From the NCBI GenBank assembly GCA_031275795.1, contig JAISOG010000004.1:1-49671 (forward strand): a DNA stretch of 49,671 nt, in the 5' to 3' direction. Below are positions 1 through 49,671 of the stretch, in pieces. Numbering within the stretch: position 1 is the first letter of the stretch; every line of letters starts with the position of its first letter. The stretch is from Candidatus Endomicrobiellum incisitermitis. Its GTDB lineage: Bacteria > Elusimicrobiota > Endomicrobiia > Endomicrobiales > Endomicrobiaceae. Position numbers and translations under genes: made by a program. Under the pieces are notes generated by a model. It made no database searches. It worked only from the letters and a program-made list of their open reading frames with translations, and had not been told where the DNA came from.

Positions 1-368
1 AATTATTATCAATAATCGCTGTAAAGCTTTTTATGCTCAACGTTCTTTTATTAACGTTTAATCTTTTTCCTAGCTTTACTTTATATTCTTTCCCTCTTTT
101 TCAAGTGGGTTGATGTGTTTGGACTTTTACAGAAAGGATCACCGAGAAAATCCTTGAAGGTTATACAAAATCCAAAAGTAAAAAATTGAATCTTTTGTTA
201 GAATATGCTTCTTCTTTTGGAATTAACTATAAGGTTGAACAGAAATTAAAGGTCCTATTATGACGATGGATAAAAAATTAAAAATATAGCAGCACTATCA
301 AAACCCATCACTTTTAACGTTTGCCGTAAAGACTCATATTTGCCCATTACGCTTGTTATTCTAAATTT
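1..368. other. Gene-poor left edge with a possible coding remnant
   Basis: No intact gene is visible. On the plus strand a reading frame without a start codon runs from 114 to a TGA at 261-263. It encodes a plausible amphipathic, Lys/Leu-rich protein tail (contains EKILEGYTKSKS and LLLEYASSFGINYK). The frame is closed upstream by TGA at 111-113, and another frame is open just before it (FKWVDVFGLLQK), which suggests a frameshifted 3' end of a dead gene. I could not assign a family. The rest, 264-368, shows no convincing gene, hairpin or repeat. Confidence 0.35.
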
Positions 369-908
369 TTAGTTGCTTATTTTTTCCCAAACATTAGTCA
401 TTTCGCCGAAAACGTATTCACGAATTTCACCCGGGTCTTTATAAATTTCGCTCACATACTCTTTTGCCTCTTTTGAATAAAAACCATCCGCATCAGGAGT
501 TGAAATTAGCATTAATTTGCATTCAATGATGAGTCTAGCTTCCTCGAAAGACATATTTCTCAGAGGTGTTTTAATAGCACCTAACTCCACTTCTTGCATT
601 TTATTACTCTCTCTGCCAGATTTTGTTCCTAAAAACATAAATTGTTCTCTATATTCATCTGGAAAATATGAAAGTGTATAGACCTGCTCCTTTTTAATCA
701 GCTCAAGAGTGTATCGCTTTTTAGGGAACACGCACCAAGCTACAGGTTTCTTAAAAAGAACGCCCATACCTCCACCGCTGGCAACCATGGAATTATAATT
801 TCCATCCCTGCCTGCTGTGACAACAGGAAAAATCCTGCCAACTAATGCGAACACACTCTCACTTATCTGTTCTGGTGTAATTTGTTTAAATAGTTCATTA
901 AAATTCAT
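369..908 (-). CDS. Flavin reductase-like (flavoredoxin-type FMN-binding) protein
   Basis: The protein is 179 aa and resembles the FMN-binding split-barrel flavin reductase/flavoredoxin family. The N-terminal part reads IFPVVTAGRDGNYNSMVASG, the usual strand pair in which the protein must face substrate and flavin, followed by VAWCVFPKKRYTLELIKK (family pattern of an aromatic/Pro strand then R-x-T-x-x-x-I) and YTLSYFPDEYREQFMFLGTKSGRE. Members bind FMN and move electrons between NAD(P)H or ferredoxin and flavin. The partner cannot be read from this sequence. The ATG at 908 is taken as the start. It is a single gene downstream of the autotransporter terminator, with AT-rich -10-like boxes at 990-1002 but no clear -35. 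Family assignment is good; the specific reaction is unknown. Confidence 0.72.
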   Translation of the reverse strand: MNFNELFKQITPEQISESVFALVGRIFPVVTAGRDGNYNSMVASGGGMGVLFKKPVAWCVFPKKRYTLELIKKEQVYTLSYFPDEYREQFMFLGTKSGRESNKMQEVELGAIKTPLRNMSFEEARLIIECKLMLISTPDADGFYSKEAKEYVSEIYKDPGEIREYVFGEMTNVWEKISN

Positions 909-1016
909 CGTTTATCACTTTGGTTTCACAGGTTTTCATATCAAATTTCTTAGGGATTAAATCTATTGCAGATTGAATTTTTTACTATAATTATAAATTA
1001 TACATCTTTTTTCCAA

Positions 1017-1063
1017 ACAAAAAAGCCGGTATATACCTTATCCAAAGTAATATATACCGGCTT
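1017..1063 (-). terminator. Rho-independent terminator of the autotransporter gene
   Basis: A perfect 13-bp inverted repeat, AAGCCGGTATATA at 1023-1035 and its complement at 1051-1063, encloses a 15-nt loop. On the minus strand the stem is followed by a run of six T (1019-1024 read in reverse). It lies about 45 nt beyond the autotransporter stop codon, so it ends that transcript and separates it from the flavin reductase gene. Confidence 0.88.
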
Positions 1064-1106
1064 ATATCTACAACAAATAACTTTTAATAATTTACTATTT
1101 CTCAAC

Positions 1107-4100
1107 TTAAATAGCATACCCTACTTTCAGCATCCCTTCTACTCCTTCTCTTTCTCCTATATACCCTCTACCACTTATATTTATATTTATGTCTCCCATT
1201 ACACTACTTACTCCTATTTCTCCTAACCCGCTGCCACCTTTTAAATCTATTTCTTTCAACTCTACTCCTTCTACCTTACCTTTCGATTTCCCTAAAAACT
1301 CGTATTCATATCCAACTCCTACATACGGGACTACCTTTTCATTGCATTTATAGTCTGCTTTGACTATACCTTTTATCTTCCCACTCATTGCTCCTTCAAA
1401 CTCTACCGGCATTCCATTTGACAACTTCTCTTCTTTGCCTTCTTGCCTCATCAACAACACTTTCCCCATAATATCTATATTCAACTTCTCTCTCGCTTCA
1501 CATTTATATCCATACCCTATATGTCCACCTACATACATCGCTTTATATTCATATCCTATATTCTCTTCTGATAAAGGGTTCATTTCATTACTATTAAAAT
1601 CTATCCCTTGTCTTCCTACACTTAGTGACATGTCCATGTATCCTTGTTCTCCTATTCTACATCTTCCCAACCCTCCTATTCCTACATAGTTTGTCATTCC
1701 TTTACCTTTTGTTTCTTCTGCTTTATAATCACCTTTTCCATGCTCTACATATCCGCCCATTACCATATCCCCATCTTTCAAACTCTTTGCTACTCCTCCT
1801 ACTACTTTTATTCCTTCTATCTTTACTTCTGTCACATTTTTGTATTTATTACTTTCTCCTTCTACCACTCCAAATACTTCTATACATTTTTTACCTTTTA
1901 CTGCTCCTATTGCCTCTTCTATTCCTCTATCTGCTATAAATCCTATTGCTTGCCCTACAAGTACTATTCCTGCACCTGCTACCTCATTTATCCCTTGTGC
2001 TTCGGGTATCAATCCCAGACCTCTTATCACTAATGCCAGCACATTAGGGTTTGCTAACCTTTCGCACCCATATACAACAAGTCCGCTTTTATTATACAAG
2101 TTGATAGATCCTGCTGCGCTAACCATTCCCTGCGACTCTATTAAATTTACTCTGTCTCCCTCTTTTGCCTCCCCTTCTACTTTCACTCCAACTTTTGACC
2201 TCGTTAAATTTACATCATCTACTACTTTTAGCACTGCTGGCGCATTCACAATTACTTTCTCAAAATTATAGTTCTCAAAGTTCGTTACTCCTTCCACCAC
2301 TACTGGCACTTCTGTTTCTATATTCAATGTGTTACCTCTAAATACTCTTGATGCTTCATTCGGACTATATCCTCCACAGATTATCGTATTACTAGAAAAT
2401 ATTGGGTTCCCCATTATTTTTACTTCATTATATACCGCACTACCATCTCCAACGTATCCTCCATATATATTTTTTGCAATACTTCCACCATTAACTATTA
2501 CTGTATTACTACTTACTGTTCCTCTACCCATAAGATAACCGCCATAAATATTTCCTCTTATATCTCCTTTATTAATTCTTACTATGTTATTATCTGCTTT
2601 GCCTTCTTCAACACGTCTTACTGCTCTAGTTTCGTGTACTTTAATCGGAGAGTCATCTATATCATAAATGAAATCGCCATCAATAAGACGTCCGTGGCCA
2701 TCTCCCTTGCCATCATAGATATAGGTACCTTCATATACATAAGGTTTTGTTGCAATGACAACTTCGTAGGTTAACACTTCTCTGCTGCCCGCCAATACAT
2801 ATCCTCCATATATATCATACAATATCCCATTATCAACTGTAACTGTATTATTGCTTGATTCTCCTTTATCAACATAACCTCCATACACACGCTTTACACT
2901 TGCACTATCAATTATTACTCTATTGTTTTCTACTCTGCCTTCTGTTTCTACTCTTCCCCCAAAAACATCTTCTTTCACAACACTGGCACTAGTTATTTTC
3001 AGTTCGTTACCATGCACTATTCCTCCATATGCATATGCTCCATACACACTTCCTTTTACATCACTTCCCTTAACCAACACACAATTACCAATTGACTTAT
3101 CTTCAGCAACTTTTGCTCCATATATACTTCCTGTTACATTAACACTACTAACTAATACTGAATTATCACGTGCTGTTCCAGACCCCTTAACATACCCTCC
3201 ATATATATCATGCAATATACCATTACCAACCGTAACTGTATTACTACTTGATTCCCCTTTAGTAATATACCCTCCATACACACACTTCACACTTCCACTA
3301 TCAATTATTACCCTATTGTTTTCTACTCCGCCTTCTGATACTCTTCCTCCATAAATATCTTCCCCAACACTAACACTACTAACTAATACTGAATTATTAT
3401 GTGCTGTTCCAGACCCCTTAACATACCCTCCATATATATCATTTTTAATGTCACTATTATGAATTTCCACACTATTACCGGTTACTTTTCCGCAGTAAGC
3501 TTCCGCTCCATACACACTACCCATAATATTTACAGCATCAGCTTTTACCATATTGTCATTCATTGTTGTATTCTGAATAATGTTTGAATTTGTTTCGCTG
3601 CCACCAAAAACATTTCCTTTTATAATTCCTCCACATATTGATATTACATTGCTACTTACTTGGAAGTCTCCTGAAACTCTACGTCCAAAAACCCTTCCTC
3701 CATAAACGTTCCCTTTCACAAAAATTGATTCTTCTTCTTTTCCAACATTAACATTATTAAGCGTTACTCTATTACCAATTGATATTATCCCACCCTCCCC
3801 ACCATAAATACATAAACCCACATTTGAATCATTAATTTCTACTACATTAAAACGCGCTTCTGACACTGATGAGCTCATACCAAAACAAATATGCCCACCA
3901 CCAGCAACCCAACAACTTACATTTGAACTACTAACCTTTACTTTATTTCCAATTGTATTGGAATTATTTTGAGTGTAACCTCCATAAACACTTCCTTTTT
4001 TTACTATCCCTTTATTCATTTCAAGCATATTATTAAACACGTCGCCATCACCTAAATTATACCCTCCACACACATCACACTCTTTTACCTTGGTATTAAA

Positions 4101-4376
4101 AACCAATACTTGATTGCCAACCACTTCTACTCTCGCACCACCATACACATTCCCTATTCCTAGTCTACCCTTCTGTGCTTTAGGACGCGTCTTGTTAGTA
4201 ACGTTTAATACTTGTCCTTCTATCCGGTTAGGCCCAGTCCCAGATCCCGACCCAGTCCCAGACCCAGACCCAGACCCAGACATTGATGATTGCCCCTGCC
4301 CTGCATAAACAAAACTACTAATTAATAATAAACAAAAAATTTTTACAACTTCTTTTATTACACTATTCCTATACAT
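1107..4376 (-). CDS. Repeat-rich autotransporter (type Va-like) surface protein
   Basis: About 1,090 aa. It begins with a Sec signal peptide (KIFCLLLISSFVYAG), then a Ser/Gly/Thr dipeptide linker, then a long passenger in which the motif [VI]-[YF]-G-[GA] recurs about 20 times every 20-30 residues, alternating with Asn/Val/Ser-rich strands (S-N-x-V-x-V/I). This is a beta-solenoid pattern. The last about 250 residues look like an autotransporter beta-barrel (alternating strands such as YVGVGYEYEFLG). The chain ends in VGYAI, not the usual terminal Phe/Trp. An unrelated insert of about 60 residues (near residues 530-592, GTYIYDGKGDGHG) interrupts the repeats. The ATG at 4385 lies only 2 nt after GGAGG, so Met4 at 4376 (11-nt spacing) is the likelier start. 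It is monocistronic with its own terminator. Role inferred: surface display or adhesion; ligand unknown. Confidence 0.85.
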   Translation of the reverse strand: MYRNSVIKEVVKIFCLLLISSFVYAGQGQSSMSGSGSGSGTGSGSGTGPNRIEGQVLNVTNKTRPKAQKGRLGIGNVYGGARVEVVGNQVLVFNTKVKECDVCGGYNLGDGDVFNNMLEMNKGIVKKGSVYGGYTQNNSNTIGNKVKVSSSNVSCWVAGGGHICFGMSSSVSEARFNVVEINDSNVGLCIYGGEGGIISIGNRVTLNNVNVGKEEESIFVKGNVYGGRVFGRRVSGDFQVSSNVISICGGIIKGNVFGGSETNSNIIQNTTMNDNMVKADAVNIMGSVYGAEAYCGKVTGNSVEIHNSDIKNDIYGGYVKGSGTAHNNSVLVSSVSVGEDIYGGRVSEGGVENNRVIIDSGSVKCVYGGYITKGESSSNTVTVGNGILHDIYGGYVKGSGTARDNSVLVSSVNVTGSIYGAKVAEDKSIGNCVLVKGSDVKGSVYGAYAYGGIVHGNELKITSASVVKEDVFGGRVETEGRVENNRVIIDSASVKRVYGGYVDKGESSNNTVTVDNGILYDIYGGYVLAGSREVLTYEVVIATKPYVYEGTYIYDGKGDGHGRLIDGDFIYDIDDSPIKVHETRAVRRVEEGKADNNIVRINKGDIRGNIYGGYLMGRGTVSSNTVIVNGGSIAKNIYGGYVGDGSAVYNEVKIMGNPIFSSNTIICGGYSPNEASRVFRGNTLNIETEVPVVVEGVTNFENYNFEKVIVNAPAVLKVVDDVNLTRSKVGVKVEGEAKEGDRVNLIESQGMVSAAGSINLYNKSGLVVYGCERLANPNVLALVIRGLGLIPEAQGINEVAGAGIVLVGQAIGFIADRGIEEAIGAVKGKKCIEVFGVVEGESNKYKNVTEVKIEGIKVVGGVAKSLKDGDMVMGGYVEHGKGDYKAEETKGKGMTNYVGIGGLGRCRIGEQGYMDMSLSVGRQGIDFNSNEMNPLSEENIGYEYKAMYVGGHIGYGYKCEAREKLNIDIMGKVLLMRQEGKEEKLSNGMPVEFEGAMSGKIKGIVKADYKCNEKVVPYVGVGYEYEFLGKSKGKVEGVELKEIDLKGGSGLGEIGVSSVMGDININISGRGYIGEREGVEGMLKVGYAI
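2803..2944 (-). repeat. Internal duplication in autotransporter passenger, copy 1 (pairs with 3196-3337)
   Basis: This 142-bp block and the block at 3196-3337 align without gaps. I count roughly 17 mismatches by eye. The offset is 393 bp (131 codons), so the repeat stays in frame. Both encode the motif order IDSxSVKxVYGGY, GESSxNTVTV, ILxDIYGGYV. Confidence 0.8.
3141..3211 (-). repeat. Near-identical 71-bp repeat in autotransporter passenger (pairs with 3372-3442)
   Basis: The 71-bp segments at 3141-3211 and 3372-3442 differ at only two positions by eye. The offset is 231 bp (77 codons, in frame). Both encode DIYGGYVKGSGTA followed by NSVLVSSV. Such identity within a gene whose other repeats have diverged indicates a recent duplication or gene conversion. 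Confidence 0.85.
3196..3337 (-). repeat. Internal duplication in autotransporter passenger, copy 2
   Basis: Partner of 2803-2944: same 142-bp length, no indels, about 88 percent identical by eye. It overlaps the 71-bp repeat at 3141-3211, so several duplication events have been layered here. Confidence 0.8.
3372..3442 (-). repeat. Second copy of the 71-bp near-identical repeat
   Basis: Partner of 3141-3211, with two mismatches over 71 bp by eye. The similarity stops soon after 3442. Confidence 0.85.
4232..4280 (-). repeat. Hexanucleotide tandem repeat encoding the Ser-Gly/Thr-Gly linker
   Basis: On the plus strand CCCAGA-like hexamers (CCCAGA, CCCAGT, CCCGAC variants) recur back to back. 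On the coding strand they give an SGSGTG-type linker between the signal peptide and the passenger. Slippage of a 6-bp unit would change linker length by two residues without shifting the frame. Confidence 0.8.
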
Positions 4377-4460
4377 AAGGCACATACCCTCCTTTAGTTT
4401 ATGACTTAATCTTTTGAAATTCCCTAAAAAGATTTTTTAAGTAAATCTTAAAAACATCAA

Positions 4461-4477
4461 ATTATAGATTAATCTAT
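4461..4477 (-). promoter_or_regulatory. Candidate -10 box overlapped by a 14-bp palindrome upstream of the autotransporter
   Basis: A perfect TATAAT lies on the minus strand at 4461-4466, about 85-90 nt upstream of the start. The -35 region (TTTCTA about 16 nt further up) is weak. The perfect palindrome ATAGATTAATCTAT (4464-4477) overlaps the -10, where a repressor or activator dimer could bind. Composition is very AT-rich, so chance is possible. The rest of 4386-4645 between this gene and ruvC holds no gene and no strong terminator that I can see. Confidence 0.4.
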
Positions 4478-4645
4478 TTTTGTAGAAAATATTAAAGGAT
4501 TTTACTTGAGTCAAGAGCGAGCAAACTTAAAGAAATTTTACTATAAACTTTGTAGAGATTTTTTAATTAAATTTTTTAGTGTGATATTTTCAGTGGGTAT
4601 GTATATCTTGTTGACTACAGAATGAGCTACTGCTTCCTACATATT

Positions 4646-5122
4646 TTACCATTTTATTGTGTTTATGTGGCATATAGCTATTGCAAGTGCGTCTGCTGTA
4701 TCGTCAGGCTTTGGAATTCCTTTAAGCTTTAGAAAAGTTTTTACCATCTGTTGCATTTGATATTTTTCTGCAGAACCATAACCAGTCAGAGCCATTTTAA
4801 CACTTCTAGGGTTATACTCAAATAAGGGAATTTTATTCATAGAAACAGTTAACACTATAGCACCTCTAGACTGTCCTACAGCTGCAACACTTTTAGCCGC
4901 TTTTAGAAAAAATATTTCTTCTATAGCCACTACCTCAGGCTTATATGTATCTATAATATCCTGTAAGTTATCATGTACAGCTTGAAGTCTTTCTATAAGA
5001 GTAGCTGGAGGAGAAGTTTTTATGCAGCCATACTTTAAAGCGTGCATTTTATCTCTAGATACAGCTTCTACAACTCCCCAGCCTGTAAGTGATAGTCCAG
5101 GATCTATCCCAAGTATTATCAT
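4646..5122 (-). CDS. ruvC: Crossover junction endodeoxyribonuclease RuvC
   Basis: 158 aa, the usual RuvC length. It is the Holliday-junction resolvase that cuts junctions bound by RuvAB during recombinational repair. The RNase-H-fold motifs are all present: the N-terminal ILGIDPGLSLTGWG with the first catalytic Asp, VAIEEIFFLKAAKS with the catalytic Glu, the SVAAVGQSRGA helix, and the C-terminal DDTADALAIAICH with the last acidic pair. It starts 5 nt after yebC, the common yebC-ruvC pairing. It is the last gene of the long transcript that begins near 14.1 kb; ruvA and ruvB are not in the window. Confidence 0.95.
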   Translation of the reverse strand: MIILGIDPGLSLTGWGVVEAVSRDKMHALKYGCIKTSPPATLIERLQAVHDNLQDIIDTYKPEVVAIEEIFFLKAAKSVAAVGQSRGAIVLTVSMNKIPLFEYNPRSVKMALTGYGSAEKYQMQQMVKTFLKLKGIPKPDDTADALAIAICHINTIKW

Positions 5123-5127
5123 TTATA

Positions 5128-5883
5128 CTAAGCTTCTATTTTTTCCATTTCTTCATTAGAAATGTCAAAATTTGCATAAATATTTTTAACATCATCGTGC
5201 TCTTCCAAAGCGTCCATAAGTTTTAACATACATTTGGCGTCATCTCCACTAAGAGCTATTTGAGTTTGAGGGATCATTGTAACTTCACTGGACAAAATTT
5301 CTATATTTTTATTTTTTAAAGCATTTTTTACAGAGTCTAAATCTGTTGGTGAAGTAATAATCTCATACGCATCGCTTCCTTCTTCACTTTTAAAGTCTTG
5401 TGCACCTGCTTCTAATGCTAAATTCATTAAAGACTCTTCATCTATTTTAGATTTTATTACAGTTATATAACCTTTTCTATCAAACATCCAATCTACACAA
5501 CCTGTCTCTCCAAGGTTCCCTTTATGGCTTGAGAACATTTTACGTATCTCAGAAGCTGTTCTATTTTTGTTATCTGTTGTTACTTCTACAATTAAAGCTA
5601 CACCATTAGGCCCATATCCTTCGTAAACCATTTCTTCATAAACAGCACCTGGTATTTCACCATTTCCTCTTTGCATAGCTTTCTTTATATTATCTTGAGG
5701 CATATTTGCCTCTTTAGCATCTTCTATGGCTTTTCTTAAACGCGCATTATTTTCAATTTGAGGGCCACCTTCTTTAGTAGAAACAACAATTTCTCTAATA
5801 ATTTTTGTAAAAGCTTTACTCTTTTTTGCGTCTGTTGCTGCTTTTTTATGTTTAATACTAGCCCATTTATTATGACCTGACAT
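5128..5883 (-). CDS. yebC: YebC/PmpR-family translation/transcription regulator
   Basis: 251 aa with the family N-terminus MSGHNKWASIKHKKAATDA and the central stretch EMVYEGYGPNGVALIVEVTTDNKNRT followed by FSSHKGNLGETGCVDWMF. YebC (TACO1 in mitochondria) is cytoplasmic; members act on ribosomes stalled at prolines, and some have been described as DNA-binding regulators. Which role applies here cannot be read from the sequence. It lies 23 nt after atpC and 5 nt before ruvC, so it is probably co-transcribed with both. Confidence 0.94.
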   Translation of the reverse strand: MSGHNKWASIKHKKAATDAKKSKAFTKIIREIVVSTKEGGPQIENNARLRKAIEDAKEANMPQDNIKKAMQRGNGEIPGAVYEEMVYEGYGPNGVALIVEVTTDNKNRTASEIRKMFSSHKGNLGETGCVDWMFDRKGYITVIKSKIDEESLMNLALEAGAQDFKSEEGSDAYEIITSPTDLDSVKNALKNKNIEILSSEVTMIPQTQIALSGDDAKCMLKLMDALEEHDDVKNIYANFDISNEEMEKIEA

Positions 5884-5906
5884 AGTATCTCCCTATTAAA
5901 CTTTTA

Positions 5907-6326
5907 CTACATTTTTTTACGTCTTAGACCAATCCCAGATTTAAGTTCTACTACAGATTTTTTAAGCTCAGATTCTATAACAGACATGCCAACAAATTCT
6001 TTTCTTTTTTCTTTCATTGCTTTAGCAAGTTTTATAGCATTTTCTATTTTTTGTTTGTTAGCTTCGTCTGAGTGTGTAGCAAATTCAGCAATGACGTTTA
6101 CATGATTATTTTCTATTTCTATAAAACCGTTAGTTACTGAGAACTTTTTTAAACCTTCGTCACTAGTGCTAACAACTATTTCACCGTTAATAAGTTTAGT
6201 AACAAGACTTGCATGGCCTGGCAAAACAGTTATAAGTCCACTAGCTGTAGGGAACGTTGCAGCAGATAGGTTACCTTTAAATAAAACACCTTGAGGTGAT
6301 AAAATTTCTATTTCAAATTTGTTCAT
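5907..6326 (-). CDS. atpC: F-type ATP synthase epsilon subunit
   Basis: 139 aa. The N-terminal beta-sandwich is clear (EIEILSPQGVLFKGNLSAATFPTASG, then LPGHASLVTKLINGEI) and is followed by a C-terminal helical hairpin of normal length ending in basic residues. It is part of the F1 central stalk with gamma, couples rotation to catalysis and can inhibit hydrolysis. It lies 9 nt after atpD at the end of the canonical atp gene order. Confidence 0.94.
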   Translation of the reverse strand: MNKFEIEILSPQGVLFKGNLSAATFPTASGLITVLPGHASLVTKLINGEIVVSTSDEGLKKFSVTNGFIEIENNHVNVIAEFATHSDEANKQKIENAIKLAKAMKEKRKEFVGMSVIESELKKSVVELKSGIGLRRKKM

Positions 6327-6335
6327 ATAGTTAGT

Positions 6336-8575
<2,240 letters not shown>

Positions 8576-8601
<26 letters not shown>

Positions 8602-10117
8602 AATTGTTTATACTCTTAAACTCTTTAATTTCTTTTTCAAGTTCTGCTTTTAATACATCGTCAATTTTTGAACCTGATGAAAGTTTTTTAATTGTTATAG
8701 GATAAGTTTGCTTTATATAGTCTGTCATTTTGTGCTCTACGTCTATAATATCGTTTATAGATATATCATCAAATAAACCTGAAGTTACAGCAAACAAAGA
8801 TAAAATTTCTGAAATTTCATCATAAGGCCTATATTGAGGTTGTTTTAAAATTTCAGTTGTTCTTTTACCTCTTTGAAGCCTTTTTAGTGTATCTTCATCT
8901 AAATCGCTTCCAAATTGTGTAAAGGCTTGTAGTTCCCTAAATTGAGAAAGCTCAAGTCTTACAGGACCTGCAAGTTGTTTCATAGATTTAGTTTGAGCAG
9001 CTCCTCCTACACGAGAAACAGAAAGGCCTACGTTTATAGCTGGACGAATACCTGCATTAAACAAATCTGCTTCTAAATATATTTGACCGTCTGTAATGGA
9101 AACTACGTTAGTTGGTATATATGCTGACAAATCATTACCTTGCGTTTCAATGATTGGAAGAGCTGTAAGAGATCCACCACCATTTTTGTCTGACATTCTA
9201 GAAGCTCTTTCTAAAAGTCTTGAATGTAAATAGAAAATATCGCCTGGGTATGCTTCACGACCAGCAGGTCTTTTAATTAAAAGTGCAAGTTGTCTATAAG
9301 ACCAAGCATGTTTAGTTAAATCATCATAAATTACTAAAACATCTTCACCTTTGTCCATAAAATATTCACCTATTGCACATGCAGCAAGAGGAGCTATATA
9401 TTGCATAGAAGCAGGTTCAGAAGCTGTTGCTGCAACAACAATTGTATAATCTAATGCACCTTCGTCTTTTAATTTTGCAACAATAGAAGCTAAATTAGAC
9501 TGTTTTTGTCCTATAGAGCAATATATACAAATTACTCTTTTTAGACTCATGTCGCATTTTTTTTGGTTTATTATAGTGTCGATAGCTATAGCTGTTTTCC
9601 CTGTACCTCTATCGCCTATTATGAGTTCTCTTTGCCCTCTGCCTATTGGCGTCATAGCGTCAATAGCTTTAATACCTGTTTTTAAAGGTGTATCAACTGG
9701 ACTTCTATGTATAATACCAGGAGCTATTTTTTCTACAGGGTAAAATACAGGCTTTTCGTGCTTTAATTCTGCTCCATCTAGAGGTTCACCTAATGTGTTT
9801 ACAACGCGCCCTATAAGTTTTTCTGAGACAGCGACATTTAAAACTTTACCTGTAGCTTTAACTTTCATTGCGCGTACAACATGTCCAGAATTTTTAAGTA
9901 AAACTATAGAGACAAAATCTTCGTCAATATTTAAAACAAAACCTATTGAGCCTTCCTCAAATTCTACTTCTTCGTAATAGCCAGCATTAGAAAGACCGGA
10001 AGCTTTAACGATTTCGTCACCCACAGATTCAACTATTCCAAAATTTACAAGTTCAGGATTAGTTTGAGTAGAATACAATTCTTTTTCTATTTTCTGTATA
10101 ATTTCTTCTGGTTTCAT
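8576..10117 (-). CDS. atpA: F-type ATP synthase alpha subunit
   Basis: 513 aa, normal length. The non-catalytic nucleotide-binding F1 subunit, with P-loop GDRGTGKT at residues 168-175, the DDLTKHAWSYRQL segment, and GLSVSRVGGAAQTK, which contains the conserved Arg finger contributed to the catalytic site. The ATG overlaps the atpH stop by one base (TAATG), so the two are translationally coupled. An N-terminal helix that binds the delta subunit is present (EEIIQKIEKEL). Confidence 0.96.
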
Positions 10118-10473
10118 TACAATCTCTCTTTTATTACATTTAAAATTCTTTTTACTGTTGCCTTTAGACTACAATCCAAAACAAAATCTCCATATTCCAA
10201 ACAAACACCCCCTATCAAAGACTCATCATCTCTATTAAAAGTGACATTTTTGTTTGGAAACATTTCTAAAAACTTATTTTTATTTATATCGCTTAAATTT
10301 CCAGCAAAACTTACAGAAACATTATTATCTTTAATTTCTTTAGACAACAACATCATAAACAATTTAAGTTCTTTTCTAGAAAAATTTGAAGTAATCCATT
10401 TCAAGTCTTTCTCAGATAATTCATCATATTTTATAATCGACTTTGTAAGTTCTTTAATTTGTGATCTCTTCAT
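10117..10473 (-). CDS. atpH: F-type ATP synthase delta subunit, shortened
   Basis: 118 aa, compared with about 175-180 for typical delta. The C-terminal signature is recognisable (GGVCLEYGDFVLDCSLKATVKRIL, matching the family pattern GG-x-hydrophobic-x-x-x-D-x-x-x-D-x-S). The N-terminal six-helix domain that normally contacts alpha is cut to about 50 residues. Position between atpF and atpA supports the identity. It starts inside the 3' end of atpF (20-nt overlap) and ends with a TAATG overlap with atpA. No frame break is visible, so the shortness looks genuine. Role: part of the peripheral stalk that holds F1 to subunit b. Confidence 0.88.
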   Translation of the reverse strand: MKRSQIKELTKSIIKYDELSEKDLKWITSNFSRKELKLFMMLLSKEIKDNNVSVSFAGNLSDINKNKFLEMFPNKNVTFNRDDESLIGGVCLEYGDFVLDCSLKATVKRILNVIKERL

Positions 10474-10963
10474 CTATTTTTTCCAAAGCGCGTGACATAA
10501 GCTTTTGTTTTTCTTCTTCATTAAATAAGCCAGACAACACTTTTGCCAACACTTTTTCTGATAAATTTATGGACATTTTTCCAAGCTGCTTAGAAATATT
10601 GTCAAATTCTAAACTAGCTTGATGTTTTGCTTCATCTAGAATTGTCTGAGATTGTTGTTTTGCTTCTAAAGTAGCTTTTTGTTTTTCTTCTTCAATAGTA
10701 ATTTTAACAGAAGAAGCTAATTTCTCTGCATTTAGTTTAGCTTCAGATAGTATTTTTCTTTTTTCTTGACTAGCATTATCTAAAGCTGTTTTAGCATTTT
10801 CTGCATCTAGTAAAGATTGTTCTATTTTACGTTTTCTCTGGTCAAGCATTTTTCTTAAAGGAGCAAATAAAAACTTTTTAAGAATAAATACAATGATTAA
10901 GAAATTAGCGAGTTGAAATAAAAACAATTTTGTTTCAAGTCCAAATTTTTGTATTATTTCCAT
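10454..10963 (-). CDS. atpF: F-type ATP synthase subunit b
   Basis: 169 aa: one N-terminal membrane segment (LFLFQLANFLIIVFILKKFLFAPL) and then a long charged coiled coil rich in Ala, Glu, Lys and Gln, the peripheral stalk. Only one b gene is present, so b is expected to form a homodimer. It starts 18 nt after atpE. Confidence 0.94.
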   Translation of the reverse strand: MEIIQKFGLETKLFLFQLANFLIIVFILKKFLFAPLRKMLDQRKRKIEQSLLDAENAKTALDNASQEKRKILSEAKLNAEKLASSVKITIEEEKQKATLEAKQQSQTILDEAKHQASLEFDNISKQLGKMSINLSEKVLAKVLSGLFNEEEKQKLMSRALEKIDEEITN

Positions 10964-10981
10964 TTTTATCTCTTAGTATAA

Positions 10982-11188
<207 letters not shown>

Positions 11189-11202
11189 TTACCAAATAAA
11201 AA

Positions 11203-11928
11203 TTAATGAGACTTATCTGTCATTATATGCATAAATGTCATGGTAAGCATGGCAAATACTATTGCTTGTATAAATGCTACCATGATCTCCAGCCCTATAA
11301 ACGGTAGGGGTAATCCAAACGGACACATTCCGTACATTGTTGCCATAACTTTTTCCCCTGCAAAGATATTTCCAAATAGACGGAAAGAAAAAGATATAAA
11401 TTTTGCAAGCTCGTTTGCAAATTCTAGTATACCTACAAACAAAAATATAGGGAACATTTTTAAACTAAAAAATTTTGTTAAATAACCTTTTATACCAGTA
11501 TGTTTAATGCTTAAGAAATGAGTTGTTACAACAGAAGCAACTGCAAGTGCTAAAGTCAAATTTAAGTCACTTGTTGCAGCTCTTAAAAGAGGTACTCCGT
11601 GCTCTCCAGATGAGAGTGAATGAAATCTTATGGATTCAAAACCTGGAATTTGTGCCACTAAATTTGAGATTAGTATAAACAAAAAAAATGATACCACCCA
11701 AGGATATATAAAAGAAGCTCTGCTGCCAGCAATACTTTCAGCTGTTTCTTTAAAATAATCTATAACAGCTTCGACAACATTTTGAGCACCTTTTGGTTTT
11801 AAAGATATTTTTTTAGTAGCTAATATAACAATTACAATGATGACGATATCTGTAATTAAAGTAGTAATAATTGTGTTTGTTATCGGGAACCCAGCTATAA
11901 AAAATAACACATCAGGACTAATTTGCAT
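11203..11928 (-). CDS. atpB: F-type ATP synthase subunit a
   Basis: 241 aa, polytopic. It carries the key Arg in the ion-channel helix (FISFSFRLFGNIFAGE) and the conserved Asn/Gln helix near the C-terminus (GLEIMVAFIQAIVFAMLTMTF). It forms the proton half-channels against the c-ring. It is the first atp gene and lies only 27 nt after the O-antigen-ligase-like gene. No atpI is seen upstream. Confidence 0.95.
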   Translation of the reverse strand: MQISPDVLFFIAGFPITNTIITTLITDIVIIVIVILATKKISLKPKGAQNVVEAVIDYFKETAESIAGSRASFIYPWVVSFFLFILISNLVAQIPGFESIRFHSLSSGEHGVPLLRAATSDLNLTLALAVASVVTTHFLSIKHTGIKGYLTKFFSLKMFPIFLFVGILEFANELAKFISFSFRLFGNIFAGEKVMATMYGMCPFGLPLPFIGLEIMVAFIQAIVFAMLTMTFMHIMTDKSH

Positions 11929-11955
11929 CTTTATAAATACCTCTACAACTGTTTT

Positions 11956-14067
11956 TTAGTTATTTGGTTTGTCGAGTTTATCTAAAGCAAGTTTAGCACT
12001 TAAATTAGAAGAATTCAAGTCTAAAGCTTTTTTATAAGCTTCTTTAGCATCTATAGGTTTACCCATATGAGTGTATAGTTTCCCAAGGTGCATATATGTT
12101 TGAGAGTATTCTGCTTTACGTCTTTGAGACCAATCTTCTACCCAAAAATTGTGTGGAGGATTTTGTAAGTTTTGTGGGTATTCTAAATGCGCTTTTAAAA
12201 TTTTTTCAGCCTCACCAAAGTTACCCGTTTTTACATATAGGCCAGCAAGGGCATAATAAGTTAGTGGGTATATTGGATCTATTTCAATATATTGTTTATA
12301 GTATTTTACAGCATTATAAAAAGCGTTAAGAACTTCCTTTTGTTGAGATTCTATAATATTTTTGGATTTTCCCTTAGATATATAATCGTTTATAAGATAC
12401 ATATGCGAAGATATTTGCTTTTCATACATTGCACCTGCAATATACTTTGACTGCACATAATTTGGAGCAATAGTCCATAGATCTTTAAAAGTTTGTTCTG
12501 CTTTTAATGGGTCGCCTGCTTTCCATCTTTCAATATAAGCGCTTGCTTTAAAATACAAAGACATTGCAAATGATCGGTTATGCTTATGTACTTTATCAAA
12601 TGTAGCTATAGCATCTCCAAAGTTTAAAGATTTTGAAAAACCTATAGCTCTAACGTGTAGATAATCTGCAATAAAAAACCTAAATGTAAAGACTATAGCT
12701 ATTGAAAACATAATTACAACAATTATTTGCAGTAAAATTTTTACTGGTTTTTTTAGAACATTTACATTATCAAAATTAATTTTTTCATTTAAAGTTTTAA
12801 TTCTTACAGCGATAACCAAAGTTAACCCTATTAATAGCCATAGCATAACTCCAGAAGAAACAAATCTTAAAGATACACATAAACTATCATGTACAAGTTG
12901 CGCTGCAAACGCAGAAGTTACACCTAATTGAAGGTATAAAATAGGTAGCTTTTTAGTACTTTTATTTGAACGTAAAAATGCTATATTTTTATAACCAACA
13001 ACAAGAATTAAAATTATAAAGGTTAAAAATATTGATATACCTACTATTCCCTCTTCATACCAAACTTCTAAATATTCATTTTCTGGATGGTCACTTTCTG
13101 TATTGTGTTTGTCTTCAATAAAAAATATTTGAGGTCTTCTCCAAGAAGGGTAAGTTAAGTAAAAAGTGCCTATACCAGTACCTAAAAAAGGATGTGTATT
13201 TATCATTTCCCATGTAGAAAGCCAAGTAAAAACTCTAAAAGAAGCACTGTCTGTTCTTTCTAAAGTTTTTCGGTATGTACCAAAACCAACAATTGATAAG
13301 ACAATAAGTAAACAAATAGAACTAATTATAATAGTTTTTTTATTTAATTTATGACGCAAAAATATAAGAGTATATATCACTGAAAATACACAAAGGCCTG
13401 TCGCAAAGCCAATCCAAGCACCTTTAGAACCTGTATTATAAGTACACAACAGAATTGCTAGCCATAAAAAAAATAAAAAAACATTTTTTTTATAAATACA
13501 CAACGCAAGCACTATAGGATTCATAACAATTAAAAAATCACCAAAAAAGTTTGGGTTACCAAAAGTAGACATAATTCTATTGCCAAAGGCTCGTTTCCAC
13601 GTAAATGGGTCAAAGCCTGTTATAACATAATAGTCCAATATTTGAGCTATACCATAAGAACACACTATAATAGTTGCTGCTAAAAGCCAATTTTTTAATA
13701 TTAAAATTTTTTTATCATCGTTAAATTGATCTATTAAAACAAAAACAATGCCAGAGTATATAAACCTTTTAGTAAAATCATTTAAACTTGCAAGCTTAAA
13801 TGGCGAACAGACAAGCGAAAATATTCCAGAACACAAAAATAAAATCAACGGGAATATATAAATAAAATTTTTCTTTAAGAGTGACAAATTACCTTCTTCT
13901 AATTTTAGAAGAATCCAAGACATAATAATAAAAAGTCCGCCAACATGGAAAATAGTAATTTTTATTTGGGCAGAATCATAAGTGCCAAGATAAAAAGATA
14001 TAGCTATAAAAAAATATAATGCTGCAGTACCATATAAAACTATGTTTTCTAGTTTAGTTTTTAACAT
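11956..14067 (-). CDS. O-antigen ligase/polymerase-like membrane protein with C-terminal TPRs
   Basis: 703 aa. About 12 hydrophobic segments occupy residues 10-470. A periplasmic loop carries the Wzy_C/ligase-type signature (THPFLGTGIGTFYLTYPSWRR, then SDHPENEYLEVWYEEGIVGI). After the last membrane segment come TPR-like helices (NFGEAEKILKAHLEYPQN; AEYSQTYMHLGKLYTHMGKPIDAKEAYKKALDLN). The family transfers or polymerises lipid-linked glycans, or glycosylates proteins, at the periplasmic face. Ligase, polymerase and oligosaccharyltransferase cannot be told apart here. It is the first gene after a good promoter and is followed 27 nt later by atpB, so it probably heads the atp transcript. Confidence 0.83.
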   Translation of the reverse strand: MLKTKLENIVLYGTAALYFFIAISFYLGTYDSAQIKITIFHVGGLFIIMSWILLKLEEGNLSLLKKNFIYIFPLILFLCSGIFSLVCSPFKLASLNDFTKRFIYSGIVFVLIDQFNDDKKILILKNWLLAATIIVCSYGIAQILDYYVITGFDPFTWKRAFGNRIMSTFGNPNFFGDFLIVMNPIVLALCIYKKNVFLFFLWLAILLCTYNTGSKGAWIGFATGLCVFSVIYTLIFLRHKLNKKTIIISSICLLIVLSIVGFGTYRKTLERTDSASFRVFTWLSTWEMINTHPFLGTGIGTFYLTYPSWRRPQIFFIEDKHNTESDHPENEYLEVWYEEGIVGISIFLTFIILILVVGYKNIAFLRSNKSTKKLPILYLQLGVTSAFAAQLVHDSLCVSLRFVSSGVMLWLLIGLTLVIAVRIKTLNEKINFDNVNVLKKPVKILLQIIVVIMFSIAIVFTFRFFIADYLHVRAIGFSKSLNFGDAIATFDKVHKHNRSFAMSLYFKASAYIERWKAGDPLKAEQTFKDLWTIAPNYVQSKYIAGAMYEKQISSHMYLINDYISKGKSKNIIESQQKEVLNAFYNAVKYYKQYIEIDPIYPLTYYALAGLYVKTGNFGEAEKILKAHLEYPQNLQNPPHNFWVEDWSQRRKAEYSQTYMHLGKLYTHMGKPIDAKEAYKKALDLNSSNLSAKLALDKLDKPNN

Positions 14068-14106
14068 AATTATAAATAACCTTTTAAATTTATTTTTAGA
14101 CGATAA

Positions 14107-14135
14107 ATTATACTTAAAAAGATGTTGTTAATCAA
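14107..14135 (-). promoter_or_regulatory. Sigma70-type promoter for the O-antigen-ligase/atp operon
   Basis: On the minus strand TTGATT (14130-14135), a 17-bp spacer and a perfect TATAAT (14107-14112) end about 40 nt upstream of the ATG at 14067. It is the best promoter match in the leftward gene run and probably drives the ligase-like gene, atpBEFHAGDC, yebC and ruvC. Confidence 0.72.
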
Positions 14136-14149
14136 GTTTTACAATATTT

Positions 14150-15502
14150 TTATAAATCTTTGTAAAATACTGCACTATCTCTTCCATTATTTTTTGCTTT
14201 ATATAATGCAACATCAGCAGTGTTAATTATTGCGTTTAGTTCTAAGTTATCTTTTGAATTGCAACTTATCCCAATACTTGCTGTAACGTTAAACTTTTCA
14301 TTATTTTCTTCAAAGAAATTATCTTTTAAAGATTTATTAATCTTATTTGCCATAAGTAAAATTTCCTTTTCAGTTAAATTGGGGACAAATATTATAAACT
14401 CATCACCTCCATATCTACCAACCAAACTATCATCTCCTACACAAGACAAAATAACTTTAGTAATTTCTATTAGAACTTTATCACCGATTAAATGACCATA
14501 TTTATCGTTTACATTTTTGAAGTTGTCTAAATCAACCATCAAAATATAAAAACTATCTTCATAGTATTTATTTCTTTGAATTTCAGATTTTAACTTCTCT
14601 ATAAAATAAGATCTTAATAGTAGACCAGTTAAAAAATCAATTCTTGATTTTTGTCTTATATCGTTAAAGATATTTGTTCTTTTTAAGCCTAAAGCAAAGT
14701 GAGAAGCAAAAATAGAGCCATCTTTTATATATCTTGCCTCTAAATCTTTTTTTATAACAATAAACATACAACCTAATACGTTACTTTCAATAAGCATTGG
14801 GAAATATAAAATGCTAAAGTACTGTTTATTAAATTCTTTGTTATCTATAGCATAACAGATAGTTTCATTATTAGTTAATTTAATGGATTCTATAAAAGAA
14901 GCTAAATCATTGCCTTGTAAAATGCCAAAAGCAGATAGTTTTTTCCATCCAGGTGAAACTTTTTCTAATATAGCTCCACCAAAAACCCCATAGTCTTGAC
15001 TAAAAAAGTCTAAAATTAAATTTACATATTCTTGTTTTGATGTAATTGTAGATAATTTAGCATCTAAAGCGTATAATTTAGATAATCTTTGCATGTCTTC
15101 TTCATATTCTTTTTTTGTTTTTATAGATTGTTGATATTCTATAAACACTTCTCTATATTGATTTTTTAATGCAGATCCTTTTGTGATTAAGTTTGTTTTT
15201 AATTTTTTTAATTTCATATTTACATAATATGGAAATGGTATCAAAGAAATAAAAATTAAGCACATAAAAAACGACATGAAAGAAAAATCTCTTGTAATAA
15301 ACATAAAGATACAACATGCAAGGATTGAAGAAAAAATAATAGAACTTGTAAAGTATAATGAATAATAAAAGCCCACTAAAACCATAAAGCTTATCCATAT
15401 AATGGCACCACCAGAAGATGGTACTGCAAAATACAAACATACTCCTATAAGGAGTATATATATTAATTTTAGTATTCTTTTATCAATCGTTATATTTTTC
15501 AA
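14150..15502 (-). CDS. Membrane GGDEF protein (diguanylate cyclase) without I-site
   Basis: 450 aa. The N-terminal 100 residues form several membrane segments. A coiled linker (KTKKEYEEDMQRLSKLYALDAK) leads to a GAF-like region (about 150-275) and a C-terminal GGDEF domain with RIDFLTGLLLRSYF, MVDLDNFKNVNDKYGH and an intact GRYGGDEF. The residues where an RxxD inhibitory site would sit read GDDS, so product inhibition is probably absent. The start is TTG at 15502, with AGGAAG 8 nt upstream and a 20-nt overlap with the preceding GGDEF gene. Predicted to make c-di-GMP from two GTP at the inner membrane; signal unknown. Confidence 0.87.
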   Translation of the reverse strand: MKNITIDKRILKLIYILLIGVCLYFAVPSSGGAIIWISFMVLVGFYYSLYFTSSIIFSSILACCIFMFITRDFSFMSFFMCLIFISLIPFPYYVNMKLKKLKTNLITKGSALKNQYREVFIEYQQSIKTKKEYEEDMQRLSKLYALDAKLSTITSKQEYVNLILDFFSQDYGVFGGAILEKVSPGWKKLSAFGILQGNDLASFIESIKLTNNETICYAIDNKEFNKQYFSILYFPMLIESNVLGCMFIVIKKDLEARYIKDGSIFASHFALGLKRTNIFNDIRQKSRIDFLTGLLLRSYFIEKLKSEIQRNKYYEDSFYILMVDLDNFKNVNDKYGHLIGDKVLIEITKVILSCVGDDSLVGRYGGDEFIIFVPNLTEKEILLMANKINKSLKDNFFEENNEKFNVTASIGISCNSKDNLELNAIINTADVALYKAKNNGRDSAVFYKDL

Positions 15503-16883
15503 TTCTATTTCTTCCTAACTTTTTTGCTTTATAAAGAGCTTTATCAGAATTCTCCATAAACTCTTCAATGTTTAACTTAAGGTTTTGTTTAGTTAATGAT
15601 ACAAAACCAAAACTTGCAGTTATGTTTATACTAACAGGGGAAAATTTTTCTAACGGTAAGTAGAATTTTGTTTTTTCTATAGACAACCTTACTTTTTCTA
15701 GTATTTTCAAAGCGTCATCAGTATTAGTATGTATCATTATAAAGGAAAATTCATCACCACCATATCTAGCAATAATATCTGTTTCTCTAAATATTGAACG
15801 TAAAATTGATACAAGTTGTCGTAAAACTGAGTCTGCTGCTATATGTCCATAGCTGTCGTTAATACTTTTAAAAAAATCTATATCTAAAATACCAAGCGTT
15901 AAAGGTACTTTGCTTATTTTTGCTCTGTTTAATTCTTCGTTAAGCCGCTCTTTAAAAAAACCGTGTCTATAACATCCTGTAATGTCATCAGTAATAGCAA
16001 GAGTTTTAAGTTTTTCGTATAAGTAATAATTGTCAATTATTTTGCTTATGCTTAGCGAAAATAGAGATAACTTTTCTACATCTTCATTATAAAAAAAATT
16101 GTTTATATATGAAAACCCTTCTATAGTTCCCCAAAACATACCATTAACTTCTACCCTAACAGCTAGTATAGACTTTTTTTTACTGTTTTTTATATTAAAG
16201 CGTTTGTCCTTAGCTAAATCATTTACTATTAAAGCGGTATTTTCCTTTATTATATAATTTGCAAAAGCGTCATCTTCTTTATATTTTTGTAGTTTCCAAC
16301 TTCCTTTGCCCATAAAATTAGTAGCTGTATCTTTAATCTTTAAAAATAAGTCATTTTCATTAGAAAATACCTGGAAAGATTGTATAATATTACCAAGATT
16401 AACAAAATTTTCAATTCTTTTGGACAGTTTTTCTATTTCTAAATTGTTTTTTAAAATTTCGGTTTTTTTTAACATTATATCAAGTAAAACATTATTGTTT
16501 TCAGCTAGCAACTTATTTTCAATTTTTTTATACCTATTTTGATACATTTCAAAAATTATATATAACAATATAAGTGCTATACATTCAAGAGAAACTAACC
16601 TAGATTGAAAACGAATAAGTATGGGAGATTCTCCTGAGTTAATAACAAGGATCGTGGTATCTATAAATGCCACAATCACAGCTAAGCAAGTTATGGCGCT
16701 AGCATAATTACTTTTAAAAAAATAACATAAAGCTATTATTGGTAGTGTTATTATAGGAAAATTTAAAAGGATATTATTAGGTAAAATTAACGCCCAAACA
16801 ATAAAGAATACTCCCAAAAGAATAGGTAAGCACACTTTCAATATATATTTAATCTTAGAATTTTTTAAAGAATCATTTTCCAT
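15483..16883 (-). CDS. Membrane GGDEF protein (diguanylate cyclase) with RxxD I-site
   Basis: About 466 aa from the ATG at 16883 (the frame extends to a TTG at 16919; neither has a strong Shine-Dalgarno). Roughly five membrane segments (YILKVCLPILLGVFFIVWAL onward), a coiled coil, a GAF-like domain (KDTATNFMGKGSWKL...GTIEGF) and a complete GGDEF domain follow: DDITGCYRHGFFKERL, ILDIDFFKSINDSYGH, RETDIIARYGGDEFSF. RETD five residues before GGDEF is the canonical inhibitory site. It overlaps the SpoVG-like gene upstream and the second GGDEF gene downstream, so the three are probably translated together. Confidence 0.87.
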   Translation of the reverse strand: MENDSLKNSKIKYILKVCLPILLGVFFIVWALILPNNILLNFPIITLPIIALCYFFKSNYASAITCLAVIVAFIDTTILVINSGESPILIRFQSRLVSLECIALILLYIIFEMYQNRYKKIENKLLAENNNVLLDIMLKKTEILKNNLEIEKLSKRIENFVNLGNIIQSFQVFSNENDLFLKIKDTATNFMGKGSWKLQKYKEDDAFANYIIKENTALIVNDLAKDKRFNIKNSKKKSILAVRVEVNGMFWGTIEGFSYINNFFYNEDVEKLSLFSLSISKIIDNYYLYEKLKTLAITDDITGCYRHGFFKERLNEELNRAKISKVPLTLGILDIDFFKSINDSYGHIAADSVLRQLVSILRSIFRETDIIARYGGDEFSFIMIHTNTDDALKILEKVRLSIEKTKFYLPLEKFSPVSINITASFGFVSLTKQNLKLNIEEFMENSDKALYKAKKLGRNRIEKYND

Positions 16884-17409
16884 GGCTTTTAGTATAGTCA
16901 ACAATAAGTTTTGTTTCAACTTCTTTTTGTAAACTTTTATTTATAAATTTAAAATTTTTAACCCACTTGTTGTTAATTTTAGTGCTGGGCCAAGCTATCC
17001 ATAAGCCACTTTTGCCTTGCATTATACGACACTCTACCTCAATTTCATTATCGAAAACTACAGAAGCAAAAGCTCTAACAGTAGTATTATTTTTTAATTT
17101 ATATAACTTGTTGATATTAAAGGATATACTTTCAGTATTGCTAAAAACTTTGTTTTCTAGTAAAGACTCTTTTAGATATGCTTTAAAATCTCTTTTTAAT
17201 ACTAAAATCTGTTTGTATTGTTTGTTTTTTGATTTGTATATTGGGAAATTTAATTCATTATCTTGTAGCTCTATATTTAAAATTTGGATACTATTGTTTA
17301 AAGTTATATTAAATTTGCTGTCTTTGGTCGAAATTTCAGTAATTTTCAAACTAGCAAATGCACAATCAAAAAAGATTGTAATAATAAGAAAAAGTGGAAA
17401 AAACCTCAT
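16873..17409 (-). CDS. Secreted protein with two SpoVG-like domains
   Basis: 178 aa. Residues 1-19 form a Sec signal peptide (FFPLFLIITIFFDCAFA). Residues about 94-172 align well with the SpoVG fold: VRAFASVVFDNEIEVECRIM, GKSGLWIAWPS, then the Lys/Asn-rich turn and the terminal helix EVETKLIVDY. Residues about 22-85 look like a degenerate first copy (LKITEI, FNITLNNSIQILNIEL, NELNFPIYKSK, DFKAYLKESLL). Known SpoVG proteins are cytoplasmic nucleic-acid-binding regulators, so a signal peptide is odd. It begins 2 nt after the CpXC gene and overlaps the diguanylate cyclase gene. Function unknown. Confidence 0.75.
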   Translation of the reverse strand: MRFFPLFLIITIFFDCAFASLKITEISTKDSKFNITLNNSIQILNIELQDNELNFPIYKSKNKQYKQILVLKRDFKAYLKESLLENKVFSNTESISFNINKLYKLKNNTTVRAFASVVFDNEIEVECRIMQGKSGLWIAWPSTKINNKWVKNFKFINKSLQKEVETKLIVDYTKSHGK

Positions 17410-17411
17410 GT

Positions 17412-18065
17412 TTACTTGATAACCTTGGCTATTTCTGTAAACATGTTTTTATGCTTTGATATTTTTTTAAAAAAATTAACATAATGTTCAAGATTTGGAT
17501 TATGTTTTATTAGCCCTTCTAAACCTAAAATTAAAGATTTTTCACTGAAATCGTGACTGTTTTTACAAAAAGGCATAAGTTTTGGTATAGCTAACTTTCT
17601 AGCAATACTTGGAGCTATTTTTACAATATTTAGCTTAAGATTGGTAGCTAAATGTGTTAAAACAGCTTCCTCATCTCCTATATCCTGCTCTCTTCTAAGT
17701 AACGAAACCAAATCTTCTATACCAAACAATAATATTGGTTCATAAGTAATTTTATCTTTATCATTAAAATTTTCCAAAGCTAGTTTAAATTCTTTTTTCA
17801 TTTTAGACATGCATTGTGTTGCTTGATCTTGAAAACTTAGAGGATATACAAAAGATATAAGCTCATTTTGACTGTCGTGATAGAGAATAAAACATTCAGC
17901 ATAAAACATTTGCCCACACTCTGGGCATGTGACAAGGTTTATTTCTCCAGCAATTAAAGCTTCTTTGAGTTCATAGTTATCAGAAACACTTATTGCTGAA
18001 ACTAATTGTGCTTGGAAAGTATGCCCTTTAGGACATTTAATCTCTTCTAAATTTGAAATTGTCAT
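17412..18065 (-). CDS. CpXC domain protein
   Basis: 217 aa. The N-terminal about 75 residues match the CpXC domain: CPKGHTFQAQLVSAISVSDN, ELKEALIAGEINLVTCPECG and FILYHDSQNELISFVYP. The second zinc-knuckle-like motif is intact (CPECG), but the first is CPKG, lacking its second Cys. The C-terminal about 140 residues are helical and unassigned. The biochemical role of the domain is not known to me. It is the first gene of the tight CpXC/SpoVG-like/GGDEF/GGDEF run, with a TATAAT about 17 nt upstream of its ATG. Confidence 0.78.
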   Translation of the reverse strand: MTISNLEEIKCPKGHTFQAQLVSAISVSDNYELKEALIAGEINLVTCPECGQMFYAECFILYHDSQNELISFVYPLSFQDQATQCMSKMKKEFKLALENFNDKDKITYEPILLFGIEDLVSLLRREQDIGDEEAVLTHLATNLKLNIVKIAPSIARKLAIPKLMPFCKNSHDFSEKSLILGLEGLIKHNPNLEHYVNFFKKISKHKNMFTEIAKVIK

Positions 18066-18081
18066 TTTTTTATTTTATCAA

Positions 18082-18087
18082 ATTATA
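18082..18087 (-). promoter_or_regulatory. Candidate -10 box of the CpXC/SpoVG-like/GGDEF run
   Basis: A perfect TATAAT on the minus strand, 17 nt upstream of the CpXC start. No good -35 hexamer is found at 16-18 bp. The 126-nt gap 18066-18191 holds no gene, and I see no clear terminator for the toxin-antitoxin pair. Confidence 0.35.
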
Positions 18088-18191
18088 CAAAAACTTAGCA
18101 ATAATTAGAGTTATTTTACTTTCTTTACTTACGTCTGGCTTTGATCATTAAGGTTTTATAGAATTGACAAGTCAGTAAGCTTTAATAGCAC

Positions 18192-18509
18192 TTATTGGTT
18201 ACCATTATAAATAACTATATATTGTTTTCTAATTTCTTTTTGAAAACTAATTGGCAAATTATCAAAAACTGACACATCAATCATAAATGGTATATTACTA
18301 TTTCTCAAAGTTTCTTTAAATTGTTCTATGTTATGTTCTTTTTGCCCAAATTCTTTAATCGTTAAATCTAGATCACTAGATTCGTATACATTTTTTATAT
18401 CGTATCCTACTCTGCTACCATATGCCCAAACAATAGAATTCGGATACATTTTTTTTATTATTGAAACAAGTTCATCTAAATATTTTCTTTTGATAAAAAT
18501 ATCAACCAT
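18192..18509 (-). CDS. MntA-type minimal nucleotidyltransferase antitoxin
   Basis: 105 aa. A minimal polymerase-beta-fold nucleotidyltransferase: AYGSR at residues 29-33, the metal-binding DLDL pair and a third acidic residue in MIDVSVFD. The GS-to-DxD spacing is 13 residues, not the usual 10, a small insertion. In characterised type VII systems MntA adds AMP to a Tyr of the HEPN toxin HepT and neutralises it. The start overlaps the HEPN gene by 8 nt, as expected for a coupled pair. Confidence 0.82.
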   Translation of the reverse strand: MVDIFIKRKYLDELVSIIKKMYPNSIVWAYGSRVGYDIKNVYESSDLDLTIKEFGQKEHNIEQFKETLRNSNIPFMIDVSVFDNLPISFQKEIRKQYIVIYNGNQ

Positions 18510-18918
18510 TTTCGATCATTCCCTTTAATTTTTTTACATCTTCTAAAAAATCTTCAATCAAATTTAACGTTTCTTGTGCAAATTTTTGTCCATAATCATG
18601 AGCAGTATTGTTTCTATTGTCTCTATATTTAAACCATCTGGTAGCATCGTTTTCTGTTAATAAGTTGTACAGTGCAGCTTGGCGAAATAAATCTTTAAAA
18701 TTTAAAGTATTTACTGCTTTTTTTGTTGCAAAGTAAGGAGTAATTTTTTTTCTTAAAAGTTTACCGCTTTGTTCTAAAGCCATTTCAAAAGATTTAACAA
18801 GAGAGTTACGGTACATTTCAAATTCTATAGAGTTTTCTTTACTCTTTTTTAAGTACTCATAAGATTTTTCAAGTGTCAATATACACTGTTTTAAAAAATC
18901 AGTATTAATTTCGCTCAT
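18502..18918 (-). CDS. HepT-type HEPN toxin (HI0074 family)
   Basis: 138 aa, all-helical HEPN protein. The motif RNNTAHDY matches R-x4-H-x-Y, the RNase active site plus the Tyr modified by the partner nucleotidyltransferase in type VII systems. YRNSLVKSFEMALEQSGKLLRK and FRQAALYNLL are typical of the HI0074 substrate-binding family. It starts 17 nt after the lipoate ligase-like gene, so the pair rides at the tail of the miaB operon. Both genes look intact. Confidence 0.82.
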   Translation of the reverse strand: MSEINTDFLKQCILTLEKSYEYLKKSKENSIEFEMYRNSLVKSFEMALEQSGKLLRKKITPYFATKKAVNTLNFKDLFRQAALYNLLTENDATRWFKYRDNRNNTAHDYGQKFAQETLNLIEDFLEDVKKLKGMIENG

Positions 18919-18935
18919 TATTAACTCCTAAACAT

Positions 18936-19613
18936 TTAAAATTTATTATTCCAATTTTTTGTAGAATATTTTTCTTTTGCAAGTATATTTGCAATCTCTA
19001 TTTCTTTGTTATAGAAATAATCTTTTTGTGCTTTAGTATTTAAGTACTCAGCTAAATTTTTGGCAAAATGTTTTGTAAAAGTACTTCTATCTACATCGTT
19101 TAATTTTAAATGAACTGATCCCTGTATTATAACTTTGTTTAGACGTCGTCTTAAGCAAGATCCTACAATTTTTTTATTGTTTAAAAATAAATCATTTTCA
19201 CAAAAACTGTTAACGCACATATTATTTATATTTTCCCCTTTACAAGTTGATATTTGAGGGTCAATATTTAGTGGTTTAAGAGCATTTTTTATTGCTAAGT
19301 GTATATTTTTATATGTTTTAACTTCATTATATACATCCCAACAAATAGAAGAAACTATAAAACAGTAAGATATATCATTTTTGTGATTTACTGTAAGGCC
19401 TCCGGTAAAACGTCTAACAAAATTAGTTTGCTTTATTTCTTTAGCTTTTTGAAAATACCCAATAGTAGTATAACGTCCGTCCCATAGATATGTTCTTAGA
19501 ACTGGGTTATTATTGTAATTATTGAATATAGCTTCATCTAAAGACATATTTGTTATAGCATCTTTTTTATCATCACATATCCAGCGAAGCATTTTTACCA
19601 GTTTCCTTTTCAT
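18936..19613 (-). CDS. Lipoate/octanoate protein ligase A-like (biotin/lipoyl attachment fold)
   Basis: 225 aa from the first ATG (Met8 at 19592 has AAGGA upstream and is an alternative). Motifs: RRFTGGLTVNHKNDISYCFI, the RR-x-x-GG substrate loop, and NKKIVGSCLRRRLNKVIIQGSVHL with the catalytic Lys in KIVGS. It lacks the C-terminal accessory domain of full LplA. Predicted to transfer lipoate or octanoate to a carrier domain. The substrate cannot be fixed from sequence; octanoyltransferase (LipM type) would normally need a Cys in this core, which I cannot confirm. It overlaps the MGMT gene. Confidence 0.75.
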   Translation of the reverse strand: MKRKLVKMLRWICDDKKDAITNMSLDEAIFNNYNNNPVLRTYLWDGRYTTIGYFQKAKEIKQTNFVRRFTGGLTVNHKNDISYCFIVSSICWDVYNEVKTYKNIHLAIKNALKPLNIDPQISTCKGENINNMCVNSFCENDLFLNNKKIVGSCLRRRLNKVIIQGSVHLKLNDVDRSTFTKHFAKNLAEYLNTKAQKDYFYNKEIEIANILAKEKYSTKNWNNKF

Positions 19614-19899
19614 ATTTAAGCATTTTGATTTTTTTATTTATTCCACCTTTTGCAGAATATCCACCCATAGTACCATCACTTCTTATAACTCTATGGCATG
19701 GAATTGTTGGCGCAAAGGGATTTTTGCTTAAAGCTAAGGCTACTGCTCTAGCAGATTTGGGAAACCCTACAATTTTTGCAATTTGTTTATAAGTTAAAGT
19801 TTTTCCTGGCGGGATATTAAAACAAGCTTTCCAGACTTTTACATAAAAACTAGGATATTGGTCCATTTGTTTAATAATACCTTGTGGTATCTTTTTCAT
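19573..19899 (-). CDS. ogt: Methylated-DNA--protein-cysteine methyltransferase (MGMT/Ogt, short)
   Basis: 108 aa, only the C-terminal catalytic domain of MGMT. Helix-turn-helix VWKACFNIPPGKTLTYKQIAKIVGFPKSARAVALAL is followed by NPFAPTIPCHRVIRSDGTMGGYSAKGG. The active-site Cys of PCHRV is present, so it is not an alkyltransferase-like (PWHR) protein. It removes O6-alkyl groups from guanine by a one-way transfer to Cys. ATGA overlap with uvrC. Confidence 0.92.
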   Translation of the reverse strand: MKKIPQGIIKQMDQYPSFYVKVWKACFNIPPGKTLTYKQIAKIVGFPKSARAVALALSKNPFAPTIPCHRVIRSDGTMGGYSAKGGINKKIKMLKYEKETGKNASLDM

Positions 19900-21197
19900 G
19901 ATAAATTAAAACTCCTTTCTCTTAATTTACGGTGATAATTTATTGCAAATCTATGAGCTTCATCTCTTACAGATTGTAAAAGTTTTAATCCTTGAGAATG
20001 TCTGCTTAATAATATAGCTTTATCTTTGTTTGGTAAAAAAATTTCTTCATTTTTTTTGGCTAAAGATATAATAGGTACTTTTATTTGTAATTCTTCTAAT
20101 GCGCTTATAGCAGCTTTTAGTTGTCCTTTACCTCCATCAATTAAAATTAAATCTGGGAATATTTCATTTTTTCTAACCAAATAAGAATATCTTCTAAAAA
20201 CTACTTCTCTCATGCTAGCAAAATCGTCTGCACCTATAACAGTTTTAATTTTAAATCTTCTATAATTTTTCTTATCAGCTAAACCGTTATGAAATCTTAC
20301 CATAGATGCAACTGCGTTTGTTCCTTGAATATTTGAATTATCAAAACCTTCTATTATCGCAGGTAGTTTGGGTAAATGTAAAAGTTTTTTAAGTTCGTTT
20401 ATACTGTCTGCCCTTTTTATAGATTGATTTATTTCATCTTTATTAATTTGGCTAATCATAACTCTTTGAGCCATACTTTTAATAGCATAAAGTCTGTCTC
20501 TTATTTCCTTAGCATCTTCATAAAGCATAGAATTGCTTAAATTAGACATTTGCATCTGTAAGTCCCTTTTAAGTTTTTTAAATTTTCCATTTAAAAACAG
20601 TTCTATATCTTTAATTTTATCTTTATAATCCTTAGAGGTAATTACTCCTAAACATGGACCATAACACATTTGAGTATGATAATAGATACAAGATTTAACT
20701 TTCTTTTCTTCAGGGCGAGCTTGTTCACTAAATTCTAACTTACATGGACGAATTTTGAAAAGTTTTATAAGCCACCTTATAAACTTTTTTATGTACAAAA
20801 GTTGAGGATATGGACCAAAATATAAAGCACCGTCTTTGAGTTTTTTTCTTGTAAATGTTAAACGAGGAAAATCTTCTTTAATTGAAAATTTTATATATGG
20901 ATAAGATTTATCATCCTTCCACATAGAGTTAAAATAAGGTTTTACTTTATTTATAAGTTCTCTTTCAACGAGCAAAGCTTCCCTTTCAGAAGTACATAAA
21001 ATATAATCTATCTTACGCATAGCAGCTATAATTGTAGTAGCTTTGGAGTCTACATTTGCGTTAAAATAGGAAGATAACCTGTCTTTTAAACTTTTTGCTT
21101 TACCTATATATATGATGTTTCCTAAAGCGTCTCTCATTATATAAACGCCAGGAACTTTAGGTATTTCTTTTAATTCTTTGTGCTTAAAATCCTTCAT
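19896..21197 (-). CDS. uvrC: Compact UvrC-like nuclease
   Basis: 433 aa, compared with about 600 for typical UvrC. Order: GIY-YIG nuclease (GVYIMRDALGNIIYIGKAKSLKDR, residues 17-40), a Cys region (CIYYHTQMCYGPCLG), the UVR helix pair (YEDAKEIRDRLYAIKSM, about 226-242) and the RNase-H-like domain (EGFDNSNIQGT at 283-293, LILIDGGKGQL at 350-360, VRDEAHRFAINYHRK at 410-424). Catalytic acids and His are present in both nuclease halves. About 100 residues between the UVR and RNase H segments are missing, as is the C-terminal (HhH)2 domain. The stop forms an ATGA overlap with the MGMT gene, so the truncation is not a local sequencing slip. It incises UvrAB-marked lesions. Confidence 0.9.
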   Translation of the reverse strand: MKDFKHKELKEIPKVPGVYIMRDALGNIIYIGKAKSLKDRLSSYFNANVDSKATTIIAAMRKIDYILCTSEREALLVERELINKVKPYFNSMWKDDKSYPYIKFSIKEDFPRLTFTRKKLKDGALYFGPYPQLLYIKKFIRWLIKLFKIRPCKLEFSEQARPEEKKVKSCIYYHTQMCYGPCLGVITSKDYKDKIKDIELFLNGKFKKLKRDLQMQMSNLSNSMLYEDAKEIRDRLYAIKSMAQRVMISQINKDEINQSIKRADSINELKKLLHLPKLPAIIEGFDNSNIQGTNAVASMVRFHNGLADKKNYRRFKIKTVIGADDFASMREVVFRRYSYLVRKNEIFPDLILIDGGKGQLKAAISALEELQIKVPIISLAKKNEEIFLPNKDKAILLSRHSQGLKLLQSVRDEAHRFAINYHRKLRERSFNLS

Positions 21198-21203
21198 AAC
21201 GTT

Positions 21204-22739
21204 TTATTTTTTTAGAAAGATATACTTAAAAGATTTAAGTTCTTCAGATTTTAAAATATACGAAACTATTATAAATACAATAACTCCTGTCAATATAGCA
21301 ATTGGAACAGACACAAACAAACTGGTTGAAACTTTACATGCATGCCAAGCCACAATCCCTGTACAAATAGATGCTATAAAAGATTTAAAAAAAGAAATTA
21401 TTATAAGCTTAGTTCCTATATTACCTATACGTTTTCTTAAAAAAATGGTCAATACAATAAAGTTAAAATAAGATGAAATTGCTGTAGAAAAAGCAAGTCC
21501 ACTAACACCCATAGGGTTCATTAAAACAATGCAAGAAACCACATGTATAATCATTGAAAATATGGCAACTTTTACAGGTGTTTTTGTATCTTGAAAAGAA
21601 TAAAACGCGTTAGCAAAAATTTTAGATATAGCGTAAGCAGGAAGCCCTAAAGAATAAAAAAACAAAGCTTTGTTTGTCATAATAGAACCTAGAGCGCTAA
21701 ACTTGCCATGTTCAAATAAAAGTTTTACTATTGGTAATCCTATAACCATAAGTCCAATAGCTGCTGGCATTAAAGTAAAAATTGTAAATCTTATTGAATA
21801 ATTAAGTGAATTTTTAAGTGTTACAATATCTTTTTTTGCATAAGCCTTTGACATTGCAGGTAGTGACGCTGTGGCAAAAGCAAGTCCAAAAACAGCTAAG
21901 GGCATTTGCATTAATCTGTTAGAATAATATAATGCAGATACAGGACCATTACCTAAAAAAGAAGCGCAAATGTTATCTACAAAAGCATTTATTTGGTCTA
22001 CAGAAAGTCCAAGTAATGAAGGAATCATAAGTAAGGCTACTTGTTTTATTCCAGGATGTTTTAAATTAATTTTAAAATTTAGATGCCAACCGAGGCTTTT
22101 AAGTTTAGGGTATTGAACAAAAAAATGTAAAGCACCTCCAAGTATTACACTTAACGCAAGACCTTTGATTTGGTTTTCAGGAGAAATTAGTGGCGCAATA
22201 GACAATATATAAAAAATTTCTGACACGCTTAAAGAAGCAGGAGCAAGTGCAGGTATAAAAAATGAGTGTAATGTGTTAAGTATTGCCAAAAAAAAAGCAG
22301 CTAAACATATAAATACTATAAAAGGAAACATTAAACGTGTAAGTTCTATAGCTATTTGCATTTTTTCTGGGTTGTCAGAAAATCCCCATGCTACTATCTT
22401 TGTAAGTGCTGGAGAAAACAACATACCAAGAATAGATATTATTACAAGAATAAGAAGTAAAACTGTAAATATTGCATTTAGAAATTTTTGGGTTTCTTCT
22501 TTGTCTTTAGTATGCAAATATTGGCTAAAAACAGGAATGAAAGCTGCAGAAAATGAACCTTCTCCAAACATACGTCTAAAAAGGTTAGGTATTCTAAAAG
22601 CTGCATAGAAAGCATCTGCAAACATACCAACACCAAACAAGTTTGCAACCAGCATATCTCTTATATATCCTAAAATTCTTGAACAAACTGTACCAAAAGC
22701 AGTTTTACTTGCATGTTTTGCAAGTGTTTTATCTTCCAT
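21204..22739 (-). CDS. murJ: Lipid II flippase MurJ
   Basis: About 511 aa and about 14 membrane helices of the MOP/MviN family. The N-terminal signature is present (ASKTAFGTVCSRILGYIRDM, VANLFGVGMFADAFYAAFRIPN), with FRRMFGEGSFSAAFIPVFS after it. It flips lipid II across the inner membrane for peptidoglycan synthesis. The ATG at 22739 is chosen because AGGA lies 7 nt upstream; the in-frame TTG at 22745 is too close to that site. It overlaps the end of miaA slightly and is followed 6 nt later by uvrC. Confidence 0.94.
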   Translation of the reverse strand: MEDKTLAKHASKTAFGTVCSRILGYIRDMLVANLFGVGMFADAFYAAFRIPNLFRRMFGEGSFSAAFIPVFSQYLHTKDKEETQKFLNAIFTVLLLILVIISILGMLFSPALTKIVAWGFSDNPEKMQIAIELTRLMFPFIVFICLAAFFLAILNTLHSFFIPALAPASLSVSEIFYILSIAPLISPENQIKGLALSVILGGALHFFVQYPKLKSLGWHLNFKINLKHPGIKQVALLMIPSLLGLSVDQINAFVDNICASFLGNGPVSALYYSNRLMQMPLAVFGLAFATASLPAMSKAYAKKDIVTLKNSLNYSIRFTIFTLMPAAIGLMVIGLPIVKLLFEHGKFSALGSIMTNKALFFYSLGLPAYAISKIFANAFYSFQDTKTPVKVAIFSMIIHVVSCIVLMNPMGVSGLAFSTAISSYFNFIVLTIFLRKRIGNIGTKLIIISFFKSFIASICTGIVAWHACKVSTSLFVSVPIAILTGVIVFIIVSYILKSEELKSFKYIFLKK

Positions 22740-23631
22740 TGACAAATCCTATATCGTTTTGAACATTTTGTGTTCTAAACCAAGTATTTTGACGTTTAGC
22801 ATAATGTCTTGTATCTTTAGAAAATTCTAAAATCATTTCTTCTTTAGAAATTTGATTATCTAAATATTCTACAATATGTCTATAACCTATGCTACTTAAA
22901 GCTGGACATTTTTTACTAAATCCTAAACTTAAAACTTTTTTAGTTTCGTCTATCATTCCATTTTCTATCATGTGCTTACAACGATTATTAATTCTACTAT
23001 AAAGTTTTTCTGTTGGCACAACAATGCTAAAGTGTTTAAAATTGTAACGCTTGTTTTTTGACTTAATGTGCTCTTTTACAGTTTTACCTGAAATAATATT
23101 TATCTCTAAAGCTCTAATAAGTCTTTGCGGGTTTGACTTGTTTTTTTTGGCAGATTCTATATCTAACTTCATAAGTTCATCATATAATTTGTCTTGAGAA
23201 AGTTTTTTTAATTGCGCTCTTAAAGTTTTGTTTGTTTTAGGCATGTCGTCTAGCCCATATAGCAAAGCTTTAATATATAAACCAGTTCCACCTACTATAA
23301 CTGGGATTTTAGCTTTATTTTGTATTTCTTTTATTTTTGAATCTGCTTGAGTTTTAAATTCGTCTGCACTGTAACTTTTATCTGGAGTGACAATATCAGT
23401 TAAATGTTGCACAATGCCATCTACTTCTCTTATACCATTTTCTAAAAAAATTCCCTCTTTATTTGTACCTATATCCAAATACTTGTAAACTTGTCTTGAA
23501 TCGCAGGAAATAATTTCACCATTGTACTTTTTACAAAACTCCACAGCCATTTTTGTTTTCCCGCTTGCTGTAGGACCAGAAATAACGACTATGTCTGGCA
23601 ATTGGCACAGAGATATGTCTGTAATAGCCAT
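22729..23631 (-). CDS. miaA: tRNA dimethylallyltransferase MiaA
   Basis: 300 aa, normal. P-loop GPTASGKT near the N-terminus, the family signature GEIISCDSRQVYKYLDIGT, VGGTGLYIKALLYGL and the C-terminal RHYAKRQNTWFR. It adds dimethylallyl to A37 of UNN-reading tRNAs, the substrate that MiaB (same operon) then methylthiolates. The start overlaps the mutL stop by one base. Confidence 0.95.
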   Translation of the reverse strand: MAITDISLCQLPDIVVISGPTASGKTKMAVEFCKKYNGEIISCDSRQVYKYLDIGTNKEGIFLENGIREVDGIVQHLTDIVTPDKSYSADEFKTQADSKIKEIQNKAKIPVIVGGTGLYIKALLYGLDDMPKTNKTLRAQLKKLSQDKLYDELMKLDIESAKKNKSNPQRLIRALEINIISGKTVKEHIKSKNKRYNFKHFSIVVPTEKLYSRINNRCKHMIENGMIDETKKVLSLGFSKKCPALSSIGYRHIVEYLDNQISKEEMILEFSKDTRHYAKRQNTWFRTQNVQNDIGFVNGR

Positions 23632-25445
23632 TATTTTCTCTTAAAAAACTTTTCTAAATCATTGAGCGAAATTTTATATGCCGTAGGTCTGCCATGAGGG
23701 CAAGTGAAAGGATATTCACATTGAAAAAGATCATCAATTATCTTTTTTATTTCTGTTAAAGAAATGTTGTCTCCTGCTTTGATACTTGCTCTACATGCAA
23801 AACGTATAATTTTATCTCTTTTTTGTGATATTTCTATGTTTTTAAAGTCTTCCATATCTGCAACTATATTTTTCACAATAGGTTCAACTTCTATGTCACC
23901 TAAGAGTGCAGGATAGGCTGTTATCCTAAAAAAATTATCGCCAAACTCTTCTATATCTATTCCTATATTTTTAAACAGGTCTATATTTGCTTTTATAATC
24001 TCTGACTCACTTTTAGAACAACTTATATTTTCGGGCATAAGTAGTGCTTGTTTTTTTATAGAACTATCTTTTATTTGAGAAAGATATAATTCATACTTTA
24101 CTCTTTCTGCTGCTGCATGTTGGTCAAAAATATATAAATTGCCTTCATTTTCAACAATTACATATGTGTTGAAAGCTTGCCCTAAAACTTTTATATTATT
24201 GTCAAATTTATTGTTAATTAAAAAAGATTCTTGTTTGCCAAACACATTTACATAGTTGTCAATGGTATAATTTTTTTGGGGAAAAGAAGTTTTCCCATAC
24301 TGTATTTTAGATTCTTGAATGTAATCAGGTTTTGATATATTGTTATTTTCATAAAAAGAGTTTTTTGGAGCTGTGCTTATGCTTATATTATTTGTTTCTA
24401 AGCTGATATTTTTTTGACTTTTATTGGTAGTGGTAACCTCAGGAATATCAGAGTAAGGTTGTGAAACTAAAGCATTTTTTAAAGTTCTATACACTATGTC
24501 ATACATTGCACTTTCATTAGCAAACTTTATCTCTTTTTTTGTTGGAGAAATATTAACGTCAATCTCGCTAGGGTTTATATTAATATAAAGTAAAATTCCA
24601 GGATATTTGTCATGTGCGATAGACTCTTTGTAAGATTGGTTTATACAATGTATAAGCCATTTAGGGAAATTTAGAGCTCTAGAATTTACAAAAAGATATT
24701 GATATTTTCTGTTTTGTAAAGCATTGTCTCTACCTGTAAAATATATGTTTAAAGAAACTGTTTCAAATGTGGCGCTGACATTTTGCAGTTTTTGTGCAAA
24801 ATCTTTACCTAAAACGTCTGAAATTCTATTTATTGTTTTATCTGTTTTTAGAGTAGAAAAAATTATTTTGTTTTCAGAAACCATTTTAAAAGAAACACCT
24901 TTATTACCTAGAGCAATTTCTTCTAAAGTGCTTATGATTTTTGTTCGTTCTGTGACATCACTTTTTAAAAATTTATATCTTACAGGCACATTAAAAAATA
25001 AATCTTTAACTTCGGTTATAGTACCTTCAGCCAAAGAAGATGGTAAAACTTCTATATCTTTGCCACCTTTTACTGAAAGTTTCCACCCAGAAACATCGCC
25101 TCTTTTTCTAGTTTTGATTTCAAGGTTTGAAACAGCTGCTATAGATGCTAGGGCTTCTCCTCTAAAACCAAAAGAATGTATGTGAGATAGATCGTTAAAA
25201 CTGGCTATTTTGCTTGTAGCGTGTCGCATTATGGAAAGCTCCAAATCCTTTTTGTCCATACCAGAGCCGTCATCTTGCACTCTTATAAGCTTTTTACCTG
25301 CTTGCTCTATTTCCACTATTATAGACGAAGAAAGTGCATCTAAAGAATTATCTACTAACTCTTTAACTACACTTAAAGGACGCTCTACAACTTCACCTGC
25401 AGCTATTTTGTTAATTGTTTCTTGAGGCAAAATGTTTATAGACAC
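23631..25445 (-). CDS. mutL: DNA mismatch repair protein MutL (endonuclease type)
   Basis: 604 aa. N-terminal GHKL ATPase: AAGEVVERPLSVVKELVDNSLDA, DDGSGM, RHATSKIASF, GFRGEALASIA. The C-terminal dimerisation domain carries DQHAAAERVKYE, matching the metal-binding endonuclease motif DQHA-x2-E-x4-E, plus ACRASIKAGD and CPHGRPT. It is therefore expected to nick DNA itself, consistent with a MutH-independent repair system. The start is GTG at 25445 with AAGAGG 7 nt upstream; 11 nt separate it from mutS. Confidence 0.95.
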   Translation of the reverse strand: MSINILPQETINKIAAGEVVERPLSVVKELVDNSLDALSSSIIVEIEQAGKKLIRVQDDGSGMDKKDLELSIMRHATSKIASFNDLSHIHSFGFRGEALASIAAVSNLEIKTRKRGDVSGWKLSVKGGKDIEVLPSSLAEGTITEVKDLFFNVPVRYKFLKSDVTERTKIISTLEEIALGNKGVSFKMVSENKIIFSTLKTDKTINRISDVLGKDFAQKLQNVSATFETVSLNIYFTGRDNALQNRKYQYLFVNSRALNFPKWLIHCINQSYKESIAHDKYPGILLYININPSEIDVNISPTKKEIKFANESAMYDIVYRTLKNALVSQPYSDIPEVTTTNKSQKNISLETNNISISTAPKNSFYENNNISKPDYIQESKIQYGKTSFPQKNYTIDNYVNVFGKQESFLINNKFDNNIKVLGQAFNTYVIVENEGNLYIFDQHAAAERVKYELYLSQIKDSSIKKQALLMPENISCSKSESEIIKANIDLFKNIGIDIEEFGDNFFRITAYPALLGDIEVEPIVKNIVADMEDFKNIEISQKRDKIIRFACRASIKAGDNISLTEIKKIIDDLFQCEYPFTCPHGRPTAYKISLNDLEKFFKRK

Positions 25446-25456
25446 AAAAAAACCTC

Positions 25457-28048
25457 TTAATTATATTTTTCTTTCCAATCAGATAGTATCTTTAAGGCTT
25501 TTGTTGGACTTAAAGCATCAAGATCTACATTACGTAAATCTTGTAGAATTTTTGAATCTTCTTGAACTAAACTATTTTTGTCGCCACTAATAAGAAAATC
25601 AATTTGACTATCTGCGTTACTTTTAGAAATTGTTTGGTGATTTGCTTCTAACTTATTTAAAATTTTGTACGCTCTATCTATAACCTTATTTGGAATACCA
25701 GCAATTTTTGCAACGTGTATACCATAAGATTTATCTGCACTACCTTTAATTATTTTATGTAAAAATACAACATCTCCATTATATTCTTTGACGCTAACAT
25801 TATAGTTTACTATACCGCTAAAAGTGTTTGATAAATCTGTAAGTTCAAAATAATGTGTTGCAAAAAGCACTTTTACACCGTTATTAGCTTTCTTTTTAAC
25901 ATCTGCAAAAAACTCTATTATAGACCAAGCTATAGACATTCCATCGTATGTTGAAGTTCCTCTGCCAACCTCATCTAAAATAATTAAACTTTTTTGAGTA
26001 TATTGGTTTAGTATCGTTGCAGTTTCAGACATTTCTGTCATAAATGTAGATTGGCCACCTGCAAGATTATCGCCTGCCCCTATTCTTGTAAAAATTCTAT
26101 CTATAACGCCGATTTTAGCTTCACGTGCAGGGACAAAACAACCAATTTGTGCCATTATAACAATAAGTGCAGTTTGTCTTAAGTATGTTGATTTACCGGC
26201 CATGTTAGGACCTGTAATGATAATAATTTTTAAATTTTCGTCAAAACTAACGTCATTAGATACAAACTCTCCATTTTTTAAAATTCGCTCAACCACTGGA
26301 TGTCTTCCATCTTTAATATAAAGTTCTTGTGTGTTTGTTATTATAGGGCAAATATAATCATGTTCTAAAGCATCTTTAGCAAAACCACAAAAAATATCTA
26401 TTTCAGCAACAATTTGTGAGGTTTTTAAAATATCTTGCAAATATGAAATAATTTCTAGTTTCAAACTATCAAAAAGTTCATTTTCTAATATTAAAATTTT
26501 TTCTTGGGAAGATAAAATTTTTTCTTCCAAAGCTTTCAATTCTTCAGTTATATAACGCTCTGCGTTTGTAAGTGTTTGTTTTCTGATATAGTGTTTTGGA
26601 GCTAGATCAATATTGGATTTAGTAATTTCTATATAGTACCCAAATACAGAAGTGTACCCTATCTTAAGATTATTAATACCTGTTGCTTGTTTTTCTTTGC
26701 TTTCTATATTAGATATATACGTTTTAACGTCTGTAGATAATTTTCTTAATTCGTCTAAGTTGTCTGATACTCCATTTTTGATTACCCCTCCATCTTTTAA
26801 AGATATTGGAGGATCATCTACGATAAAATTAGAAATCCTGCTAATAACTTGCTCGTTTTTTGGAATATTAATAGGTAACCCTGACACAGAATTAATAATG
26901 ATAGATATTTCATTTACTAATTTCAAAGAATGTTTTAATGCTATTAAATCTTTCGGACTTACAGTTAGAGAAGAAATTCTTGCCGCTATTCTTTCAATAT
27001 CTGAAATTCTTTTAAGCTTCTCTATAACATCTTTGCGCACATTAGAATTATCTATAAAAAACTTTACAACATTTTGGCGATTTTTTATTTTTTCAATATC
27101 CAAAAGAGGTTGTATAATCCAGTTACGTAAAGTTCTTGCCCCCATAGCAGTTTTTGTAGAGTCTATTACCCAAAGAAGAGAATTTTCAAGCTTCCCACTA
27201 CACATAGAAGATAAAATTTCAAGGTTTTTTATTGCAACAGTATCTAAGTACATGAAATCTGAATTTCTAATATACCTTATATTGGAAAAAATACCAATAC
27301 TTTGCGGTTGCATTTCTTGTATATAAGAAATTAAAGCACCGCATACACAAACTGTCCCCTTCTTACTTAAGCCAAACTTTTTTACAGCATTGAAAGCAAA
27401 AAGTTTCTCTATGGTGTTTTTAGCATTTTCATAGTCAAAAAAATTATTATCTATATTTGAAATAGGTATTTTTATATTGGAAATAAGATCTTGCACATAC
27501 TTATTTTGAATATTATTTGAGTATATAAGAAGTTCACTGACATTGTATTTTGATATTTCTGTAGTGATCGCTTTTAATGTTGTTTCTAATGTAAAAAATT
27601 GTCCTGTAGATATGTCTGCAAAAGCAACAAAAAAAGAATCATTTACATTTTCAAAATATAGTGCCATTAAAAAATTATTTTCTTTTGATTCTAAAAGTAC
27701 ATCTTCTAAAACAGTACCTGGCGTTATAACTTTAGTTACTCCTCGTTTTACTATAGCACCTTTTGAAATCTTGGCATCTTCAAGTTGATCACAAATGGCT
27801 ACTTTTAAACCATTTGATATAAGCTTTCTAATATAAGAATTTGCCGAATGATATGGTATTCCACACATGGAAATACCTGAACGTTGAGTTAAGACAACGT
27901 CTAAAATAGGAGCAGCTTTTGATGCATCCGGGCCAAACATTTCATAAAAATCACCTAATCTAAAAAATAGAATCATTTCAGAATACTTTGACTTAATATC
28001 CCAATATTGTTGCATTAAGGGTGTTAGTTTGTTAGAAAGATTATTTAT
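25457..28048 (-). CDS. mutS: DNA mismatch repair protein MutS
   Basis: About 863 aa from the proposed start. Mismatch-binding motif GDFYEMF (Phe-x-Glu), P-loop GPNMAGKSTYLRQ, Walker B SLIILDEVGRGTST and ATHYFELTDL are intact. The first ATG at 28015 would start the protein at MQQYW, but in-frame codons upstream encode LTPLMQQYW, matching the conserved TPMMQQY N-terminus of the family. The frame is closed by TAA further up, and no ATG, GTG or TTG lies between. An ATA codon at 28046-28048 has GGAGA 6 nt upstream, whereas the ATG at 28015 has none, so I propose an AUA start. It follows the transglycosylase gene directly and precedes mutL. Confidence 0.93.
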   Translation of the reverse strand: MNNLSNKLTPLMQQYWDIKSKYSEMILFFRLGDFYEMFGPDASKAAPILDVVLTQRSGISMCGIPYHSANSYIRKLISNGLKVAICDQLEDAKISKGAIVKRGVTKVITPGTVLEDVLLESKENNFLMALYFENVNDSFFVAFADISTGQFFTLETTLKAITTEISKYNVSELLIYSNNIQNKYVQDLISNIKIPISNIDNNFFDYENAKNTIEKLFAFNAVKKFGLSKKGTVCVCGALISYIQEMQPQSIGIFSNIRYIRNSDFMYLDTVAIKNLEILSSMCSGKLENSLLWVIDSTKTAMGARTLRNWIIQPLLDIEKIKNRQNVVKFFIDNSNVRKDVIEKLKRISDIERIAARISSLTVSPKDLIALKHSLKLVNEISIIINSVSGLPINIPKNEQVISRISNFIVDDPPISLKDGGVIKNGVSDNLDELRKLSTDVKTYISNIESKEKQATGINNLKIGYTSVFGYYIEITKSNIDLAPKHYIRKQTLTNAERYITEELKALEEKILSSQEKILILENELFDSLKLEIISYLQDILKTSQIVAEIDIFCGFAKDALEHDYICPIITNTQELYIKDGRHPVVERILKNGEFVSNDVSFDENLKIIIITGPNMAGKSTYLRQTALIVIMAQIGCFVPAREAKIGVIDRIFTRIGAGDNLAGGQSTFMTEMSETATILNQYTQKSLIILDEVGRGTSTYDGMSIAWSIIEFFADVKKKANNGVKVLFATHYFELTDLSNTFSGIVNYNVSVKEYNGDVVFLHKIIKGSADKSYGIHVAKIAGIPNKVIDRAYKILNKLEANHQTISKSNADSQIDFLISGDKNSLVQEDSKILQDLRNVDLDALSPTKALKILSDWKEKYN

Positions 28049-28595
28049 TTGTCTTCTCCGTTAAAAAAATAAATTTTAAATACTTATATACTTTATAAGT
28101 AAATATTATTGATTTCACATAATTTTTAGTTTCGTTAAATGGTATATCTTTAATTTTTAAATCTGTTTTTTGTTTATACCACTTATCTACATTACCTATC
28201 CCTGCATTATATGCAGATAAAGCTAAGATTAAGTTATTATTATAATGATTTAAAAGTTTAGACACATAGTAAACACCAAACATAATGTTTGTTTTTGGTT
28301 CTTTTAAAGAGCTAATAGAAAGATTTGGGACTTTTAATTCTTTTGATATTTCTCGTGCAGTTTTTGGCATTAACTGCATTAAACCAACTGCACCTTTACT
28401 GGAAATAGCGTTTACATTTAAGTTAGATTCTTTTTTCATAATAGCTTTTATTAAAATAGGGTCAACATTAAAACTATTAGAATATTCATATATATAATAA
28501 TCGTATGGGTTTTTTTCAAATAAACCTAATACCTGCAAAATACTAAAAATTGTAATTATAACTACTACAAGTATTATATAAATAATTTTTTTCAT
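28041..28595 (-). CDS. Membrane-anchored lytic transglycosylase (SLT family)
   Basis: 184 aa. An N-terminal uncleaved-looking hydrophobic anchor (IIYIILVVVIITIFSILQVLGLF) precedes an SLT/goose-lysozyme-type domain: IMKKESNLNVNAISSKGAVGLMQLMP with the catalytic Glu in KKES, then FGVYYVSKLL and ALSAYNAGIGNVDKW. It cleaves the MurNAc-GlcNAc bond of peptidoglycan to the 1,6-anhydro product. The domain is close to Slt70/MltE types. ATGA overlap with miaB. Confidence 0.92.
   Translation of the reverse strand: MKKIIYIILVVVIITIFSILQVLGLFEKNPYDYYIYEYSNSFNVDPILIKAIMKKESNLNVNAISSKGAVGLMQLMPKTAREISKELKVPNLSISSLKEPKTNIMFGVYYVSKLLNHYNNNLILALSAYNAGIGNVDKWYKQKTDLKIKDIPFNETKNYVKSIIFTYKVYKYLKFIFLTEKTNK
28046..28059 (-). 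promoter_or_regulatory. Shine-Dalgarno and putative AUA initiation codon of mutS
   Basis: GGAGA (28055-28059 on the minus strand) is followed after 6 nt by ATA (28046-28048). The Shine-Dalgarno lies within the last codons of the lytic transglycosylase gene, whose TAA is at 28041-28043, so the two genes would overlap by 8 nt. Confidence 0.5.
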
Positions 28596-29851
28596 ACAAT
28601 ATTGCCAAAAAGCGAGTTTACCTTTGACTCGTTTATGTGCACATTAAAAATTTTTCCAATGTAATTCTTGTCTGTATTTTTTATAAAAACTTTACGCCCA
28701 CTGCTAGTTCTTGCTTCTAAAACATTAAAATTAAAACTTTCAGCTAAAACTTCAAAAGTTTTACCAACCATAGAAGAGACAATCTCGGTAGAAATTTTAT
28801 TTGACTCATTTAAAATAATAGAGTGCCGCCTCTTTTTTTCCTTTAAAGGCACATCATCAAACATGCTTGAAGCTTTGGTATTAGGTCTTGGCGAATATCT
28901 AAATACATACAGACCATCAAAACGAATATTTTGTACAGCTTTAAAAGTATCGTTGAAATCTTTTTCTGTTTCACCAGGGAAACCGACTATAACATCTGTT
29001 GTTATGCTTATATCAGAAATTTTGTTTTTTAAATTATTTACGAGTTCTAAATAGTGCTCATAAGTATACTTTCTATTCATCTCTTTTAAAACTTTATTTG
29101 AGCCAGATTGCATCGGTAAATGCATATGATGACAAATTTTCTTTTCACTAACAATAAGGTCTATTAAGTCATGGCTTAAATCTTTGGGATGATTTGTCAT
29201 AAATCTTAATCTTTCTAATCCATCAATTTTACAAATATTTTTAACTAAAGATACAAAATTTGTAGAATTATATTTATAAGAATTCACATTTTGGCCTAAA
29301 AGCATTATTTCTTTTGTTCCATTTTTTACCATTATTTCACATTTGTCAAGTATAACTTTGTTGTCTAAACTAATTTCTTTTCCTCTTAAAAAAGGGACTA
29401 TACAATAAGCACAAAAATTATTGCAACCTCTCATAATTGTAATATATCTTACAATTTTTGATGATTTGTTAATTAAAATGTCGCTACTTGTTTTTTCAAA
29501 ACTACATAAATTCAAAATTTTTAAAGCAAAATTATCTATGTCTTTTGTTCCAAGCACTAAATCTACAGTTTTAAAACGCTTTTTAACTTTTGTTCCTAAC
29601 CTTTCTGCCATACAACCAATTACAACAATTTTAATGTTTGGTTTTTGTTTTTTAATCTCTTCTGCTCTTCCAAGGTAAGAAAATGCCTTTTGTTCTGCTT
29701 GTGCTCGTACTGAACATGTGTTCAATATAATTATATCAGCATCTAACGTATTATTTACCTGTACCATTCCGTAAGTTGAAAGCATGCTAGAAAGTGTTTC
29801 TGACTCGCACACATTCATTTGACATCCAATAGTCTCAATTAAATATCTCAA
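28592..29851 (-). CDS. miaB: tRNA-2-methylthio-N6-dimethylallyladenosine synthase MiaB
   Basis: 419 aa. Radical-SAM methylthiotransferase: N-terminal UPF0004 domain with GCQMNVCES, LNTCSVRAQAEQKAFSYLG and GCMAERLG holding three cluster Cys; radical-SAM motif RGCNNFCAYCIVPFLRG (C-x3-C-x2-C); GFPGETEKDF; and a C-terminal TRAM domain. It converts i6A37 to ms2i6A37 downstream of MiaA. The start is TTG at 29851 with AGAGG 7 nt upstream, as needed to keep the YLIETIGCQMN start. First gene of its operon. Confidence 0.95.
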   Translation of the reverse strand: MRYLIETIGCQMNVCESETLSSMLSTYGMVQVNNTLDADIIILNTCSVRAQAEQKAFSYLGRAEEIKKQKPNIKIVVIGCMAERLGTKVKKRFKTVDLVLGTKDIDNFALKILNLCSFEKTSSDILINKSSKIVRYITIMRGCNNFCAYCIVPFLRGKEISLDNKVILDKCEIMVKNGTKEIMLLGQNVNSYKYNSTNFVSLVKNICKIDGLERLRFMTNHPKDLSHDLIDLIVSEKKICHHMHLPMQSGSNKVLKEMNRKYTYEHYLELVNNLKNKISDISITTDVIVGFPGETEKDFNDTFKAVQNIRFDGLYVFRYSPRPNTKASSMFDDVPLKEKKRRHSIILNESNKISTEIVSSMVGKTFEVLAESFNFNVLEARTSSGRKVFIKNTDKNYIGKIFNVHINESKVNSLFGNIV

Positions 29852-29877
29852 AAATTAACCTCTTCTTTTATTTTTAT

Positions 29878-29883
29878 ATTATA
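29878..29883 (-). promoter_or_regulatory. Candidate -10 box of the miaB operon
   Basis: A perfect TATAAT on the minus strand, 27 nt upstream of miaB; the -35 match at 16-18 bp is poor. The intergenic stretch 29852-30136 contains no convincing gene. On the plus strand a 17-codon frame at 29986 has GGAG 6 nt upstream, but nothing else supports it. Confidence 0.45.
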
Positions 29884-30136
29884 CCAAATTATTAAATGCC
29901 CAAGATTAAAAGTGATGTCTGACTTAACCAATAAGTTTGCATCAAACTAAAGTTGATCTAGTTTAGAACCTTATCGGAGCGGCATATGAGCAAAATTCAT
30001 TTAAGTCTTTTTTGTCTTTTTATTTTGCAAGTTTGCTAATTTGATTAAATGTTTGTTGCGAGTGCTCTTGTAACGTAGTTAAGATTCTAAACCAGACTAA
30101 ACATATACTGCTTATTGTAGTACTTGTAGTTTAAAA

Positions 30137-31876
30137 TTATTCAGAAATTATGTTCCCAATATCTGCTATAGAAGAATTTATTTTAGTGTACTGTTCTATA
30201 ATGTCTATGTGTAGTCCAGATGTTTCTATAGATTCTCTTAGATTTGCGTGAAGACGAGCTATATGCTTTTGTTTTAAAGATGTTTCAAGGTTTGTTACAT
30301 CTATTGCAGAAGAAGCAACATTTTTTGCAAGAGCTTTATCCTCCAAAAAAAATGAACTTAAAACTTTAGTTAAGTTAGAATATACCAAATTGTAAATGTT
30401 TTGTATATCTTTTAAACCTTCGTCAGAAAACCTAACATAGGAATAAACTTTTTTCTTTGCTATGTGCATTAAATTTCTATCTATAATCTCTGATATTTCA
30501 GACAAATTTGAGAGAATATAAAGAAGACGTATTTCTTCCTGAGATTGAGTTTTATTTAATTTTTTTTGCCCTAATTTAGCGATATAGGGTACAATTTCTT
30601 TGTTTAGGAGCTCTATTTTTAGAGCTTTTTGATATATTTTTTCTGATATGGAAATATCTTTAGATTTAAAGGCTAAGAAAGAACTTTCTAGCATGTTTAA
30701 AACAAACTCTCCTAACCTTAATATTTCTTTCTTTATAAGTTTTAAAGCTTTGTCTGTGTCCTTTTCAACATTTTTTGTGTCTATATAAACTGTGCCAAAA
30801 GATATCTCTTCTTCTTTAAAAGGATATATAAAATACACAAATCTTTGAAAAATCTTTATAGTTGGCAAAATAATTATACAGTTAAGTAAAGCTGATAATG
30901 TATGAGACATAGCTATCTGCCTTGAAACATCTTGCGAAAAAACAAACATTTTAGTAATTTTTTTTACAAAATAAACCCATAGACCTTCACCATTTATTGT
31001 AATTAGTTGCAAAAAAGGTAATATTACTATTACAATAAAAATTTGCTGTATAATTTGCCATATAACAAGTCTTTTAGAACTTCTTGGCATTTTTAAACTT
31101 CCTAACACCACAGTTATGCAAGTGCCTATTTGAGAGCCTAAAGCTAGCTCTACAGCTTGCAATAAAGATATTACATCCCCACCTGCTAAAGTTATCACTA
31201 TTCCAACAACAGCCCCACTTGACTGCAAAATTAATGTTATTATTATACCTGCAAAAATACCAATAATAGGTGAATTTATGTTTGAGATAAGATTGAATAT
31301 GTCAGAATTTACACTAATTGAAGATATGGAATTAGAAATAAACTTCATACCTAAAAATAATAACCCAAACCCAAAAACAGCGTCCCCTATTTTAGAAATT
31401 CTTTTTTCTTTAAATGTAAAAGATAAAATATAACCCAAAACGATGATAAACATCGCCAAATCTGTAAACTTAAAAGCTATGAGCTGTGCTGTTATCGTAG
31501 AGCCTAAAGAGGCTCCTAGAGAAATAGACATTGATTGGTAAAAAGAAATTATACCTGTGCTTATAAGACTTATAATTAAAAGCATTGTTGCAGAACTTGA
31601 TTGGTTTGCAATAGTGAAAATAAATCCAGAAAAAAGACTTTTAAATTTTGAAGATGTTAAAGAAGTGAGTACATTTCTTAACTTTTGTCCTGCAAATTTT
31701 TGTAAAGAATCATTTACAAAAGACATACCAAAAAGTAAAAGAGAAAGTCCTCCAAAAATATCAACAAAAGCTTCAACATACCATTTTTTTTCTAATAAAA
31801 TAGCGTACACAAATAAAAATATAATAAGAAAAACGATTGTACACGAAAATAATATAAAAAATGTATGTCTTTTCAT
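30137..31876 (-). CDS. Na+/phosphate cotransporter (NptA/PNaS family) with PhoU-like C-terminus
   Basis: About 579 aa. Two inverted repeats of membrane helices carry the family QSSS-type motifs: TIANQSSSATMLLIISLIS and ITLILQSSGAVVGIVITLA, plus GASLGSTITAQ and GSQIGTCITVVLG. From about residue 375 a cytoplasmic helical domain resembles PhoU (repeated heptad helices, LNMLESSFLAF, LSNLSEISEIIDR). Predicted Na+-driven phosphate import with PhoU-like regulation. In this operon it could supply the phosphate consumed by nucleoside phosphorylases. ATG at 31876 overlaps the cdd stop (TGATG); a GTG one codon earlier is possible. Confidence 0.88.
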   Translation of the reverse strand: MKRHTFFILFSCTIVFLIIFLFVYAILLEKKWYVEAFVDIFGGLSLLLFGMSFVNDSLQKFAGQKLRNVLTSLTSSKFKSLFSGFIFTIANQSSSATMLLIISLISTGIISFYQSMSISLGASLGSTITAQLIAFKFTDLAMFIIVLGYILSFTFKEKRISKIGDAVFGFGLLFLGMKFISNSISSISVNSDIFNLISNINSPIIGIFAGIIITLILQSSGAVVGIVITLAGGDVISLLQAVELALGSQIGTCITVVLGSLKMPRSSKRLVIWQIIQQIFIVIVILPFLQLITINGEGLWVYFVKKITKMFVFSQDVSRQIAMSHTLSALLNCIIILPTIKIFQRFVYFIYPFKEEEISFGTVYIDTKNVEKDTDKALKLIKKEILRLGEFVLNMLESSFLAFKSKDISISEKIYQKALKIELLNKEIVPYIAKLGQKKLNKTQSQEEIRLLYILSNLSEISEIIDRNLMHIAKKKVYSYVRFSDEGLKDIQNIYNLVYSNLTKVLSSFFLEDKALAKNVASSAIDVTNLETSLKQKHIARLHANLRESIETSGLHIDIIEQYTKINSSIADIGNIISE

Positions 31877-32268
31877 CACAAATTTTGTCTATTAAATGAG
31901 TGAGGTAACAAGTCTTTTATCTTAAATATTTTAAAACTATCTTTACCTGTTTTTATAATGATATCTGCATTTTCTGCAAGCTCTAAGATAACTTGACAAC
32001 ACGCTCCACAAGGAAACACTTTAAACAGAGATGTCCATATAACTATTGCTTTTACTTGTTTTTCCCCATTTGAAAAAGCATTAAATAAAGCAGACCGCTC
32101 TGCACAGTTTGTAAGTCCATAAGATACATTTTCTATGTTTGTTCCTAAATAGATTTTACCACTACCTGCTAATACAGCGCTGCCAACAGCAAATTTTGAG
32201 TAAGGAGAGTAAGAATACTTTGAAGCCTCATAAGCTTTTTTTATAATTTGTTTGTATTTTGTATTCAT
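31876..32268 (-). CDS. cdd: Cytidine deaminase
   Basis: 130 aa from the ATG at 32268. Zinc-site motifs are TNCAERSALFNAF (C-A-E) and PCGACCQVI (P-C-x-x-C). SYSPYSKFAVGSAVL and GTNIENVSYGLTNC are standard for the small homotetrameric enzyme. The frame is open up to 32376, but the extra 36 residues are hydrophobic, unlike the family, and overlap the upstream gene's end. It converts cytidine/deoxycytidine to uridine/deoxyuridine, the substrate of the pyrimidine phosphorylase nearby. Confidence 0.95.
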   Translation of the reverse strand: MNTKYKQIIKKAYEASKYSYSPYSKFAVGSAVLAGSGKIYLGTNIENVSYGLTNCAERSALFNAFSNGEKQVKAIVIWTSLFKVFPCGACCQVILELAENADIIIKTGKDSFKIFKIKDLLPHSFNRQNL

Positions 32269-32311
32269 ATAATTCCATATAAATATAAGTTCAATAAAAA
32301 ATTTAATTACT

Positions 32312-33196
32312 CTAATCGCATAATGATGACTTGTAATATTTATCAAGAAATAAAGATAAGTTTTTATAGTTAGCACTTAAGAGAAGTTTTTGACTAGGAG
32401 TCATAATAGATTTAGCTAGAGCACTACCACAAGAACACTGTATTTTCCTTTCTGCAAGTTTTAAAATTAAACTCTTTATAATATTCTTAATACTAGTTGT
32501 TGATACTGTTGCGATAACTAAATCATTTGTTACTACTTCTTGCCCATCTTTCCAAGCATCACAATCTGTTACAAGAGAAATATTTGCGTAACACATTTCA
32601 GCTTCTCTTGCAAGTTTAGCTTCTGGAAAAAGAGTCATTCCAACTATAGAAAAACCTAACTGTCTGTTGATTTGGGATTCTATTTTTGTTGAAAATTGAG
32701 GTCCTTCAATACACACATAAGTGCCACCGAAATGCTGGTTTAGTCCGAGCTCATATACAGATTCATGTATTAAGTTCCTTATTTGATTACAAAAAGGTTC
32801 TGCCATAGACACATGAACGACTATACCTTTTTCAAAAAAAGTTGAAGGTCTATTTTTCGTTTTATCAAACACTTGATCAGGTATAACAAAGTCTTTTGGT
32901 TTTATATGTTCTTGTAAAGAGCCACAAGAATTAAATGAAACTATTTGTTCCACCCCTAAAGATTTTAGTGCATATATGTTAGCTCTTTGATTAATTTCTG
33001 ATGGATTGAGCGTATGATATTTGCCATGTCTTGGTAAAAAAGCACAAGATATACCGCTTATTGTACCAATTACAATTTTATCGGAAGGTTTCCCAAAAGG
33101 TGTGTCAACGACTTTTTCTATAATATTTTCAATACCTTCTATTTCGGACAACCCACTTCCACCAATAAACGCAATTTTTGTAATTTGTTTTGACAT
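32312..33196 (-). CDS. mtnP: S-methyl-5'-thioadenosine phosphorylase (MTAP/PNP family)
   Basis: 294 aa. IAFIGGSGLSEIEG, FLPRHGKYHTLNPSEINQRANIYALKSLG, IEGPQFSTKIES, then IVGMTLFPEAKLAREAEMCYANISLVTDCDAW. The MT-x-x-PEA-x-LAREAE segment and the DCDAW tail mark the MTAP branch of the PNP family. It phosphorolyses methylthioadenosine (or 6-oxopurine nucleosides in some relatives) to base and (methylthio)ribose-1-phosphate. AGGAG lies 7 nt before the ATG. 16 nt after recJ. Confidence 0.9.
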   Translation of the reverse strand: MSKQITKIAFIGGSGLSEIEGIENIIEKVVDTPFGKPSDKIVIGTISGISCAFLPRHGKYHTLNPSEINQRANIYALKSLGVEQIVSFNSCGSLQEHIKPKDFVIPDQVFDKTKNRPSTFFEKGIVVHVSMAEPFCNQIRNLIHESVYELGLNQHFGGTYVCIEGPQFSTKIESQINRQLGFSIVGMTLFPEAKLAREAEMCYANISLVTDCDAWKDGQEVVTNDLVIATVSTTSIKNIIKSLILKLAERKIQCSCGSALAKSIMTPSQKLLLSANYKNLSLFLDKYYKSSLCD

Positions 33197-33212
33197 TGCA
33201 TTTCTCCTAAAA

Positions 33213-35231
33213 TTAGTTCAATGCGGGTTTGATATCTATAATTTGTAGTTGTGCTAATTTATTTTTGTTTCTTTCTACAACGTCAACATAAAAAGCAATA
33301 TCTAATAAAGGTTCAGACTTTACTTCCTCTGCAAATTTAGATTTGTTCCAAAAAACAGCTTGAATATTCTTGCTACCCTTATGAGAAACTTTAAACTTTA
33401 AGTGCTCATCTCTACTACCAAAAACAGCAATTTCTGTAGGAGTCACGTTTTTTATACAAAAGACTGGTTTTGAGTTTCCTATACCAAAAGGTTCCATCTT
33501 TTTTACTTGTTTATAAAAATCGACAGTAATATCAGATATTTTTAATTCGTCTTCGACTAGTATTGTCTTATCGTAGCTTGTCTCTTTTAGATTTTTATTT
33601 GCATAATCGGAAATTCTTTTTATAAAGTCTCCTATTTTAGAATCATCTAAAGTAAAACCTGCTGCTTGATTATGCCCACCGTATTTTGTTAGTATGTCTT
33701 TTACGCTCTCTAAAGCTGCTACCACATCAAATCCCTCAACAGAACGAGCTGCACCAGTTGCTTCTTTACCGTCTGTAATAAATAAAAATGCTGGTTTAGA
33801 GTACATTTTTACCATTTGAGAAGCTACTATGCCTGTGACTCCATGTTCTAAGTTAGACGCTTTTACTATTAAAACTTTATCGTTTTTAAGGTTACATTGC
33901 GCTTTTAAAAGATGTTTAAATTGCTCTATATTTTCAGACTGCAAATATTTTCTATTTTTGTTTAATTTAAGGATGTCTTCATACAATTTTTTTGCTTCTT
34001 TAAAATCTTTTGTCATAAGAAGTTTAGCCGAAAGAATGCCTTTTGACATACGACCAGAAGAGTTTAACACTGGTGTAATATTCCAGGACACTAATTTTGC
34101 AGTTATATTAGAAATACCTTTTGAAATTAAAACATCATCAACTAAAAGACCTAGGCCTATATGAGAGTGAGGATTGTTTTCTATCATCTCCAAACCATTT
34201 TTTACTATTATTCTATTTTCTTCAATTAATGGGACAGAATCTGCAATTGTGCCAAGAGAACATAAATCAAGGTTGTTTTCAAAAAAGGTTTTTATGTTTT
34301 TATTTTTAAAAATCTCTTTTTTATATGCTTTTTCAACAGAAAAAGCATCTTCTATATTATCACTAAAAACAACAACATTAGTACAAAATAGAGAGGAATC
34401 TTGCAACATGCTACTCTTTAGGTTTACTGAGTTTACATATATCTTAAATACATTTTTAAAATCATTTTTTATGTCAAAAACAGATTCATATGCCTTCTCA
34501 CTTATTTTTATACCATTTTTTACGTGTATACATATTATCAAAGATTCCTTACAATAACATAACAAAATATCTTTGTTATATTCTTCATTATAGGAAAACA
34601 TCAAAGCGTGCATAAGCTTTAATGCTACTGTACAACCAGCTATATCTCTAAAAGGATATTTAGAGTCAGAAAGTTTAGGGTTAATGATTGCATCGGCTTT
34701 AGGTGTTCCTTCATAGGGAGGTTCATGATGATCTGTAAGGATTACATACATGCCAAGCTGTTTTGCATATTCAGTTTCCTCTATAGCAGAAATCCCACAA
34801 TCTGCAGTAATCAAAAGTTTAACTTTTTCTAATGCAAACTTTGAAAGCACATCTTTGGAAATACCATACCCTTCTTCAGCAGGAACGTACCATAAGACAT
34901 CTCCACCCAAAGTTCTTAAAGTATTTACAATAACGTTTACTGCAGTAACACCATCTACATCTTTATCTCCATACACTAAAATTTTTTCTTTTAATTTAAG
35001 CACTTCTCTTAGTTTTTCAACTGCTTTTTTCATGTCACAAAATAAAAAAGGATTGTGTAAATTTTCTGTATCACTACTTAAAAACTCTTTAACTTTTTCT
35101 AAAGTGTCTATTCCTCTATTTACTAAAACTCCTGCAATTTTTGCAATTTGTGGCAAAGCTGAAGCAATTTCTGTAACTTTTGGCACGTTTTCTTTTAGGA
35201 TATGCCACTTTTTTTCACTTTCGTTGCTCAT
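33213..35231 (-). CDS. recJ: Single-stranded-DNA exonuclease RecJ with a large insertion
   Basis: 672 aa. DHH-family motifs: GDKDVDGVTAV (88-98), TADCGIS, TDHHEPP (166-172), GTIADSVPL (327-335), LNSSGRMSKG and a C-terminal DHHA1 region (YGGHNQAAGFTL). RecJ digests ssDNA 5' to 3'. Between AGCTVALKLMHAL (198-210) and ENNLDLCSLGTIAD (318 on) there are about 108 residues, where RecJ usually has about 20; the insert is Cys/Lys/Asn-rich and unassigned. The GDYDVDG Tyr is Lys here. It overlaps the pyrimidine phosphorylase gene by 17 nt and lies inside a nucleoside-catabolic operon. Confidence 0.91.
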   Translation of the reverse strand: MSNESEKKWHILKENVPKVTEIASALPQIAKIAGVLVNRGIDTLEKVKEFLSSDTENLHNPFLFCDMKKAVEKLREVLKLKEKILVYGDKDVDGVTAVNVIVNTLRTLGGDVLWYVPAEEGYGISKDVLSKFALEKVKLLITADCGISAIEETEYAKQLGMYVILTDHHEPPYEGTPKADAIINPKLSDSKYPFRDIAGCTVALKLMHALMFSYNEEYNKDILLCYCKESLIICIHVKNGIKISEKAYESVFDIKNDFKNVFKIYVNSVNLKSSMLQDSSLFCTNVVVFSDNIEDAFSVEKAYKKEIFKNKNIKTFFENNLDLCSLGTIADSVPLIEENRIIVKNGLEMIENNPHSHIGLGLLVDDVLISKGISNITAKLVSWNITPVLNSSGRMSKGILSAKLLMTKDFKEAKKLYEDILKLNKNRKYLQSENIEQFKHLLKAQCNLKNDKVLIVKASNLEHGVTGIVASQMVKMYSKPAFLFITDGKEATGAARSVEGFDVVAALESVKDILTKYGGHNQAAGFTLDDSKIGDFIKRISDYANKNLKETSYDKTILVEDELKISDITVDFYKQVKKMEPFGIGNSKPVFCIKNVTPTEIAVFGSRDEHLKFKVSHKGSKNIQAVFWNKSKFAEEVKSEPLLDIAFYVDVVERNKNKLAQLQIIDIKPALN

Positions 35232-36534
35232 AATTGATTTCCTTTATTAATTTTATATTTCCATTTTTATTTTTAGATATTATATAAGCATCTTTTATTA
35301 TAGTAACAGCTTCTTCTATATTTTCGGACCTGTTATATAAAACTTCAGCAAGAGTTTCACCTTTTTTCACATAATCATTAGTTTTTTTATATAGAATAAT
35401 GCCTGCCGAATAATCTATAGTGTCTTCTTTCTTTGTTCTTCCTGCACCAGAGAGCATCTCTGCAATGCCAATTCTATTCGAATTTACAGCAGTAACAAAA
35501 CCTTCTTGGTTAGACTTTATCTCAAGTTTGTGTTTTGCCTTAGGCAAAAGTTGTTGAGGTTCTTCTATAACTTTAACATCTCCACCTTGGAGATGAACAA
35601 TTCTTTTAAACTTTTCTAAAGCATTTCCATTATTTATTTGCTTTTGGGCAAGAATTTTTGCTTCTTGCAAACTGTTAGCTTTTTTAACACTATAAATCAT
35701 AAGAGCAGACAAAAATATTGAAAGTTCATATAAATCGTTTTTTAATGTGCCTTTTAATATTTCTATTGCTTGTTTAATTTCTAAAGCATTTCCTGCGCAA
35801 TTGCCTAAAGGTGTATCCATATCGCTAATAACTACAGAAGTGTTTACACCAAATTTTTTACCTATGTTAACCATTTTTTCTGAAAGAATTTTTGCATTAG
35901 CATAACTTTTCATAAAAGAACCACTTCCTATTTTAACATCCAGTACAAGATTTTCTGTTCCTTCAGCAATTTTCTTAGACATTATGCTTGAACATATTAA
36001 AGGAATAGACTCTACAGTAGCAGTAACATCTCTTAACGCATACATTTTTTTATCTACAGGTGCAATTTCTGAAGTTTGTCCAATAATAGCAACACCATTT
36101 AAATCTAAAATATTTAAAAATTCCGTTTTATCTATATTTGTTCTAAAACCTGGTATAGATTCTAGCTTATCAAGAGTTCCTCCTGTATATCCAAGTCCTC
36201 GACCTGCCATCATAGGAACGCATACACCTAAACTAGCTACAACAGGCGCAATTATTAAAGATGTGCCATCACCTATTCCACCAGTGGAATGCTTATCAAC
36301 AGACGGCATGTTTAAAGAAGACAAGTCCATTCTTTGACCAGAATTTATCATGGCGTTTGTTAAGTAAAAAATTTCGTCATCACTCATACCAGCAAAAAAT
36401 ATAGCCATCAAAAATGCAGCCATTTGATAATCTGCAATATCACCGTTATTATAGCAAGCAACGATAAATTCTATTTCTTTTTTTGATAGTTCTTCTTTTT
36501 GTCTTTTTTTATATATTACATCGTAAGCTCTCAC
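35215..36534 (-). CDS. deoA: Pyrimidine-nucleoside (thymidine) phosphorylase
   Basis: 439 aa. VDKHSTGGIGDGTSLIIAP, GRGLGYTGGTLDKLESIPGF, ALRDVTATVESIPLICSSIMSKKIAEG with the substrate Arg, Ser and Lys, and a C-terminal lipoyl-like alpha/beta domain (SNQEGFVTAVNSNRIG). It splits thymidine, deoxyuridine or uridine into base and (deoxy)ribose-1-phosphate. The start is GTG, forming a 4-nt overlap with the purine phosphorylase stop; AGAGG lies 8 nt upstream. Confidence 0.94.
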   Translation of the reverse strand: MRAYDVIYKKRQKEELSKKEIEFIVACYNNGDIADYQMAAFLMAIFFAGMSDDEIFYLTNAMINSGQRMDLSSLNMPSVDKHSTGGIGDGTSLIIAPVVASLGVCVPMMAGRGLGYTGGTLDKLESIPGFRTNIDKTEFLNILDLNGVAIIGQTSEIAPVDKKMYALRDVTATVESIPLICSSIMSKKIAEGTENLVLDVKIGSGSFMKSYANAKILSEKMVNIGKKFGVNTSVVISDMDTPLGNCAGNALEIKQAIEILKGTLKNDLYELSIFLSALMIYSVKKANSLQEAKILAQKQINNGNALEKFKRIVHLQGGDVKVIEEPQQLLPKAKHKLEIKSNQEGFVTAVNSNRIGIAEMLSGAGRTKKEDTIDYSAGIILYKKTNDYVKKGETLAEVLYNRSENIEEAVTIIKDAYIISKNKNGNIKLIKEINYEQRK

Positions 36535-37376
36535 CTATCTATCCTCTTTGAATTTATAAAATTAACAACTCCTTTAATTAGTTTTGAAATTTTATTAGTC
36601 GCTTCTTGACCATTTTTAAGTACTTGTTTGTGGCTTAAGACTTTCCCATTTGAGTTTTGCGCTATATTTGAAACATGTGCAATGCCTAAAATATCCATTT
36701 TCATTTGGCTAGCAACTATTGCTTCATATACTACAGACATGCCAATAATGTCTGCTCCAAGTTTTTTGAAAGCTTTTATTTCAGCTGAGGTTTCGTAAGA
36801 TGGGCCTGCAACACCACAGTAAACGCCTTCTTGAACTTTAATTTTATGTTTTACTGCAATGGTTAATGCTCTTTTTCTTAGCTTAAAATCGTACACATTC
36901 CCCATACTAGGAAATCTTTCACCAAAATCATCTAAATGTTTACTTATTAGAGGATTATATCCAGTAAAGTTCAAATGATCTTTTATTAAAACAATATCAC
37001 CTACTGAATACTTTGTATTTATTGCCCCGACAGCTGCTGTTATTAAAAGAGTCTGTATACCTAAAAATTTCATGACTCTTATAGGATAAACAATTTCTTT
37101 TGCAGAAAAACCTTCATAATAGTGGAATCTTCCATTAAATATCAAAATGTTAGTATTTTGGTAAGAACATAAAAGAAGCTCTCCCTTATGACCTTGAACT
37201 GTTGCTTTTAAAAAATGTGGGATTTTTGAATACTCTATTTTCTTTAGAACTGTAAAATTTTTTTCTATATCGCTAAGACCAGAACCTCCTACAATAGCAA
37301 CTGTTGGCCTAAAACCCTTTAGAGAAAGGATATAACTTGTTGTTTCTTTGATTTTTTTTAATACATTTTGTTCCAC
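36531..37376 (-). CDS. punA: Purine nucleoside phosphorylase (trimeric type)
   Basis: 281 aa. VAIVGGSGLSDIEKN, FNGRFHYYEGFSAKEIVYPIRVMKFLG, ITAAVGAINTKYSVGDIVLIKDHLNFTG, GVYCGVAGPSYETSAEIKAFKKLGADIIGMS. The usual MSTVPE substrate loop reads MSVVYE. It converts guanosine/inosine-type nucleosides to base and ribose-1-phosphate. The start is GTG at 37376 with AGGGA 5 nt upstream. A possible promoter (TTGTTG, 18 bp, TATAAG) lies in the 73-nt gap 37377-37449. Confidence 0.93.
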   Translation of the reverse strand: MEQNVLKKIKETTSYILSLKGFRPTVAIVGGSGLSDIEKNFTVLKKIEYSKIPHFLKATVQGHKGELLLCSYQNTNILIFNGRFHYYEGFSAKEIVYPIRVMKFLGIQTLLITAAVGAINTKYSVGDIVLIKDHLNFTGYNPLISKHLDDFGERFPSMGNVYDFKLRKRALTIAVKHKIKVQEGVYCGVAGPSYETSAEIKAFKKLGADIIGMSVVYEAIVASQMKMDILGIAHVSNIAQNSNGKVLSHKQVLKNGQEATNKISKLIKGVVNFINSKRIDR

Positions 37377-37449
37377 ACTTATCCCTTAAAAAATAAAATT
37401 TTTTAGTTGTATTTACTTATAGTAGACAGTATTATATTACAACAAGACA

Positions 37450-38631
37450 TTAACTAACTATACCATAAAAACTTATGCCATTTTTCATTTTAGCAAGTTT
37501 GAAAATGTCAGCTATAGTTTGAGCTATATCTGACAAAGTATCTCTTAGGCCTATATTTACATCCTTTTTCAATTTCTTACCGTATACCAAAAGTGGAACA
37601 TACTCTCTTGTATGGTCTGTGTGTATTTTATATGTAGGGTCACACCCATGATCTGCCGTAATAATAAGTATGTCATCTTCAAGTAAAGTGTCTATAAATT
37701 TTGGCAAAAAGTTATCAAAATCTTTTAAACCATTAGCATACGCCTCTACATTTCTACGGTGGCCCCAAAGCATGTCAAAATCCACAAGGTTTGTGAAAAT
37801 CAATTTGTTTTTTTCAAAAGGTTGTTGTAATTCTTTCAAAGTAACTTCCATACCATTTACATTTCCAGTAGTGTGAATGGATTTAGTTATTCCTTTGGCA
37901 TTAAAAATATCAGATATTTTTCCTATACCTACAACATCTGCGCCAGAACTCTCTAATTCATCTAAAACAGTTGTTTCTGGTGGAGTTAAAGAATAATCTT
38001 TTCTATTTGAAGTTCGCATATAGTTACCGTTTTCACCTATAAAAGGTCTAGCTATAACTCTACCAACAGCGTTTTGGCCTTTCAAAACATCTCTTGCTAT
38101 TTGGCAAATTTCATAGAGTTTTTCAAGACCAAAAGACTGTTCATGAGCTGCAATTTGAAAAACAGAGTCAGCAGAAGTATAAACTATAGGGAAACCGGTC
38201 TTTTGGTGCTTTTGACCTAAATCTTTTATTATTTGAGTACCTGAAATTGCTATATTGCCAAGAATTTTTGTGCCTATTTTTTGTTCAAATTCTTCTATAA
38301 TTTTTTTTGGGAAACCGTTTGGATAAACGGGAAAAGGTTTTTTTAAAATTATGTCAGACATTTCCCAATGTCCAGCAGTAGTATCCTTGGCTGGAGACTT
38401 CGTCATCATTTTGCCATAACAACCTTCAACAGAAATGTTAGGCAAATCATTTTTAGTGTCTATTATTTTATAAAGTCCTAACTTTGCCATGTTAGGTAAA
38501 GAAAAAGAATCACCCATAAAGTCAAAAATATGACCTATTGTGTTTGTACCTTTGTCTTTATATTTAGCAGAATCTGGCAAATAGCCAACACCTGCACTAT
38601 CTAAAACAATTAGCACAACTCTTTTTTGCAT
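37450..38631 (-). CDS. deoB: Phosphopentomutase
   Basis: 393 aa, normal. Alkaline-phosphatase superfamily motifs: VLIVLDSAGVGYLPDSAKYKDKGTNT, then the phospho-Thr region SPAKDTTAGHWEM, FTNLVDFDMLWGHRR and ITADHGCDP...HTDHTREYVPLL. It converts ribose-1-phosphate and deoxyribose-1-phosphate to the 5-phosphates, linking the phosphorylases to RpiB and transketolase. One nt after the transketolase C-terminal gene. Confidence 0.96.
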   Translation of the reverse strand: MQKRVVLIVLDSAGVGYLPDSAKYKDKGTNTIGHIFDFMGDSFSLPNMAKLGLYKIIDTKNDLPNISVEGCYGKMMTKSPAKDTTAGHWEMSDIILKKPFPVYPNGFPKKIIEEFEQKIGTKILGNIAISGTQIIKDLGQKHQKTGFPIVYTSADSVFQIAAHEQSFGLEKLYEICQIARDVLKGQNAVGRVIARPFIGENGNYMRTSNRKDYSLTPPETTVLDELESSGADVVGIGKISDIFNAKGITKSIHTTGNVNGMEVTLKELQQPFEKNKLIFTNLVDFDMLWGHRRNVEAYANGLKDFDNFLPKFIDTLLEDDILIITADHGCDPTYKIHTDHTREYVPLLVYGKKLKKDVNIGLRDTLSDIAQTIADIFKLAKMKNGISFYGIVS

Positions 38632-38632
38632 T

Positions 38633-39580
38633 TTATTTTCTCTTTAATACTTTTAAAGCTGCTTCAGCGATGTTTACATCTTTTAACCCATATTTTGCAA
38701 TCAAATCCATACCATCACCTGATTGCCCAAACTTGTCTTTTACTGCAACCATCTCAACAGGCACTGGAAAATTTTTCACCAAAACTTCGCTAACTGCAGA
38801 GCCAAACCCACCATAAATTTGATGTTCCTCGGCAGTTACAATTGCTCCACACTCTTTAGCTGCACCAATAATCGCGTTTTCGTCTATAGGTTTAATTGTA
38901 TGTATATTTATAACTTGTGCTTTAATGCTTTTTTTTTCTAAAATTTCTGCAGCCATTAAAGATTCATAAACCATAGTACCACAAGCTAAAATAGCAACGT
39001 CTTTGCCATCTCTTAAAATGTTAGCTTTGCCTATTTCAAAATGTGTGCTTTCTTGAGTAAAGATAGGTGTACTCTCTCTGCCATATCTTATATAAACAGG
39101 GCCGTCACTGTAAGCGCTTGCTATTACAGCTTTTCTAGTTTCAATTAAATCGCACGGAGATATAACTTTCATATTTGGGATACATCTCATTATCGCAATT
39201 TCTTCTAAAGCTTGATGAGTAGCTCCATCCGGGCCTACCATAAGACCAGAATGAGAACCTCCTATTTTAACATTCAAGTTAGAGTAACAAATTGTTGTCC
39301 TAATTTGTTCCCAAGGTCTACCTGAAGCAAAAACAGCATACGTAGAAACGAAAGGTATAAAACCTGCAACAGCAAGACCTGCTGCCATGCCCAACAAGTT
39401 TGTTTCTGCAATACCAACGTTTAAAAACCTGTCTGGAAACATTTCTTTAAAATTATTTATAGCAACAGACGAAATTGTATCCGCGCCTAAAACAAATATC
39501 TTAGAATTTTCTTTTCCAAGCTCAACAAGACCTTCACCAAAACCAAACCTTGTAGCTTTTTTCCCAAAAGTTTCCACCAT
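38633..39580 (-). CDS. Transketolase, C-terminal subunit
   Basis: 315 aa. The Pyr and C-terminal domains of a split transketolase: NVGIAETNLLGMAAGLA with the Glu that activates thiamine diphosphate, FVSTYAVFASGRPWEQIRTT, GSHSGLMVGPDGATHQALEEIAIMR, and TAEEHQIYGGFGSAVSEVL. It pairs with the N-terminal subunit 24 nt upstream. Split transketolases are common in Firmicutes, Elusimicrobia and archaea. AGGAG precedes the ATG. Confidence 0.93.
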   Translation of the reverse strand: MVETFGKKATRFGFGEGLVELGKENSKIFVLGADTISSVAINNFKEMFPDRFLNVGIAETNLLGMAAGLAVAGFIPFVSTYAVFASGRPWEQIRTTICYSNLNVKIGGSHSGLMVGPDGATHQALEEIAIMRCIPNMKVISPCDLIETRKAVIASAYSDGPVYIRYGRESTPIFTQESTHFEIGKANILRDGKDVAILACGTMVYESLMAAEILEKKSIKAQVINIHTIKPIDENAIIGAAKECGAIVTAEEHQIYGGFGSAVSEVLVKNFPVPVEMVAVKDKFGQSGDGMDLIAKYGLKDVNIAEAALKVLKRK

Positions 39581-39604
39581 ATACTTCTCCTAAAATGTAA
39601 GTCT

Positions 39605-40423
39605 TTACTTTACTGATTCGTCAATTTCTAGCAGTGCTTGTTCAATTAGTTCTTTAGATGGAATTTTGCCATGCCACTGGGCAAGATTTTCCATGTAAGA
39701 AACACCTTTACCTTTAATCGTTTTTGCTATTATTGCTGTGGGTTTTTGTTTTTCTTCTTTAAATTTTAAATAAGCGTTATCGATTTGTTCTAAATTATGC
39801 CCATCTATTTCTATAACATTCCAACCAAAAGCTTTATATTTATCGGATAAAGGTTCAACATTCATTACATCTTTTGTAAAACCGTCTATTTGCAGTCCGT
39901 TGTCGTCAACAATAGCGCAAAGATTGTTTAAGTTATAATGAGATGCTGCCATAGCAGCTTCCCAAATACTACCTTCTTGTTGTTCTCCATCGCCCATAAG
40001 AACATAAACTTTATTATCTTTCTTTACCTGTTTCATACCTGCAGCAACGCCTGCACCAATTGATAGGCCATACCCAAGAGAACCAGTGGACACTTCTATG
40101 CCAGGCAAATCTTTATCTTTTGCAGGATGACCTTGAAGTCTACTTCCAGCTTTCCTTAAAGTGCAAAGTTCGTCTGGACTAAAACATTCAAGTTGTGCTA
40201 AAACTGCATATAATACTGGACAAGCATGTCCTTTTGATAAAATAAAATAATCTCTATTTGGATCATTTGGGTTTTTAGCGTTAAACTTCATATGTTTAAA
40301 ATACAAAGATACAACAAGTTCAACAGAAGATAAACTACCGCCAGGATGACCAGAGCCTGCAAGTTCAAGCATTTTAATAATATCTTTTCTTACATTAGCA
40401 GACACCAATTTTAAATTTGTCAT
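39605..40423 (-). CDS. Transketolase, N-terminal subunit
   Basis: 272 aa. Thiamine-diphosphate domain: GHPGGSLSSVELV, SKGHACPVLYAVLA, GSLGYGLSIGAGVA and the diphosphate/Mg motif GDGEQQEGSIWEAAMAASHYNLNNL...DDNG. With the C-terminal subunit it moves two-carbon units between pentose, triose and hexose phosphates. The ATG at 40423 (GGAG 10 nt upstream) is preferred over the in-frame TTG at 40432. Confidence 0.94.
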   Translation of the reverse strand: MTNLKLVSANVRKDIIKMLELAGSGHPGGSLSSVELVVSLYFKHMKFNAKNPNDPNRDYFILSKGHACPVLYAVLAQLECFSPDELCTLRKAGSRLQGHPAKDKDLPGIEVSTGSLGYGLSIGAGVAAGMKQVKKDNKVYVLMGDGEQQEGSIWEAAMAASHYNLNNLCAIVDDNGLQIDGFTKDVMNVEPLSDKYKAFGWNVIEIDGHNLEQIDNAYLKFKEEKQKPTAIIAKTIKGKGVSYMENLAQWHGKIPSKELIEQALLEIDESVK

Positions 40424-40441
40424 ATAGAACAAACTCCTTTT

Positions 40442-40906
40442 TTAACAAGCACAGCTTTCCATTTTTTCTATCTGTTTAATCTTTTCTATTCTCTTAGAAT
40501 GCCTTTCTTGAAACGGAGTTGTAAGGAATATTTTTATCCTATCACACACTTGACTAAGAGTGGCTGTTCTAGAACCCAGACACATAATGTTTGCACAATT
40601 GTGCCCTGCAGCAAACCTTGCTGTGTCTTCATCCCAACAAACAGCTGCAATAACACCTTTCACTTTATTTGCAGCAATAGACATCCCTATACCTGTACCA
40701 CATATTAAAACACCTTTATAAACTTCATTGTTTGCTACTGCTTTTGCAACTTTTAAAGCATAATCTGGATAATCACAACTATCATTTCCACAAAAACCAA
40801 AATCTATGACTTCATACCCTAAATCTTTTAAATAATTCTTTACGTTTTCTCTTATCTCTATAGCTGTATGATCAGTAGCAAAAGCAATTTTTTTAACGGT
40901 TCCCAT
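40442..40906 (-). CDS. rpiB: Ribose-5-phosphate isomerase B
   Basis: 154 aa. ATDHTAIEIRENVKNYLKDLGYEV, DYPDYALKVAKAV, GVLICGTGIGMSIAANKVKGVIAAVCWDEDTARFAAGHNCANIMCLGSR. The catalytic Cys (LICGTG) and the HN pair are present. It interconverts ribose-5-phosphate and ribulose-5-phosphate, between DeoB and transketolase. The tail ends in an unusual ESCAC. Confidence 0.95.
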   Translation of the reverse strand: MGTVKKIAFATDHTAIEIRENVKNYLKDLGYEVIDFGFCGNDSCDYPDYALKVAKAVANNEVYKGVLICGTGIGMSIAANKVKGVIAAVCWDEDTARFAAGHNCANIMCLGSRTATLSQVCDRIKIFLTTPFQERHSKRIEKIKQIEKMESCAC

Positions 40907-40947
40907 GGGAGAATTTCCTATAAAATTAGTTTGTTTAATATATAAAA

Positions 40948-41703
40948 TTAGTTCTTAGAATGCTTTACAAGTTTCACAAAAGATTCAACTTCTAAACTTG
41001 CACCACCAACTAAACCGCCATCTATATCAGGCTGTTTCATAAGTTCAGAAATGTTGTCAGGCTTTACAGAACCACCATAAAGAATCCTTACATTATCAGC
41101 AGCGTCTTTATAAAGTTGAGAATATCTCTCTCTTATAAAAGCGTGCACTTCTTGAGCCTGTTGCGGAGTTGCTGTCTTGCCTGTACCTATTGCCCATACA
41201 GGCTCATAAGCAATAACTAATTTAGAAGCTTCTTCTTGGCTAAGATCTGGTAAAGATTCTTTAACTTGCTTTTCTATAACTTTAAAAGTAGTGTTCTCTT
41301 CCCTTTCTCTTAGAGTTTCCCCTACACAAACTATCGGAACAATGTCATTTAGTAAGGCTGCTTTTACTTTTTTATTTACAGTTTTATCAACTTCTCCAAA
41401 ATGTTGTCTACGTTCTGAATGTCCAACTAAAACATATGAGCAACCTGCATCTTTTAGCATGAATGCAGACACCTCACCTGTAAAGGATCCCTTTTCCTCC
41501 CAAAAAAGGTCTTGAGCACCAACATTTATATTTGAACCTTTAACTTCATTGTAAACCGCATTGACACAGATAAATGTAGGACATATCAGAACCTCTATAT
41601 CTTTTACATCAGAAACTGCAGTTTTAAGCATACGCACAAAACTGACAGACTCTGCAATGGTTTTATTCATTTTCCAATTACCAGCCATTAACGGTTTTTT
41701 CAT
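40948..41703 (-). CDS. tpiA: Triosephosphate isomerase
   Basis: 251 aa. GNWKMNKTI with the active-site Asn-Lys, YVLVGHSERRQHFGE with the catalytic His, AYEPVWAIGTGKTATPQQAQEVH with the catalytic Glu, and ILYGGSVKPDN with VGGASLE at the phosphate loop. It interconverts DHAP and glyceraldehyde-3-phosphate. First gene of the pentose/nucleoside run, with its own promoter. Confidence 0.97.
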   Translation of the reverse strand: MKKPLMAGNWKMNKTIAESVSFVRMLKTAVSDVKDIEVLICPTFICVNAVYNEVKGSNINVGAQDLFWEEKGSFTGEVSAFMLKDAGCSYVLVGHSERRQHFGEVDKTVNKKVKAALLNDIVPIVCVGETLREREENTTFKVIEKQVKESLPDLSQEEASKLVIAYEPVWAIGTGKTATPQQAQEVHAFIRERYSQLYKDAADNVRILYGGSVKPDNISELMKQPDIDGGLVGGASLEVESFVKLVKHSKN

Positions 41704-41735
41704 ATCAATACCCCGTATTGTGTTGATTTTGGCTA

Positions 41736-41765
41736 ATTATACTAGATTTGTCATTGATTTTTCAA
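41736..41765 (-). promoter_or_regulatory. Promoter of the tpiA/pentose/nucleoside gene run
   Basis: On the minus strand TTGAAA (41760-41765), an 18-bp spacer and a perfect TATAAT (41736-41741) lie about 33 nt before the tpiA ATG. The 101-nt gap between hydF and tpiA also contains AT-only inverted repeats but no GC-rich terminator. Confidence 0.65.
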
Positions 41766-41804
41766 TTTTTATATTTAAACTAATTTAAATTTTAATTTGG
41801 TTTA

Positions 41805-43034
41805 TCAGTGTAATAACATACTTTTATACGCAGATAATGCTTGAGGAAAAACTTCAAGAACTTTTTCCATAACTCCTGAAAAAACTGATATTGCCATCCC
41901 ATAATTTGTTATAGGCACACCTAACTGGTTTGCTTTATCTAACCGTGCAAGCATGCCTTTTCTATTTAAAGTGCACGCACCACAATGTATTATTAAGCTA
42001 TATTTTGAAAGATTCTTTGGATAATCCTGTCCTGATACATATTCTACAACTAAATCTTTTTTTGTGTACTCTCTAATCCAGTTAGGAATTTTTACTCTAC
42101 CTATGTCATCTTTAGAAGCGTGATGCGTACAACCTTCTGCAATTAAAACTTTATCCTTATCTTTTAAAGAGTTAATTTTAGCAGCACCTTTTGCCATATC
42201 AACAATGTCAGATTTATCTGCAGCATAAATTATTGAAAAAGTTGTAAGCTTAACATTTTTTGGAGTTTTTATAGCTATAGTTTTAACAGCTTGAGAATCT
42301 GTTATTACAAGCACTGGAAGTTTTTTAAGAGCTTTTAAAGCTATTTCGTATTCTGTATCTTGAACGGTATAAGAAGCAGCGTTTAAATCTAAAATATGCC
42401 TTAATGTTTGTACTTGAGGCATTATTATTTTACCTTTAGGAGCGCCTAAATCTATAGGCATAACTAAAATTACCGTATCATTTTTTTTTACTATATTTTT
42501 TAATGATATATAATTTTCTATATAGTTATCTGGCAAAATTTCTAAAAGCGTTTTTTTTAAACTATTTAAAAAAATGTCTCTGTTACTATTAACATTTGAA
42601 AATTGTAAAATATTTTTTGAATATGTTTGTAATTTGTTTAAAAACTCTTTGCTTGGTTCTTGTAAATCTGTTTTACTTATAACAATAATCACTTTAGTGT
42701 TTCTTTTATTTGCTTCTTTAACAACATTTTCTTCATAAATACCAAACTTATTAAATTCACACATTAGAAGAACAACATCACAACTATCAAAAGCTCTTTT
42801 AGTTTTTTCTATTCTAGCTTCCCCTAAACTAGATTTATCATTAACGCCTGCTGTGTCAAATAAAGTTATAGGTCCTAATGGATTAAGTTCCATTTGCTTA
42901 TGGACAACATCTGTAGTAGTTCCTTCCATGTTAGAAACAATAGACGTTTGTTGATTTGTTATAAAGTTCATGAGAGAAGATTTTCCAACATTTGTCCTAC
43001 CAAATATGCCAATCTGGATAGTTAGTGCTTTCAC
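41805..43034 (-). CDS. hydF: [FeFe]-hydrogenase maturation GTPase HydF
   Basis: 409 aa from GTG at 43034. GTPase domain: GIFGRTNVGKSSLMN (P-loop 12-19), EGTTTD, LFDTAGVND, SKTD. The C-terminal cluster-binding motif is EGCTHH and, about 50 residues later, IIHCGACTLNR (C-x-H ... H-C-x2-C), which holds the [4Fe-4S] scaffold for the H-cluster precursor. The GTG has GGAGG 4 nt upstream; a TTG nine codons earlier has none. hydE, hydG and the hydrogenase itself are not in the window. Confidence 0.95.
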   Translation of the reverse strand: MKALTIQIGIFGRTNVGKSSLMNFITNQQTSIVSNMEGTTTDVVHKQMELNPLGPITLFDTAGVNDKSSLGEARIEKTKRAFDSCDVVLLMCEFNKFGIYEENVVKEANKRNTKVIIVISKTDLQEPSKEFLNKLQTYSKNILQFSNVNSNRDIFLNSLKKTLLEILPDNYIENYISLKNIVKKNDTVILVMPIDLGAPKGKIIMPQVQTLRHILDLNAASYTVQDTEYEIALKALKKLPVLVITDSQAVKTIAIKTPKNVKLTTFSIIYAADKSDIVDMAKGAAKINSLKDKDKVLIAEGCTHHASKDDIGRVKIPNWIREYTKKDLVVEYVSGQDYPKNLSKYSLIIHCGACTLNRKGMLARLDKANQLGVPITNYGMAISVFSGVMEKVLEVFPQALSAYKSMLLH

Positions 43035-43072
43035 ATTCCCTCCAATATAAACAGTCCACAAAAAAATATTAA

Positions 43073-45073
43073 CTATTTTCCTGTATTTCTAATTAAATAA
43101 TCAGAAATTGCAATCATAGACAAAAATTTTTTTAATAGCTTTTTATGTTCGTTAGTTTCGTGCGATATAGTCAACTTAGAATTGTTTAAGGTGTAAAATG
43201 TTTGTTTTTGAGAAAAAATATCTTTATAAACTGAATAATCTTTATTAAATATATAATCTCCAAAAACCATCACATTATCTTTGGATTTTTTAGAGAACAA
43301 GTTTTTCCCTTCAGACATATATTCCACATCTGACAATGACAGATTATACAAAGTTGGCATTATATCTAGATGGCAACCAAAAACAGTGCTATCATATTCT
43401 TTAGGTTTTAAAGTATTAGGGACATACAAATAAAAAGGAACTCTAACATTGTCAAAAAAATTTTCTATATTGTAGTTGTTAAAGTTATGATCACCTGTCA
43501 CAGCTATTATTGTGTTTGATGCATATTTTGAACTTTTAATTTTAGAAATAAACCTACCTAACATTTCATTAGAGTATTGATATGAGGCAAATCTTTTTTT
43601 TGCTTCATTCATATCTTGTATATTATTTTTTAAACTGTCAGGGATTTCTAAAGGTAAAACACTATACTTGTTAGGGATTGTGTAGGGAGGATGGTTAGTA
43701 GTTGTTAAAACATATATAAAATTTCCATTACTGCTTTTAGATAAAGTTTCAAAAACTAAATCAAAAAGATATTCGTCATATACTCCCCAAGGTCCTCTAG
43801 GGAAATCTTTTTTTATAATCCCCCCACTTAAAACCTCGTTAAAACCTAAATTTAATGCAAAAGATCCAACATTACGCCAACTAGTATTATCTCCATATAT
43901 ATAAAAAGATTTATAATTGTTTTGCTTATATGGCGTTACTGAAGCAAAAGGATAACTTTTGTACGCATACTTGGATTGAAACAAACAAATAGAGTTTGGC
44001 CGTACTAGTGTATTTAAAAGTGTTGCTTCTATAGCAGTTATAGTAACACTACCTTCAGATGAAAAATTATAAAAAACTATATCCTTGTCAAAATGCTCTT
44101 TTAACTTGCCCAAAACATTAAATTTTTCAGAGTTGTACTTAATTAAATCGCCCCCAAAACTTTCCATAACAATAAGTATAACGTTTGGCTTGATGCTCTC
44201 TATGGTTTTATTTATTGCAGTTCTTGATATGAGTGACTCTTGAGGGTTTTCTTTTGATATATCATCAACATTTTTATCTAAAAAATCTGCAAAAGCTTGC
44301 CTAATATCGCTTTTATAACCAGTGTTTAAAATATAATCAATTCCGCCCTCTCTAGAAGCTTTTAACTTATGTTCAAATGCTCTTTGTAATGTAAATAAAC
44401 AATTAATGGCAGTTTTGTTTAAGAACGTGTTTGACGATATGTCAGAATATACGCCAATAGGTTGCAACCCAACACTACCTCTTATCATCAAAAATAATGA
44501 AAACAAGAGAACAAGTGACATAAAAATTCTAAAAAATATTTTCGGCAAACGAAAATTATATTCTTTAAATCTTAAAAGTTTATTAGAAAAAAAGAAAACT
44601 AACAAAAAAAGGAAAACAACTCCAAAACATATTAAAAACAAATTATAGTTCTCATAAAAAGTTTTTATTAAAGCTAAAGTGTCATCTTCAACAAAACCAA
44701 AAACTAAAATATTAAGATGATCTTTAAAATACGAATAAAAATTAAAATCTATACAAAACAATGTTAATATAGTTCCTATAAAAAAAGTATAGTAATATTT
44801 TAAAAGTGAGCTAAAAATTTTGAAGTAGGATTTTTGGCCTATAATAAACAAAACAACAAACAAAAGCACAGGCGGCACATTTAAAGCGGCTATTCCTGAC
44901 AAGTCAAATCTAAACCCCATGTAAAAGGATTTAAAAATATCTAATGTAAAACCACTTAAATCTATCCCTTTGCTAAAACAAACAAAAAAAATAAATCTAT
45001 AAAGAGACATAAACAACAAAAATATAAAATTAAGTACTAATATTTTTAAAGGTATTGTTTTAAAAAAGCTCAT
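43073..45073 (-). CDS. LTA-synthase/MdoB-like membrane sulfatase-fold transferase
   Basis: 666 aa. Five N-terminal membrane helices (to about residue 200), then an extracytoplasmic alkaline-phosphatase-superfamily domain: NVILIVMESFGGD (first metal Glu), SSEGSVTITAIEATLLNTLVRPN at the nucleophile loop, YGDNTSWRNVGSFALNLGF, TTNHPPYTIP, and AVTGDHNFNN with C-terminal metal ligands. Relatives transfer phosphoglycerol or phosphoethanolamine to glycans or lipids at the outer face of the inner membrane. In a Gram-negative-type cell an envelope-glycan decorating role is likelier than true teichoic acid. Substrate unknown. Confidence 0.85.
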   Translation of the reverse strand: MSFFKTIPLKILVLNFIFLLFMSLYRFIFFVCFSKGIDLSGFTLDIFKSFYMGFRFDLSGIAALNVPPVLLFVVLFIIGQKSYFKIFSSLLKYYYTFFIGTILTLFCIDFNFYSYFKDHLNILVFGFVEDDTLALIKTFYENYNLFLICFGVVFLFLLVFFFSNKLLRFKEYNFRLPKIFFRIFMSLVLLFSLFLMIRGSVGLQPIGVYSDISSNTFLNKTAINCLFTLQRAFEHKLKASREGGIDYILNTGYKSDIRQAFADFLDKNVDDISKENPQESLISRTAINKTIESIKPNVILIVMESFGGDLIKYNSEKFNVLGKLKEHFDKDIVFYNFSSEGSVTITAIEATLLNTLVRPNSICLFQSKYAYKSYPFASVTPYKQNNYKSFYIYGDNTSWRNVGSFALNLGFNEVLSGGIIKKDFPRGPWGVYDEYLFDLVFETLSKSSNGNFIYVLTTTNHPPYTIPNKYSVLPLEIPDSLKNNIQDMNEAKKRFASYQYSNEMLGRFISKIKSSKYASNTIIAVTGDHNFNNYNIENFFDNVRVPFYLYVPNTLKPKEYDSTVFGCHLDIMPTLYNLSLSDVEYMSEGKNLFSKKSKDNVMVFGDYIFNKDYSVYKDIFSQKQTFYTLNNSKLTISHETNEHKKLLKKFLSMIAISDYLIRNTGK

Positions 45074-45081
45074 GTGATGCT

Positions 45082-46449
45082 CTATTTAGTTAAATAATGT
45101 ATTATATTTTTTGCTGCTTGTTTTCCCATCCCCATTGCAGCAATAACAGTATCACCGCCAACAATATCTCCACCTGCAAAAACGCCTGGAATAGATGTCA
45201 TATAAGTTTCATCACATAAGACATATCCTTTAGAGTCTGTTTTTAATGCTCTTGTAAGAGAAGTCAAAATTGGGTTTGGGTTAAGCCCTAAAGCTAAAAT
45301 AATCATATCTGTTTCTAAAATATAATTAGAACCTTCTAGAGCTTTTGGTTTTTTCCTTCCAGATTCGTCAGGTTCTCTAAGTTCAACTTTTACACATTCA
45401 ACACCTTTAACAAAACCTTTTTCATCGCCAATAAATTTTATTGGGTTTGTTAGTGTAACAAACTCTATGCCTTCTTCTTTTGCGTGTATACGTTCTTCTA
45501 ACCTTGCAGGCATTTCGTTTTCTGATCTTCTATATATAAGCTTTACAGTCTCAGCTCCAAGCCTTATTGCTGTTCTTGCTGAATCCATTGCAGTATTTCC
45601 ACCACCCACTACAACAACATTCTTGCCCCTATAAACCGGCGTATCATAATTAGGAAAATTATAAGAACGCATTAAATTAACTCTAACTAAAAACTCATTT
45701 GCACAATATATATGGTTTAAATTCTCTCCAGGAAGGTTTGGAAATGTCGGTAAGCCAGCTCCTACAGCTACAAATATAGCTTTAAATCCTTCTTCAAACA
45801 AATCTTGTATTGTTTTTGTTCTTCCTATAAGCGTATTTAACACAAACTTCATGCCAAGATTTTTTAACTTATTTATTTCTACATCTAAAACTTCTTTAGG
45901 AAGCCTAAACTCTGGTATGCCATATCTTAAAACACCACCAGTATCGTGAAGAGATTCAAAAACTGTAACATCGTATCCTTGTTTTAATAAATCCCCACCG
46001 CATGTAAGCCCTGCAGGACCAGAACCTATAACAGCAATTTTTACATTATTTTTTTCTATACAAATATTTTCATCTTTATCATTTGCTGTAACATCAGCAG
46101 TATAACGCTCTAAATTTCCTATAGCAATGCTTTTGTTTTTCATGCTTAAAACACAATTTTTTTCGCATTGGTTTTCTTGAGGACAAACCCTACCACATAC
46201 TGCAGGGAGACTAGTTTTTTGGTTTAAAACTTCTATAGCAGCTTTTGGCTTATCTTCTAAAAGACACTTTATAAAGCCGGGTATATTAATCTCTACAGGG
46301 CATCCTTTTACGCATATAGGAGTCTTACATTGCAAACATCTTTTTGCTTCTAAAAGCATTTCCTCTTTAGTGTATCCTATGTTTACTTGTTTAAAATCTT
46401 TTTTCCTTATTTGTGGATCTCTTTGTGGCATTTCTATTTTGTGTGACAT
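45082..46449 (-). CDS. NfnB/GltA-type NADPH-dependent flavoprotein subunit
   Basis: 455 aa from the ATG at 46449 (GGAG 5 nt upstream). N-terminal [4Fe-4S] Cys sets CLQCKTPICVKGCPVEINIP and CGRVCPQENQCEKNC; FAD site VIGSGPAGLTCGGDLLKQG; second Rossmann site VVVGGGNTAMDSARTAIRLG with YRRSENEMPAR, the pattern that binds NADPH; C-terminal GVFAGGDIVGG. It is the small-subunit glutamate-synthase/sulfide-dehydrogenase SudA/NfnB family. Next to an NfnA-like gene it most likely forms NfnAB (NADH-dependent reduced ferredoxin:NADP+ oxidoreductase). GltA of glutamate synthase is the alternative, but no gltB-like gene is here. Confidence 0.9.
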   Translation of the reverse strand: MSHKIEMPQRDPQIRKKDFKQVNIGYTKEEMLLEAKRCLQCKTPICVKGCPVEINIPGFIKCLLEDKPKAAIEVLNQKTSLPAVCGRVCPQENQCEKNCVLSMKNKSIAIGNLERYTADVTANDKDENICIEKNNVKIAVIGSGPAGLTCGGDLLKQGYDVTVFESLHDTGGVLRYGIPEFRLPKEVLDVEINKLKNLGMKFVLNTLIGRTKTIQDLFEEGFKAIFVAVGAGLPTFPNLPGENLNHIYCANEFLVRVNLMRSYNFPNYDTPVYRGKNVVVVGGGNTAMDSARTAIRLGAETVKLIYRRSENEMPARLEERIHAKEEGIEFVTLTNPIKFIGDEKGFVKGVECVKVELREPDESGRKKPKALEGSNYILETDMIILALGLNPNPILTSLTRALKTDSKGYVLCDETYMTSIPGVFAGGDIVGGDTVIAAMGMGKQAAKNIIHYLTK

Positions 46450-47279
46450 TTGCACTCCAAATTGTAAAAAAAATTATCAAGAGATACTTTTTCAAGATTT
46501 TCATATAACCCTAAACGTAAAGAAAGTTCTTCCCATGCTATAGAATGACCATCAAATTCTGGACCATCAACACAAGCAAATTTTGTTTTATTGCCAACAC
46601 TAACCCGACAAGCGCCGCACATTCCAGTACCGTCAAGCATTATGGGATTTAAAGAAACTATTGTTTTTATATTTTTTTCTTTTGTAAGATCAGAAACTGC
46701 TTTCATCATAGGAACAGGCCCTATAGCATATACAACATCTACTTTTTCTTTAACTATAACATTCTTTAAAATGTCTGTAACAAAACCTTTCAAGCCACAA
46801 GTGCCATCATTAGTAGCAAACAATAGCTCGTCACTAACTTCTTTTAATTCTTCTTTTAGTATTATTAAATCTTTACATCTTGCGCCAATTATCGTAACTA
46901 TTTTATTTCCCACTTTTTTTAACTCTTTTACTACAGGCAAAACTTCAGCAGCACCTACCCCACCAGCTACTGCTACAACTACACCGTACTTTTTTATATC
47001 TGTGGGGTGACCTAAGGGCCCAACAAAGTCTTTTATAAAGTCACCTTTACTTAATAAAGAAAGTTGCAAGGTGCTTTTCCCTGCTACTTGAAAAATTATC
47101 CTAACACTGCCTTTATTGACATCTGCACCCGCAACTGTTAAGGGAACACGTTCGCCTTTATCGTCAATCCTAAATATTATAAATTGACCTGCTTTGGCAT
47201 TTTTTGCAATGTCTGGTGCATAAATTTCCATAGAGTAAACATTATCGCCTATTTTTTCTTTTTCTAAAATTTTATACAC
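46434..47279 (-). CDS. NfnA/SudB-type FAD/NAD(H) and [2Fe-2S] subunit
   Basis: 281 aa from GTG at 47279, which has GGAG 6 nt upstream and matches the family N-terminus (YKILEKEKIGDNVYSMEIYAPDIAKNAKAGQF). The frame stays open to 47384, but those residues fall in a pseudogene and are not family-like. FAD site GQFIIFRIDDKGERVPLTVAG, NAD site AGGVGAAEVLPVVKEL, and Cys motif DGTGMCGACRVSVGNKTKFACVDGPEFDGH for the [2Fe-2S] cluster. It belongs to the dihydroorotate-dehydrogenase electron-transfer PyrK/SudB/NfnA family. Overlaps its partner by 16 nt. Confidence 0.9.
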   Translation of the reverse strand: MYKILEKEKIGDNVYSMEIYAPDIAKNAKAGQFIIFRIDDKGERVPLTVAGADVNKGSVRIIFQVAGKSTLQLSLLSKGDFIKDFVGPLGHPTDIKKYGVVVAVAGGVGAAEVLPVVKELKKVGNKIVTIIGARCKDLIILKEELKEVSDELLFATNDGTCGLKGFVTDILKNVIVKEKVDVVYAIGPVPMMKAVSDLTKEKNIKTIVSLNPIMLDGTGMCGACRVSVGNKTKFACVDGPEFDGHSIAWEELSLRLGLYENLEKVSLDNFFYNLECKCHTK

Positions 47280-47370
47280 TTTGTTCTCCAGAAATGTAAA
47301 ACCAAACAAAAACTGCATATAATGTCTGCAGCATATAAAAATAATAATTACTAGAGCATCTCGAAAAGCC

Positions 47371-47703
47371 CTAAAAAGAACCACACCTTACAAATTTACA
47401 TCCTATTTCTTTTTCTTTCCCAAACGCTATCGCCAATAATACAACATCATTACTTACGTAACTCTCGTAATACTTCCTATATCGTATTTGTTCAATACCT
47501 TTTTGTAACAATTTTTAATTGCCTAAAAATAAATGTTTCATTGTACTTAAAAGCATTGACTTACCAAATCGACGCGGTCGGGATAAAAAATAATATCCAC
47601 CATCTTTAGTAAGCTTATATATATACTCCGTTTTGTCCACATACACTGCATTCTTTATACGTAACTTTTCAAATGTTTGCGTCAATATTGGCAACATTTT
47701 CAT
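47371..47703 (-). pseudogene. Internally deleted AAA-ATPase-like/PD-(D/E)XK gene
   Basis: The first 62 codons give an intact family N-terminus: LPILTQTFEKLRIKNAVYVDKTEYIYKL, then YYFLSRPRRFGKSMLLSTMKHLF with the P-loop. A TAA at 47515-47517 follows. In the same frame, beyond the stop, the sequence continues as LLQKGIEQIRYRKYYESY and VVLLAIAFGKEKEIGCKF up to TAG at 47371-47373; this is the C-terminal nuclease-domain tail of the same family (A/L-x-QI-x-x-K-Y ... G-x-x-F). A full gene is about 500-570 aa, so about 400 codons are gone. The start keeps a good AGGAC site. The family is often multicopy and mobile. Confidence 0.82.
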
Positions 47704-47855
47704 ATATTTGTCCTTACATTAAAATGTTATATAGTCACTTTATTATATCATTTAACTTAAAAAAAACTCAAAAAACTTAGATCGCTTAGTTATAACAAAG
47801 CCTACTAGCAAAGACTAACATAAGCATCTTACTTTAATCCCTTATCTAAAAATTG

Positions 47856-47868
47856 TAGATTAAATCTA
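47856..47868. promoter_or_regulatory. Dyad TAGATT-A-AATCTA upstream of the plus-strand ATPase
   Basis: A perfect 6-bp inverted repeat with a one-base centre, about 40 nt upstream of the -35. It resembles ATAGATTAATCTAT found upstream of the autotransporter. No regulator is known; the match may be chance in AT-rich DNA. Confidence 0.25.
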
Positions 47869-47908
47869 GAACTAAAAATAAAGTACCCTCTTTACAAAAC
47901 TCTCAAAA

Positions 47909-47937
47909 TTGTTTATGCTTATAATGTAGATTATAAT
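47909..47937 (+). promoter_or_regulatory. Sigma70-type promoter for the plus-strand ATPase gene
   Basis: TTGTTT (47909-47914), a 17-bp spacer and TATAAT (47932-47937) lie about 49 nt before the ATG at 47986. An 11-bp direct repeat TTATAATAATT at 47931-47941 and 47946-47956 follows. Confidence 0.6.
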
Positions 47938-47985
47938 AATTTGGGTTATAATAATTGCAGTTGTATTGAAAGGTGGTTTTTGAAA

Positions 47986-49413
47986 ATGAAATTTTTAGGA
48001 AGAAAAAACGAACTTGAAGTATTAGAGCGTGAATATCAGCGTGATAGTAGCTTTGTTGTGATATATGGGCGTAGGCGAGTTGGCAAGACAACACTTATAA
48101 AAGAATTTATTAAAGGTAAAAACACTCTTTATCATCTTGCTACACAAGAGTTAGAGCAAGCTGCATTAAATCGTTTTGCCAAATCTGTAGTTGAATTCAC
48201 GCATAAACCGCATCTTGAAAATATTGTGTTCAGTGATTGGCGTGATTTATTTCATGAAATAGTCGATTATAAGATAAATGAGAAAAAAGTTATAGTTATA
48301 GATGAACTACCTTATTTGGTTAAAATCAATGAGGCTTTTCCTTCTATCTTACAATACATCTGGGACGAAATGCTTAAAGACAAAAATATTATGCTTATTC
48401 TCTGCGGTTCGTATATAAGTATGATGGAAAAATACACACTGTATCATGATAGTCCTCTATACGGTAGACGCACTGCTCAAATTCGTCTTGCCCCACTATC
48501 TTTTAATGTCGCCCGCAAAGGCGATGATTTTGAAACAGACGTAGAGCAGTTCGCTATAACTGGTGGTGTACCAAAGTATTTAGAATTTTTCACTGGCAAC
48601 GATACAAATAAAGTTATAGATGAAGTTATACTTTCTAAAAATGGTTTTTTACATGAAGAACCTGCATTTTTGCTTAAAGAAGAAGTTAAAGAACCTATAA
48701 CTTATTTTTCAATTTTAGAAACAATAGCAAAAAACAAGCACAAAAGTGGCGAAATAGCCTCTATTCTTGCAGTTGAACAGACAAGCCTTTCGCCATATTT
48801 ATCAACTCTAATAGATCTCGGATTCGTTGAAAAACGCATCCCAATAACAGAACTAAATGAAGAAAAGTCTAAAAAAGGTTTATACTATATAGCCGATAAT
48901 TTCATGCGTTTTTGGTTTCAATATCTATATCCTTACAAAGGGGAGCTCGAAATCGATAACAAGCAAATAGTGAAAGAACAACTTAAAAAGAATTTCATTG
49001 AAAATTTTGTAGCATTTGCTTATGAGGATATATGCAAACAAATATTTTTAGACTTTTGGAAATCTGGAAAGATAGATTTCTCACCAAGCAAAATAGGTTC
49101 ATATACAGGTAAACGCAAAAAAGATGGCAACCAGATAGATATGCAAATAGATGTTGTCGTAGTAGACAATACGAACAAGAGAGTTTTCTTTGGCGAATGC
49201 AAATACTATACAAAACCACTTAATTCCGATATTTATTTTGATTTGAAAAATAATGTTAAAAATTGTGCAGAATTATTAAAAATATATAAAGATTATACCT
49301 TCATGTATGGCATTTTTTCTAAAAGTGGCTTCAACGAAAGACTTCTAGAGCTTGCAAAAGAAAATGGCAATTTGTATTTGATAGATAAAGATAAACTAAT
49401 AAATAAAGAATAA
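47986..49413 (+). CDS. DUF234-type ATPase with nuclease-like C-terminus
   Basis: 475 aa from ATG 47986, which has AAAGGTGG 9 nt upstream; the 15 codons before it are not family-like. The N-terminus FLGRKNELEVLEREY is followed by P-loop VIYGRRRVGKTTLIKEF, Walker B VIVIDELPYLVK, sensor LCGSYISMM and the arginine region PLYGRRTAQIRLAPLSF. A winged helix (SGEIASILAVEQTSLSPYLSTLIDLGFVEKR) precedes a C-terminal DUF234 domain with FFGECKYY, a PD-(D/E)XK-like E-x-K motif. This archaeal-type ATPase family is widespread, mobile and of unknown function. It is the only intact plus-strand gene here and sits between two pseudogenes. Confidence 0.85.
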   Translation: MKFLGRKNELEVLEREYQRDSSFVVIYGRRRVGKTTLIKEFIKGKNTLYHLATQELEQAALNRFAKSVVEFTHKPHLENIVFSDWRDLFHEIVDYKINEKKVIVIDELPYLVKINEAFPSILQYIWDEMLKDKNIMLILCGSYISMMEKYTLYHDSPLYGRRTAQIRLAPLSFNVARKGDDFETDVEQFAITGGVPKYLEFFTGNDTNKVIDEVILSKNGFLHEEPAFLLKEEVKEPITYFSILETIAKNKHKSGEIASILAVEQTSLSPYLSTLIDLGFVEKRIPITELNEEKSKKGLYYIADNFMRFWFQYLYPYKGELEIDNKQIVKEQLKKNFIENFVAFAYEDICKQIFLDFWKSGKIDFSPSKIGSYTGKRKKDGNQIDMQIDVVVVDNTNKRVFFGECKYYTKPLNSDIYFDLKNNVKNCAELLKIYKDYTFMYGIFSKSGFNERLLELAKENGNLYLIDKDKLINKE

Positions 49414-49437
49414 GCATTCCTGGCACTCGCCTAAATA

Positions 49438-49615
49438 TGCAATCTTCGTGGGGCAATGGCAAAATACGATAGCTAGCTCGAAACGATTAGCAAAATGCAC
49501 GAATTTGTTATTGCGAAGGTCACATCACGAAATATATTTATCAGACCTACACAAAACGATTGAGGAAAAACTGAAAACGATGTTAAGGCGTCCGATTAAA
49601 CAATTGGAGGGATGA
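49438..49615 (+). pseudogene. C-terminal remnant of a GyrI-like small-molecule-binding protein
   Basis: Frame 1 (49438 on) reads NLRGAMAKYDS, a TAG at 49474-49476, then LETISKMHEFVIAK. After a one-base shift, frame 2 (from 49523) reads HHEIYLSDLHKTIEEKLKTM and LRRPIKQLEG to TGA at 49613-49615. The HHEIYLSDP-x-KT-x-x-EKLKT-x-x-R-x-P pattern is the GyrI-like/COG4832 C-terminus, and Y-D-x-x-x-x-T-I-x-K-M is its preceding helix. The N-terminal about 130 residues are absent. One stop, one frameshift and the missing N-terminus mark it as dead. After 49615 there is only AT-rich sequence. Confidence 0.75.
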
Positions 49616-49671
49616 TTACAACGCTTACAGTAACTTGACTTTTTTTAATTTTAATGGTATCTTCTTTTATA

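Follow-up and report, generated by a model that had tools for sequence, protein, structure and literature searches.

The mutS gene of Candidatus Endomicrobiellum incisitermitis almost certainly starts at an AUA codon, as judged from a 49,671-nucleotide stretch of its genome (the window; contig JAISOG010000004.1) and the comparison of this stretch with related genomes. The reading that best accounts for the data, to which we assign a probability of roughly 0.85, is that this AUA is selected by a Shine-Dalgarno sequence and was inherited from an AUU start, that initiation limited by IF3 would yield modest amounts of MutS, and that overlap with the upstream slt gene held the start in its non-AUG state.

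Written in the mutS frame, the start region on the minus strand is TAA(28063) CGG AGA AGA CAA ATA(28048) AAT AAT CTT TCT AAC AAA CTA ACA CCC TTA ATG(28015) CAA CAA TAT TGG. Several points made when this DNA was first read from its letters alone hold up: the open stretch from the in-frame TAA (28063-28061) to ATG 28015 contains neither ATG nor GTG nor TTG, and a GGAGA (28059-28055) stands, exactly where it had been placed, a 6-nt spacer (AGACAA) ahead of ATA 28048-28046. Equally, ATG 28015 was correctly said to lack a Shine-Dalgarno sequence, as none is present in the stretch preceding it (AACAAACTAACACCCTTA), and to cost the protein its conserved TP. In the AUA-initiated protein the Pfam MutS_I match starts with residue 9, the T of TPLMQQY, so that a start at 28015 would strip TPL, the first three positions of the profile. 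The gene thus has no canonical start codon at or above its conserved N-terminus, as an ordinary AUG, GUG or UUG gene would. MutS1 domains I-V all score above the Pfam cut-off and the translation contains the ATPase motifs GPNMAGKST and ILDEVGRGTSTYDG. The duplex of the Shine-Dalgarno sequence with the 3' end of 16S rRNA (GGATCACCTCCTTT, read in L229) has a computed energy of -6.6 kcal/mol, and a third of the genome's genes have one as strong or stronger. The start region folds only weakly as RNA (-2.6 kcal/mol across 80 nt), so structural control is not evident, and no Rfam elements were found in the window. Pfam assignments give the gene order miaB-like, slt, mutS, mutL, miaA, murJ, uvrC (Table 1).

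Table 1. Features at and around the mutS start, in window coordinates except for infC, which lies on another stretch of the same genome.
Feature	Position	Strand	Basis
mutS AUA start codon (predicted)	28046..28048	-	Sole plausible initiator between in-frame TAA and conserved TPLMQQY; ATA in 5/5 subclade genomes
Shine-Dalgarno GGAGA, 6 nt 5' of AUA	28055..28059	-	Sequence; -6.6 kcal/mol duplex
In-frame TAA, upstream limit of open mutS frame	28061..28063	-	Sequence
mutS CDS from AUA, 863 aa	25457..28048	-	Pfam MutS_I, II, III, IV, V above cut-off; dN/dS
N-terminal (M)NNLSNKLTPL, lost if start is ATG 28015	28016..28048	-	TPL present in every family member and outgroup examined
Internal Met codon of TPLMQQY, not start	28013..28015	-	Without Shine-Dalgarno; GTG in L148; homology extends upstream
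slt, transglycosylase SLT domain protein	28041..28595	-	Pfam SLT E=8.7e-34; overlap geometry
MiaB-like radical SAM / UPF0004 / TRAM protein, next gene upstream, overlaps slt	28592..29851	-	Pfam
mutL, GTG start, next gene downstream of mutS	23631..25445	-	Pfam MutL_C, DNA_mis_repair
infC (loci L241, L277; family loci L231-L260)	G000:C12, about 19832-20086	-	Located from Pfam positions

It could be argued that MutS simply starts at ATG 28015, the earliest canonical codon in the frame and the one that gene finders restricted to ATG, GTG and TTG would choose, with the homology upstream of it untranslated or irrelevant. We consider this very unlikely. TPL precedes the internal Met in every relative examined, in the family as well as among the outgroups, and is thus conserved at the protein level; outgroup mutS genes have canonical starts well above the TPLMQQY Met; and within the subclade of the window the codons just above ATG 28015 vary mostly at silent positions (CTA/TTA, ACA/ACG, CCC/CCT). 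The ATG itself is without a Shine-Dalgarno sequence and has become GTG in L148.

The closest named relatives, all from termite guts, are Candidatus Endomicrobiellum roisinitermitis (95% identity), cryptotermitis (94%), siamense (81%) and cubanum (80%), and each of the four, as a separate assembly, has ATA at the mutS start. When mutS is aligned with that of close relatives, the site is ATA in all five species-level genomes of the window's subclade and aligns with ATT or ATC in other relatives, with TPL upstream of the internal Met throughout. Such comparison strongly supports AUA initiation as the sequence-only reading had proposed it, and speaks against its second suggestion, a recent ATG-to-ATA mutation under weak selection on repair. 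That the ATA reflects such a mutation, pseudogene decay or a base-call error is highly improbable: it is shared by five separately assembled genomes whose nearest outgroups have ATT, not ATG, the 863-aa frame is intact, and dN/dS of 0.11-0.22 against relatives indicates purifying selection. What favours decay or error is that several genomes of the genus have a broken or missing mutS; the gene is interrupted or fragmentary in L015, L017, L023 and L148 and absent from others, some of these assemblies being incomplete. An error in the base calls at 28046-28048 is excluded, as the same ATA is carried by separate MAGs (L031, L032, L033 and L035) from different termite samples.

We then surveyed 77 genomes of the Endomicrobiaceae and could assign the mutS start in 64, with ambiguous assignments in L006, L017, L018, L122, L022 and L145. 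Half of the 64 start at ATH (24 ATT, 6 ATA, 2 ATC) and half at ATG, and the ATH genomes span eight genera (g1, g21, g22, g23, g24, g26, g28 and g30). In a maximum likelihood tree built from the first ~330 residues of MutS, the ATH genomes sit in one clade of 45 taxa nested in ATG-starting groups; support for this clade is 94/94 without the long branch L143 and 87/59 with it. The ATA subclade of the window has support of 100/100, and its nearest relatives and outgroups have ATT. The tree calls for 8 switches between ATG and non-ATG, or 12 when all four codons are distinguished, indicating that AUU has an early origin, gave way to AUA and AUC no fewer than four times, and yielded to AUG on several occasions; since AUG has returned repeatedly, a non-AUG start of mutS is not indispensable. 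Comparison of the predicted starts thus shows the window's AUA to derive from an AUU ancestral to most of the Endomicrobiaceae, and the codon of the ATH clade to have shifted among AUU, AUC and AUA with a strong putative Shine-Dalgarno sequence retained.

The strength of that Shine-Dalgarno sequence, computed for each site as the duplex energy with the 16S 3' end, tracks the start codon. All 32 ATH sites are strong (-12.1 to -6.2 kcal/mol) and the ATG sites are weak (-6.4 to +0.8 kcal/mol, median -3.6), a nearly complete separation (rank test U=2, kinship ignored) that is partly circular for L006, L017, L018 and L122, where the Shine-Dalgarno sequence helped to pick among neighbouring codons. 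With independent pairs on well-supported branches, four of four agree in nearly all random pairings (sign test p 0.125). Weaker start codons are known to accompany stronger Shine-Dalgarno sequences, as Belinky et al. 2017 described for AUG, GUG and UUG (PMC5622118); the trend in mutS is the same, but its codons are AUU, AUC and AUA. No lineage pairs an ATG start of mutS with a strong Shine-Dalgarno sequence, which suggests that MutS output is held down, and the weak codon may plausibly be what keeps it low.

A second possible cause of the weak codon, missed when the sequence was first read, is the overlap with slt. The mutS start of 15 ATT genomes lies inside slt, which extends 22-37 nt past it, always in the same frame, and codes there for a conserved tail (KGAEKLRNLLKIKK-like); within it the mutS Shine-Dalgarno sequence AAAGGAGC doubles as K-G-A codons and the start codon region forms TTA (Leu). 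The base after the mutS AUU is A in every one of these 15 genomes, so that AUG would create UGA and shorten slt. Among outgroups whose mutS also overlaps slt in this frame, the base behind ATG is G or C and never A, which yields no UGA. Within the AUU-derived clade, overlap coincides with ATH in 21 of 22 genomes, and lineages in which slt ends before mutS or has been lost often have AUG.

These same observations would be expected if the overlap were a pure trap, with the non-AUG codon bringing no regulatory benefit, held because AUG truncates slt and carried on by inertia in the window's lineage. We regard this as a serious possibility, though with somewhat less than even odds. It has to contend with the nine or more genomes that retain ATH without overlapping slt, with the window's own subclade, which keeps ATA even though AUG at 28048 would at most alter the last slt residue (Lys to Glu), and with the want of any lineage in which AUG joins a strong Shine-Dalgarno sequence, suggestive of restrained output. 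From this pattern, the overlap probably explains the fixation and long persistence of AUU but not fully the retention of AUA in the window.

In the window the slt stop TAA (28043-28041) falls within the mutS start region, 5 nt past the first base of AUA, and in L111 an ATAA at the mutS start is itself the slt stop. The frame of the slt C-terminus differs among near relatives through a poly-T tract of T7 or T8 (window 28041-28075), and slt ends in TEKTNK-stop in the window and KGADK-stop in L111. Both the overlap and the variable tract length are features one might look for in an Slt-MutS fusion made by ribosomes that shift frame on the tract or close to the slt stop. Such a fusion is scarcely credible, however, because ATH and the Shine-Dalgarno sequence persist in genomes that lack slt or in which it stops far upstream (L014, L015, L021, L023) and a TAA directly behind the T tract closes the mutS frame.

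The rarity of such starts was assessed in 522 orthologue pairs of at least 90 aa each, drawn from stretches of the genome itself (G000, 1.10 Mb including overlaps) and from G067 (1.12 Mb including overlaps). Among them, only mutS and infC in this genome had a Shine-Dalgarno sequence and a non-canonical codon together with an N-terminus conserved above the first canonical codon. A canonical start column was common to 436 other pairs, with 383 ATG, 28 GTG and 25 TTG in this genome. Other apparent extensions either stopped at an ATG or GTG lying behind the region of homology or turned out to be broken genes, rRNA or shadow frames. A candidate at L212/L195 (TTG versus ATT) was rejected as a start since on inspection it rather resembles a prfB programmed-frameshift site AGGAGGTCTCTTTGA; the frameshift-like site AGGAGGTCTCTTTGAT, at about 7520-7545 in L212 and about 12450-12475 in L195, resembles that of prfB (RF2). 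At L208, ATG has changed to ATA in G067 alone, without a Shine-Dalgarno sequence.

The infC start in this genome reads AGAGGAGGAATC GTC GAA AAC. Its conserved N-terminus is without AUG, GUG or UUG; most of the family has a putative GUC start preceded by GAGGAGG, others have AUA, and every one of the 29 readable family copies carries GTC or ATA, with GTA in G067. The lineage thus seems to possess IF3-type control exerted through the infC start codon itself, and the survey turned up a single further gene of this start class, mutS. No sign was seen of an unusual tRNA that might read AUA at initiation, and an initiator tRNA with a CAU anticodon is present (G000:C15:18283-18356, minus strand; loci L301-L330). 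Its anticodon stem is UCAGG/CCUGA; in all 30 copies examined the 29:41 pair, usually the first of three G-C pairs, is A-U.

Our preferred reading, AUA initiation selected by the Shine-Dalgarno sequence, would operate as follows. The Shine-Dalgarno sequence 6 nt upstream would position the 30S subunit at AUA 28048, where the ordinary formyl-Met initiator tRNA would decode the codon by imperfect pairing; IF3 would slow acceptance of AUA, such that MutS would be made at a fraction of the rate from AUG, and ribosomes terminating slt at the same spot may assist initiation. By analogy with the family's infC (GUC/AUA start), we infer that mutS initiation is slow and limited by IF3, leaving MutS modest in amount and tied to IF3. 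The long survival of the non-AUG codon would stem from the position of the start within the last part of slt, in which an AUG with A behind it writes UGA; in the window's subclade slt has presumably been shortened and the trap lost, with AUA and its strong Shine-Dalgarno sequence remaining.

In this respect mutS would join a known class of genes with non-canonical starts (infC, pcnB, sigR and ccpN), the gene itself being unexpected and its history of overlap unusual, and it displays three traits of genes whose starts are discriminated by IF3: a near-cognate codon, a strong, spaced Shine-Dalgarno sequence and conservation among relatives. Escherichia coli pcnB, a gene outside translation, is reportedly held low by its AUU start, a finding attributed to Binns and Masters in 2002. 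It is another gene in another phylum, and mutS differs in overlapping its upstream gene. Bacterial infC (AUU/AUA) likewise has a lineage-conserved near-cognate start behind a strong Shine-Dalgarno sequence, but is autoregulated by its own product, whereas MutS is a repair ATPase without a known role in initiation. The start of infC is AUA in Staphylococcus aureus (PMC13009471), where AUA or AUU starts with strong Shine-Dalgarno sequences gave ~10% of AUG activity in reporters and ccpN up to 30%, in rich medium (PMC13009471). There, ccpN (AUA) and cvfC1 (AUU) combine a conserved codon with an extended Shine-Dalgarno sequence as mutS does, but their starts were mapped by Ribo-Ret (PMC13009471) and that of mutS comes from comparison. 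Streptomyces sigR, the first documented GUC start, is repressed by IF3, by experiment (PMC5472188), and shares with mutS a conserved non-canonical start, an extensive Shine-Dalgarno sequence, an overlapping or coupled operon and a history of being missed by annotation pipelines (PMC5472188); its start is conserved within one genus, whereas ATH in mutS extends over eight genera, as seen here by sequence comparison. We found no literature joining an AUU start codon with mutS, and the main text of the Endomicrobia genome paper is silent on mutS, on mismatch repair and on start codons (PMC11257099).

Very few bacterial genes are known to have AUU, AUA or AUC as a conserved start. With at least eight genera, a third base free among A, U and C, and a strong Shine-Dalgarno sequence, mutS offers a natural experiment on trade-offs between initiation signals, and it also illustrates how an overlapping gene can forbid AUG. 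In the Endomicrobiaceae, mutS and probably also infC would be cut short by annotation that admits only ATG, GTG and TTG starts. More tentatively, and at less than even odds in our view, mutS and infC may form a standing IF3-controlled set across the family, with the mutS start fixed by overlap and kept for dose, so that repair dose and the rates of mutation and recombination follow the state of initiation. Should MutS dose indeed follow IF3, translation would be coupled to the rates at which these termite symbionts mutate and recombine.
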